The notes under the pieces were generated by a model, which was not told the origin of the DNA, did no database searches, and saw only the letters and a list, made by a program, of their open reading frames with translations. A DNA stretch of 41,120 nucleotides from a virus: positions 1 to 41,120 of IMG/VR virus record IMGVR_UViG_3300020009_000010; one strand, written 5' to 3'. Position numbers and translations under genes: made by a program. Within the stretch, counting starts at the first letter, position 1. Each line of letters opens with the position of its first letter. This document shows, piece by piece, positions 1 through 41,120 of this stretch.

Positions 1-133
1 AAGAAGGGTCAGGATGCTCGCGGCAATGAGTTCGCCAGAGCTATCACGAACTACGGCTACTACATGCAGATCGCCTTCTATCAGATGGTCTGGCAGTGGG
101 AAACTGGGGAGAAGTGCGACGACTTCCCGCTGG
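1..133. repeat. Terminal overlap, left copy (same as 40988-41120)
   Basis: These 133 bases recur at 40988-41120 in the same orientation. The only difference is base 7 (G here, T at 40994), which leaves 126 exact matches from base 8 on. The repeat lies inside one open reading frame that continues in phase across the join. This is best read as the overlap left when a circular or circularly permuted genome is assembled as a linear contig, not as a biological direct terminal repeat. Confidence 0.93.
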
Positions 134-354
134 CGGCGCTTGAAGAAGACTCGCCGCACGGCTTTATCTTGCATGACCTCGACGAGATCGCCCTTGAGCT
201 TGGTCGCCGCCATGCTCGTGAGGCACTCGACACATACGCACGCTGCCTTGATTCCGGCATGTGGAATGGCTACGAAGAAGAATCAGAATTCACCAGTGTT
301 ACATCGTGGGCAGCCAATGAACTGCTGTCAGATGAAGCCTTTGGAGGCGTGTAA
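1..354 (+). CDS. RecE/exonuclease VIII-like PD-(D/E)XK nuclease, C-terminal part (continues from 40529)
   Basis: The frame is open from base 1 and ends with TAA at 352-354. Joined to 40529-41120 across the contig ends it makes a protein of about 270 residues. This half carries the YYMQIAFYQ segment, which fits the conserved QxxxY motif found after the D-x-K core in RecB-type nucleases. The family (DUF3799, exodeoxyribonuclease VIII-like) degrades double-stranded ends to give single strands for annealing or recombination. The next gene starts inside its stop codon, so the two are translationally coupled. The residue after KK is Gly here and Cys in the other copy, because of the base-7 mismatch. 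The family call is confident, but the exact role in this phage is inferred. Confidence 0.85.
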   Translation, partial: KKGQDARGNEFARAITNYGYYMQIAFYQMVWQWETGEKCDDFPLAALEEDSPHGFILHDLDEIALELGRRHAREALDTYARCLDSGMWNGYEEESEFTSVTSWAANELLSDEAFGGV

Positions 355-1025
355 TGAGCATCACCCGTGAAGAATTCCTTGGCACAACCATGGCCAAGAG
401 CGACCAGATCAACGCTGCCGACTTGCTTGGCGGTCCACTGGTTTGCCGGATAACTGATATCCAGATGACTGGTGCAGCAGATCAGCCTATCTGCATCTTT
501 GTCGACTCGCATCCGCAACCCTGGAAGCCGAGCAAGACATCTCGCCGCGTCCTGGCTGCGTGCTGGTCTGATGTTGAGCCGTCAGAGTGGGTTGGGCGCT
601 ATGTCGTGCTGTATAACGATACTACGGTCATGTGGGCGGGTAAGGCTGAGGGCGGCATTCGAACCAGTCACATGAGCCACATCGACGGCAAGAAAACGAT
701 CATGACCAACGCGACTCGCGGCAAGAAATCTGCGCAGACGGTTGAGCCGTATTATCCGGCAGATACACAGGCTCCAGCAGCGCAACCGGTATTCTGGCCA
801 GATGAAGCATTTGCCAAGCAATTGAGCGGAGCTCAGGCAAAGATCGATTCTGGCGAAATCACGCCGGATCAGTTCATCGCAAAGCTGGAGAAGAAGGCGC
901 CGATGACTGCCGGTCAGAAGGCGCGAGTTAAGCCAACTCCGGCGCAGGTCATCGAAGAAGAATCGCCGCCACCAGCAATGGATGATGACGATCCATTTGG
1001 CGATCCGCCTCCGATGGATGAGTGA
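354..1025 (+). CDS. Putative recombination partner, possibly an OB-fold single-strand DNA-binding protein
   Basis: A 223-residue protein. Its ATG overlaps the exonuclease stop by one base. Residues about 20-125 form a conserved block with short motifs (PWKPSKTSRRVL, WVGRYVVLYND, GGIRTSHMSHIDG) that I recognise from unnamed phage proteins encoded beside exonuclease or replication genes. The tail after about residue 150 is low-complexity, rich in Pro, Ala and Lys, and ends in an acidic tip (MDDDDPFGDPPPMDE). An acidic C-terminus is a hallmark of single-strand DNA-binding proteins that recruit partners. The gene order nuclease plus this protein suggests a role like RecT or SSB. That function is inferred, since no RecT or Erf signature is visible. 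A strong terminator follows directly. Confidence 0.6.
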   Translation: MSITREEFLGTTMAKSDQINAADLLGGPLVCRITDIQMTGAADQPICIFVDSHPQPWKPSKTSRRVLAACWSDVEPSEWVGRYVVLYNDTTVMWAGKAEGGIRTSHMSHIDGKKTIMTNATRGKKSAQTVEPYYPADTQAPAAQPVFWPDEAFAKQLSGAQAKIDSGEITPDQFIAKLEKKAPMTAGQKARVKPTPAQVIEEESPPPAMDDDDPFGDPPPMDE

Positions 1026-1033
1026 AAACCTGG

Positions 1034-1057
1034 AGCCTGCATTCGTGCGGGCTTTTT
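1034..1057 (+). terminator. Rho-independent terminator after the nuclease operon
   Basis: An 8-bp stem (AGCCTGCA paired with TGCGGGCT, one G-U pair) closes on a TTCG tetraloop and is followed by five T residues. It starts nine bases after the stop at 1025 and ends before the next promoter, so it separates the exonuclease operon from the small-gene operon at 1135-2096. Confidence 0.85.
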
Positions 1058-1068
1058 GTTATCTGGTG

Positions 1069-1097
1069 TTGACATAGTTATTATGCGGATCTATAGT
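1069..1097 (+). promoter_or_regulatory. Early promoter with conserved operator-like spacer (copy 1)
   Basis: The -35 TTGACA (1069-1074) and -10 TATAGT (1092-1097) are separated by exactly 17 bp. The spacer begins TAGTTATTATG, shared almost letter for letter with elements at 30930, 34690, 35298 and 39895 and, on the minus strand, at 21051 and 10360. A GACAGGAGC leader with the ribosome site follows at 1118, as in most other copies. The ATAGTTATTAT core is an imperfect inverted repeat and is the likely site for a shared regulator. Confidence 0.85.
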
Positions 1098-1134
1098 TGG
1101 CTCACCAGAAACGAAGCGACAGGAGCAGGCTGAA

Positions 1135-1293
1135 ATGAGCAAATTCACCGAATCTAAAATGAAGTCATGCGTTCGATTAGCCCGTGAGTGCAGCCGCAAT
1201 AGCTGGCAGGCTTTCCCGGCAGATCGCCGTGAATATTTGGCACTGAAGCGCGAGTGCATGGCCGATGCCCGCGACTATCGCAAAGGAGAATAA
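1135..1293 (+). CDS. Small hypothetical phage protein (52 aa)
   Basis: First gene after the 1069 promoter, with an AGGAG site 11 bases before the ATG. The product is basic and helical in character, rich in Arg, Lys, Cys and Ala, with short motifs SCVRLARECS and KRECMADARDY. It resembles small phage proteins of unknown function with no catalytic motif. No membrane segment is visible. The next gene's ribosome site lies within its last codons. Confidence 0.6.
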   Translation: MSKFTESKMKSCVRLARECSRNSWQAFPADRREYLALKRECMADARDYRKGE

Positions 1294-1295
1294 TC

Positions 1296-1475
1296 ATGAT
1301 CACCGAAACCCTACGCGAACACGAAGACGGCTCAGGCTTCACGCTAACCACACTCGATCCGAAGTCAGCCTTTGCCATGGCCGAAAAGATGGCCTTCAGC
1401 GGTAACAATTATTCGATCAAGCTTGGCGGTCAGAAGGGTGGCGAGTGGGTTGTTGTTGTGACGGAGGTGGCGTGA
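1296..1475 (+). CDS. Small hypothetical phage protein (59 aa)
   Basis: The ATG at 1296 is chosen because an AAAGGAG site sits eight bases upstream. The longer upstream frame would overlap the preceding gene. The product (MITETLREHEDG to VVVVTEVA) looks like a small alpha/beta protein with a C-terminal strand. No family was recognised. It lies two bases after the previous stop and shares its last base with the next ATG, so it belongs to a tightly packed operon. Confidence 0.6.
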   Translation: MITETLREHEDGSGFTLTTLDPKSAFAMAEKMAFSGNNYSIKLGGQKGGEWVVVVTEVA

Positions 1476-1723
1476 TGGCCAAGACAGCCGATGAGATCAA
1501 GCAACAGCTTCGGCAGCGAGCCAAAGTCGCTTATGAGGGAGTCGGTATACCTCCCGTCGATTGCATATGCATTCTTGACTCAAGGGAATATTGCCGCGAC
1601 GTCCGAATTGTCGCTCACACATTCGTCGCCGGAAGAGTCGCCGCCGTTTGGCAATTTGGCGATGAGTTCGGATACGGTCGAGAAGATGACTTCAGTATTG
1701 ATCCTGAACAGGTGATGCCATGA
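1475..1723 (+). CDS. Small hypothetical phage protein (82 aa)
   Basis: The start at 1475 overlaps the previous stop (TGATG) and is preceded by GGAGGT. The N-terminal third is helical (ADEIKQQLRQRAKVAY), and the rest is strand-rich with a Cys pair (CICILDSREYC) and an acidic C-terminus. It is not a recognised domain. Its place in a coupled run of four-base or one-base overlaps supports it as a real gene. Confidence 0.6.
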   Translation: MAKTADEIKQQLRQRAKVAYEGVGIPPVDCICILDSREYCRDVRIVAHTFVAGRVAAVWQFGDEFGYGREDDFSIDPEQVMP

Positions 1724-1875
1724 AAAACAAACTCCACCGAGATCTACCCTGGAAGCCGACTTGCTGGGTTGGCGGTCATCATCCGATTGAATTGAGCGCG
1801 CTGCCTGATGATAGTCAGCGTAAGTATTCGGCCTGCAAGACGACTGCGGCGATTATGAGGGCGATGCGGAAATGA
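1720..1875 (+). CDS. Small hypothetical phage protein (51 aa)
   Basis: ATG at 1720 overlaps the preceding TGA by four bases, and its own stop overlaps the next gene's ATG. The product is basic, with an N-terminal Trp/Pro-rich part (LPWKPTCWVGGHHP) and a helical C-terminus (KTTAAIMRAMRK). No family was recognised. Coding support comes from the unbroken overlapping operon layout rather than similarity. Confidence 0.5.
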   Translation: MKNKLHRDLPWKPTCWVGGHHPIELSALPDDSQRKYSACKTTAAIMRAMRK

Positions 1876-2096
1876 GCAGAGAATCCATGTTACGCAAGAT
1901 TAGCAATGATCTTCGCGACACAAGTGTGTGGGTGGAAATCAATGCGCAAGGCGGCGGGACCGCATATTTCCTATCTAATTGCTTGAAAATTGATCGCGTA
2001 CTGGTTAGCGCGTCCCTGCAAAGGCTCAAGCGAAGGGGCGAAGTTACTAATCAAGGTAGTTATTGGAAGCCCGCGCCAATCGCTCCCATTGCCTAA
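1872..2096 (+). CDS. Small winged-helix-like DNA-binding protein (74 aa)
   Basis: Overlaps the previous stop by four bases. The sequence follows a winged-helix plan: an N-terminal helix (RKISNDLRD), a short middle helix, a recognition-type helix (KIDRVLVSASLQRLKRRGE) and a wing (VTNQGSYWKPA). It is short enough to be only the DNA-binding domain. It could regulate early transcription or be a minor accessory factor. Its stop abuts the stop of the convergent holin gene with no intervening base, so early and late transcripts collide or overlap here. Confidence 0.55.
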   Translation: MSRESMLRKISNDLRDTSVWVEINAQGGGTAYFLSNCLKIDRVLVSASLQRLKRRGEVTNQGSYWKPAPIAPIA

Positions 2097-2687
2097 TCAC
2101 TTATCCGGCTTGGTCACCGTGCCAGGCGCAACCGCAAACTCAGTGACAATCGCGTTCTGCTTCTGCGATTCCTTGGTCATGCCGAACCAGAAGCCCATGA
2201 CTTCCTTGGTCATGCCAAGCCATAGGCCGAGGACCATGCCCACAGTGAGCGATGCCGTTGGATCAGTGATCGCGGCATTCGCCCATCCAAGCATGGTAGC
2301 CACGACAACGAACAAAGATCCGGCCAGCGTCACAATGGTCAGCGCTGGCCGGATCATGTCGTTTGGCTGCTTAGCTGCCAGTTGTCTTGCGCTATCCCGA
2401 TCAGCAGCCTCGGCAGAATACTGTGCGCCTTCAGCCTGAATCCGGGTCGTTTCGATCTGGACGGCTAATTGCTCAAGTTGAACCCGTGCGTTTATTTGCA
2501 GCTCTTGGATGCGCACAAATGCTTCAGGGTTCCCAGCAAGCGCAGCATTAACCGCTTCAGGGTCATTCGACACATTCAGCGCGCTCGCGACTAACGCACC
2601 TACAGCGGCACCAGCGGGGCCACCGAGAAGGGTTCCGACGATTGGCGCGACGCGGCCTACCATGTTGCCGATGTCTGACCAGTTCAA
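2097..2687 (-). CDS. Holin, 3-TM family
   Basis: Last gene of the lysis cassette and of the late transcript. Features match the 3TM holin family: a Gly/Ala-rich N-terminal segment (APIVGTLLGGPAGAAVGALV), a charged middle helix (ARVQLEQLAVQIETTRIQAE) and two C-terminal membrane spans (ALTIVTLAGSLFVVVATML and SLTVGMVLGLWLGM). It would form inner-membrane lesions that release the endolysin. TTG at 2687 is preferred as the start because it overlaps the endolysin stop (TTGA) and has GGAG eight bases upstream. An ATG at 2714 would add nine residues and overlap the endolysin more deeply. Confidence 0.75.
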   Translation of the reverse strand: MNWSDIGNMVGRVAPIVGTLLGGPAGAAVGALVASALNVSNDPEAVNAALAGNPEAFVRIQELQINARVQLEQLAVQIETTRIQAEGAQYSAEAADRDSARQLAAKQPNDMIRPALTIVTLAGSLFVVVATMLGWANAAITDPTASLTVGMVLGLWLGMTKEVMGFWFGMTKESQKQNAIVTEFAVAPGTVTKPDK

Positions 2688-3145
2688 TTTGCACGCTCCA
2701 GGCCGAACGCCCATGAGTCAGGCCATTTGTCTGGATGCGGCCTGCCCGGACGCCACAAGCGTTTAGCGTACATCTCCCAGGCATCTTCAGCATTGTCAGG
2801 CAGCGGCCTTGGATCGGTGTACATCAGCAGTCGCGCAAAGGCAGCGCCAAGCACGTCATCGGTTTCCATTGCCTTCCAGATGGCAGAGCTATTGAATTCG
2901 ACGCCTCGCGCCTCGCAGACCGATACGGCCAGCCGCACGCTTGCCTGATGAAGCATTACGCCTTTGATGCCGCCTTTCTCAAACTGCCAATAGGAACGAG
3001 CCGGACCATTGCCGTATTGGATGCGGACTTGATAGCCAGACTCTTGATAGCCAATAGCCGCCAGGATCACACGAGCATTCAGTGAGTCCATTTTGGCTGG
3101 CAGCAATTGGAATGCCGCCTCGATTGCCGCTTTTGGGTAGGTCAT
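2684..3145 (-). CDS. Endolysin, lysozyme/transglycosylase-like
   Basis: 153 residues with the N-terminal pattern ILAAIGYQESGYQVR followed by ARSYWQFEKGG. This is the catalytic Glu and neighbouring aromatic region of phage SLT/lysozyme-like muramidases. It would cleave peptidoglycan at the end of infection. No signal peptide or membrane anchor is seen, so export depends on the adjacent holin. It overlaps the upstream small membrane gene by four bases and the holin start by four. Confidence 0.8.
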   Translation of the reverse strand: MTYPKAAIEAAFQLLPAKMDSLNARVILAAIGYQESGYQVRIQYGNGPARSYWQFEKGGIKGVMLHQASVRLAVSVCEARGVEFNSSAIWKAMETDDVLGAAFARLLMYTDPRPLPDNAEDAWEMYAKRLWRPGRPHPDKWPDSWAFGLERAN

Positions 3146-3417
3146 CTAGGCTCAACTCCTGGCTGGCAGATCCTGATCAATTCGTTTATTTCCCGGTCAC
3201 GCTTTCCAAGCTGGCGCATATAACGATTATGCAGGCTTGTGCGTTCTTTCGACCCTACTTCAGCGATAGCCGCAAAAGCCCCTTGATACCTCATTGCCGC
3301 CATGGAATATCCGAAGCCAACCGCCAGCGCAATGGATAGAGCACCGTAGCACAGGAAGCGGCTACGCTCCCTGGCGATGCGTTTATGGTCACACGGACTA
3401 GGAGACTGATCGGACAT
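3142..3417 (-). CDS. Small single-TM lysis-cassette protein (91 aa)
   Basis: ATG at 3417 follows a near-perfect AGGAGGT, which decides the start. After about 20 polar residues there is one membrane span (FLCYGALSIALAVGFGYSMA), followed by a charged stretch of about 45 residues likely exposed to the periplasm. Position between a coiled-coil membrane protein and the endolysin suggests a spanin subunit or a holin modulator. No lipobox was found. The role is inferred from position. Confidence 0.6.
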   Translation of the reverse strand: MSDQSPSPCDHKRIARERSRFLCYGALSIALAVGFGYSMAAMRYQGAFAAIAEVGSKERTSLHNRYMRQLGKRDREINELIRICQPGVEPR

Positions 3418-3754
3418 TTGAACCTCCTGCAAGCCTTCGAACTTCGGCGCGCAGCTCATCGTTTTCTTCTCGCAGGTTTTTAAGCTGCTCAATCATCACG
3501 GCGTTTTGCGCTTTCATTTCCGACTGATCAAGGATGATTTGGTTCAGCTTTTCCCTGTAATCATCAATCGCCGATTCTGCCTTCTCGGCTCTTTCCTGCC
3601 AGCGGTCACGGTCGTCAGTCAGGATCGTGACTTGTGTCACATCGTTCTTTTGCGATTGCTGCCACTTGTTGAAGGCGGCCATGCAGCCAAGGAAGGCGCC
3701 AACCGCCATAGCAATCACCCCTGGCATTCCTGCAATGACGGCTGGATCTTCCAT
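3398..3754 (-). CDS. Membrane-anchored coiled-coil protein, i-spanin-like (118 aa)
   Basis: The ATG at 3754 is preferred over a TTG two codons upstream because AAAGGG is correctly spaced only for the ATG. An N-terminal membrane span (PGVIAMAVGAFLGCMAAF) leads into a long, highly charged coiled coil (from about residue 45 to 108). That is the topology of Rz-type inner-membrane spanins. It is first in the lysis cassette and overlaps the next gene by 20 bases. No embedded outer-membrane lipoprotein (Rz1) with a lipobox was found, so the spanin call is provisional. Confidence 0.55.
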   Translation of the reverse strand: MEDPAVIAGMPGVIAMAVGAFLGCMAAFNKWQQSQKNDVTQVTILTDDRDRWQERAEKAESAIDDYREKLNQIILDQSEMKAQNAVMIEQLKNLREENDELRAEVRRLAGGSNVRSVS

Positions 3755-3783
3755 GGTCAACCCTTTTTATTTGTTGGCTGGCA

Positions 3784-4287
3784 TTATGCCTGCTCTGGGG
3801 CTAAGCCGGAAACAGAGAGATCCATTCCGGATGCTGGCTGTACCGGCCACTCAACTGTTAGCGCCCAGCCTTCCTGAAGCGTTACGCGCCCCAGGTAAAC
3901 CGCGTAACGCTTCCAGTCAAGGAGCTGGGCCTGGCGAATCGGCAGTTCTTCCACCTCTTCACCGGTTGCAATTTCAAGATCTATGGCATCGTTAAGAGTT
4001 CCGATCCTGTTCTGTAGCGCGGCCTTTTGCGCTGCCGCAAGCTGAGTTTCGACCTGTAGCTTAATGATGTTTGCTGCGGAAATCTCTTGAGGGGTTGGCG
4101 GTGGCGGTGGCGTTACTGGGGGCGCCGTGAAAACGCCATTCATATACATCCAGCCGATCTGCGCCTGATCTGATTCCACCGCAATATAGCCATCGGGTGG
4201 CGACCAGCCGGACTCAACCGAACCATCCCAAATCACGACGTTTTCAACGATGCCACTTGATTCATTCACAACAGCGTACTTATTCAC
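3784..4287 (-). CDS. Tail fibre assembly chaperone (Tfa-like)
   Basis: The N-terminus MNKYAVVNESSGIVENVVIW is typical of Tfa proteins, so the GTG at 4287 is the preferred start. A TTG at 4302 would overlap the fibre gene. A Pro-rich linker (PPVTPPPPPTP, about residues 65-75) leads to a helical middle part and a strand-rich C-terminus. The protein would help fold or cap the fibre encoded immediately upstream in the transcript, which fits the usual fibre then Tfa order. Confidence 0.75.
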   Translation of the reverse strand: MNKYAVVNESSGIVENVVIWDGSVESGWSPPDGYIAVESDQAQIGWMYMNGVFTAPPVTPPPPPTPQEISAANIIKLQVETQLAAAQKAALQNRIGTLNDAIDLEIATGEEVEELPIRQAQLLDWKRYAVYLGRVTLQEGWALTVEWPVQPASGMDLSVSGLAPEQA

Positions 4288-4291
4288 ATTA

Positions 4292-5293
4292 TCACCATTC
4301 AATGATTAATATACCGGGCGTTCCTACGCCGCCTGCCGCACCCGTGCCTGTCTGGTTCCCATTTATTCCGCCTGACCCGCTGCCACCAGAACCAAAATAG
4401 GCCGCTGCTGCGCCAGCCGTAGCACTGCCGCCGTTACCTTTGATGATGCGGCCCCCAACGCCAAATAAACTAGACCCTCCTGGCCCACCATATCCTCCGC
4501 CATTCCCGTTGTTTGTGGCGTCCGCGCCTGTCGCGCCGCCAGGGAATCCCAAACCACCTGCGCCACCTATTGCGCCAGAGGCGCTTACAGAGCCAGGGCT
4601 GCCGCCAAGGCCTGCGCCGAGAGTTAGAATTGCGCCGAGAGTGGTCGTGCCGCCAGACCCGCCAGACCCGCTAATAGCTCCAGACGAACCGCCAGCCCCT
4701 ATAGAGATGGCCAGAACCTGACCCGGAGTAACAGCGAACTGACTCCTTAGCGCGGATTCTCCAGCGCCACCGCCACCGCCACCGCCACTTGACGATGACG
4801 ACGTGGTGCCAGATCCACCACCACCACCACCACCGCCACAGCCGGACACGTAGATTGTGGTGACGCCTGCCGGAACAGTAAATGACCCGTTTGTTATGTG
4901 ACGAGAAATACCGTGCTGCGATTGCGATCTCCATTGCGCTGGAGATGTGGCTGGGGCATTGCCTGTGTTGTTGTTGATGAGCGAAACATAAATGACACCG
5001 CTGACATTAGAGAAGCTGCCAAGATGATATTCTTGCGCCGCATTGTATTCAGCTACGCCGATTTGGTGCAGGTAAGCCAGCAACTGGCCGTGCGTATACA
5101 TGGCACCATTGAAATCTTCTAGCGCTGGCTGATCGGATGGCCCGACAATGCCCCAGCCGCGAATGAAATCGGGGGTTATTTGGCTGGTTAGGTCGTTGGC
5201 CTGAGTCACCTCTCCGAAAATGGTCCGCTCAGTACCTGGCGCGCCAGATGCGAAGGCTACGAGATTGCCGTTATACCGGACAATTTTTGCCAT
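4292..5293 (-). CDS. Tail fibre / receptor-binding adhesin with poly-glycine C-terminal domain
   Basis: 333 residues. The N-terminal 130 residues look like a baseplate-attachment and shaft region (ITPDFIRGWGIVG, NAAQEYHLGSFS). From about residue 145 the protein is extremely Gly/Ser-rich, with runs of seven or eight glycines and a repeating GGxGG/GAGG texture, and it closes on a GTPGILIIEW strand. Glycine-rich segments of this kind form polyglycine-II sandwiches in phage adhesins such as T4-like S16 gp38, where they carry receptor-binding loops. A Tfa gene follows. The gene's GC-rich repeats are also prone to slippage, so host-range variation by repeat change is plausible. Confidence 0.75.
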   Translation of the reverse strand: MAKIVRYNGNLVAFASGAPGTERTIFGEVTQANDLTSQITPDFIRGWGIVGPSDQPALEDFNGAMYTHGQLLAYLHQIGVAEYNAAQEYHLGSFSNVSGVIYVSLINNNTGNAPATSPAQWRSQSQHGISRHITNGSFTVPAGVTTIYVSGCGGGGGGGGSGTTSSSSSGGGGGGGAGESALRSQFAVTPGQVLAISIGAGGSSGAISGSGGSGGTTTLGAILTLGAGLGGSPGSVSASGAIGGAGGLGFPGGATGADATNNGNGGGYGGPGGSSLFGVGGRIIKGNGGSATAGAAAAYFGSGGSGSGGINGNQTGTGAAGGVGTPGILIIEW

Positions 5294-5294
5294 G

Positions 5295-6011
5295 TTAGAT
5301 CACCTTTCTTGCAAAGAAACCGCCTTCACGCAGCGGATCAAATTTACTAGCGAACCCTTTGGAATCCGGGTTATTTGAAAAGCCAAATGTTAGGCCTGGT
5401 TCAGCCTGGATAACGACCTTGTACCTGACCCCTTGCGGCTTTGGGAGCAGATCAAGAATCTGTATTAGCCTTAGTCGATCAAGGCTTACCGTGGGCGACA
5501 CATAAAGAGTTAGCGTCATGTCAAGGTTGTCTACAACGTATGCCTGCCCATCAAATGCAGAAAGGACAACGCTTTGTATTCCGATGTGCTTATCACTGGA
5601 AACATACCCGGACGCTCTATTTTTTGCTGCCTTGACACGAATAAAGAATCGATAATCACTATCTCCAAGCTGGAGATCGGTGAAAGCCGAAGTGAATTTG
5701 CTATAAAAAGGACCACCAATTCTCGACGGATTGAACTTGCTGGCAAACCCTTCATTGTTCGGGTTGATACTGAACCCAAAATAAATCTTCGGGATCACAT
5801 CTGGGACTGAGCGGCTAATGCCAACGATACGACCGAGCACGCCAAGCTGTGCGCCAATCGCATTATCTAGATCGAAAGCCTGGTCAAGCGCATCAAGGAA
5901 GGCGCGGGTTGTTTCCCATGTCGAAGCCTGAAGCTCAATTTCAGCTTTGGCTTTCGGCTTCTCCCAATACTGCTTGATCAGCAGATTGACCGTCTCGTCG
6001 ACCATCGCCAT
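5295..6011 (-). CDS. Baseplate/tail protein, DUF2612-like (gpI-equivalent)
   Basis: 238 residues. The N-terminus (LLIKQYWEKPKAKAEIELQ, then WETTRAFLDALDQAFDL) and the segment AIGAQLGVLGRIVGISR match the DUF2612 tail proteins that sit between gpJ and the fibre and link the baseplate to the fibre. Two related stretches, FGFSINPNNEGFASKFNPSR near residue 80 and FGFSNNPDSKGFASKFDPLR near the end, form an internal repeat. The start overlaps the gpJ stop by one base. Confidence 0.75.
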   Translation of the reverse strand: MAMVDETVNLLIKQYWEKPKAKAEIELQASTWETTRAFLDALDQAFDLDNAIGAQLGVLGRIVGISRSVPDVIPKIYFGFSINPNNEGFASKFNPSRIGGPFYSKFTSAFTDLQLGDSDYRFFIRVKAAKNRASGYVSSDKHIGIQSVVLSAFDGQAYVVDNLDMTLTLYVSPTVSLDRLRLIQILDLLPKPQGVRYKVVIQAEPGLTFGFSNNPDSKGFASKFDPLREGGFFARKVI

Positions 6012-7189
6012 CAGATCACCTCGGTGATGGTGATGTTTGCCGCGTCGATTTGGAATTTCGCACCCGGAGCAGGCGACAAGCTGCCGTCAACGAATGTGAC
6101 GTTGTTGATGCTGATCTTCATGAGCGTCAAGATGAAGTCATCGCCTGCTGTATAGGCTGGGCAATACAGTTCAGAGGCATCCAGTGAGGTGCCAATGTAG
6201 AACTTGAAGGCCGCGATCTTCTGCTTGATCAGCGCCATATCAATCGGCACTAGCGGATTCTTTCTGGTCGCCGTCAGATGCACATAAACAGGCGTCATGA
6301 CTGGTCGGTCAAAGCGGCGCACCTGGATGACTGTGAATGTGCTGCCGTCTGGACGGGTTAGCGTCTCGGGAATTGTCGCCTCGATTGCCCCCTTGATCCC
6401 GGTCCCGCCCGTCTTCTGGAAAAGCAAGACCTGCATAATGTCATCGATAGTGCCGCCCTCGACAACCGCCCAAATGCTATGCGCATTCAGGTTATTGATC
6501 GGGTCGTACACATCGGAATCATTGTCGTAGACGCGAGCGTCTGAAACGCCAGCGGTATTGAGCAAGCGAGCAGCGAGAGAGTTGGTTGTTGAGAATGCCG
6601 GATTTTCAAGGCTTAGATTGCGCTTCTGGACGAACTCTTCATCGGTTTCTTCGTCAACGCCAGGCTCGGCATCAGCTGCCGCCGTGAAGTCGGTAATACC
6701 TAGCACGACGGTGACGGGCGTAAACACTGCGCCAGCCAGCCCGGTCACAGATCCGAAGTCGGTCGCCTGAAAGGTGATCGGCGTTACGCCAATAGGCAGA
6801 ATGACTGGCGCCGGTAATTCCCATAGCTGGCCGAGATCATCGGATATTTGATATCCGGTCGGCAGCGTGACGACGCGGGTAGACGTTACGGATAGATCCC
6901 AAAACGACCTGGTTGCTGGACGAGGAAACACGCCAGAGAGCTTGGCGATTTTCGCCTGGAAGATCCCGCGAGCAAAGTCAGGGTCGAAGTTGTTGGCTAT
7001 CCACAGGCCGAACGACTGCATGTCGGAGCGCGACTTTGCCTCGATAGCCACTCGCTGGCCGTCAGGGCTCTCCTGGGCCAGGTTGATATCTACGCCGTAG
7101 ATCGCCTGATAGCCAGCAACCAGCTCGGCAAAGATCTCGTCGAAGCTCTGGATCGTGATTCCGCTGGCGTCAATCGTCGGTCCTGGCAT
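6011..7189 (-). CDS. Baseplate J-like protein
   Basis: 392 residues, the usual size for gpJ/gp6-type baseplate wedge proteins. Recognisable segments include QESPDGQRVAIEAKS, FTAAADAEPGVDEETDEEF and FTVIQVRRFDRPVMTPVYVH. The protein forms the wedge ring around the spike and transmits the signal for sheath contraction. It lies between gp25-like and DUF2612-like genes in the normal myovirus order, with one-base overlaps on both sides. Confidence 0.88.
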   Translation of the reverse strand: MPGPTIDASGITIQSFDEIFAELVAGYQAIYGVDINLAQESPDGQRVAIEAKSRSDMQSFGLWIANNFDPDFARGIFQAKIAKLSGVFPRPATRSFWDLSVTSTRVVTLPTGYQISDDLGQLWELPAPVILPIGVTPITFQATDFGSVTGLAGAVFTPVTVVLGITDFTAAADAEPGVDEETDEEFVQKRNLSLENPAFSTTNSLAARLLNTAGVSDARVYDNDSDVYDPINNLNAHSIWAVVEGGTIDDIMQVLLFQKTGGTGIKGAIEATIPETLTRPDGSTFTVIQVRRFDRPVMTPVYVHLTATRKNPLVPIDMALIKQKIAAFKFYIGTSLDASELYCPAYTAGDDFILTLMKISINNVTFVDGSLSPAPGAKFQIDAANITITEVI

Positions 7190-7542
7190 CAGATGGTTAT
7201 CTCTTCAGTAATGCTTTCGTCAAAAATCGTGCCAAACGACAGTATTATAGTGGCTTTGCGGGTGCTTGTCTTGACCTCGATTTCCAGGTTGGTGATCGTG
7301 GTTACGCCATCGGTTGCCAGCGTGACGCGCTCGACTGCGCGCATGATTTCTTCTTGAGTTCCTTTTCGACCAAGCAGGTCGATCCAGTCGACGTTAGCGT
7401 CAACATCAAGGAAGAAGTCAGAGCGAAAGGATTTTAAACGGGTGACGACGTTCTGTCGGACGGCATCGCTGCGGGAAACGTACACGGCAAGGCCACGACC
7501 GAACCGCCAGTCACCATCTTCATCTAGACCTGATACGCGCAT
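7189..7542 (-). CDS. gp25-like baseplate wedge protein
   Basis: 117 residues, with the spacing and motifs of the gpW/gp25 family: SRSDAVRQNVVTRLKSFRSDFFLD, then RKGTQEEIMRAVERV and a C-terminal strand pair. Despite the old lysozyme label for T4 gp25, this family is a structural wedge component that contacts the sheath initiator. It is directly upstream of gpJ with a shared base at the junction, and a GCAGGTGA site precedes its ATG. Confidence 0.82.
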   Translation of the reverse strand: MRVSGLDEDGDWRFGRGLAVYVSRSDAVRQNVVTRLKSFRSDFFLDVDANVDWIDLLGRKGTQEEIMRAVERVTLATDGVTTITNLEIEVKTSTRKATIILSFGTIFDESITEEITI

Positions 7543-7580
7543 GTCGTCACCTGCAAGAGCTATGCCAGCATCTTACAGCA

Positions 7581-8186
7581 TCATGCGACGTTTGTGATTA
7601 TTCCGGAAACAACGGTGACGGTTCTGGAATCGCCAGTTGCGAATGTGCCGTTCCAGCCTGGAGTCCCGGCCACTGAGTAGGTAGTCGAGTCGGTATTCAA
7701 CGATACATCCAGGCTACCAATCAGCGTGTAATTCCCGGTATGAATCCAGTCGCCAGTCACGGTTGAATCGCCGAAGCGCTCGATGGTCGTCGGAATGGTC
7801 TTGGCCATGGATGCAGGGGATACGCCAACCAGTGCGAAGCAATCGCTGTAATCGTGCATGCGCGGCTCAATCGGCGGCACGTTGTCAGCGCCACCATACC
7901 AGCGGTCGAAGCATCTTTCGCTGACAAGCAGAAGACAGTAGTCATCCACGGCTATCGGGTGCGCGTCATAGCTCGCGCCGCCACTCAGGAAGACTGGAGG
8001 TATCGAAGGGAACACAGGCAGATCTATCGCCTGGCCGTCAACCACGCGCTGGATGACAGGCTGTGCGTCAATGGTCTTCTCGCCCACGGCAGTAACCTTG
8101 GCGATCAGGATCGTGTGCGTATTAGCCAGCGCCGTGATCACCGCATCATTCAGAACATCTGTCAGCTCTTCTTTCTTGTCAGTCAT
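7581..8186 (-). CDS. Membrane-puncturing spike protein (Gp138/gpV-like)
   Basis: 201 residues. The N-terminal half (TILIAKVTAVGEKTIDAQP, AIDLPVFPSIPPVFLSGG, HPIAVDDYCLLLVSER) matches the OB-fold domain of Gp138-type central spikes. The C-terminal part has short repeated strand units (STVTGDWIHTGNYTLIGS) expected for a beta-helical needle. It would sit at the tail tip and pierce the outer membrane. The preceding gene is the hub it binds, with a four-base overlap. Confidence 0.78.
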   Translation of the reverse strand: MTDKKEELTDVLNDAVITALANTHTILIAKVTAVGEKTIDAQPVIQRVVDGQAIDLPVFPSIPPVFLSGGASYDAHPIAVDDYCLLLVSERCFDRWYGGADNVPPIEPRMHDYSDCFALVGVSPASMAKTIPTTIERFGDSTVTGDWIHTGNYTLIGSLDVSLNTDSTTYSVAGTPGWNGTFATGDSRTVTVVSGIITNVA

Positions 8187-9067
8187 TTCGGCACCGAATA
8201 GTTTTCTGCGATCTCGCCCGTAACGCGCTGAAACCAGTCCGTGCCGTCACTGTCGCCGCTGTAGGTGATCAGCTTGCACTTGTAGACACCGTTACGATGC
8301 GGCGCAGTGACCGACACAAGCTGGTAGAGGCCTCCGACCTTGACCGATGGGTTCAGGTAGGTGGTCAGCGTAACTTCTTTCTTGTCAGCCTCTGGCGTGT
8401 TGATCAGGCCAGTCTCTGCGCTGATCACGGGAATGTATGAGGAAACTACCTCAGTCGGCCCCAGGATGTTCAGGCGCTCATCATCAATGAACCAGCGCTG
8501 GTCAGTGCCGAGCATTTCAGACACGACAGCCATGGAGTTGCCGACCAGCACCTTGGGGCGCGTGATATCGCCCAGGGCTCCGACCTTTCCCTTCTTGGTG
8601 TTCGGCATGGTGCCGAGTGCCGCATCAACAGCGGCGGACTTGCTGGTCACTGTGGTGGATACGAACCCGCGAAGGAAGTCTTCTCCGCCATCCATTGCGG
8701 AGATGGTCGTGACGAACTGGCCGTCATTCTCGCGAGTGCTGCCAGCTTCATCAATGGAGCCCCTGAAGATCGTTTCAAGCTTGCCTTGATAGCCGATCTC
8801 CAGCAGCACCGGGAAATAACCGCTATTCGTGTTCGAGGTTGGCTTGGCGTTTCCATCGTCACCCTTGGCTGGTTTTTCGTCAGGATCGCGAACCAATCGA
8901 CGGCGCTTGTCCGTGTTGAGGCCGTCGATCTTTATCGTCGCTTTGTTCAGGTCGGACTTGTCGGACTTGTCGACGCTGAAGCGGATTCGGAATGGCGGCA
9001 GGATGACGACAGCCTGGTCGCCTATCCCAATGGTGAGCCGGTAGTCTCTAAGGAAGCGTTCGGCCAT
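8183..9067 (-). CDS. Baseplate hub protein (gp27/gpD-like)
   Basis: 294 residues. The start has GGAAG nine bases upstream. Segments such as RLTIGIGDQAVVILPPFRIRF, ATIKIDGLNTDKRR, QRWFIDDERLNILGP and RNGVYKCKLITYSGDS are typical of the late-control/hub family that forms a trimer between the tube and the spike. Its order next to the spike supports this. It lies directly downstream of a non-structural insertion (9069-10293), so its transcription must cross that cassette or start from the promoter at 10360. Confidence 0.75.
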   Translation of the reverse strand: MAERFLRDYRLTIGIGDQAVVILPPFRIRFSVDKSDKSDLNKATIKIDGLNTDKRRRLVRDPDEKPAKGDDGNAKPTSNTNSGYFPVLLEIGYQGKLETIFRGSIDEAGSTRENDGQFVTTISAMDGGEDFLRGFVSTTVTSKSAAVDAALGTMPNTKKGKVGALGDITRPKVLVGNSMAVVSEMLGTDQRWFIDDERLNILGPTEVVSSYIPVISAETGLINTPEADKKEVTLTTYLNPSVKVGGLYQLVSVTAPHRNGVYKCKLITYSGDSDGTDWFQRVTGEIAENYSVPK

Positions 9068-9068
9068 T

Positions 9069-9614
9069 TCAGTCTTCCACTATTTCGAATTTGCGGTATC
9101 CGGCATCGTAGAGATCGCCGCACAGGTCTTGAACGGTATTCCAGCGCTTCAGGTGGTCGACCATTTCGTGGATTGCGCCTTCGCGCACTTCCGCCGCGAC
9201 CTGCTCTGGCGTGCGGATTGGGCGGAAATAAACCGCGTCAATCTCCGGGTAGTAAATTGCAAGATCGCCTCTGAAATCTCTCGTGCATACTTGTTGCTTT
9301 CCGTCTGCCCCTTCGTTTATCAACAGTATCGTGCAGCGCTCCCAGTCAAATGCGGTAGAAGGCAGTCCGCCGCCCATAACTTCGCATTCGATGCCAACAG
9401 GCGGCAGGCCTTCGCCTGTCCACTCCTTCGGCCTTACAATCAATTTGGCTGCCTGATCTGCGCTTAACTGGCCGTACATGATCCAGTAGCTCATGCCGAA
9501 ATATTCCCAGTCGCGGCCATTGTGGTTTTTTCGCATGAATGCAGGCGAGACATATTCGCGGCAATCGAAATGTGTCGCACCTTCCGGCGCCTTGCTCCAA
9601 TCGATCTGGATCAT
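9069..9614 (-). CDS. Hypothetical phage accessory protein (181 aa)
   Basis: The N-terminus DWSKAPEGATHFDC and later IYYPEIDAVYFRPI occur in a widespread group of unnamed phage proteins that contain one or more WSKAPEGATH units. Catalytic motifs and membrane segments are absent. The gene is the last of a three-gene cassette placed between the baseplate plug and hub genes, and overlaps the preceding membrane protein by four bases. It is most likely cargo rather than a virion part. Function unknown. Confidence 0.65.
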   Translation of the reverse strand: MIQIDWSKAPEGATHFDCREYVSPAFMRKNHNGRDWEYFGMSYWIMYGQLSADQAAKLIVRPKEWTGEGLPPVGIECEVMGGGLPSTAFDWERCTILLINEGADGKQQVCTRDFRGDLAIYYPEIDAVYFRPIRTPEQVAAEVREGAIHEMVDHLKRWNTVQDLCGDLYDAGYRKFEIVED

Positions 9615-10078
9615 GCTGCGCCGCCTGCCGGTATAAGCGAGCTTTGCCCCTTGAAGAATCGATCCATGTTTTCGGTGGCGAGATCAACCTTGGCACGAAA
9701 CGCCAACGGATCTTTAACCCCTTTCATCACGGCATCATTCCCGCCGCTACCCGAGATAATCACGTCGCCATAGCCGAAGATGCGCCCGAGGAAACCCTGC
9801 TTGACCGATACCGATTCGACCTTGTTCAACCTAATTTCACTGGTATCGCGCATGATCACGCCGGACTTGCGGATGACTCGCTTGCTGGTGATGCCCATCT
9901 CGGTCGACCGGATCTTCAGGTAGGCGTAGATCAGCAAGAGAGCGCTGATCGGCAGGCAGATGACCGACACGCCGAAGATTACGGCAGCGCAGTAAATGTG
10001 AAACAGCGACCACTTGGAGATCTTGCCCTCGGCAAGCAGGGCTTCGTCTTTGGTCAGGGTTTCAGTGATGTAGGTCAT
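9611..10078 (-). CDS. Membrane protein with bacterial PH (bPH2/YdbS-like) domain
   Basis: 155 residues. Two adjacent hydrophobic spans form a hairpin (IYCAAVIFGVSVICLPISAL and the following LLLIYAYLKI). After that comes a bPH2-type strand pattern: STEMGITSKRVIRKSGVIMR, then DTSEIRLNKVESVSVKQG and FGYGDVIISGSGG. Such proteins are usually inner-membrane proteins of unclear function. In a phage tail operon it is a good candidate for host membrane modification or superinfection exclusion. That role is inferred, while the domain assignment is well supported. Confidence 0.75.
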   Translation of the reverse strand: MTYITETLTKDEALLAEGKISKWSLFHIYCAAVIFGVSVICLPISALLLIYAYLKIRSTEMGITSKRVIRKSGVIMRDTSEIRLNKVESVSVKQGFLGRIFGYGDVIISGSGGNDAVMKGVKDPLAFRAKVDLATENMDRFFKGQSSLIPAGGAA

Positions 10079-10293
10079 TTTGATTCTCCGCGAGCTGCGA
10101 GCATGGCGTCGGCGATCTTGTAGGAATATTCAGCCCAATGCTCTGGGCTGAAAGTTGCGCCGAACTCAGCAGCAACCATGCCCTGCATCGCTTTGGCCGC
10201 GAAGTAATCGCGCAGGCTCATGCCGTACCACGGATTGTTATGCTCCGAACCTGGCATCGGAAATGCCGCGTTACCATCATCTTTGACGCTCAT
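10075..10293 (-). CDS. Small conserved phage protein (72 aa)
   Basis: The ATG at 10293 is chosen because an AGGAG lies nine bases upstream, inside the GACAGGAGC leader of the 10360 promoter. The sequence (AAFPMPGSEHNNPWYGMSLR, then DYFAAKAMQGMVA) matches a very common short phage protein that often accompanies early or lysogeny genes. Function is unknown. It is the first gene of the cassette inserted among baseplate genes. Confidence 0.65.
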   Translation of the reverse strand: MSVKDDGNAAFPMPGSEHNNPWYGMSLRDYFAAKAMQGMVAAEFGATFSPEHWAEYSYKIADAMLAARGESK

Positions 10294-10331
10294 AATTCTC
10301 GCTCCTGTCATGCGCCTCATTGCGCAACACG

Positions 10332-10360
10332 ATAATCGTACAGGATAATCATTATGTCAA
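10332..10360 (-). promoter_or_regulatory. Regulon promoter in front of the baseplate-region cassette
   Basis: On the minus strand TTGACA (10360-10355) is followed by a 17-bp spacer starting TAATGATTAT and by GATTAT (10337-10332). The spacer contains the perfect inverted repeat ATAATGATTAT, and the -10 sits inside ACGATTATCGT, also symmetrical. The GACAGGAGC leader begins 51 bases after the -35. The -35 overlaps the stop of the upstream baseplate plug gene, so the cassette carries its promoter right at its edge. Confidence 0.75.
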
Positions 10361-10698
10361 GTCGGAACTTCCAATCCCCGCCGCTCCTGCATCTCTTCGG
10401 CGGTCACAAAGTACAGCTCGCAGCGCCCCTCGCTGAAGTCGCCCAAGCGGAATGGAGCAAGCCCACTTGAGTCCGTAGTCGACACAAAGAAATCAAACGG
10501 CCAGTTCAGCGCCTGGATATGCAGGCAACCAAGGCTCAGCATGAAGCCGTTAAACCGCTCATTGCGCCAGCTAACATCGAGCGACCAGAACTCCGAGATC
10601 TGATAGAAGTTCAGGATGATGATGATCTCTTCGTCATCCACAAGCAGAACATGCCGCTGGCTTGGCTCGTCGGTGATATTGGTTATTTGAAACGCCAT
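10357..10698 (-). CDS. Baseplate plug-like protein (DUF6983 type)
   Basis: 113 residues, strand-rich, with RHVLLVDDEEIIIILNFYQI, FWSLDVSWRNERFNGFMLSL and a central acidic-hydrophobic alternation. This is the pattern of the small baseplate plug proteins seen in compact myoviruses such as Pam3. It directly follows the Dit-like gene in the transcript. Its 3' end carries the -35 of the next promoter. Family recognition is by pattern and position. Confidence 0.6.
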   Translation of the reverse strand: MAFQITNITDEPSQRHVLLVDDEEIIIILNFYQISEFWSLDVSWRNERFNGFMLSLGCLHIQALNWPFDFFVSTTDSSGLAPFRLGDFSEGRCELYFVTAEEMQERRGLEVPT

Positions 10699-10713
10699 TT
10701 TAATACCCCGAAA

Positions 10714-11496
10714 TTACCTGCCAAGAATCGCCGTCAACACTGACTTCTGCTTCTTCTGTCCTGCGCCGGAACCCTCGCCAGAGGTTGGCGATTGAACGCC
10801 TTTGTCAGCCGTGCCGCCCGTTTGGCTTTTCACTGATGGCGCCGGTTTCTTATAGAATTGCGACGCATCAGCGAAGACTGTTTTAGCGATCCGAAACTTC
10901 TGCGCGGTCAATGTGAAGGCCAGCGCTTGCCGCTGGTTATCTCGCGTAATGGTTACGTCATTGATCGCCATGCTGTCATGCGTGCGATACGGCATCGAGA
11001 TCGTTGTGAGCTGCTTGCCGTAATGCAGCGTTTCAATGAAGTCCACGAACTGTTCGCGAATCGGTTTCGATCCGGACTTGTTCCCCGCGAAGTCTCCAGG
11101 CTTGGCACCAAGGGAGATCTTCTCATTGATCGCCCTACGTGAATCTCCGGCGCTATCGACGACCTTGGCGACTCGCTGAACCTGCGACGGCGTGCGCTTC
11201 GGCAGGAATGAAGACACCTTGCCTACTGTTGGCAGGCGGCTTTCGGAAGCGCTGCGAGGCGGCGAATTGAAGAACACGTCAGCGACTTCGCCATTGATCG
11301 TGATCTTGATCGGCGCATTGATGAGCTGATCGCCAATATAGGTGCCGTCCTCGACAACCGATGTCGGCGATGCAGTGCTGTACTGCGTCTGATCGCTGAC
11401 CCTGGCGAACAAGGTGAAGCCGCCGATACCGACCTCTTCCAGCGATGACGATTCGAGCGCCTTGGTTTCGCCAACCTTCAGATCCTGAATACTCAT
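10714..11496 (-). CDS. Dit-like baseplate hub/tail protein
   Basis: 260 residues with two conserved stretches of Dit-like phage tail proteins: INAPIKITINGEVADVFF (N-terminal galectin/Dit fold) and THDSMAINDVTITRDNQRQA with LAFTLTAQKFRI after it. The C-terminal 40 residues are low-complexity Gly/Ser/Lys. It follows the tape measure with a four-base overlap and precedes the plug and hub, the position of the ring that joins tube and baseplate. Confidence 0.7.
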   Translation of the reverse strand: MSIQDLKVGETKALESSSLEEVGIGGFTLFARVSDQTQYSTASPTSVVEDGTYIGDQLINAPIKITINGEVADVFFNSPPRSASESRLPTVGKVSSFLPKRTPSQVQRVAKVVDSAGDSRRAINEKISLGAKPGDFAGNKSGSKPIREQFVDFIETLHYGKQLTTISMPYRTHDSMAINDVTITRDNQRQALAFTLTAQKFRIAKTVFADASQFYKKPAPSVKSQTGGTADKGVQSPTSGEGSGAGQKKQKSVLTAILGR

Positions 11497-13109
11497 CGGC
11501 CACCTCGGTTAACTTGGGTCTTGGCGGTCTTCAGTTGGTCCTGCAATGCACTATCGACAGCCGCGCCAGCCTGCTTCGGATCGCTGCTCGCGATGTCAAT
11601 CTTGATCTCTTGCTTGATCTGGCTGTTGTTAACCGATGTGTTGCCTGCTGGAGTCATCGCTACGGCGTCGTTCGGGCTCATGCCTGGCACATCCCATGGA
11701 TCTTGCCCGCTACCGCTTGGGAGTGGCGCGGCAATTCCTTCTGCGCCCTGTGGCGCCCCGAGCGCTTCAGGAGATCCGCCAGAGCTGACCAGTTCAATCG
11801 CCCAATCAGGCAGGATCGAAGTCGCCGCCGATTTGATGCCAGCAAGAATCTGGCCGAATGCAGTCCCGATGAAATCGAACAGACCCATGAAAATATTCTT
11901 GATGCCAGTCCCTACCGAGTTAAAGGCATCCAGAAGGGATTGAAGCGCTATCGCCCAGTTGCCATTAAAGGCCGCAATGATCGCAGTGAATATCTGGCTG
12001 AATGCGTCAATGAACGGCTGAGCCAGCGCCAAGAGTTGCGCAAACATCGCCTTGAATGCGTCAACGATTCCGCGCAGCACCGGCACGATATCCCAGCCGA
12101 AAAACTCCATGAAGAAATCGGCGATAACGGATTCTCCACCATCCAGAGCAACCATCAGGTCGTCTATGATCAACAATAGCGCAACGATGGCTACCGTGAT
12201 GAGAACAACAGGCGAGAGGATTATCCCCATAATTTTGGCGAATCCTCCTGCCGCTAGCTGCGCAATACCAAATGCTGCGGCCAGGACGCCAAGTATCGGA
12301 GCCATTCTGTTTAGGAAGCCGGACACGGCCACCAGGGTTTCACCTAAATATTTAAGCCCGTCCTGTATCAAGTCTTTATTTGCTATAAGGAACTCAACAA
12401 AACCGTCCGTTATCCTCTGCATGGTCGGCGCTAGACCGATAGCAATTTGCTGGCTGATCGCGCTTACCGCGAATTTCGCGGTATCGAGAGAGTCCTGGAA
12501 TTCTGCTGCGGCCTGAGCTTGCTCGGTGGTGACAATCCCTAGGGCGCGAGATTTCTCGACCAGAACAGCTACCTCTTCGCTGGTGGCATTTAGCAACTGA
12601 AGTGTTGACGGATCAAGACCGAGAGCGGCAATAATGGATTTCTGGGTTGCCTGATCAGTGCCAAGCCTGGCAAACGAATCGCGCAACTCACCAAATAGAA
12701 TATCGGCTGTTTTAACGTTTCCGCTTGAGTCCTTCACGCTAATCCCAAGCTCGTCGAATGCCTTCTTCCCTTTACCGAGCCCTCGCGCAGCGTCACCTGA
12801 CACTTTCGCTAGGCCGGCCAAGCTGGCGGTCATCGCTTCGGTGCTAGAGCCTGAGAGCGCGGCGGCGAATCCTAACTCCTGAATGCTCTCTACAGAGATT
12901 CCCGTCTCGGCGTTCATGTCGAGTAACGCATCTGCGGCTGACGTAGCCTCAGCCACGAAAGCAAACAGAACTCCTGTCGCCCCATAGAAACCAACCGCTA
13001 CAGCCGAAAGCAATGCCACTGACTGCTTAAGGTTGGCGTTGAAGTTTTCTTGGGGCTTGAGGTCGCCCTTGAAGCTGAATTGACTAACTAACTCAGTGAC
13101 GACCGCCAT
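11493..13109 (-). CDS. Tape measure protein
   Basis: 538 residues from the ATG at 13109, chosen for the GAGGAATCCTG ribosome site and because it overlaps the frameshifted chaperone end. The N-terminus and middle are helical and Ala-rich. A hydrophobic block near residues 265-315 (IVALLLIIDDLMVALDGGES at its end) fits the membrane-inserting part of tape measures, and a further hydrophobic part carries FFGWDIVPVLRGIVDAF. The C-terminus is polar. At the usual 0.15 nm per residue the tail would be about 80 nm, short for a myovirus. It follows the chaperone pair, as expected. Confidence 0.85.
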   Translation of the reverse strand: MAVVTELVSQFSFKGDLKPQENFNANLKQSVALLSAVAVGFYGATGVLFAFVAEATSAADALLDMNAETGISVESIQELGFAAALSGSSTEAMTASLAGLAKVSGDAARGLGKGKKAFDELGISVKDSSGNVKTADILFGELRDSFARLGTDQATQKSIIAALGLDPSTLQLLNATSEEVAVLVEKSRALGIVTTEQAQAAAEFQDSLDTAKFAVSAISQQIAIGLAPTMQRITDGFVEFLIANKDLIQDGLKYLGETLVAVSGFLNRMAPILGVLAAAFGIAQLAAGGFAKIMGIILSPVVLITVAIVALLLIIDDLMVALDGGESVIADFFMEFFGWDIVPVLRGIVDAFKAMFAQLLALAQPFIDAFSQIFTAIIAAFNGNWAIALQSLLDAFNSVGTGIKNIFMGLFDFIGTAFGQILAGIKSAATSILPDWAIELVSSGGSPEALGAPQGAEGIAAPLPSGSGQDPWDVPGMSPNDAVAMTPAGNTSVNNSQIKQEIKIDIASSDPKQAGAAVDSALQDQLKTAKTQVNRGGR

Positions 13110-13676
13110 CAGGATTCCTCGATTTGTGCGCCTGAATATCGGCGGTGATTTGTTCGAACTCAATGGCGTCAAGAAACTCGGTCGTATCCATCGCTTCGAT
13201 TTCGGCCAGGCTGCCATACCCGGCCTTTACCAGAGCGAACATTGCCATGCGTTCGCCGCTTACATTGGTTTCTCGGATGAGGTCTTCGCTGGCTCCCCTG
13301 CCTGGGATGCTGAGGCGATACCTGCGGCGCGAATAAAAGGGTATGACATAACCCCCATGGCAACGCTGAGCAGGTTGATGTAGTCCTCGGGGAACTCATC
13401 CCAGTGATCACGAGACTTGTTGATGGCTACGCCGTCAAGCGAGATGTTCGACCACATCACCTCCTCTACATTGGCATATTGCGGCGTATCCAAGAAGCTG
13501 AAGTCATGGCTGCCGATCTGCCGCTGAACCGAGGTATAGAACGCGAACACCTTGCGGCGCTCGACGTGAGTCATCTTGTGGAACTTGTACTTGCGACCAT
13601 TGATCTCGGCCTCGCCATCTTCATAGACGGCCTTGACCTGCGCCATCGCCGCGGCCCGCTGCTCCTGTGCATTCAT
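13093..13676 (-). CDS. Frameshifted tail assembly chaperone (gpGT-like), predicted -1 fusion
   Basis: Reading the 13676 gene to TAC CCT TTT and slipping back one base at C CCT TTT (13341-13335) opens a frame that continues without stop to TGA at 13095-13093. It would add about 80 residues (through ASEDLIRETN, FALVKAGYGSLAEIEAMD, TTEFLDAIEFEQ) and yield a 194-residue protein. The extension overlaps the tape measure start by 17 bases, as in lambda G/GT and many myoviruses. The slippery heptamer fits the X XXY YYZ rule. Frameshift efficiency cannot be judged from sequence. The extension is too long and too protein-like to be chance. Confidence 0.7.
13260..13676 (-). CDS. Tail assembly chaperone (gpG-like), unshifted product
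   Basis: 138 residues between the tube and the tape measure, the canonical position of gpG. It contains EAEINGRKYKFHKMTHVERR and KVFAFYTSVQRQIGSHDF, a compact alpha/beta pattern seen in myovirus chaperones. It would bind the tape measure while the tube polymerises and is not expected in the finished virion. It ends at TAA 13262-13260. A slippery heptamer about 26 codons before the stop allows the longer form. Confidence 0.75.
   Translation of the reverse strand: MNAQEQRAAAMAQVKAVYEDGEAEINGRKYKFHKMTHVERRKVFAFYTSVQRQIGSHDFSFLDTPQYANVEEVMWSNISLDGVAINKSRDHWDEFPEDYINLLSVAMGVMSYPFIRAAGIASASQAGEPAKTSSEKPM
13335..13341 (-). promoter_or_regulatory. Slippery heptamer for -1 frameshifting
   Basis: On the coding strand the bases read C CCT TTT in frame, so both tRNAs can re-pair after a one-base backward slip (CCT to CCC, TTT to TTT). 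The -1 frame downstream is open for 83 codons including the stop. Position near the end of the gpG-like gene is that of known programmed frameshift sites. Confidence 0.6.
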
Positions 13677-13678
13677 TC

Positions 13679-14110
13679 TTACAAGCTCCGTTTCGCGGTG
13701 CGGAATTGGATGGTGTATTCCATCAAGGCATTGCCATCCTGGTTGTTCCGGGTCTGAGTTGGCAGAGTGGTGATGCTGCCGCCGTCCAGGTTCCAGCTTT
13801 CAATGCCAGCGCTGCCATCAGAGGTGTACGACTCTTTTGCCGAGCCCTCGATCAGCGCAACGCCTTCGGTATTGATCAGGCCGACCATGAAGATGTCGTC
13901 TTCGCTGTACTTCTGGATGCTGAAGGTCAGGTCGTATACGTCCTTGTCCATCCGCTCGCCAATGGTCACACCACCGGCTGCCGAGTTGACGCGTGAAGTG
14001 TGTGCATTGACCGGGGTGATGGTCAGGTAATCACCCTCCGCGAAGCTCTTGAACGTGTAGTCATTCAGGATCAGCGAGCCGCTGTCCATCGAGATTGTGA
14101 TTCTGCTCAT
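13679..14110 (-). CDS. Tail tube protein (DUF3277-like)
   Basis: 143 residues, beta-rich, with ITISMDSGSLILNDYTFKSF at the start, GDYLTITPVNAHTSR, and DVYDLTFSIQKYSEDDIFM in the middle. The size and motifs match DUF3277 tube proteins. It lies directly after the sheath gene in the transcript, with a GAGGGG ribosome site. Hexamers would stack to form the inner tube. Confidence 0.85.
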   Translation of the reverse strand: MSRITISMDSGSLILNDYTFKSFAEGDYLTITPVNAHTSRVNSAAGGVTIGERMDKDVYDLTFSIQKYSEDDIFMVGLINTEGVALIEGSAKESYTSDGSAGIESWNLDGGSITTLPTQTRNNQDGNALMEYTIQFRTAKRSL

Positions 14111-14121
14111 TGGTCAGCCCC

Positions 14122-15615
14122 TCAGGCGTTGAATAGGATGATGATCGACGCTTCGTGGATTGCGCCAGAGTTTTTCACGGCGCATTGCAGCACTGGGGAT
14201 TTACGCGCCGCTCGATCCGCTTGAGGCTGATCACGCAACAAGCCAGCCAGCCAGTAGAAGCCAAACTGTTCGATGTTGCGGTTGAAGGTGTCGATATTGC
14301 CGAAGCTGTCCGGGCCTGACCATGCACCAGGAGCGAACACGCCAGCGCGTACAAAGCCACGGGATGTCTTCTCGCCCTGAGCTACCAGAGTGTTAACGCC
14401 GCGCGTGGTCTGCGGGATCTTGGTCCCTGTCGCCTTGAGGATATTGAACATGTCCGTTTGCACTGCATCGATAAATGCGGTGATGTTGTAAACGTTGTCA
14501 ACAAAGTCATTGGCGCCGCTGGTTAGGACGACCGGCGTATCCTTAATACTGGTGTAAAGATCGAGCCCGACCCGTTTGGCGCTATCCATTTCCGTGTCCG
14601 AATAGGTTTCGGATGGAACGCTAAGAGTCTTCAGATTCATCGTCATCGCCGAGTTTTCGGCGTTGAAATTAACCGTGTGAGTGCGTGCCATGTAGGTGGC
14701 TGCGAGCAGACGATTGCCAGACTTGCTGTACAGGCAGCGGAAATAAGTCTGGCTTGCCAGCTTGACCGCCCAAACCGGGTTGGCCGTAGCCACCGCCAGA
14801 TAGCTGGAGCCGGAGAATACGTTGTAAATGATGGTCTGATTTGCGCCAGCCCATGCGGCCAGGGTCGGAACTTCAGCATCTATTACGATATCGGTGAAGA
14901 CCGCGCCCTTGATATTGACCAAGGTTTTCAGCGCGCTAATCGATTCAACCTTGGTTTCGATTGGCAGGACTACCGAAGCAGCGCCTTGGGTCAGGGTGCC
15001 GCCAGTGCCGCTGGACATGGTGAGCAGATCACCAATGAAGGTGCCCGCTGGACCCGGAGTCATGTAAGTCAGCAAGCTGGTCGCACCAGTGGTAGAACTG
15101 GTAACAGTCAGATAACCATTATTGTGCGAGACGGTAGCGCCCGCAATGGCGGTATCAAGGATTGCAGTGATCCCGTCGAGCGTGGTTACAGCGCTGAAGT
15201 CCAAGCTCGCGGCAACCACCGGCACAGCGTCAACTGTGATGTTGAAGCTACCATCACTGATCGTCTGAAGCTGGGAGACGATTGTCGCCTCAACAAGCTG
15301 GGTACTGCGAAGAGTCGCGGCAGTCGCGGGAACGTTTTCAGCGACTGCGCGATGCAAGCCGATGATCAGTGTTCCGCCGAAGTTGATCGCGTTCGGCTTG
15401 GTGCCGAAGACGGCTTGTGCGTACTGAGTTACCGAGGATGCAGTTCCCCAGTCCGCCTCTACAGCGGAGATCTCAAGGTACGCTCGATATCTTTCAGCGC
15501 TAGTGATAACGCCAGTCTCGCTCGTAAGGACGGCGATGACATTCATGTTGTCTCTGCTGGCCTGCTGGCCTTCTGGCAAGAGGGCTACATTGACTACCCG
15601 ATTGATGCTGGCCAT
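14122..15615 (-). CDS. Tail sheath protein (DUF3383-like)
   Basis: 497 residues, the usual size for this sheath family. N-terminal SINRVVNVALLPEGQQASRD, a middle domain with repeated GTLIIG and TVTSSTTGATSLLTY strands, and a C-terminal core containing FAPGAWSGPDSFGNIDTFNR and GFYWLAGLLRDQPQADRAAR. It would polymerise around the tube and contract on infection. Its order before the tube gene is standard. This gene makes the myovirus assignment firm. Confidence 0.9.
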   Translation of the reverse strand: MASINRVVNVALLPEGQQASRDNMNVIAVLTSETGVITSAERYRAYLEISAVEADWGTASSVTQYAQAVFGTKPNAINFGGTLIIGLHRAVAENVPATAATLRSTQLVEATIVSQLQTISDGSFNITVDAVPVVAASLDFSAVTTLDGITAILDTAIAGATVSHNNGYLTVTSSTTGATSLLTYMTPGPAGTFIGDLLTMSSGTGGTLTQGAASVVLPIETKVESISALKTLVNIKGAVFTDIVIDAEVPTLAAWAGANQTIIYNVFSGSSYLAVATANPVWAVKLASQTYFRCLYSKSGNRLLAATYMARTHTVNFNAENSAMTMNLKTLSVPSETYSDTEMDSAKRVGLDLYTSIKDTPVVLTSGANDFVDNVYNITAFIDAVQTDMFNILKATGTKIPQTTRGVNTLVAQGEKTSRGFVRAGVFAPGAWSGPDSFGNIDTFNRNIEQFGFYWLAGLLRDQPQADRAARKSPVLQCAVKNSGAIHEASIIILFNA

Positions 15616-15651
15616 TAATGAGCCCTCTGAGGTGGTCGGCGCCGATAGATT

Positions 15652-16158
15652 CTATTGCTCATAGATCAAACCTCGTTCGCCGATTATGCGAAGTTGCACT
15701 GTGTCGATTCGCAGTATATCAACAATCAGAGACGGGCTGTAGTGGACTTGGCATTCTAGTTGCATGCGTTCGCCGTACTGCTGGCCGGTCAACTGCTTGA
15801 CGTTGGTTGCTGCGGTCGGATGGAAAACGGTTATGTTCAGTGCGGCCTGGAGATCAAGCGACAGCTCGCCACGGGATAGCAGCCGGAAGTTGCTGCACAG
15901 GGTCGCAGCGGTAGGCCCGTAGAAATCGAAGGTGAATGTCCGCGATACCAGTTCGACGTAGCGCATCCGCTCGGCGTCAGAATCGTAGTCAGCCGAGCTG
16001 GCTAGCGGGATATCGCCGGACAGAGAGTCCACCACAATATAGGGCTGCTCGAATTGCTTGCGGTCGAAGTTCTGTCGACCAGCCTTTATGAATTCTTCTG
16101 GATGTCCGAGCAGGTCGCGCACATAGCGCTGAAGCTCGATCAGGATTGGTTCGGTCAT
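15652..16158 (-). CDS. Neck/tail terminator protein (LIC_12616-like)
   Basis: 168 residues with EPILIELQRYVRDLLGH at the start, FEQPYIVVDSLSGDIPLA and RTFTFDFYGPTAATLC. This matches the tail-terminator-like family placed just upstream of DUF3383 sheath genes. It would cap the tail tube at the head end. The gene overlaps the previous stop by four bases. Confidence 0.75.
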   Translation of the reverse strand: MTEPILIELQRYVRDLLGHPEEFIKAGRQNFDRKQFEQPYIVVDSLSGDIPLASSADYDSDAERMRYVELVSRTFTFDFYGPTAATLCSNFRLLSRGELSLDLQAALNITVFHPTAATNVKQLTGQQYGERMQLECQVHYSPSLIVDILRIDTVQLRIIGERGLIYEQ

Positions 16159-16502
16159 GGCGTCGGCACCAGTAGCGGAAGTTTCGTTTCTTCGCCTACA
16201 GCCTCGGTATAGCCGTACTGGCCGTAACCTTTGCGGAATGGCACCAGCTTGAAGTCACGCCCGAGCCATTCGACGTATTGCCCGATAGCCATCGGCGATA
16301 CGCTGTGAATCTGGATGTACTCAAGGGAGAAGTCGATCTGCTCAACCTTGAGCTTTTCAGGATCTGCGGGCTGGACGACAGCCATGATTGGCGCTGACAG
16401 GATGGTGATCGTCGGCACAAAATCAAGAGTCGTTTCGGTGACGGTTTTCAGCGCGACAGGCTGCGACCATTCGGTCAGGACTTCGGACATGTTAGGGGGC
16501 AT
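16155..16502 (-). CDS. Small head-tail region protein (115 aa)
   Basis: The ATG at 16502 has GGAG seven bases upstream. An internal ATG at 16490 follows the previous stop but lacks a ribosome site. The product (SEVLTEWSQPVALKTVTETT, QIHSVSPMAIGQYVEWLGR, DFKLVPFRKGYGQYGYTEAV) is a beta-rich small protein typical of the completion-protein block. No named family was recognised with certainty. Confidence 0.6.
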   Translation of the reverse strand: MPPNMSEVLTEWSQPVALKTVTETTLDFVPTITILSAPIMAVVQPADPEKLKVEQIDFSLEYIQIHSVSPMAIGQYVEWLGRDFKLVPFRKGYGQYGYTEAVGEETKLPLLVPTP

Positions 16503-16704
16503 CGCGCATCTCCACTTTCGTGAAGCAATATCCAATAGCGACGGGCTCGCAGGTGAACAGGTCAGCGCCCGCCGCCTTTGTCGCAATCAGCCATTGATGC
16601 TTGCGGCCTTTCTGGACGAACCGCAATACGGTATTGATCGCAACCTTCCATGCGGGGCGATGATGCCAACCGTCACCAAGATAAACCCAATTGGACTTAC
16701 GCAT
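16492..16704 (-). CDS. Small conserved protein in the neck gene block (70 aa)
   Basis: Overlaps the gp10-like stop by one base at its start and the next gene at its end. It contains WVYLGDGWHHRPAWKVAINT and FVQKGRKHQWLIATKAAGA, beta-hairpin-like and basic. The tight overlaps on both sides support a real structural or assembly protein. No family was recognised. Confidence 0.55.
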   Translation of the reverse strand: MRKSNWVYLGDGWHHRPAWKVAINTVLRFVQKGRKHQWLIATKAAGADLFTCEPVAIGYCFTKVEMRDAP

Positions 16705-17183
16705 TATTCAACCACCCAAGTAATGGAATTCCGAAGAAGCCCGGTATCAATCAGGATGCCAGAAGAACCCTTCGCCGTCTTGGTTGATTGCTCGATGTCA
16801 CGCCACACGCCATAGCCTTGAGTCTTGAAGGCGCCAACGCTGATGTTCCTGGCTGCCAACCCGACACGACCTAGCGCGACTTCGACATCAAGGCCTTTCT
16901 CCAGGACAAGCGCGAACTGGCCATCAATGACCTTCTTTAGATCGCCTTCTTTTTCGGTGAATGGCCCGCGAAGGAATGAGCGCATTGGAACGTGTTCAGT
17001 TCCGTACTCATGCCAGATGCCAACCTCTAGAACGGTCGGTGCTGACTTATCGCCGTCCGACTTGTACGCCTTGCTGGTAGCCGTCTCATTCTCAGGCAGG
17101 CCGACCTTCACGATCGCATTCTTTGCGCGCTCCATGGCCTTGAGCTGCTTTTGGGCGAGCGCAAGAGCCTGCTGCGGAGTCAT
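16704..17183 (-). CDS. HK97 gp10-like tail completion protein
   Basis: 159 residues with VKVGLPENETATSKAYKSDG, then VLEVGIWHEYGTEHVPMRSF (the EyGT..iPaRpF-type motif of this family) and a C-terminal TGLLRNSITWVV. The motif set is characteristic of HK97 gp10/phage virion morphogenesis proteins that join tail to head. It lies between the DUF4054-like adaptor and the terminator genes. Confidence 0.82.
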   Translation of the reverse strand: MTPQQALALAQKQLKAMERAKNAIVKVGLPENETATSKAYKSDGDKSAPTVLEVGIWHEYGTEHVPMRSFLRGPFTEKEGDLKKVIDGQFALVLEKGLDVEVALGRVGLAARNISVGAFKTQGYGVWRDIEQSTKTAKGSSGILIDTGLLRNSITWVVE

Positions 17184-17533
17184 ACAAATCGAGCCCCGAC
17201 ACGGCGGCCAGTGAGCAGCCAGTAGGTCTGGCCATAGATGGTGGTGTTGTACCAGGACTGGAGGTTGCTGGTAGATCCGCTCGCAGCGACAGCCTCATAA
17301 GAAACTGAGACGCTGCCGACGGACTTGCTGGCGACGTTGCGCGCAGGAGATCCACCACCACCGCCCGCCGCTGCATTGGATGCCAGCGTCAACAAGTGGG
17401 CGATCAGGTTAAGAATCGCCTCCTTGTTTTGGTCGACGTATTCAAGGCAGGTGTAGTAAACCCAGGTCGACGCGATTTCTTCCACCCATGGGATGCTCGG
17501 GAATCGGGCCTCGAAATCGGTCTGGATACTCAT
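17180..17533 (-). CDS. Head-tail connector, DUF4054-like
   Basis: 117 residues. It begins TDFEARFPSIPWVEEIASTW, runs through a helical segment, AILNLIAHLLTL, and a Gly-rich turn, and ends with SNLQSWYNTTIYGQTYWLL. Helical adaptor proteins of this type bind under the portal. The family call rests on these motifs plus position directly downstream of the capsid block. Confidence 0.78.
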   Translation of the reverse strand: MSIQTDFEARFPSIPWVEEIASTWVYYTCLEYVDQNKEAILNLIAHLLTLASNAAAGGGGGSPARNVASKSVGSVSVSYEAVAASGSTSNLQSWYNTTIYGQTYWLLTGRRVGARFV

Positions 17534-17796
17534 TATTTTACCTTGATCAAGCCGAGCAACCGGGCGCGCTCAACCTTGCCAGCGAAACGCGGATCTGCCA
17601 TCTGGAGTTCGGTCACGACGACTTCGCCGTAACTATCCAGGCCCAGAACACTCATTGGGTTGGCTTGCAGGTTGACCAGAGTGATCGAACCCTTTGGCAG
17701 CTTGGCGTCGGCGCGAGCCTGGATCTCGTCTTGGATCTCGGCATTAGCCTTGGCGAGCGAATCAGTATCGCCCACTTGCTTCTCAGATTTGCTCAC
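17533..17796 (-). CDS. Small structural-region protein (87 aa)
   Basis: The GTG at 17796 is preferred because AGGAGG lies eight bases upstream. A TTG two codons earlier would be too close to that site. The N-terminus is a charged helix (KANAEIQDEIQARADAKLP), and the C-terminus is strand-rich. It may be a head-tail joining or decoration factor. No family was recognised. A GGCGC/GCGCC hairpin without a T run separates it from the capsid gene and could tune expression between them. Confidence 0.55.
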   Translation of the reverse strand: MSKSEKQVGDTDSLAKANAEIQDEIQARADAKLPKGSITLVNLQANPMSVLGLDSYGEVVVTELQMADPRFAGKVERARLLGLIKVK

Positions 17797-17842
17797 TCGC
17801 AAACCCTCCTGAATTGGTGGCGCGTCCTTGCGCCTATTTTGA

Positions 17843-18823
17843 TCAGAGGCCGGTCAGAGTGGCAGCAGCGCCATCTTCGATCACGTCCAGGCCAGCGATG
17901 GAGAAGTAGCTCTCCATGTAATACTTGAACCCGCGCTGGTCAATGCTGGAGATTTCCAGCGGCACTGGCAGACGGAATTGCATCGCGCGACGGTTAGTCG
18001 AGAACGCGATGGAAGTCGACGTCACAGCCGCCTGGCCAGCTTCGGCGCGGTTGGTGGTGCCGAAGGTGACGCTCGGGAAGTTATCCTGCAGGGCGCGCAG
18101 GACACTGGAGCTACCTGCTGCACTGTTCAGGATCTTCACTGTCGCGATGTCGTATACCGACCACGGCAGCACTACGCGGTTAGCCTTGTAGACTTCCACG
18201 TTGAACACGTTCTTCCACTGGCGAGTGATCAGTGCGGCGATTTCGTCGTACAGCTCGATACCAGTCAGAGCTGAAGCCAGGCCAGCGGCGGTGTCAGTGT
18301 CCCAGGCTGCATAGTTCAGCAGGCCGCGAGTCTTGAACGTGCCGTTGGTGCGAACCTGGCCGATGTAGCCAATGGTGTCGATCTTGCGGTTATAAACCTC
18401 AAGGTGCGCTTCCATGAACCGGCTAGGCAGGTTGATGTTTTGCAGCTCGGCCTTCTTCAGCTCGATCTCGGACCAGTCCGACTCGGCATCCATGCTGAAC
18501 ACAGGGATGTTGTCGTCTTCACCTTCCAGCGTGATCTTGCCAGTGGTGTTGGTATTGGTGCCAGCTTCGCGGAAGTCACCAGCAATCGCCAGTTTCAGCT
18601 TCTTGATGGTGTCGGCATAACCGCCTTCGTTGTTGACGGTGATCCCCTGCTGGAGAAAGGTCAGCTCAGGATATTCCTGAGTGAAGATCTCGGTGCTGAG
18701 GAATTCCAGGTTGCGCGCCAGGATAATGCCACCGGCATCGGTGAACTTCTTGGCAAGCGCCGCCTTGTCTTCGAACGACTTGACGTTATACAGCTTGAAC
18801 GGATCTTTCTTGATAACTGTCAT
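17843..18823 (-). CDS. Major capsid protein (DUF2184-like)
   Basis: 326 residues. It begins with a likely cleavable or flexible N-arm (KDPFKLYNVKSFEDKAALAK), followed by EFLSTEIFTQEYPELTFLQQ, GDFREAGTNTNTTGKITLEG and a C-terminal ISSIDQRGFKYYMESYFSIA. These match DUF2184 capsid proteins with the HK97 fold. It lies in the order protease, cement, capsid. With a genome near 41 kb a T=7 shell would be expected. Confidence 0.88.
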   Translation of the reverse strand: MTVIKKDPFKLYNVKSFEDKAALAKKFTDAGGIILARNLEFLSTEIFTQEYPELTFLQQGITVNNEGGYADTIKKLKLAIAGDFREAGTNTNTTGKITLEGEDDNIPVFSMDAESDWSEIELKKAELQNINLPSRFMEAHLEVYNRKIDTIGYIGQVRTNGTFKTRGLLNYAAWDTDTAAGLASALTGIELYDEIAALITRQWKNVFNVEVYKANRVVLPWSVYDIATVKILNSAAGSSSVLRALQDNFPSVTFGTTNRAEAGQAAVTSTSIAFSTNRRAMQFRLPVPLEISSIDQRGFKYYMESYFSIAGLDVIEDGAAATLTGL

Positions 18824-18826
18824 GAC

Positions 18827-19312
18827 TTAAACCCCGGTCAGGTATTTTGGAATCAGAACGAGCCAAGTGCCGGGGCGCTTAGCTTCCCAGAACACGCAGC
18901 CAGGGACTGCAACGTTGTTAGTTACCACGGTGGTAGCCTTGCCGATTTCTGAGCCAGCAATGTTCACCGCGTAAACCTGGCCATAACGAGTTGGCGTGAT
19001 GCCAGTTGGAATTTCAACGGTAACGAAACCGAAGTTTACGATCTCGGCAACCTGATCCGGAGCGATGCCAAGCTTGGTGTAGTTTGCGTTTTCGAGCGCA
19101 CTAGAGATCTTGCGGCGAACAACGCCAGCGATGACCGGAGTAACCGACGCATCCAGCAGATCGATAGAGCCGCCGTCGAACTTGGCGAAGCGGCCAGGTA
19201 CAAGGCCTTCTTCCCAGATTTCGAATGCCGAGCAGTTGTATGGCGATGCGGCGATAAACTCGCCTGGCATCAGGTCCGGAATTGCGGTGACGACGGCTTC
19301 ATTAAAGGCCAT
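18827..19312 (-). CDS. Capsid cement/decoration protein
   Basis: 161 residues, beta-rich, with PGEFIAASPYNCSAFEIWEE, VTPVIAGVVRRKISSALENA and NFGFVTVEIPTGITPTRYGQ. This pattern is typical of structural cement proteins placed between the DUF2213 protease and DUF2184 capsid genes. They bind the capsid surface and strengthen it after packaging. Three bases separate its stop from the capsid ATG. Confidence 0.75.
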   Translation of the reverse strand: MAFNEAVVTAIPDLMPGEFIAASPYNCSAFEIWEEGLVPGRFAKFDGGSIDLLDASVTPVIAGVVRRKISSALENANYTKLGIAPDQVAEIVNFGFVTVEIPTGITPTRYGQVYAVNIAGSEIGKATTVVTNNVAVPGCVFWEAKRPGTWLVLIPKYLTGV

Positions 19313-19314
19313 GA

Positions 19315-19926
19315 TTAGTTACCCCCCATTTCTTTTTTCAGGCGGGAGGACAGACTGTTGTCGTCCGCCTTGTGGTCGCCGAAGGTTTGATATTCGCCGC
19401 TGGATTTCTTCAGCAGCTTGAAGGCGACCGACAGTTCGGAGTCGCTGAACTTCTGCGAACCATGCTCTACAGCCAGGGCATCGCGCATCACTTGAGCGGT
19501 AGCCTTGTCGGTAAAACTGTAGGATTCCGGCAGGATGCCGCGAGCCTTGTCGATGACAGATGCGTGAGTTTTCACGGCAGCATCAACGGCAACACGGGTC
19601 GCGTCGCTGAACTTCTTCGCCAGAACTTTGCGCATGGAGTCGGTAACCTTCACCGGATCGCCAGTCACTTCGCCCGCGCTTTCGTCGACCAGCTTGGCCG
19701 CTTCTTCGTCGGTCATGTCGGGCACTTCGACGACTGGATCAACAACAGGCTCAACACCAGCAGCATTCGCAGCGGCCATGATTTCCTGAAGCGCTGGCAG
19801 AAGTTCGGACAGCTTGTCGGCAGGTACGTTTTTGATCGCTTCAGGCAGACCGGCTGCCAGCTCCACGATCTGAGCGAGGCTCAAGGCCCCTTCGGCGTCA
19901 AGGAACGCCTTGTGCAACTTCTTCAT
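19315..19926 (-). CDS. Probable scaffolding protein from an internal in-frame start
   Basis: An ATG at 19926 inside the protease gene is preceded by AGAGG at normal spacing. It follows the protease domain and begins KKLHKAFLDAEGALSLAQIV. The resulting 203-residue product would be acidic, helical and Ala/Glu-rich, as scaffolds are. Nested protease/scaffold genes are known in lambda (C/Nu3) and Mu (I/Z). The separate product is inferred from the ribosome site and domain boundary. Confidence 0.5.
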   Translation of the reverse strand: MKKLHKAFLDAEGALSLAQIVELAAGLPEAIKNVPADKLSELLPALQEIMAAANAAGVEPVVDPVVEVPDMTDEEAAKLVDESAGEVTGDPVKVTDSMRKVLAKKFSDATRVAVDAAVKTHASVIDKARGILPESYSFTDKATAQVMRDALAVEHGSQKFSDSELSVAFKLLKKSSGEYQTFGDHKADDNSLSSRLKKEMGGN

Positions 19927-20448
19927 AGAGGAGGCCTCTGGTTTTGGTGGCTTGCGATCCATGAACCGGCAACCTTCACCGCAGCGCCCAGCCTCAACAG
20001 CGGCTAGATGCGTAGGAGTCAGATCGATCTGCTCAAAGTCGTATTTTGAATGGGGTGTTAGCTGGCCGGTATAACCAAGAGAAAGCTGGGACTTCCCGCC
20101 TTCGATCTCGGCCTGCATTGCCGGGTCCAGCAACAATTTGTTCTTGATGGCCAGCGTAGAGCCAAGCTCATCATCAAAGGAATCGATCAGTGTGGCCGAC
20201 TCAACCTTGCTTTGGATGTCGTCGTCTTCGGTGCCAGGCTCAACGTGATCGCCGATTACCGGGATACCTGGCATCTTCGCGACAAGGTTGGCGATAGTAG
20301 CTGGCGACCGATAGACATAGAAAATCTTGTCGGATGGCTCCATGCCAATCTCGCTGCCAAGGTACTCAAGCACGCCGTCGCGAACACTGACAGCTGTCCG
20401 AAGACTGCCGTCATAGGTTGCCGCATCGCTGAATTTGAGCTTATCCAT
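19315..20448 (-). CDS. Prohead protease / scaffold (DUF2213-like)
   Basis: 377 residues from the ATG at 20448. The N-terminal 175 residues are the protease: MDKLKFSDAATYDG, then GIPVIGDHVEPGTEDDD (catalytic His region) and GKSQLSLGYTGQL (catalytic Ser region). The rest is a helical, acidic, Ala-rich scaffold. It would cut the scaffold and the capsid arm during maturation. A candidate promoter lies just upstream, needed because a terminator stands at 20535-20557. Confidence 0.85.
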   Translation of the reverse strand: MDKLKFSDAATYDGSLRTAVSVRDGVLEYLGSEIGMEPSDKIFYVYRSPATIANLVAKMPGIPVIGDHVEPGTEDDDIQSKVESATLIDSFDDELGSTLAIKNKLLLDPAMQAEIEGGKSQLSLGYTGQLTPHSKYDFEQIDLTPTHLAAVEAGRCGEGCRFMDRKPPKPEASSMKKLHKAFLDAEGALSLAQIVELAAGLPEAIKNVPADKLSELLPALQEIMAAANAAGVEPVVDPVVEVPDMTDEEAAKLVDESAGEVTGDPVKVTDSMRKVLAKKFSDATRVAVDAAVKTHASVIDKARGILPESYSFTDKATAQVMRDALAVEHGSQKFSDSELSVAFKLLKKSSGEYQTFGDHKADDNSLSSRLKKEMGGN

Positions 20449-20476
20449 TATCCGGCCTTGGCATAAATCTTGCCGA

Positions 20477-20505
20477 ATTGTAAACCCGGACAGAAGGTAA
20501 AGCAA
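20477..20505 (-). promoter_or_regulatory. Candidate promoter for the capsid genes
   Basis: On the minus strand TTGCTT (20505-20500) and TACAAT (20482-20477) are spaced by 17 bp, about 30 bases before the protease ATG. It would restart transcription after the terminator that closes the preceding insertion. It lacks the TAGTTATTATG spacer, so it is probably not part of the shared regulon. Confidence 0.5.
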
Positions 20506-20534
20506 ATATTGTGCCGCATCAAATAGCGGGCAAG

Positions 20535-20557
20535 AAAAAGCCCCGGTTAAGGGGCTT
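20535..20557 (-). terminator. Rho-independent terminator closing the moron
   Basis: On the minus strand AAGCCCC and GGGGCTT pair around a TTAACC loop and run into five T residues. It lies 14 bases after the stop of the gene at 20571-20990. Late transcripts from the terminase side must read through it or restart at 20505. Confidence 0.85.
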
Positions 20558-20570
20558 GAAGATGAGCCGA

Positions 20571-20990
20571 TTAACCGGCGTCCTTAATCTCGATCCAGAT
20601 ATTTTTAGATGCGTTCTGATTGTATACGCCGCCATAGAAATAATTATCATCGCCAGGCCAAACCATGGAGCCGCCGTAATAGCCGTTCGATTCGTTCCTG
20701 TAATCGATAATCATGTCGCCTTTGTCGGTAATCAATTTTGCGCCGTAAAACTGCATCTCTCCGCCTTGCGTATCCAGATCGCTATTCAGCTCAAGCGATT
20801 CCTCTGCGCTGATGGTGAATGGCAGTCCTAGCGCTGGCATCTCAATTGACTCAATCCAGGTATGCGAGCAGCAATCCGCATCGACCCTCGCAATCAATTG
20901 CTCGCCTTCCGATGTGACAAATAGCAGCGCCTTTTTATCATCCGCGATTTTCATCTCGACGATGGTTTTGCCGATCAGTTCGTTGCTCAT
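20571..20990 (-). CDS. Moron-encoded protein, DUF7448-like (139 aa)
   Basis: ATG at 20990 is chosen because AAAGGAAA sits directly before it and the longer frame would run into the upstream inverted repeat. The sequence (LIGKTIVEMKIADDKKALLF, LIARVDADCCSHTWIESIEM, NESNGYYGGSMVWPGDDNYF) matches a small family of uncharacterised phage proteins with a conserved DADCCS..WIE motif. It has its own promoter and terminator within the head gene cluster, the classic moron layout. Function is unknown, and expression outside the lytic cycle is likely. Confidence 0.65.
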   Translation of the reverse strand: MSNELIGKTIVEMKIADDKKALLFVTSEGEQLIARVDADCCSHTWIESIEMPALGLPFTISAEESLELNSDLDTQGGEMQFYGAKLITDKGDMIIDYRNESNGYYGGSMVWPGDDNYFYGGVYNQNASKNIWIEIKDAG

Positions 20991-20996
20991 TTTCCT

Positions 20997-21023
20997 TTGC
21001 TCCACTTTGTTCAGGTGGAGCAA
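20997..21023. repeat. Perfect 9-bp inverted repeat over the moron start site
   Basis: TTGCTCCAC and GTGGAGCAA are separated by nine bases. The repeat touches the -10 box and spans the expected transcription start, just upstream of the ribosome site. This is the geometry of an operator for a dimeric repressor. A leader hairpin is the alternative, but transcription probably starts inside the repeat, which argues against it. Confidence 0.7.
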
Positions 21024-21051
21024 TCCTATGAGGAAATAATAACTATGTCAA
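21023..21051 (-). promoter_or_regulatory. Regulon promoter for the moron
   Basis: On the minus strand TTGACA (21051-21046), a 17-bp spacer beginning TAGTTATTAT, and TAGGAT (21028-21023). The first 16 bases are identical to the early promoters on the other strand, although this copy lies inside the late region. It lacks the GACAGGAGC leader and has the adjoining inverted repeat instead. Confidence 0.8.
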
Positions 21052-21056
21052 CAAGA

Positions 21057-21926
21057 TTACTGCGGCTGAATCGGCAAGTCCAGCCCGCCTTCGTACATCT
21101 CGATGCGAGCCGCTACTTGCTGCGACGCAGGGTCAAGGCTCGCAATCTCAAGTAGGTAGGCAGTATTAGGCTTCGGCAATATGCGATTGCGCGCATAGTC
21201 AAGCGCTACAGATCCGCGTGATTGCTGACTGGCCGGTCCGGCAGCGTAAATGTCAGCGCCACATTTCACCCCTGGAGTTATCAGCGTGAAACCAACCAGC
21301 AATTGAGCCTCCGGCTGCTGGCCGAGTTTACTGGTGTTCATGTTGTACCATGGGTCAGGGGGTGCGACGCCCGGCGTATATGTCGGACCTTCGTATATGC
21401 GCCCAATGACGCCGAGCCCCGTAAATCCGAGCGACCTTGCCTTCAGATCAACAGGCTTAGACCCAGTCAAAAGAATCGAATAGGCGTTGCTGGCAGGAGA
21501 ATTGTCAGCAATCGTGATAAGCCTGGAAGCCTCCCACTGAGCCCCAAGCTTCTTGTTTGTCTCGTCATATGATTGATAGGTCATCGCCCGCAACCCGCCG
21601 AACGCGCCATCAGGGATCATCGGAAACGGATCGTCAGTGCGCCAGATAATCACTCGATACGACACATGCCCGGTCACGTTCGCCAGGCTGATTTTAACCC
21701 TGGATGCGGGACCATTGAATCGCCACTCGCCATTTGAAAACGGATAGACCTGCTTGAAGATGTCGCCTGAATCGTAAATGCTCTGCGAAACAGCAGGCAG
21801 GCCGACGACCGAGACAGGTAGACCGCCAGCGTCGAAGAACAGAAAGGAGACAAGGCAGCCGTCCCAGTCAAGACCCATAGCAGGGCTGATGGTTTGGCCG
21901 TTTTCGATGAAATATCGCTGGGACAT
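21057..21926 (-). CDS. Unknown virion-region protein (289 aa)
   Basis: Lies between the minor head gene and the moron. The sequence is rich in beta-type segments (FIENGQTISPAMGLDWDGCL, VSYRVIIWRTDDPFPMIPDG, AYSILLTGSKPVDLKARSLG) with many Gly/Pro/Asn turns. It resembles a capsid-associated or decorative protein more than an enzyme. No family was recognised. It starts six bases after the previous stop with an AAGGATT ribosome site, so it is part of the head operon. Confidence 0.55.
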   Translation of the reverse strand: MSQRYFIENGQTISPAMGLDWDGCLVSFLFFDAGGLPVSVVGLPAVSQSIYDSGDIFKQVYPFSNGEWRFNGPASRVKISLANVTGHVSYRVIIWRTDDPFPMIPDGAFGGLRAMTYQSYDETNKKLGAQWEASRLITIADNSPASNAYSILLTGSKPVDLKARSLGFTGLGVIGRIYEGPTYTPGVAPPDPWYNMNTSKLGQQPEAQLLVGFTLITPGVKCGADIYAAGPASQQSRGSVALDYARNRILPKPNTAYLLEIASLDPASQQVAARIEMYEGGLDLPIQPQ

Positions 21927-21931
21927 AATCC

Positions 21932-22993
21932 TTATTCCTCTTCTGGTTCTTCTGTTTCTGGAATGATCAGGGTGTAATTACAGCGACAGTTCCAGTCAAT
22001 ACCTGGGAGCAAATATTTACCATCCACTGACGAATAAAGCCCCTCAGCTAGATCAAACTCTTTGCCTTCGCGATCTTCGTGCGATGGCCTGACGCGCTCA
22101 TCGCCAGCAGTCTCCCAAATAGCCTTGGTGATACCTAGGTTCTGCGCCCTGATCTTCGTCGTGACCGAGTTGTAATTCTGCACCTGATTACGAGCCAGAA
22201 ACTTGGCATGGTTCTTTCGTTCGGTCACGACATCATCAAACTGGCTGACAATGGTGTCCAGCGATTCACCCTGGCTCATGCCGAACAGGGTGTTGTTCGT
22301 GAACTTCTGAAAGGTGTCGTCGCGCAGAGTCTTGACCCATTGCGCCGTCTCGGTCATGAGCGCATTAGTCGTCGGCTTCATGCCTTCCTTTGCGATCAGA
22401 TCGGCGACGTTGATTCCAGTCTTCCCGGCAACCTTCTTGTAAAACTCCTCCTTGGACTTCTTGTCCAGCTTGCCGAGGATCTTTTGCGTTACGGTATCAA
22501 TGCGGTCGTCGCTGAATTGCTTCAGAAGCTTTTTCGCGGCAGCCTTCGACAGCCTGAGCAGGACCGACGAGAAGTTGCCGGTTTGGGCGTCTTCGAAAGA
22601 AAGGATGCGGTCGCGATCAACCATCGATCTAGACGCCACCGAAACATCGCGGCGCTCATATCGAAACACCGGCACCTTGCAAGGCACTTGTACGCGCTCT
22701 TCGCGTTCCCATGTGTGCCCAGCAGCATCGGTGAACGAAAGATCATTCGTGACCCATTCGGTCGAATCGTAGTAATGATCGACGACCTTGAATTCGCGAG
22801 AAACCGTCACACTGATATCTGCGAACTTCTCAACTGTCGAAACGTGAAGCTGCCCCAGCACCTGATTCTGAAATCGCTGAGCCATCTGCGCGACCATGAA
22901 TTCAAGCATGTCCGCGAATTCATTCTCGATGCTGCGCGGCGACTTCGGCGCCTTGATCGGTGTTGGCGTCGCGGTCGTGATCTGTCGCTTCAT
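21932..22993 (-). CDS. Minor head protein, Mu gpF/SPP1 gp7-like
   Basis: 353 residues. The C-terminal third carries the family signature AIWETAGDERVRPSHEDREG followed by GIDWNCRCNY. The N-terminal part is helical and charged. Proteins of this family bind the portal and act in DNA delivery or head assembly. The four-base overlap with the portal stop supports co-translation. Confidence 0.85.
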   Translation of the reverse strand: MKRQITTATPTPIKAPKSPRSIENEFADMLEFMVAQMAQRFQNQVLGQLHVSTVEKFADISVTVSREFKVVDHYYDSTEWVTNDLSFTDAAGHTWEREERVQVPCKVPVFRYERRDVSVASRSMVDRDRILSFEDAQTGNFSSVLLRLSKAAAKKLLKQFSDDRIDTVTQKILGKLDKKSKEEFYKKVAGKTGINVADLIAKEGMKPTTNALMTETAQWVKTLRDDTFQKFTNNTLFGMSQGESLDTIVSQFDDVVTERKNHAKFLARNQVQNYNSVTTKIRAQNLGITKAIWETAGDERVRPSHEDREGKEFDLAEGLYSSVDGKYLLPGIDWNCRCNYTLIIPETEEPEEE

Positions 22994-24219
22994 GGCTGGA
23001 GACTCGCGGTCACATCTTCGGCAGGCTCATCAATCGGCTCATCAGGCTTGAACAGTTCCTTCCACGCATCCTTCTTCACAATGTCATGCTCTTCCAGATA
23101 GGCGCGGTAATCCTCCCCAAGCGCATCCAGCTTGACAGCGTTGTCGATCACCTTGGTTTCAAAGTCCATGCGCTCAATCGCAGTGCCGCCTTGGTTCTCC
23201 TTGAAGCATACGTCAGTGATTCCGTAGTGCGCGCATAGCTCAGCGATCGGGTCCAGCATGTAATCGAACTGAAGCGCTTCGATCATGTCTTGGAACGATT
23301 GACGCTCTTGGCTACCAGTGCTGTTCAGGCCTTGGACTGATTCGCCAACCAGGATTGGGACCGGGATGGATGTCACCATGCCTAGGCGACGGATCGTGAT
23401 GTTGTCGACGGCATCCAGGTTGGTCAGGGTTTGGGCGACGCTGATCATGTCGTCAGAGCCATCAATAACCGCGTCACCGTAGATCCCGCGCAGCTCTGCA
23501 ACCCTGGCGTAGTAGTTGACCAGGTAGTCGTCATCGCCACAGCGGACGGCGTCTGCAAATCCGGCCACCTTATGCACAAGCGTCGAGTTCTTTTCGAGGA
23601 TCGTCCCGCTTGCCCGCTCAACAATGGCATCATTGATGAGCTGGGTATGAATCATTTCGAATTCGCTGATGCCGCCATAACGATAGGTCGGCAGATCCAG
23701 CTCAGTTGGCATGTAGTAGGTGAAATCGATTACCCGCGTCCAGTGGAACGCCTTGCCACGAACCATGTACCTGGCTGGCTTCTGGTAGCGCACATCGCCG
23801 AGATTGATGCTGACATCCATCGCCGTGACCATATCGCCGCTGAACACGTCCAGCGGCGCCCGGCTCATGTCCATCTTGCCGATCATTGGCTTGGATAGAT
23901 CCGCACCCTTCTCATTCAGCAGAATGATCCCGCGACCGAAGCCCATCATGAACTTGCTCGCCTTCTTCACAGCTCGCTGAAGTCGTAGCTGGTAAAGCTT
24001 CTCATCCTTGTCGTCAGCGAATTGCAGCGTGTCATTCAGCGCATAGCCGGTCTTGATGCTGATGATCTTGGCGCCGAGCCCTGTTCGGAAGATGGCGCGA
24101 AGCTGACTGTCTTCTAGGCGCTGTGCGGTAATCACGTTGGTATTGACCGCGCTTCGGCGGTTTGCCAACTGGTTTACGATGTTCGTGATGCCGTCAATGA
24201 AGCCACGGGTTCGACTCAT
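22990..24219 (-). CDS. Portal protein (DUF1073-like)
   Basis: 409 residues from the ATG at 24219, which overlaps the terminase stop (ATGA) and has GGAGAG upstream. Motifs include GLGAKIISIKTGYALNDTLQ, FMMGFGRGIILLNEKGADLS and IPVPILVGESVQGLNSTGSQ, all typical of DUF1073 portals. The dodecameric ring would form the packaging vertex. Databases sometimes label this family anti-CBASS Acb1-like by domain association. The gene order (terminase, portal, gpF) makes portal the proper call. Confidence 0.87.
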   Translation of the reverse strand: MSRTRGFIDGITNIVNQLANRRSAVNTNVITAQRLEDSQLRAIFRTGLGAKIISIKTGYALNDTLQFADDKDEKLYQLRLQRAVKKASKFMMGFGRGIILLNEKGADLSKPMIGKMDMSRAPLDVFSGDMVTAMDVSINLGDVRYQKPARYMVRGKAFHWTRVIDFTYYMPTELDLPTYRYGGISEFEMIHTQLINDAIVERASGTILEKNSTLVHKVAGFADAVRCGDDDYLVNYYARVAELRGIYGDAVIDGSDDMISVAQTLTNLDAVDNITIRRLGMVTSIPVPILVGESVQGLNSTGSQERQSFQDMIEALQFDYMLDPIAELCAHYGITDVCFKENQGGTAIERMDFETKVIDNAVKLDALGEDYRAYLEEHDIVKKDAWKELFKPDEPIDEPAEDVTASLQP

Positions 24220-25655
24220 AACATTGCTCTCCAATCTCGCTTAACCGGACTCAGGATTTCGCCAATGGCATCCATGGTCGGGTCTATTTGGTCGTCATGA
24301 GCGCCTTTCGGGAAGGCCGCGAATTCGGACAGGTAGTCAGATAGCCACGGCGCATCTTCTGGCAGTAGCACGTTTCCTGATTGTATCAGGGGGATTGCGT
24401 CCATGGCTCGCGTGATTTTGTCAACGCTCCGAGGGATGCCAACAACCGGAATGCCGATCATAGATTGGATGAGCCCGGTTCCGCTTGCCTTGTCTTCGAC
24501 GTTGAAAGCTCGCAGCGTGCCGTTATTCTCTGCTTTGTGTTTGGCCCAAAACGCCTTCGCTTGTGTCAGCAGCTCTGGAGCCTCCCACTTGCCACGGATC
24601 TGATCCAGCATGACAGCCTGACCTTCCCAGGATTCGCCCCAGCACTGGAACACGGAATAGTCATTATGTTCCTTGGTCTTCTGCGCGGTATCCGCGAACA
24701 CGGCGCGCCACTTGAGTCTTGGCGGAATTCCCTTCCAGGTTTTGAAGCAATCCGTTTTGAACATGTTGCCGCCGAGCGCGACAGGGGACTGTTGATACAT
24801 GGCCGACCAGAAGTAGTCAGACATGATCGCTTTCGTCTCAAGCAGCTTATCGAGCGGATGCAGATCGGGGACAAGCGCGCCTTCTCTGCGGCTCGGATCA
24901 TAACCCTTCTCGCCTGGCAGGTTGACCGCGACGAACTTGAGGTGCCTGGCCTTCAGGTTGATGTTGAGTATCCGGCCTGACAAGTCATCCGTTGCCCAGC
25001 TCGTAGCCATGATGATCTGGCCGCTGTTCTTCGACAGGCGAGTCAGGAAGGTCGTAATGTACCAGTTCCAGATACCGTCTTTGATCGTCTCGCTGAGCGC
25101 TTCCTGTGCGTTCTTGATCGGGTCATCGATCAGGCCGATGTCCAGGCGCTTACCAGTCAGCGGCCCGCCGACACCCTGGCCCACGTATCGCCCCTTGCGC
25201 CCGACGATCTCAAACACGTCGCTGTTGCGCTTGGCTTCCACGTCGACAGTCACGGCACGCTTTGCGCTCAGTGAGGCGCCAGGGAACAGCCGGTGGTATT
25301 CAGGGCTAAGCATGATCCTCTGAACATCGCGGTTCATGTCGGTTGCCAGGTCTTTCGAGTAGGACAGCCCGCCGATGGACAGATCCGGAGCCTGGCCGAA
25401 CAGGAATGCAGGCGCATACCGGCTGACGATATCCGACTTGCCGTGTTGTGGTGGCGCCTGGACAACCAGCACGGGGCGCAACCCGGCCTGCTGATCAATG
25501 AAGAACTGATCCAGCGCCGCGCATAACTCCTGCGCAAACTCGCTGACGATGTATTCGGGGTTGATATACAGGATGAAGTCGAGAAGGCCTCTGCGAGCCT
25601 TCCTGCGCCGAAGTAACTCTTGGGCGGCCAGTTGCACTGGCGTCATTACCATCAT
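24216..25655 (-). CDS. Terminase large subunit
   Basis: 479 residues. Walker A is QAPPQHGKS near residue 71, and a later ATPase motif is MATSWATDDLSG. The nuclease domain has FADTAQKTKEHNDYSVFQ and the C-terminal DDQIDPTMDAI acidic motif. It packages DNA into the prohead using ATP. Three in-frame ATGs are clustered at the start (25655, 25652, 25646) and none has a strong ribosome site, so coupling to the small subunit stop is likely. Confidence 0.92.
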   Translation of the reverse strand: MMVMTPVQLAAQELLRRRKARRGLLDFILYINPEYIVSEFAQELCAALDQFFIDQQAGLRPVLVVQAPPQHGKSDIVSRYAPAFLFGQAPDLSIGGLSYSKDLATDMNRDVQRIMLSPEYHRLFPGASLSAKRAVTVDVEAKRNSDVFEIVGRKGRYVGQGVGGPLTGKRLDIGLIDDPIKNAQEALSETIKDGIWNWYITTFLTRLSKNSGQIIMATSWATDDLSGRILNINLKARHLKFVAVNLPGEKGYDPSRREGALVPDLHPLDKLLETKAIMSDYFWSAMYQQSPVALGGNMFKTDCFKTWKGIPPRLKWRAVFADTAQKTKEHNDYSVFQCWGESWEGQAVMLDQIRGKWEAPELLTQAKAFWAKHKAENNGTLRAFNVEDKASGTGLIQSMIGIPVVGIPRSVDKITRAMDAIPLIQSGNVLLPEDAPWLSDYLSEFAAFPKGAHDDQIDPTMDAIGEILSPVKRDWRAML

Positions 25656-26269
25656 TGGCTGTCGGTGCCAGCGATCAACGCAAGAAGCGCCTCATCGGAA
25701 AGCTCGCTGACATCCTTGGTCAAGATGGGTCCGCCGCCAGGTCCGGCATGTTCGAACTTCTGAGCAGCCTCCCATCCTCCCATCTTGGCTAGCTGTGCGA
25801 TAGCTGCAACCTTGGAATGCTGCTTGATCTTCGGGCCGAACTTGCCGACTTCCAGCTCAGAGATAATGATTAATTTGTCAGGATCGCTTTCCTGCAATTC
25901 CTCATCGATCACCCAGGCCGTCTGATGCACGTCATCGCCTGTCTCCATGTTCTTGCCGATGGTGACGGTTTTGAACTTGACGATATCCTTGAGGTTTCCG
26001 CGCCCGAGTTGGGTCAGGATTTTCATGGCCTCTTCACGGCTCATGATCGCGTCAGAAACAGCTTGAACTTTCATGGAATCCGTGAACGCTTTTACCTTTG
26101 GATTTCCCATGATCTGTGACGCACTCATGTCCGCTCCAGCGTCGTCTTTGGCTTTACCGTTACCAGCGTAGTACGCAGCTCGTTGCGTCATTCCTGCGAG
26201 CACTCCGGTGGCTACCCGCTGCTGCAAATCGGTCAGCTCATCGAATAATAGTTTTTGCTCAGGAGTCAT
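25652..26269 (-). CDS. Terminase small subunit
   Basis: 205 residues. N-terminal TPEQKLLFDELTDLQQRVAT, then QRAAYYAGNGKAKDD and SASQIMGNPKVKAFTDSM give the helix-turn-helix pattern of the terminase small subunit family that recognises DNA for packaging. The C-terminal part carries QLAKMGGWEAAQKFEHAGPG, also typical. It is the first gene of the late block. Confidence 0.85.
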   Translation of the reverse strand: MTPEQKLLFDELTDLQQRVATGVLAGMTQRAAYYAGNGKAKDDAGADMSASQIMGNPKVKAFTDSMKVQAVSDAIMSREEAMKILTQLGRGNLKDIVKFKTVTIGKNMETGDDVHQTAWVIDEELQESDPDKLIIISELEVGKFGPKIKQHSKVAAIAQLAKMGGWEAAQKFEHAGPGGGPILTKDVSELSDEALLALIAGTDSQ

Positions 26270-26288
26270 TCGCTTTCGCCTGTCACGA

Positions 26289-26317
26289 AATGGTTAAAGG
26301 ATGAATCACTATATCAC
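26289..26317 (-). promoter_or_regulatory. Candidate late promoter before the terminase genes
   Basis: The minus strand reads GTGATATAGTGATTCAT (from 26317), a diverged copy of the regulon element, followed by GACAGGCG shortly before the ATG at 26269. Read as a normal regulon copy, the -10 would be poor (ACCATT). Read the other way, TATAGT (26313-26308) is a good -10 with a weak -35, as expected for a promoter that needs a phage activator. Confidence 0.4.
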
Positions 26318-26330
26318 GATGCCGCAAATG

Positions 26331-26362
26331 AAAAAGCCCGCTTCCGTGAGGTTGCGGGCTTT
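26331..26362 (-). terminator. Terminator after the tRNA transcript
   Basis: AAAGCCCGC and GCGGGCTTT form a 9-bp stem around a 12-base loop. On the minus strand it ends in five T residues. It would stop the leftward tRNA transcript before the terminase genes and makes a separate late promoter necessary. Confidence 0.8.
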
Positions 26363-26827
26363 AGGTGCAATGCTCGCCATTGCTGCATGGTTCGCTTTCA
26401 TTACAACCATGAAGATTGATGCAAATGACCGGCGCTGATCTCCGGCTTTCGCAGGTCGATCCCTGCCAAGTTCGCTCGCGCATCAGCCTGCGCATTCATC
26501 TGCATCCGTGTAGCAACTGCTGGCAGTCAACCAGATAACGCGGAGAGGCGTTCAATTGCTACGCGCGATAAAGACGATTCCCGCATCTGCGGGCTGAGCG
26601 GGTGAACTTCTCCAGACTCACCATTCTTCTCGGTCCTTGCCTCTCTTCCGCCATCAGCGAGACTACTGACTTACGGGTAATCCAAACCCTGGCTTACACA
26701 TTCATCACATAGCGCTATCAAGGATAAGGAACTTGAGTCGCTGCAAACTAATGCGAAGTTGACCGATGTGTCACGGTTGTTGCGTGCGGCGCTGGTTGAT
26801 TCGTTGCAAGTGTAATTGTTATTCGGC
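26363..26827. other. Non-coding stretch between tRNA-like gene and terminator
   Basis: About 465 bases without a complete gene on either strand. It has a short CCCGCA/TGCGGG inverted repeat near 26580, several T-arm-like fragments (for example GGTCGATCCCTGCC near 26450) that do not fold into whole tRNAs, and the tail of a possible ribbon-helix-helix gene at 26720-26815. It looks like a decaying accessory region. Confidence 0.5.
26720..26815 (+). pseudogene. Remnant of a ribbon-helix-helix-like gene
   Basis: The frame ends at TAA 26813-26815 and reads KDKELESLQTNAKLTDVSRL then LRAALVDSLQV. This is the helix-turn-helix part of Arc/CopG-type proteins. No start codon is available between it and an in-frame stop upstream, and the usual N-terminal strand is missing. 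It lies antisense to the tRNA transcript. Confidence 0.3.
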
Positions 26828-26941
26828 TGGTCAATGCCTGGATTCGAACCAGAAGAATTACATGAGTTTCGTCAGCGCTAACTAGCTCATCACGCCGCAC
26901 TATGACGGTGACCGTTTTCCAACCAGTCAACTACATTGACC
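26828..26941 (-). tRNA. tRNA-like gene with enlarged middle region, identity unclear
   Basis: The minus strand has an acceptor stem GGTCAATG/CATTGACC, T8-A9, a D-arm GTTG...AAAC with A14 and the GG pair, and a normal T-arm (TCTGG, loop TTCGAAT, CCAGG). Between D and T arms there are about 60 bases instead of about 25, and no clean seven-base anticodon loop forms. An ATGAG/CTCAT pair and a GTTAGCGCTGAC hairpin are present. It could be a class II-like tRNA, an interrupted tRNA or a degenerate copy. Confidence 0.5.
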
Positions 26942-26980
26942 ATGCGAATAACAACTTCAGGTTTAAAGAGCGTTGTAAGT

Positions 26981-27057
26981 TGGCGCGAATGATCGGTATC
27001 GAACCGACGGCCTCTTGCGTGACAGGCAAGCGCTCTAACCATCTGAGCTACATCCGC
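26981..27057 (-). tRNA. tRNA-Asp (anticodon GTC), CCA encoded
   Basis: A full cloverleaf on the minus strand: acceptor GCGGATG/CATTCGC, D-arm GCTC/GAGC, anticodon stem CTTGC/GCAAG with loop CTGTCAC, T-arm GTCGG/CCGAT with loop TTCGATA, discriminator G and encoded CCA. Length is 77 bases. Why the phage carries Asp decoding is not evident. It may offset host tRNA cleavage. Confidence 0.95.
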
Positions 27058-27218
27058 GTTTTTTGTGGTGGCCGGTGTCGATCTCCGGCTTGAATCTGTG
27101 TGCGGGGGCCAAGAGTTAAAACCCGATTCCGCCTATTACAAAAATCTCTTCCTGCCTTTCCGATCCACCCAGCAGCCTGGACGGTTGAGCATCGACCTGC
27201 TCATTCACCACGAGACAG

Positions 27219-27247
27219 ATCATCTCAATCCAAGCAAACTATGTCAA
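27219..27247 (-). promoter_or_regulatory. Leftward promoter for the tRNA transcript
   Basis: On the minus strand TTGACA (27247-27242) is followed by TAGTTTGC..., a 17-bp spacer and GATGAT (27224-27219, four of six consensus bases). The -35 shares TTGACATAGTT with the regulon, but the rest of the spacer diverges. A 16-bp perfect palindrome lies just upstream. The transcript would cover both tRNA genes and end at 26331. Confidence 0.65.
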
Positions 27248-27249
27248 TC

Positions 27250-27265
27250 GATTATCGCGATAATC
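27250..27265. repeat. Perfect 16-bp palindrome GATTATCGCGATAATC
   Basis: Completely self-complementary and placed two bases upstream of the -35 of the leftward promoter at 27242. It is a likely operator or activator site. The half-site GATAATC also occurs twice in the promoter region at 10330-10350, which hints at a common binding protein. Confidence 0.7.
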
Positions 27266-27316
27266 TTTGCCGTGATCGTGAAAATTCAAATTCAAGAACC
27301 TGACGCTCGATAGCAC

Positions 27317-27349
27317 TCCGGACCCCTATCCATAAATGGGGGGTCCGGA
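27317..27349. repeat. Strong 10-bp GC-rich hairpin
   Basis: TCCGGACCCC and GGGGTCCGGA are perfect complements around a 13-base loop. No T run follows on either strand, so it is not a standard intrinsic terminator. It lies at the edge of the repeat cluster at 27383-27681, where a stem-loop could serve as a primosome assembly or initiation site. Confidence 0.7.
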
Positions 27350-27382
27350 TGTGCATCTCGCAAGCGTTCGAGCCTAAAAATA

Positions 27383-27681
27383 CGGATGCAAGCCGTGTGC
27401 AAAAATATGCGAACCAATATGCAAACGCCTATTTGCAGTGCTTCCAGAGGATGCACTTTGGATGCAAGAGTGTATTTTTGCATCCGTAGGCCGGATGCAA
27501 ACAATCGTTTGAATTTTGGTTTCCATATCAAATCCAAGGGCTGATTTCATAACACCCAAGCATTCATTGGTCGAAGCCTCGGATGCGCTCCGGGTGCAAA
27601 AATATGATTTATGGATGTAAACACCGCAGGCCAATGCTTTGTGGCGGATGGAAATTGGATTTACATATTTCATTTGCATCC
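27383..27681. other. Iteron-like repeat cluster, candidate replication origin
   Basis: GGATGCA-type repeats occur at about 27384, 27449, 27460, 27492, 27581 (GGATGCG) and 27612 (GGATGTA), and inverted at 27478 and 27673. Longer versions share TGCAAAAATATG (27398-27409, 27595-27606). GGATGCAA, TTGCATCC and GGATGCAA at 27460-27499 form an alternating inverted set. The cluster precedes the helicase operon and has no coding frame. Iterons next to a replication gene suggest an origin. Regulatory sites for the early operon are the alternative. Confidence 0.6.
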
Positions 27682-27737
27682 TATTCCTTTCCGTATTTTG
27701 TAGTGGTAACCTAGCCAAAACATGTCGAGGTAATACC

Positions 27738-27986
27738 ATGATTGATCCAAAAAACATAAGCAGCAGATACCCTTTCCCTGGTGGGAATTCCTCCATGGGT
27801 GGCAGGCCGAGCATGTATCCGTTCGCGTCGATGGCTATCGGTGACTCCTTTCCAGTGAGCGCCAATCGATTGAAGAACGTAAGAAATTCCGTCTGCCAGA
27901 AAAACAAGAAATCAACAGAAAAATTCAAGGTTGATAAAATCTTTTCAAAAGGCGTCGTCGAGTGGCGCTGCTGGCGGATTGCGTGA
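27738..27986 (+). CDS. Small phage protein, DUF7303-like (82 aa)
   Basis: ATG at 27738 follows GAGG at good spacing. The sequence contains YPFASMAIGDSFPVSANRLK and ends KFKVDKIFSKGVVEWRCWRI A. This is the YPF..M.vGDSF...kf.vr...GvR.WRi pattern of a small family common near replication genes in phages and plasmids. It is the first gene after the origin-like cluster and may act in replication or regulation, but no function is established. Confidence 0.65.
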   Translation: MIDPKNISSRYPFPGGNSSMGGRPSMYPFASMAIGDSFPVSANRLKNVRNSVCQKNKKSTEKFKVDKIFSKGVVEWRCWRIA

Positions 27987-28327
27987 ACCTATCGGAAGCC
28001 GTACTTGACTGTTACGGTTGCAGGCTTCCAGGAATACCGGGTAACGGCCGCATGTATTCGTTCCCAATAGACCAACTAAGAATCGGCTACGTCATAAACT
28101 TCGGCGATGTGTTTGCTTTTGGCTGTCGGACCGATGGCGATAATTATTACTTCGATGGCGCTGAATGGCATGGATATGAATCGACGCCGAACAAGCCGCC
28201 AAAGCAGGAGTTCAACAGAATGATAATAGAGTGCGCTCGCGGACTGATTAATCGCGGTGAAGTGCTGGATGCCAAAGACCTGGCTCGGTTGCGAGTTGCA
28301 GTTCAACAGGTCGAGGCAAGTTCATGA
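27983..28327 (+). CDS. Hypothetical protein before the helicase (114 aa)
   Basis: GTG at 27983 overlaps the previous stop (GTGA) and is the preferred start. A GTG at 27962 would add seven residues, and an ATG at 28052 would shorten it. It contains YSFPIDQLRIGYVINFGDVF, FDGAEWHGYESTPNKPPKQE and a helical C-terminus (GEVLDAKDLARLRVAVQQVE). No known family. Its stop overlaps the helicase ATG, so it is probably part of the replication operon. Confidence 0.5.
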   Translation: MNLSEAVLDCYGCRLPGIPGNGRMYSFPIDQLRIGYVINFGDVFAFGCRTDGDNYYFDGAEWHGYESTPNKPPKQEFNRMIIECARGLINRGEVLDAKDLARLRVAVQQVEASS

Positions 28328-29649
28328 CGGAAGAATTTGAGCACCCGAATGAAGTGCCGGAACCCGTCGAGGAGCTGATTGATCTGATGGCGCTTGCCGG
28401 TCATGAGGCTGAGAAGTTTGATCCGTCGCAGCCCGTTGTCCAGATCCAAGAGTACAGGCAGTTTGTCGAGCAAGCCGTCGCCGATGGCAAACGCCTGGCA
28501 AAAAACTACGGTGCCACGGTTGCCGACGAGCCAGTCAGTGATGAAGAGCTTGGCGCGAAGTTCCTGTCTCGCATCGAGTTTGACGAAGAGAAAGCCATCG
28601 AGCGCGTCCGCAACAAGAAGTGGCTGATCTACGGCGTGCTGCCTCACAACGACGTCGGCTACATCTACGGCAAGCCTGGCAGCTATAAGAGCTTCATGGC
28701 TCTGGACATCGCCAGCAGGGTTGCCAGCGCCAGCAAATGGAATGGGATCGATGTCGACTATCCAGGCATGGTGCTGTACATAGCGGCGGAAGGTGGCAGT
28801 GAGCTGCACCTACGAAAGAAGGCCTGGCGCATCTCGACGGGTGAGGACAACGGTGCCGTCAACATCCTTGAGCGGTCAGTGATGATCAACGACCCACTTG
28901 AGCGCGAGCAACTGAAGGCGGCCATGCGATCCATCGAGAAGAAGCTGGACATGCGACATGTCCTGGTTGTTATCGATACCTTCTCCAAGTGCTTTGCTGG
29001 CAATGAGAACGATGCTGCTGACATGCGGGCATTCATTACCGGCTGTGAGGACATCCGGGATTCTTTCAATGGCTGCACCGTGCTATTCGTCGGTCACACC
29101 GGCAAGGCGGACACTAACTCCATGCGAGGATCATCCACGGCAGTGGCCGACTGTGGGTTCAGCTACAAGATCACCCGAGGAAAAGAGAAGCTTTACGCCG
29201 AACTTCACACCGACAAGATCAAGGATGCCGTTGAGCCGGAAGACATGGCCTTCGAATTCAGCGTGGTGCGCACTGGCGACACCAGCATCAAAGGGATGGA
29301 ACTTACCAGCCTTGTTCCGAGGATGACCGCGCTACTGGAAAGGGTCGAGGCTGGCGATCAGAACAAGGAGCTTGGGCGCGCAGAGAAACATAGACCCGCG
29401 CCGCGCGGTACAGGTGTCGCGAAAAACATGGCAATGAGTCAGTTGCGAATCAGAGTGATGTCGAGCGAAGGTCAGCCGGTAGCCAGGCTGGTGATACGCG
29501 ATGACGTCATCGGCATGCTGATGGCTGCCGAGGAAATGAATCTGAATACCGCAAAGAGCTGCTGGACTCGCGCAGTCGATGAGCTGCTTGAGGCTGGTGC
29601 AATCGAAAAATGTGACGGCGATCAGTGGTTGCCGGTTAAGGGGAAGTGA
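28324..29649 (+). CDS. RepA-like hexameric replicative helicase/ATPase
   Basis: 441 residues. Walker A GYIYGKPGSYKSFMALDIAS at about 112-131, Walker B HVLVVIDTFSKCF near 215, and a sensor-like TVLFVGHTGKADTNSMRGSS region follow the RecA-fold plan of AAA_25/RepA (RSF1010-type) helicases. The last 90 residues form a winged-helix-like domain (NTAKSCWTRAVDELLEAGAI). It would unwind DNA at the nearby origin. No phage DNA polymerase is encoded, so host enzymes probably do synthesis. Confidence 0.82.
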   Translation: MTEEFEHPNEVPEPVEELIDLMALAGHEAEKFDPSQPVVQIQEYRQFVEQAVADGKRLAKNYGATVADEPVSDEELGAKFLSRIEFDEEKAIERVRNKKWLIYGVLPHNDVGYIYGKPGSYKSFMALDIASRVASASKWNGIDVDYPGMVLYIAAEGGSELHLRKKAWRISTGEDNGAVNILERSVMINDPLEREQLKAAMRSIEKKLDMRHVLVVIDTFSKCFAGNENDAADMRAFITGCEDIRDSFNGCTVLFVGHTGKADTNSMRGSSTAVADCGFSYKITRGKEKLYAELHTDKIKDAVEPEDMAFEFSVVRTGDTSIKGMELTSLVPRMTALLERVEAGDQNKELGRAEKHRPAPRGTGVAKNMAMSQLRIRVMSSEGQPVARLVIRDDVIGMLMAAEEMNLNTAKSCWTRAVDELLEAGAIEKCDGDQWLPVKGK

Positions 29650-29650
29650 C

Positions 29651-29911
29651 ATGGATATTATTCGAGAGTGCCGATATCTGTATCTGGTGCCGACAGGTCA
29701 TAAATATTATCCAGATGGCCATTACGGAAGCTTGATGGCTGTCGATCTACGAGATGCCCGCAAGCATCTGAGCCGGTGGTGTCGAGGCGCAAAGATTGTA
29801 CGCGCAAGACTCGGCGAGGATGGCTGTGAAAAAGCCGACTGGGGTGATCAGGAATATCGAAAGGCGTTGTTCGACGCCGCAATGCAAGGCAAAGACAGGA
29901 GCGCCAAATAA
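29651..29911 (+). CDS. Hypothetical early protein (86 aa)
   Basis: Starts one base after the helicase stop, with GGGGAAG upstream. It contains CRYLYLVPTGHKYYPDGHYG and a basic region (ARKHLSRWCRGAKIVRARLG), then a helical acidic end. The basic surface suggests nucleic-acid binding, but no family was recognised. It shares one base with the next start. Confidence 0.55.
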   Translation: MDIIRECRYLYLVPTGHKYYPDGHYGSLMAVDLRDARKHLSRWCRGAKIVRARLGEDGCEKADWGDQEYRKALFDAAMQGKDRSAK

Positions 29912-30003
29912 TGATTCCTTACAAATGTGAAAAATGCGGCCATAAAGGCCTATTCAATGCCATTTGCCCGAAGTGCTACCACGTTCATCGAAGCTCCAAA
30001 TAA
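29911..30003 (+). CDS. Zinc-ribbon microprotein (30 aa)
   Basis: The frame gives MIPYKCEKCGHKGLFNAICP then KCYHVHRSSK, with two CxxC knuckles 10 residues apart, enough for one zinc ribbon. ATG overlaps the preceding TAA and the TAA overlaps the next ATG (TAATG at both junctions), which strongly supports translation. Its role is unknown. Such ribbons often bind nucleic acid or a partner enzyme. Confidence 0.65.
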   Translation: MIPYKCEKCGHKGLFNAICPKCYHVHRSSK

Positions 30004-30317
30004 TGAATATCGAGAAAATGCGGGAAGAGTTTGAGGCAGCATTCAAAGAAAGCGGTTATGTGGCTGGCGCAAGAGGTTATGCGCTGGATGCAATGCTTGA
30101 GCGCGGCAGTGACGGTGAGTATCGGTCAGTGCGCATCCATGGTGCATGGTGGGCCTGGCAAGCCTCACGCGCGGCTATCGAGATTAAGTTGCCTGATCCG
30201 TTCTGGCCTGGCTACATCGAAGAGGATGAGCCGGGACTCTGCATATCAACAGATCTATTCACTATGGAGCAGTTCAGTGAAGCCATCGAAGCCGCAGGTC
30301 TGGAGGTGAAGTCATGA
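30003..30317 (+). CDS. Hypothetical early phage protein (104 aa)
   Basis: ATG at 30003 overlaps the microprotein stop. It contains MREEFEAAFKESGYVAGARG and GAWWAWQASRAAIEIKLPDP, a pattern I recognise from common small phage proteins (WxAWQAS motif) of unknown function found in early regions. No catalytic residues stand out. It overlaps the next gene by four bases. Confidence 0.6.
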   Translation: MNIEKMREEFEAAFKESGYVAGARGYALDAMLERGSDGEYRSVRIHGAWWAWQASRAAIEIKLPDPFWPGYIEEDEPGLCISTDLFTMEQFSEAIEAAGLEVKS

Positions 30318-30628
30318 GATATCCAGGCGGTCGGCGCGGACCAAATAACGACGGCACGAAGAGTGCGGTCACGGTCACATGGGCGCACGAGCCGCGCGAA
30401 GAAAATGAGCTGACCTACTTCTGGCGGAATCGCGAGGACTATATCGAGGCTGGAATATCGAGCTGTAGGCGCGACACACCAATCATGATGGCCGCTTTCG
30501 AAGATGCAAAGTTGTTCACTGGCAAGACGCTCAAGCAAGAGTTAATCGAGCGCGGCTACGACATCAGCACATTCAAGTTCACCATCGAAAAGTTGGCAGG
30601 TGATAAAAAATGCTCATCTTCGACTTAA
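30314..30628 (+). CDS. Hypothetical early phage protein (104 aa)
   Basis: Four-base overlap with the previous gene. The N-terminus is basic and Gly-rich (RYPGGRRGPNNDGTKS). The remainder (ELTYFWRNREDYIEAGISSC, KQELIERGYDISTFKFTIEK) is mixed alpha/beta. The C-terminus overlaps the next gene by 19 bases. No family was recognised. Confidence 0.5.
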   Translation: MRYPGGRRGPNNDGTKSAVTVTWAHEPREENELTYFWRNREDYIEAGISSCRRDTPIMMAAFEDAKLFTGKTLKQELIERGYDISTFKFTIEKLAGDKKCSSST

Positions 30629-30933
30629 CCTTCGCAGATGGTAAAGCCTGCCGCTATCTATGCCCAGACCCAGAAGCAACCGAGACAACCGAGCGAGCCA
30701 GCCTTGAAGCCATCTTCTGCGGTCGCCTGGCATCAATGGTCAGAATCATCACGCCGCCGCCTGAGAAGCTGCCGTGGAAGCGCCGGCATGCAACGCTCTG
30801 GACACTCGGCCTATTCGCACTGAGCAAGTTACCTTCTGGTGAATTCCACTGCTTCTGGCCTGGCGGCGAAGTGACCGGTGGCAAGGATGAGATTTCTGCC
30901 GCAGTCCGACTCAATTGGGAAAAGGGCTGTTGA
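30610..30933 (+). CDS. Hypothetical early phage protein (107 aa)
   Basis: ATG with GGCAGGTGA upstream. It has an N-terminal strand pair (LIFDLTFADGKACRYLCPDP), a basic linker (PWKRRHATLWTLGLFALSK) and an acidic, Gly-rich end. Nothing identifies a function. Its stop overlaps the -35 of the next promoter, so the operon from 27738 ends here without a visible terminator. Confidence 0.5.
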   Translation: MLIFDLTFADGKACRYLCPDPEATETTERASLEAIFCGRLASMVRIITPPPEKLPWKRRHATLWTLGLFALSKLPSGEFHCFWPGGEVTGGKDEISAAVRLNWEKGC

Positions 30934-30958
30934 CATAGTTATTATGCAGGACTACAGT
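30930..30958 (+). promoter_or_regulatory. Early regulon promoter (copy 2)
   Basis: TTGACA (30930-30935), a 17-bp spacer starting TAGTTATTATGCAGG, and TACAGT (30953-30958). The first 17 bases equal those of the 1069 promoter exactly. The leader carries GACAGGAGC 51 bases after the -35 start. It drives the run of small genes from 30996 to 33217. Confidence 0.85.
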
Positions 30959-30995
30959 TGCGACGTAGAAACAAATCCCTGACAGGAGCCAACCA

Positions 30996-31202
30996 GTGTC
31001 AACCCTATCGAAAGCCCAGCAAGCCCTAGAATCCAGCGATGCCTACGAATTCGCGACGACACATGCCGCCTACAAAGGCCAGCCGTCACCGATGGTCAAA
31101 ATCTTCCACTTCGAAGACGGTAGCTATCTAACTTTCAATGTCATCTACACGCCTGCCGAAGCAGGAAGGACTTTGCCATGCCCGCCCAAAAACGGGATCT
31201 GA
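30996..31202 (+). CDS. Small hypothetical protein (68 aa)
   Basis: GTG start nine bases after ACAGGAG in the conserved leader. It contains SKAQQALESSDAYEFATTHA and PMVKIFHFEDGSYLTFNVIY, a short helix followed by two strands. Unknown function. It overlaps the following membrane microprotein by 25 bases in another frame. Confidence 0.5.
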   Translation: MSTLSKAQQALESSDAYEFATTHAAYKGQPSPMVKIFHFEDGSYLTFNVIYTPAEAGRTLPCPPKNGI

Positions 31203-31258
31203 TTATCAGTTTGGCTTGCATTGTCGTAATCGTTATTTTTGCGGGGATTAATCAATGA
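31178..31258 (+). CDS. Single-span membrane microprotein (26 aa)
   Basis: ATG at 31178 has AGGAAGGA nine bases upstream. After a short basic head (MPAQKRD) comes one membrane span (LIISLACIVVIVIFAGINQ) and stop. The stop overlaps the next gene's ATG (ATGA). Good ribosome site, basic inside and hydrophobic core make it a likely real inner-membrane peptide. Role unknown. Small phage membrane peptides can act in exclusion, toxin-like or host-takeover roles. Confidence 0.6.
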   Translation: MPAQKRDLIISLACIVVIVIFAGINQ

Positions 31259-31506
31259 CACCACATGACCGCTGGCTTGAGCTGGATGAAGATGACGACA
31301 ACGAGTGTGATCGCTGCGACGGAGAAGGAATCGTCATCGATCGATCCTGCAAGGATTCATTTATCAGCCGGATCATGAATGGAACTGGAACGATTAAATG
31401 CCCCCTCTGCAATGGGACTGGAATCTATACAGAAGCCGAGCGCAGACAGAAAGCGTTCGATGACTTTGATCCGCCTGATAGCGGTGACTTCGGAGAGCCA
31501 CTTTGA
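31255..31506 (+). CDS. DnaJ-type zinc-finger protein (83 aa)
   Basis: Two CxxCxGxG repeats, CDRCDGEG and CPLCNGTG, are separated by about 28 residues, the arrangement of a DnaJ-like cysteine-rich zinc centre. The rest is very acidic (ELDEDDDNE and DDFDPPDSGDFGEP). It probably binds zinc and a protein or nucleic-acid partner. Similar unnamed proteins are common in phage early regions. Confidence 0.65.
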   Translation: MTPHDRWLELDEDDDNECDRCDGEGIVIDRSCKDSFISRIMNGTGTIKCPLCNGTGIYTEAERRQKAFDDFDPPDSGDFGEPL

Positions 31507-31541
31507 AGCTACATCAATTACCGAATGAGGGAGATTTTGGA

Positions 31542-31799
31542 ATGAGTGAAGTAACGCGATACCTAGCCCCAGCTTTAATCGACGGCAGAAATGTAATGAA
31601 ATCCGCAGAAGGCTTTTCTGTTGTTTCTGCGGCCCACTACGACGCCGCCCAGTCCGAACTCGCTGCTTTGCGGGAAGAGCTGGGCGACCTCAAGTCCAGC
31701 GTATCGACATGGCGTATTGCTTATGACAGGCGCACCAGTGAGTGTGATGAATTAAAGCAGCGCCTTGCGGAAGTTCAAAACTTCATTGAGGAAAAGTGA
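31542..31799 (+). CDS. Small coiled-coil protein (85 aa)
   Basis: ATG at 31542 is chosen for the TTTTGGA site upstream. A TTG at 31503 is possible but has no ribosome site. It begins MSEVTRYLAPALIDGRNVMK, continues through a VVSAAHYDAAQSELAALREE helix and ends in a coiled coil (ECDELKQRLAEVQNFIEEK). The N-terminal MxSxGFVVxAxxYD-like pattern is frequent in small phage proteins of unknown role. Confidence 0.55.
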   Translation: MSEVTRYLAPALIDGRNVMKSAEGFSVVSAAHYDAAQSELAALREELGDLKSSVSTWRIAYDRRTSECDELKQRLAEVQNFIEEK

Positions 31800-31800
31800 A

Positions 31801-32244
31801 ATGGACGCAAAAGAATTTAAGCGTGAAGATCGCTATGCGGTGATCAAATACAAAAAGTTAAGCAGCACTCAATGGACGAAACTTCCGACTATGTTGGACA
31901 GCTTCGCCAGTGCCTGCGTGGATTGCGTGGTGATAGAAAAAGATTGGCCCGAATATAACTTCGTTTGGTTGATGATTGAACACCGCATGGCCGGCTTTCC
32001 AGTTCCAGACTTCAACGCCGTGAAGTGCGCCGCTGATGTCGCGATTGCTGAGCAGCGGCTTGCGGACGCCGAGCGGCGTAATGCGGAGCTGGTTGAGTTG
32101 CTCCAGGGTTTCCGCAAGGCCGTAGAAGGCGAACTGAACATGCTCAGGCTTACAGGGCCGAGCAGCGCGGCAACGACACTCGCGACAGTCCTGTTCAAAT
32201 ACGACTGCGCCGCCCTCACCAAACCCGAAGAGGCCAAGTCATGA
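31801..32244 (+). CDS. Hypothetical early phage protein (147 aa)
   Basis: ATG at 31801 one base after the previous stop with GAGGAAAAG upstream. N-terminal domain (REDRYAVIKYKKLSSTQWTK, CVDCVVIEKDWPEYNFVWLM) followed by a coiled coil (EQRLADAERRNAELVELLQG) and a helical end. The coiled-coil half resembles that of its upstream neighbour, suggesting shared modules. Function unknown. Confidence 0.55.
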   Translation: MDAKEFKREDRYAVIKYKKLSSTQWTKLPTMLDSFASACVDCVVIEKDWPEYNFVWLMIEHRMAGFPVPDFNAVKCAADVAIAEQRLADAERRNAELVELLQGFRKAVEGELNMLRLTGPSSAATTLATVLFKYDCAALTKPEEAKS

Positions 32245-32735
32245 GCATTAAACCTTGCGATGAAGATGTATTCAAAAATGGACAAAGTGTGTGCTTGGTC
32301 GATATCCCAAAAGAAACAGCCGAGAATATTTGCCAAAGCCTGTCAGCAGCAACGGGCGTCAAAATCGATTGGCATTACATCGGCGGCCGAGTGCACATAA
32401 AGGCTCTCGCCGTTCTCGCTCAGGAAGCGGGGAAGGTTGAGCCGGTGGCGTGGGTTCTGATGAAGGACGGAAAGCCGGATTACGAACAAGAAATTGTAAT
32501 CAGCAATCTTCCTGGCGACGAATTCGATGGGGAAGGAACATGGAACAAGGTCTACACCTCACCGCCAGCGCCGGTATCGGTGGTGGAAATAACCCGATCA
32601 GATTTCTCAGATCAGCTTGAGAAAGATATCGATGAAACCGGCAACTACCTGCCAGGCGCATCAAGGGAAGACCTATACGATCGTGGCTATCGAAAGATCG
32701 GCCGCCTCGACAAGGTCAAGGAGCTGAATCAATGA
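32241..32735 (+). CDS. Hypothetical early phage protein (164 aa)
   Basis: Four-base overlap with the previous stop. It contains KETAENICQSLSAATGVKID, the block VEPVAWVLMKDGKPDYEQEI that is common in small phage proteins, and ends EDLYDRGYRKIGRLDKVKEL. No recognised enzyme motif. Coupled to the next gene by overlap. Confidence 0.55.
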   Translation: MSIKPCDEDVFKNGQSVCLVDIPKETAENICQSLSAATGVKIDWHYIGGRVHIKALAVLAQEAGKVEPVAWVLMKDGKPDYEQEIVISNLPGDEFDGEGTWNKVYTSPPAPVSVVEITRSDFSDQLEKDIDETGNYLPGASREDLYDRGYRKIGRLDKVKELNQ

Positions 32736-33217
32736 GGCGCGTACTAATCACGGACGATCAGCGCCAGGAAGCCCACAAGATGCGGCTGGCTGGCAAGCCA
32801 TGGCAGGCCGTCGAGATAGCGCTCGGCGTTAACTACAACAGCCTGCGCAAGAGTATGCGTATCAAAGGTCTCGAGATGCAGGGCAATCTAGGGAAAAGAC
32901 CGGCAGGAAAACTATTATCCGCCCCTGCTCATGAGATTCGTTTTCATGTCATGCGACTCGGAAACAGGAAGAATGTCGCCAGCCTTTACGGTGTTGGATA
33001 TGGATCTGTTTACCAGGCGCTACCAGTCTCAGATATCGACCATTACCAACAAGGGCAGATGGTTAGTATTGGCGGCATCATGATCAAGAAATGCTTTAAG
33101 TGCGGAGTAGCCAGGGAGCTTGAAAGCTTCTGGGCTTGCAACTCAAAATCCGGTTGCAGAGAGTCGTGCGAGCAATGCCGATTGAAAGCGAAGGTGGAGA
33201 GATATAACATCCACTGA
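32732..33217 (+). CDS. HTH plus zinc-finger DNA-binding protein (161 aa)
   Basis: An N-terminal homeodomain-like HTH (DQRQEAHKMRLAGKPWQAVE, then IALGVNYNSLRKSMRI), a second HTH-like part (MRLGNRKNVASLYGVGYGSV) and a C-terminal zinc finger with two CxxC pairs (CFKCGVARELESFWAC and CEQCRLK). It is the last gene of its operon, before a good terminator. It is likely a DNA-binding regulator, possibly acting on the late promoters, though the target is unknown. Confidence 0.6.
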   Translation: MRRVLITDDQRQEAHKMRLAGKPWQAVEIALGVNYNSLRKSMRIKGLEMQGNLGKRPAGKLLSAPAHEIRFHVMRLGNRKNVASLYGVGYGSVYQALPVSDIDHYQQGQMVSIGGIMIKKCFKCGVARELESFWACNSKSGCRESCEQCRLKAKVERYNIH

Positions 33218-33242
33218 CGTGACCGGGTTTAGTGAAATGCAC

Positions 33243-33267
33243 GCCGACTTATAGAGTCGGCTTTTTT
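33243..33267 (+). terminator. Terminator of the small early-gene operon
   Basis: GCCGACT and AGTCGGC pair around TATAG and are followed by six T residues. It lies 26 bases after the stop at 33217 and faces the oppositely oriented terminator at 33292. Confidence 0.88.
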
Positions 33268-33291
33268 ACGCCTGCAATAAATCCTGCCCAA

Positions 33292-33315
33292 TAAAAACCC
33301 ATCCGAAGATGGGTT
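33292..33315 (-). terminator. Terminator of the repressor-primase operon
   Basis: On the minus strand AACCCATC and GATGGGTT close on a TTCG loop and run into TTTTTATT. It follows the primase-like gene end at 33358 and forms a back-to-back pair with the plus-strand terminator. Confidence 0.87.
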
Positions 33316-33357
33316 GCCTGGCGGGCACTTGACAGGAGCTTGCCGAGGAGCTTCAGG

Positions 33358-34242
33358 CTATGCCGAGCAAGCGCAATTGTCAACTCGTTGGCGGCCAGTC
33401 TTGGCGTATGGGTCAAGCGGAAGAGCGACAACGGCAAGACCATCATCGGCGAACTGGTCAGCCTCAGATGGATCACAGCCGATGTGCGTGAATCGGTCTT
33501 TGCAGTTGGTCAGCATCCAGTTGAAGTTGTCGTATTCCATGGCGCACAGGACTCTGGACTTTCCGGACTGCGACCACCACAAGCGCCAGGCGTGCGCGTA
33601 GTCGATGCAGATAATTGTTTTGCCGTCGTGTTCGCCTTCTGGTTCAAGAATGGCGGTCGAGCCGAACGATGGGTTGCCGGCAGCGTAGTTTATCGAGCCT
33701 GACTTAAGGACGGAGGCAACATTGACTGTCTCGCCGATGTTGTTTATCAGCGGAACCATCAGGATCCCCTTGCTATTGACTGAGCTGCAAATATTGGAAG
33801 CGGTGTTGTTTATCATGAGGTATGGATGCATTTCTGTTAGATGGGTGCGTGACATGATTTCGGCGGCTTTCTGCCGGTCTTCGGCATGACTTGGCAGTTC
33901 GCAGCGAGTTGCGCGAACGATCCGAACACGTCGTACCGATGTCGACTCAAGAGTGAGCTCGCCAAGGATTGATTGGACGGCATCGCGAAAGCTCATGCCC
34001 GGATTCATCTCGCGGACGAACCCGACGGCGTCGCCGCCAGCGCCGCAACCGAAACAGTAGTACATGCCCTTCGCGTCATTGGCCGTGAAACTACCGGACT
34101 TCTCTTTGTGGAATGGGCAGCAGGCTGACCAGTTCTTGCCCGTCTTTTTCAGATCAGGCAAGTATCCGCGAATCACGCCGACGATATCCTCGTTGGCGCG
34201 GTCGACAATATGTTGCGGCACCAGCTCGCGCTCACCGCTCAC
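33358..34242 (-). CDS. CHC2 zinc-finger primase-like protein with degenerate Toprim region
   Basis: 294 residues. N-terminal CHC2-type zinc finger: CCPFHKEKSGSF then YYCFGCGAGGDAVGFVREM (about 40-80). The C-terminal half should be a Toprim domain, but the expected EGxxTA motif reads IDYAHAWRLW and the later DxD motif reads GCDPSEA, so metal ligands seem lost. It may bind DNA without primer synthesis, or use other residues. Its ATG overlaps the stop of the repressor-like gene, so both are made from one minus-strand transcript, opposite to the other replication genes. Confidence 0.72.
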   Translation of the reverse strand: MSGERELVPQHIVDRANEDIVGVIRGYLPDLKKTGKNWSACCPFHKEKSGSFTANDAKGMYYCFGCGAGGDAVGFVREMNPGMSFRDAVQSILGELTLESTSVRRVRIVRATRCELPSHAEDRQKAAEIMSRTHLTEMHPYLMINNTASNICSSVNSKGILMVPLINNIGETVNVASVLKSGSINYAAGNPSFGSTAILEPEGEHDGKTIICIDYAHAWRLWWSQSGKSRVLCAMEYDNFNWMLTNCKDRFTHIGCDPSEADQFADDGLAVVALPLDPYAKTGRQRVDNCACSA

Positions 34243-34676
34243 TTCTGAAGCTCCAGCAAAGTCGGCAGCTTAATGGCGGCAATCCGACCGCGTGACTTGT
34301 AAGTGTGGTAATCGCTGACCGAGATATGAGCCGCATCGCACAACGCCTTAACGCTACCGAACTGCTTGGCCAGCTTGACCAGCAGCTTTACGTCATCGGT
34401 AGCGGCAACTGGCGGCGTTCCAGGCACAGGTCCGGCAAAGTCACGCGCCCACTCTTCGGCAGTCAGATCGGGGCGAAACTCTTCTTTCATGCGGCCAGTC
34501 TTCTCGGCCAGCGTGACGGCTGCTCGGCGCGACATGTAACCCTTCTTGACCCATAGGGCTGCGGCCGGCTGACAGACGCCCACTTCGCGCCCTAGCGCAG
34601 CCGCAGACCCATACTCCGCGATCAGGCTGGCGAGTGCGCGGCCTCGGTCGTCTTGCTGAAGATCAATTGGAGGCAT
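34239..34676 (-). CDS. CI/YdaS-like regulator with two HTH motifs (145 aa)
   Basis: ATG at 34676 is favoured since it starts just after the divergent promoter region. A longer frame reaches 34793 with no support. Residues about 10-60 have a YdaS/Cro-type HTH (IAEYGSAAALGREVGVCQPA, then AALWVKKGYMSRRAAVTLAE) ending with the RPDLTAEEWARDF tag usual in this family. A second HTH follows (AKQFGSVKALCDAAHISVSD). It sits back-to-back with the Cro-like gene at 34761, the arrangement of a lysis-lysogeny or early-control switch. It is the best candidate to bind the shared promoter element. Confidence 0.72.
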   Translation of the reverse strand: MPPIDLQQDDRGRALASLIAEYGSAAALGREVGVCQPAAALWVKKGYMSRRAAVTLAEKTGRMKEEFRPDLTAEEWARDFAGPVPGTPPVAATDDVKLLVKLAKQFGSVKALCDAAHISVSDYHTYKSRGRIAAIKLPTLLELQK

Positions 34677-34689
34677 AATTAATTCCGTG

Positions 34690-34719
34690 TTGACATAGTG
34701 ATTATGTTTCGCGGATAGT
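34690..34719 (+). promoter_or_regulatory. Switch promoter (regulon copy 3)
   Basis: TTGACATAGTGATTATG starts at 34690. The best -10 is GATAGT (34714-34719) with an 18-bp spacer. The -35 lies only 14 bases from the ATG of the divergent repressor-like gene, so binding in the spacer could control both directions. A GACAGGAAGG leader precedes the 34761 gene. Confidence 0.75.
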
Positions 34720-34760
34720 ACCACCGGAGCGACAATTATGGCAATGACAGGAAGGACGAT

Positions 34761-35018
34761 ATGAGCAGCGGAACGATTAAATACAGGGAGCACAAAACGC
34801 GCGGGGCTGACTACAGGGATACAAAAGATATGCTGCCGGTTTCCACTGCCAAAAAGGTATGGATAAGTATCGGCGCCATACTGAAATTTCGCGGAATAAC
34901 TGTGGAAAAGGCCGCAGAAGAAATAGGCATCAAATACACAACCCTGAAAAACATCAGGGGCGGCTATCTCTCTTCTGCTTCGATGCGGCTTATAAAAAAA
35001 TGGGCTGAAAAGATATGA
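34761..35018 (+). CDS. Cro-like HTH protein (85 aa)
   Basis: ATG with AGGAAGGA upstream. After a basic, probably flexible head the sequence is a single XRE-type HTH: ILKFRGITVEKAAEEIGIKY then TTLKNIRGGYLSSASMRLIK. Divergent from the CI-like gene and first on its transcript, it fits the Cro position of a bistable switch. Its stop overlaps the next ATG. Confidence 0.7.
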   Translation: MSSGTIKYREHKTRGADYRDTKDMLPVSTAKKVWISIGAILKFRGITVEKAAEEIGIKYTTLKNIRGGYLSSASMRLIKKWAEKI

Positions 35019-35284
35019 AAACCCACTCCCGCTGCCGCCACTGCGGATCCAGGCGCAAGCTCAACAAGCACCCTGACGCCTACAAGATCCAACCAAAATG
35101 CCTATGTGGCGCCCGAGACTGGCGCAAGGACGAATACCGGCACCGGGTTGAGTTGCCGCAGATGCGCTTGAAGCAAGGCAGATACGCAGTCTGCCACTCC
35201 TGCTTTCACTACCCGCACCGCATCGGTTCCGCTGGCTGCATCTTCAAACCTGACGGCAGCTATCGAGATTTCCTTTCGCCGTGA
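35015..35284 (+). CDS. Zinc-ribbon phage protein (89 aa)
   Basis: Basic protein with two to three Cys pairs: RCRHCGSRRKLNKHPDAYK, then PKCLCGARDWRKDEY, and CHSCFHYPHRIGSAGC. Similar short zinc proteins are widespread in proteobacterial phages without assigned function. Four-base overlap with the Cro-like gene. Followed at once by a regulon promoter. Confidence 0.65.
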   Translation: MKTHSRCRHCGSRRKLNKHPDAYKIQPKCLCGARDWRKDEYRHRVELPQMRLKQGRYAVCHSCFHYPHRIGSAGCIFKPDGSYRDFLSP

Positions 35285-35297
35285 TTGCCATCGCAGC

Positions 35298-35326
35298 TTG
35301 ATATAGTTATTATTTGTTTTCTACTG
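35298..35326 (+). promoter_or_regulatory. Regulon promoter before the ParB-like gene (copy 4)
   Basis: TTGATATAGTTATTATT (from 35298) keeps the spacer core but has a poor -10 (CTACTG at 17 bp). The GACAGGAGC leader follows after only 28 bases instead of about 50. It may need activation or serve mainly as an operator for the gene at 35342. Confidence 0.55.
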
Positions 35327-35341
35327 ACAGGAGCAACACCC

Positions 35342-36244
35342 ATGGCGTTTACCCTCCACAACATCGCAGCCAACAAAGAAAACTCCACCGCCAAGCGCGC
35401 CGACTCGATCAAGGCGCTGCTCAGCAAGATCAAGATCGTCAATGGCTTCAACGAGCGCGATTTTCAGCGCGAAGACGTGCGCCTGCATATCGCCTCGATT
35501 GTTTCCTCGCTGATCGCTGGAGAGCCGATTCCGGCGCTGATGGTCTGGACGAATCCAGAAACCGGCGACATCGAGCTGGTTGATGGCGAATGCCGTTACT
35601 GGGCCTACACCGATTTCGCTGCGGAGTATCCGGACAAGTTCGACGGCTATGTAAGTGTTGTTCCGTACCAGGGCACACCGGCTCAACGCAAGGCGATGGT
35701 GGCCAAGAGCAATAGTCAGTTGCCGCTTGATCCCGTTCAGCGCGGTCGCGTCTATCTGTCGCTGCGTGATGAGCATGGCATGAGCCGGCAGGATATTGCG
35801 GCCGAGATGGGTAAGTCGTTGGCGCACGTTGATCAGCATCTGTTGCTGGCCAGCGGCGGCGAAGAGGTTCATGCAGCCGTTGGCGCTGGCGTTATCTCGG
35901 CCACCGAGGCCGTCAAGCTGGTACGCGATCATGGCGCTGATGCACCGGCTGAACTGGAGCGCCGCAAAGAGGCTGCCAAGGAAATCGGCAAAGGCAAGGT
36001 GACTGCGAAGGTTGCGGCGCCGAAAGCTCCTAGTCGGCCGAAAGTGGACATGGTTGTTTCGAATGCGGCGGTGTTGGTTAACGGGTTGAGCCCTGATGTT
36101 TTGGCTGCTTGCGAAGGTGCAGCTATGCAGTTTGTTTTCGTCAGCTCTCACACGCTCGGCGATCTGATCATGGCCGTTCGCGAAATGCAGCAGAGTAGCA
36201 AACCTCTCGACGCTGATCGCCAGGTTGAATTGCCGATTGAGTAA
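35342..36244 (+). CDS. ParB-like DNA-binding protein
   Basis: 300 residues from the ATG with AGGAG at nine bases. Residues about 35-105 form a ParB/sulfiredoxin-like N-domain (NGFNERDFQREDVRLHIASI, VDGECRYWAYTDF resembling the GERR box). Then a KorB-type HTH (MSRQDIAAEMGKSLAHVDQH). The C-terminal part is Lys/Ala-rich with a short last domain. No ParA partner was seen, so plasmid partition is unproven. ParB-fold phage proteins also act in transcription control or as nucleases. Confidence 0.75.
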   Translation: MAFTLHNIAANKENSTAKRADSIKALLSKIKIVNGFNERDFQREDVRLHIASIVSSLIAGEPIPALMVWTNPETGDIELVDGECRYWAYTDFAAEYPDKFDGYVSVVPYQGTPAQRKAMVAKSNSQLPLDPVQRGRVYLSLRDEHGMSRQDIAAEMGKSLAHVDQHLLLASGGEEVHAAVGAGVISATEAVKLVRDHGADAPAELERRKEAAKEIGKGKVTAKVAAPKAPSRPKVDMVVSNAAVLVNGLSPDVLAACEGAAMQFVFVSSHTLGDLIMAVREMQQSSKPLDADRQVELPIE

Positions 36245-36253
36245 GGGCATAAT

Positions 36254-36401
36254 TGTTTTGCGCAGGCCGTGAGACGCCGAAGCAAAACAGGATCGACGGC
36301 TAACTAGAGCCTTTTGATGTTCGCTGTTCCTTGCAGGATTGACCGCCGTCGATCCAAGTCCTGCCGGGAGTCTCACCAGCGAACAGTCAAAGGGCTTTTT
36401 T
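36254..36401 (+). ncRNA. Structured RNA with two predicted pseudoknots ending in a terminator
   Basis: Five helices can be drawn: D, TGTTTTGC/GCAAAACA (36254-36261 with 36282-36289); A1, GTGAGAC in the loop of D with GTCTCAC (36370-36376); A2, GGATCGACGGC (36290-36300) with GCCGTCGATCC (36345-36355); B, 36308-36325 with 36378-36396 (18 pairs, one bulge); C, GCAGGATTG (36333-36341) with CAAGTCCTGC (36355-36364). A2 pairs with the loop of C inside B, and A1 crosses B, so two pseudoknots result. B ends in six T residues. No coding frame fits. C and A2 share one base, so they may alternate slightly. Confidence 0.7.
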
Positions 36402-36414
36402 GTGGGTTGAATTT

Positions 36415-37026
36415 ATGCGGGCGAAAAACAAACTGCTATTCGGGGTCGGCATTAACGACGCCAGTTATGAGGTTTATTCTTTCGAGCGGCGAAACGGCAA
36501 GTATGCGGTCGCATGGAGATGCCCTCTGTATTCATCTTGGTGCGGCATGCTTGGTCGATGCTACAACGAGAGGGAGCTGCGTCGAGCGCCAACGTATCTT
36601 GAGTGCGCCGTATGCCCTGAATGGCTTAAATTTTCATCGTTTAGCTCATGGATGGCCACGCAAGGTTACTCCGGAAAGCAGCTAGACAAAGACATTTTGC
36701 ACCCAGGGAATAAGCTGTACGCGGCAGATAGGTGCGTATTTGTTACGCAGGATCTGAACAAGTTTTTAACTGATGCTGGCGCCGCTCGTGGCGAATGGCC
36801 TATAGGCGTCTCGTGGAACCGGAGAGATAAAAGATTTCAGGCGGCATGCGGAAATCCATTTGCCGGCACCAGGGATAGGCTCGGGTATTTCCTTTCTCCG
36901 GAAGCCGCACACGAAGCTTGGCGAGAAAGAAAACACAAATATGCATGCGCATACGCTGACATTCAGGATGACCCAAGAATTTCTGCCGCTCTCAGGATTC
37001 GCTACCTAAAATCAAGGGAAGCATAA
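36415..37026 (+). CDS. Homing-endonuclease-like (HNH-type) protein
   Basis: 203 residues from ATG 36415. A TTG at 36400 lies in the terminator T run. Motifs CPLYSSWCGMLGRCYNER, YLECAVCPEWLKFSSFSSWM, KQLDKDILHPGNKLYAADRC and VFVTQDLNKFL match a group of free-standing phage homing endonucleases of the HNH class, and the C-terminal WPIGVSWNRRDKRFQAAC is an AP2-like DNA-binding part. Its ribosome site is weak and the gene starts 14 bases after the RNA terminator, so readthrough may control it. Likely a mobile gene inserted between ParB and helicase genes. Confidence 0.7.
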   Translation: MRAKNKLLFGVGINDASYEVYSFERRNGKYAVAWRCPLYSSWCGMLGRCYNERELRRAPTYLECAVCPEWLKFSSFSSWMATQGYSGKQLDKDILHPGNKLYAADRCVFVTQDLNKFLTDAGAARGEWPIGVSWNRRDKRFQAACGNPFAGTRDRLGYFLSPEAAHEAWRERKHKYACAYADIQDDPRISAALRIRYLKSREA

Positions 37027-37027
37027 A

Positions 37028-39064
37028 ATGCCATTATTGGAACATCAGCTGCCAGTTGTGGCGGCAATGCGGAAGCACTTCAGATCACGCGAGATGACTA
37101 AGTGGCATGATCGGGAGATTCATCCCCCGATAGTTTGTAATGCCTCCGTTTCGTCTGGCAAGTCCGTAATAATTGCAGCCCTGGCTCTTGCAGTTCGGAA
37201 AGCGGCGATTGGAGCCGCAAGGCCGAGAAGTGTTTTTGTCCTTGTGATTCAAAGGCAAGGAGAATTGTGCATGCAGAACTCGGCAGCAGCCTGGGAATTC
37301 AACGACGAATCCAAGCTGCTGAACAACTCGCTGTTCAGCGCCAGTTGCGGCAAGGTCAAGTCGACCCACTTCCAAGTGGTCTACGCTACCGAGGGTACAA
37401 TCTCCCGCGCCCTTGGGTTCGGCGTAAAGGAAAAGGAAGGCGAAGAGCCAGAGCCACGCAAGTGCCAATATCGTTTCTCGATGTACACCGCCGAAGAACT
37501 CGCCAAGACGCCTGAGCAGCGCGCCCTGATGAAGAAGTTTCACCCGGACCTGATCATGTGGGATGAGGGTCACCAAATCCCATACGACAAGCCGGACAGC
37601 ATGGCCGTCAAGATTCTTGAGCATTTCTATGACTGCAAGCCGGCAATGCGCCTGGCGTGCTTCAGCGGGTCATGCTTTCGCGGCACCGAATCTATCGTCG
37701 GTGATACCCCGCAGCACCTTTGGAAGAAGTTTGCCAGTATCAAGCCGGACGATATCGATTATCCAGAAGGCGGCGTAGGCGACGGCATCATCACCACTGA
37801 ATTCATGATCGAGCAGGGCTGGGTCGTGCCGCCGACATTCGGCTATCCGGATGACACGGATAAGCAATACGACTTCAGCCACCTGAACCCGAACGGCTGG
37901 GAATATGACGAAGCCGAGATGGATGCCATTGTCAGCGATCACCAGAAGCTGCTGGCGGTCTGCTCTGACGTGATCGAGAAGGCGGCCAGCCGCAAGGGCG
38001 TCCTGATCTTCGCAGCAACCCAGCGGCACGCCAGGCAGATCGCTGCCGCCATGAAGGATCTCGGCGTTGATCCGGACACTATCGGCGTCATCACCGAGAA
38101 GACCAAGGACAAGGATCGGCGTCGGATTCTGGATCAGGCGAAAACCGGTGTGATCAAGTACACGATCAACGTGGCTGTGTTGACTACGGGCGTCAATGTC
38201 CCGTATTGGGACACGCTGGTATTCATGCGGCCAATCGGATCGCTGGTTCTGCTCATCCAAGCTATCGGTCGAGTGCTGCGCCTTCTGATCCTTGATGGCG
38301 AAGTGCCGATGTTTGAGCGCTCAAACTTGTTCGGCCTGACTGCGGCGGATCGCCTGGAGCTGATTGCGGCCAGCAGCAAGCCTGATGCTCTGGTTATGGA
38401 TTACGCCGACGTCATGAATACGCTCGGGCACCTGTACGACAACCAGATTCTCGAACAAGCCGAGCTGGAGAAGGCGAAGAAGGAGAAGAAGGATCTGATT
38501 GAGTGTCCAAAGTGCATGGCTGACCTGGGCATTCAGACCATGAACAGTCCATCAGCGCGCCGCTGCATCTACCGCGACAGCAAGGGCGAGCGCTGTGAGC
38601 ATTTCTGGCACTTCAGGTTGTGTCCTGGCTGCCTCACGCAGAACGATCAGGTCGCCCGCGAGTGCCGTTCGTGCCGTCGCATGCTGATCGATCCGAATGC
38701 TGTGCTGAACAATAAGAGTTATTCCGACGGCGAGTCGATTCCGGTGCGCTCGATGAAAGCTGGCCACGGCTCAGGCGGAAAACTCTGGTTCCGCTACGAA
38801 CTGTCGACAGGCGACACGCCGATGGAGATCTTCTATCCGCATGCCGGCGATAACAAGAAGGTCAACAATATCATCTGGGGCAAGTTCGTTGATGCGCTGC
38901 CGATTGATCAGCGGTCGCGACTGAGGCTTAGGGCGATGAAGGCTGAAACTGTTATGGAGAATATTGATTTGATTCCGGTCCCGACTGAGTTGTCGGCGCG
39001 GAAGAAGGGTAGTCGCTGGACGATTGGGCGTAGGCGTTATAATGAACAGGAGATGACTGTATGA
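37028..39064 (+). CDS. SF2 DEAD/DEAH-like helicase with zinc fingers
   Basis: 678 residues. Motif I SVSSGKS near residue 40, motif II LIMWDEGHQIPYD near 175, motif V AVLTTGVNVPYWD, motif VI QAIGRVLRL. A C-terminal zinc region has CPKC...C and CPGCLTQNDQVARECRSC pairs, followed by a beta-rich tail. Related helicases act in phage replication restart or recombination. Two bases after the endonuclease stop with GGAAG upstream. Coupled to the C39-like gene by overlap. Confidence 0.85.
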   Translation: MPLLEHQLPVVAAMRKHFRSREMTKWHDREIHPPIVCNASVSSGKSVIIAALALAVRKAAIGAARPRSVFVLVIQRQGELCMQNSAAAWEFNDESKLLNNSLFSASCGKVKSTHFQVVYATEGTISRALGFGVKEKEGEEPEPRKCQYRFSMYTAEELAKTPEQRALMKKFHPDLIMWDEGHQIPYDKPDSMAVKILEHFYDCKPAMRLACFSGSCFRGTESIVGDTPQHLWKKFASIKPDDIDYPEGGVGDGIITTEFMIEQGWVVPPTFGYPDDTDKQYDFSHLNPNGWEYDEAEMDAIVSDHQKLLAVCSDVIEKAASRKGVLIFAATQRHARQIAAAMKDLGVDPDTIGVITEKTKDKDRRRILDQAKTGVIKYTINVAVLTTGVNVPYWDTLVFMRPIGSLVLLIQAIGRVLRLLILDGEVPMFERSNLFGLTAADRLELIAASSKPDALVMDYADVMNTLGHLYDNQILEQAELEKAKKEKKDLIECPKCMADLGIQTMNSPSARRCIYRDSKGERCEHFWHFRLCPGCLTQNDQVARECRSCRRMLIDPNAVLNNKSYSDGESIPVRSMKAGHGSGGKLWFRYELSTGDTPMEIFYPHAGDNKKVNNIIWGKFVDALPIDQRSRLRLRAMKAETVMENIDLIPVPTELSARKKGSRWTIGRRRYNEQEMTV

Positions 39065-39504
39065 GCGAAGGCCTTGTAAAACACCAGATGCAACCGTGCC
39101 CAGTTAGCTGCGTATCGACCTGCCTTGCGATGATCGCAGGGAAGCCAGCAGCCGAGGTGATTGACCGATTCCACGTCGAATACCGAAAGGGCGGCCTATC
39201 ACTGCGGTCTATGCTTGATGCTCTCGGGATTCCATTCAAGTCATTCGATACCGCTGACGAGCCGATGCTTGAGTGGGAGGGAGCATATATCTGTACGGCT
39301 CCATCACTCAACATTCAAGGCGGAACCCATCAGATCATTATCGAGGTGACAGGCGAAAACTACTGGGTTCTTGATCCGGTAATGGGACGAGAAGATCGCC
39401 TGTATTACGTCAAGCGTGGCGAATCAAAGGAGGCGAATCAGGTTGATCTGAATGGCTTCACGCTGGATGCATTCATTGATGTTGAATGGTTGCGCTCGCG
39501 ATGA
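39061..39504 (+). CDS. Peptidase C39-like papain-fold protein (147 aa)
   Basis: Starts four bases inside the helicase stop. KHQMQPCPVSCVSTCLAMIA carries the Gln/Cys pattern of C39 cysteine peptidases. The His is in GGTHQIIIEV and the Asp in YWVLDPVMG, in the right order. No signal peptide or transporter is nearby, so it acts in the cytoplasm. Its presence between helicase and nuclease genes is unexpected. It could cleave a host or phage protein, but the target is unknown. Confidence 0.7.
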   Translation: MSEGLVKHQMQPCPVSCVSTCLAMIAGKPAAEVIDRFHVEYRKGGLSLRSMLDALGIPFKSFDTADEPMLEWEGAYICTAPSLNIQGGTHQIIIEVTGENYWVLDPVMGREDRLYYVKRGESKEANQVDLNGFTLDAFIDVEWLRSR

Positions 39505-39902
39505 TTCGCATCTACGACAGCGGCTATCGGGGTGATTGCCGCACTGAGCGCTGCGAGCAAATCGACTCGATCAGCTGGCTGTCGTTCAATTATCCTGAAC
39601 GCTTCCCGCTGATCTTCCACTGCCCAGGTGAAACGAAAGCCAGCCCCCAGCATATGCAGATGCGCGCCAAGGAGGGCGTTCGCGCTGGAGTTCCGGACAT
39701 TATCGACCTTGGCGGTATCGTCGGCCTGTTTGAGCTTAAGCGGCTGGACAGCAAGAAGTCGAAGGTCAGTCCCGAACAGAAACTTTTCCTGACCAATAGC
39801 GCAAAGGCTGGACACTTCGCCGCCATCTGCTACGGCTTCGAACAATTCAGGCTGGCCTACGCCGATTATCTGTCATTCATCGCCTCAAAGCAGTTGACAT
39901 AG
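39501..39902 (+). CDS. VRR-NUC nuclease (PD-(D/E)XK)
   Basis: 133 residues with the VRR-NUC core: FHCPGETKASPQHMQMRAKE then GVRAGVPDIIDLGGIVGLFE and LKRLDSKKSKVSPEQKLFL. The catalytic set is PD, E and LK as ExK. Such single-domain phage nucleases may resolve branched DNA before packaging. The neighbour set (helicase, exonuclease) fits recombination-linked replication. ATG overlaps the preceding TGA. Confidence 0.85.
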   Translation: MIRIYDSGYRGDCRTERCEQIDSISWLSFNYPERFPLIFHCPGETKASPQHMQMRAKEGVRAGVPDIIDLGGIVGLFELKRLDSKKSKVSPEQKLFLTNSAKAGHFAAICYGFEQFRLAYADYLSFIASKQLT

Positions 39903-39923
39903 TTATTATCTTGATCCACTATC
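39895..39923 (+). promoter_or_regulatory. Regulon promoter before the exonuclease operon (copy 5)
   Basis: TTGACA (39895-39900) plus TAGTTATTAT and a weak -10 (CACTAT at 17 bp). It overlaps the last codons of the VRR-NUC gene. The GACAGGAGC leader begins 53 bases after the -35 start. It drives the genes from 39964 through the join to 1025. Confidence 0.75.
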
Positions 39924-39963
39924 TCACCACCTAAAGCAGTATCCATGACAGGAGCAATACAGA

Positions 39964-40260
39964 ATGGCGACTGAATCACAGCTTGACCTGATTAGCGGTA
40001 TCTCAAGGCTTTCCGCGCAGATCAGCGCCCAGGGCAAGTACCACGTTTTTTTCCGCTACAGCGGCCATGTCGATGTTGTCGACGTTGAAGTTCATCCATC
40101 CGATGACCCTTATTCTGACGCCGCGCCGAGTAAGTTTGTCTCCGGATTTGGCTCGCTTCAGAACTGGCTTTTGCTGGAGCATGAAAATGGCGAGCTGGCC
40201 GAACTCCATCAAAAGCTCGGAGATCTTCTCGACGTTGACGCTGACGGGGTGCCGGTATGA
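39964..40260 (+). CDS. Hypothetical early protein (98 aa)
   Basis: ATG ten bases after AGGAG in the conserved leader. The sequence has an N-terminal helix (TESQLDLISGISRLSAQISA), strands (KYHVFFRYSGHVDVVDVEVH) and an acidic helical end (ELAELHQKLGDLLDVDADGV). No family was recognised. It precedes exonuclease genes and may be an accessory to recombination. Confidence 0.55.
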   Translation: MATESQLDLISGISRLSAQISAQGKYHVFFRYSGHVDVVDVEVHPSDDPYSDAAPSKFVSGFGSLQNWLLLEHENGELAELHQKLGDLLDVDADGVPV

Positions 40261-40529
40261 GCACTGAAATCAAACCAATCCACGCAAACAGCCGTGATGG
40301 AGGCGAAGTTTATCGTCTGCTGAATCTGGCTCACCAGATGGCTGGCATGCTCGCCAACGAACCGAAGAAATCCTTTACTCTGGCGCGCACGAACAGCGAT
40401 CCGCAGTACGGGCCAATCATCACCGTTTGGACCAATGGGATCGTTGATATAGAGGCGCGCACATGGCGCGACCAAGAGCCTGCTTACCACGAATATTCGA
40501 TGACTCGCGTTGTCAAGGAAGCTGAATAA
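40257..40529 (+). CDS. Hypothetical early protein (90 aa)
   Basis: Four-base overlap upstream and a one-base overlap with the exonuclease start. It contains YRLLNLAHQMAGMLANEPKK and FTLARTNSDPQYGPIITVWT, a mixed helix and strand pattern. Function unknown. Its coupling suggests dosage matching with the exonuclease. Confidence 0.55.
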   Translation: MSTEIKPIHANSRDGGEVYRLLNLAHQMAGMLANEPKKSFTLARTNSDPQYGPIITVWTNGIVDIEARTWRDQEPAYHEYSMTRVVKEAE

Positions 40530-41120
40530 TGATCTACGAAAACCTCCCAGCCGAAGACTACTTCGCCATCGAAGCGGCCAGTAACTCAGGCCTGAAACTG
40601 ATCCGCCGCAGCCCTGCGCATTTCAAGTACCGCGAGCCAGGAACCGGCGACACTCGCGCCAAACAGATCGGCTCGGCAATTCACATGGCGCTCCTTGAGC
40701 CAGAACTATTCGCCAATACCTATCACGTCGCCGAAGCTGATGATCGGGTCTGCGCTTACTACAAAGGACTGGCGAAAGATCTCGGCGGCGCAGTGGTTCT
40801 GACTCGTCCGGAAAACCGTCGCATCATCGGCATGCAAGAGGCCGCCTATCGCAACAAGCGCTTTGCTGGCTACATGAACACCGCTGGCCGCAACGAGCTA
40901 TCGGTTGCCACGACCGATCCGGTAACCGGCGTCAAGGTCAAATGCCGACTCGACCGAAAAGGCGACTCAGCATGGGCGCTTGATCTGAAGAAGTGTCAGG
41001 ATGCTCGCGGCAATGAGTTCGCCAGAGCTATCACGAACTACGGCTACTACATGCAGATCGCCTTCTATCAGATGGTCTGGCAGTGGGAAACTGGGGAGAA
41101 GTGCGACGACTTCCCGCTGG
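40529..41120 (+). CDS. RecE/exonuclease VIII-like PD-(D/E)XK nuclease, N-terminal part (continues at 1)
   Basis: ATG overlaps the preceding TAA. Residues about 15-45 carry the SNSGLKLIRRSPAHFKY entry and the IGSAIHMALLEP motif (GxxxH) of DUF3799. Later VKCRLDRKG supplies the first catalytic Asp and WALDLKK the D-x-K. The frame is open to the end of the window and joins base 1 in phase (residue 154 on). The joined protein has about 270 residues, normal for the catalytic domain alone. Confidence 0.87.
   Translation, partial: MIYENLPAEDYFAIEAASNSGLKLIRRSPAHFKYREPGTGDTRAKQIGSAIHMALLEPELFANTYHVAEADDRVCAYYKGLAKDLGGAVVLTRPENRRIIGMQEAAYRNKRFAGYMNTAGRNELSVATTDPVTGVKVKCRLDRKGDSAWALDLKKCQDARGNEFARAITNYGYYMQIAFYQMVWQWETGEKCDDFPL
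40988..41120. repeat. Terminal overlap, right copy (same as 1-133)
   Basis: Identical to bases 1-133 except T at 40994 where base 7 is G. The joined reading frame shows that one copy is redundant. The difference changes one codon in the exonuclease, TGT (Cys) here against GGT (Gly) at the left end. Confidence 0.93.

Follow-up and report, generated by a model that had tools for sequence, protein, structure and literature searches.

What kind of RNA lies between a ParB-like gene and an HNH endonuclease-like gene in this viral DNA, and what might it do there? The window, by which we mean the whole stretch of 41,120 nucleotides analysed here (positions 1 to 41,120 of IMG/VR record IMGVR_UViG_3300020009_000010), has a short intergenic region between the stop of the ParB-like gene (36244) and the start of the HNH gene (36415). 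A preliminary description had proposed that this region encodes a compact RNA with two pseudoknots and a terminator at its end. We located all of the proposed helices there by direct reading, and covariation across 43 homologous elements bears out the fold. The terminator helix B was described as an 18-pair helix ending in a run of T; the helix and the T-run are present, but the count is 19 pairs, with a single bulged G at 36386.

Architecture of the element

The features of the locus, all on the plus strand, are as follows.

35342..36244, +, ParB-like protein, upstream neighbour (PHROG 1033, E 1.7e-47)
36225..36253, +, predicted sigma70-like promoter TTGAAT-17-CATAAT (consensus scan), overlapping the end of the ParB-like gene
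36255..36288, +, 5' hairpin P1/P1a, its loop holding the A1 5' strand; P1 core and P1a covary
36255-36261/36282-36288, +, P1, GUUUUGC/GCAAAAC
36265-36267/36276-36278, +, P1a, GGC/GCC
36269..36275, +, A1 5' strand GUGAGAC, pseudoknot helix of 7 bp, pairing with 36370-36376
36290..36300, +, A2 5' strand GGAUCGACGGC, pseudoknot helix of 11 bp, pairing with 36345-36355
36308..36326, +, 5' arm of terminator helix B (19 pairs, all changed on both sides among homologues)
36333..36364, +, inner hairpin C (36333-36340/36357-36364), 6 of 8 pairs changed on both sides
36345..36355, +, A2 3' strand GCCGUCGAUCC, within the loop of hairpin C
36370..36376, +, A1 3' strand GUCUCAC, directly abutting B
36377..36401, +, 3' arm of terminator helix B (pairs within 36377-36396) and U-tract (36396-36401)
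36402..36406, +, GTGGG directly past the U-tract, in most homologues and recurring across types
36415..37026, +, HNH endonuclease-like gene, 203 aa (PHROG 953, E 1.6e-81)
37028..39064, +, DNA helicase, downstream neighbour (PHROG 16, E 2e-60; Pfam Helicase_C)

From 5' to 3', the order is P1/P1a with the A1 5' strand in its loop, A2 5', B 5', C 5', A2 3', C 3', A1 3', B 3' and the U-tract. The helices are mutually compatible: A1 and B make an H-type pseudoknot, and A2 and C make a second one nested inside it. Because the A1 3' strand (36370-36376) adjoins the 3' strand of B (36377) and the A2 3' strand stops one base short of that of C, two coaxial stacks are possible. Pseudoknot-free folding of 36255-36401 (147 nt) gave -62.1 kcal/mol, as against -43.7 kcal/mol for shuffled sequences (z -4.9; 0 of 200 shuffles). 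Judged from its sequence, the window RNA is a double-pseudoknot RNA that incorporates its own intrinsic terminator. The GTGGG at 36402..36406 is the border of the surrounding cassette, and may possibly serve as a weak ribosome-binding site.

Relatives and carriers

Among phage records, blastn brought up the Pseudomonas phages Orisa01-03, which are 75% identical, and pattern scans of IMG/VR together with record searches supplied further members, for 43 homologous (class-1) elements. These fall into type I (the window), type II (AH02 and many contigs), type III (Orimi01, HU1 and L043) and type IV (second copies). From one scan 6 of 24 loci, and from another 8 of 31, were dropped as terminator-less chance matches, judged by eye. 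Orimi01 and AH02 had been taken for empty sites on a match to only their first 28-37 bases; reading showed both to be divergent members. A covariance model (R1), built from 30 sequences with the pseudoknots omitted, also recovers type IV, which was absent from its training set, with E-values of 1e-8 to 1e-12.

The carriers are many phages, mostly of Pseudomonas, with one to three copies of the cassette among their early genes; the hosts of the named ones are Pseudomonas syringae (Orisa01-03 and Orimi01, on P. syringae 7C), P. koreensis (AH02), P. lactis and Leptolyngbya boryana. No tyrosine-integrase model matched in 15 genomes of carriers or relatives, among them the window's record, and blastn against plasmids returned no match. 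Bacterial genomes scanned for the A2 patterns of types I and IV, which are part of the A2 sequence types, gave no true match: the 40 loci picked out look like chance, since the covariance model matches nothing there. Another search, of one bacterial class (369 genomes, seven candidates scored in each, no positive control), also found none, and we give it no weight. The lack of a tyrosine-integrase match, of a true bacterial match and of a plasmid match suggests that the carriers are mostly non-integrating phages, with the bacterial scan covering some A2 sequence types only.

Comparative support for the fold

We based the covariation analysis on an alignment (A4) of the 43 homologous elements, in 42 distinct rows, with the pseudoknots written in. 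Its covariation score was 0.570, compared with 0.187 for shuffles, and sliding the 3' partners gave at most 0.111. In this alignment, which amounts to about 25 effective sequences at 90% identity and whose counts refer to sequences and not to independent events, 92.0% of cells were paired (69.4% in shuffles) and 439 cells had changed on both sides (140.6 in shuffles).

Helix A1 was left out of the model that built the alignment. It is paired in 301 of 301 cells across the 43 elements, in eight different complementary 7-mer pairs; in the first comparison, that of the window with Orisa01-03, GUGAGAC/GUCUCAC stood against GUGGAAC/GUUCCAC, a compensatory change. Helix B has compensatory changes at 19 of 19 pairs over the same 43 elements, and the variants of P1a pair in step (GGC/GCC, UGG/CCA, GCC/GGC, GAG/CUC and GGG/CCC). 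The value for A2, 78% paired, is an under-count, because types I and II differ in both the sequence and the length of A2; inspection by eye shows a separate complementary pair for each type. When all pairs of columns were scanned, the 15 that covary best all fell inside the proposed structure, and number sixteen lengthens helix C. The same scan was searched for off-structure covariation, as from the mutually exclusive terminator and antiterminator helices of a riboswitch or switching attenuator, and yielded none of helix length. A further alignment (A7) holds three doubtful rows (two reverse-strand matches and one divergent copy), and its counts are not used.

Compensatory change in relatives, which the preliminary description had put forward as a check, was found strongly, with A1, B, C and P1a all covarying. 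We regard this comparative evidence as decisive for the structure. Because compensatory changes preserve the fold while the sequence drifts beyond recognition, the RNA escapes searches by sequence.

As the preliminary description had been unable to match the RNA to a known class, so no Rfam 15 family reached its gathering score in the window region, in class 1 or in the class 2 described below; a lax search of the window region gave a best score of 14.5 bits against a threshold of 35. The known ribozyme models in Rfam gave no match either. A relic of a mobile intron-like element, one of the origins suggested earlier, is disfavoured, as no intron model matched and the element stands between two complete genes.

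A second class with the same fold

At the ParB-helicase site of two contigs (L150 and L152), a different RNA stands before the HNH genes, and model R1 missed it. Relatives of it occur in the Pseudomonas phage AH02, within the other of its early operons, and in a Leptolyngbya phage, Lbo-JY16. This class 2, which we define by an alignment (A6) and direct reading, has the topology of class 1 plus one extra hairpin, and its sequence is unrelated to that of class 1. The class-2 A1 is invariant (UUGGCGG/CCGCCAA). By eye, A2 changes in step (GAAUGG/UCAUUC, GGAUUA/UAAUCC, UCAGCAA/UUGCUGA and UCAGU/ACUGA), and helix B and the extra hairpin also do so. A class-2 model found five more copies, in phages that have class-1 elements too. 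Four genomes (G002, G005, G006 and G008) have three RNAs each, one of type I, one of class 2 and one of type IV, and in the genomes that we mapped the copies are spread over two divergent early operons.

We also searched with a topology finder that recovers family members. Since it makes 7 matches in 302 kb of bacterial DNA as well, with scores up to 57, we treat its single-sequence matches as candidates only. One is a second copy at 2046-2190 (+) of L168 (genome G009), with A1 CUGCAA/UUGCAG, A2 AUUAGUAA/UUACUGAU and an extra hairpin. It sits behind a promoter sequence identical to the type IV promoter, which suggests that RNA bodies may be swapped behind one promoter. Another, at about 2860-2990 (+) of L008, an unrelated phage contig, has the same topology without sequence similarity (A1 UAGGAA/UUCCUA, A2 GUAGCA/UGCUAC and a terminator) and precedes an HNH gene 43% identical to that of the window. 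The last, on the minus strand of the AT-rich phage contig L109 (5604-5721 of the reverse complement), scores highly; a TATAAT precedes it, its A2 is a perfect helix of 10 bp and its terminator stem is long.

Promoter, terminator and spacing

For most of the 43 homologues, the -10-like box of the predicted promoter ends at one and the same alignment column (about 8), and its sequence differs among them (for example TATTAT, GATACT, TACAGT and TATGAT). Promoters predicted elsewhere include TTGACG-17-GATACT, TTGGCA-17-TAGAGT and TTTACC-16-TATACT, and in most members the distance to P1 is fixed; four loci (L026, L046, L136 and L137) have weak matches only. From this placement, transcription should start at the 5' hairpin. 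Terminator helix B and the U-tract are present in all members, the RNA and the gene behind it point the same way wherever we read the locus, and the next start codon mostly lies 12-16 nt past the U-tract, after the recurrent GTGGG.

In six loci (L022, L129, L130, L131, L134 and L135), the type IV promoter includes a conserved stretch, GGCCAATCCAGGCC, which reads TTGGCCAA in most of them and may be an operator palindrome.

Neighbouring genes and mobility

The preliminary description had set the RNA upstream of a homing-endonuclease-like gene. For the window this agrees with the PHROG 953 match, while a Pfam search of the same gene (36415..37026) found nothing. As a general label for the RNA, endonuclease leader is too narrow, because the element, present up to three times in a genome, precedes many unrelated genes. 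In about half of the cases the gene behind it is not an endonuclease gene; such genes encode Erf, a RecE-like exonuclease, RecT, an antirepressor and proteins without known identity. The HNH genes behind the RNA are themselves of several kinds: PHROG 953 in the window, HNH_3/PHROG 99 in the Orisa phages, PHROG 374 in L025, an endonuclease-VII-like gene in L153 and an HNH fragment in HU1. Relatives whose RNA is 92-99% identical to that of the window nevertheless have HNH genes that are mostly 57-65% identical at the DNA level.

Four contigs (L108, L109, L110 and L114) have another structured-looking insert, nearly identical among them, about 80 nt before an HNH gene (AAGTGTGGCTAGGGTCTGCAGCCC...TTTTGATGACACTT); an Rfam search of the L109 copy gave no match. 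Elsewhere in the window, a tRNA-Asp (gtc) gene lies at 26981-27057 on the minus strand.

Comparisons between genomes bear on how the RNA came to stand before such different genes. Class-2 copies in G002, G005, G008 and G009 are ~100% identical over ~170 bp, and both flanks fall to ~25%; the type IV pairs L129/L135 and L131/L130 have likewise sharp borders of identity at the cassette edges. Contig L145 is an empty site, where ParB and helicase genes 90% and 91% identical to those of the window flank a junction without the RNA and the HNH gene. We conclude from this comparison that, in the window, RNA cassette and HNH gene arrived together. In L023 and L025, an RNA and HNH unit separates a 366-aa gene from an Erf-like gene; in G008/L022 these two genes are direct neighbours. 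AH02 has a type-II RNA with its HNH gene ahead of an orphan 3' half of an HU1-type RNA, and contig G415 has the HU1-type RNA whole, before a homologue of the gene behind that orphan half.

Cassettes ~100% identical between flanks at ~25%, the empty site in L145 and the AH02/G415 pair together indicate that the cassette moves, and that HNH units can land in it. A cassette of ~170-190 bp, made up of promoter, RNA and terminator, is accordingly mobile, with or without an HNH gene, and homing-endonuclease units are caught here moving with, and into, the RNA element. We consider the structure and the mobility well supported by these sequence comparisons.

The orphan half in AH02 (L037 3660-3745) lies behind the HNH gene. 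In the AH02 record, the annotated start of gene 26 is upstream of it, and the gene reads through the relic.

Proposed function

Our preferred reading, to which we give close to an even chance, is that the cassette is a cis-acting, gene-independent punctuation mark of early operons, combining stop, restart and gated read-through. Transcription arriving from upstream would be stopped at the cassette and a new round initiated at its own promoter, and expression of the gene ~13 nt downstream would depend on the share of polymerases passing the stop. Both pseudoknots, formed just before and beside the terminator arm (A1 abuts B), would set or gate the efficiency of the stop, and the differing A1 and A2 of copies in one genome would prevent mispairing between copies. 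We prefer a role in cis because the copies that we read are co-directional, stand just before a start codon independently of the gene, are repeated within a genome and share a shape without sharing sequence. Short distances to the next start codon are, however, common in phage operons anyway. Against gating in cis, the terminator looks strong and no conserved antiterminator helix appeared in the covariation scan; a promoter with a strong terminator 145 nt later is also typical of a stand-alone small RNA gene.

The main rival is that the elements are such autonomous genes, each making a stable ~145 nt RNA that acts in trans, most likely as a shape offered to a host or phage protein (a decoy or inhibitor) and not by antisense pairing. 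This is a serious possibility, if a tentative one, and nearly as good as the reading in cis, since the bounds set by promoter and terminator coincide exactly with those of the folded RNA. The RNA is kept while both of its neighbours vary, and the whole of it is folded with nearly every helix free in sequence, as expected for shape recognition. Yet few unpaired bases are conserved across types and classes, so that no common recognition sequence is seen, the copies directly precede a start codon, and a single function in trans would not obviously call for two to three divergent copies in a genome. We think it unlikely that the cassette is just a passive recombination linker with a plain terminator, providing homology for the shuffling of genes by recombinases and insulating incoming genes, with pseudoknots that merely give a robust stop or an RNase-resistant end. 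The sharp borders of identity and the exchange of HNH and other accessory genes behind RNAs 92-99% identical fit a linker, as does the analogy with the PeSL cassettes of T4-like phages (PMC4503421). A homology patch would retain its sequence, though, whereas types and classes here have lost identity with every helix kept by compensation, and A1 and A2 are superfluous for a plain terminator.

Very improbable, and as a general role largely refuted by the RNA copies without an HNH gene, is that the RNA belongs to the homing endonuclease, as a leader lowering HNH expression or aiding mobility. It would explain why RNA and HNH gene occur together at the ParB-helicase site (the window, L142, L150-L153 and L155) and are both absent in L145, the joint unit before Erf in L023/L025, and the unit that in AH02 precedes the 3' half of another RNA. 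The half of the elements that precede other genes speak against it, as do HNH relatives in G027-G030 without a recognisable class-1 RNA.

Taken as a whole, the elements may represent a class of phage RNA defined by its fold alone, a nested double pseudoknot that includes a terminator of its own, with two or more classes unrelated in sequence and up to three distinct copies per genome. It would act as a conditional, infection-sensing terminator or as a shape-specific effector, and would have spread as a mobile cassette, sometimes with homing endonucleases. We hold this combined view provisionally, as somewhat short of an even chance.

Comparison with known systems

The RNA family is not in Rfam 15, and it rides in a mobile promoter-terminator cassette, a kind already known. 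In type III toxin-antitoxin systems, ToxI-type antitoxins are pseudoknotted RNAs in tandem repeats, with a ToxN/AbiQ-like toxin gene. Like them, the element here joins a pseudoknotted RNA to a terminator, with a gene behind it; unlike them, it is a single RNA unit without a ToxN-like gene, and the genes that follow are mutually unrelated.

PeSLs (promoter-early stem-loops) of T4-like phages were reportedly described by Arbiol et al. in 2010 and Comeau et al. in 2014. They are not known to hold more than simple stem-loops. A later source presents them as small intergenic promoter-terminator cassettes (PMC4503421). Both PeSLs and the present cassettes combine an early promoter with a terminator stem-loop, occur several per genome and stand at the borders of shuffled genes. 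Of PeSL-type features, we found a sigma70-like predicted promoter, a terminator stem-loop and conservation between unrelated neighbours. The two differ, in a comparison by description and not by sequence, in the conserved double pseudoknot of ~145 nt that lies here between promoter and terminator, and in the phages that carry them. Among the systems compared here, PeSL cassettes are the closest known analogues.

The SAS/ESAS elements of cluster K mycobacteriophages are 17-bp inverted repeats and a conserved 13-bp motif, with a 4-13 bp spacer (PMC3203893). These too are repeated inverted-repeat elements right before the start codons of diverse genes, but SAS/ESAS are conserved in sequence, whereas here we find a pseudoknotted RNA. 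Among open-access papers, none of PeSL, SAS/ESAS and HK022 put is known to have this RNA. HK022 putL and putR are RNAs of ~70 nt with two stem-loops and no terminator, which make the polymerase ignore later terminators (PMC9378689). Like the RNA here they are structure-defined RNAs of phage early operons, put having one per divergent operon; no pseudoknot is mentioned for put (PMC9378689), in contrast to the double pseudoknot of ~145 nt with a terminator described here. Gene-independent and present in multiple copies, the element, which the open-access papers searched do not describe, may serve phage early operons as a general means of control, with a role comparable to that of lambda nut or HK022 put.
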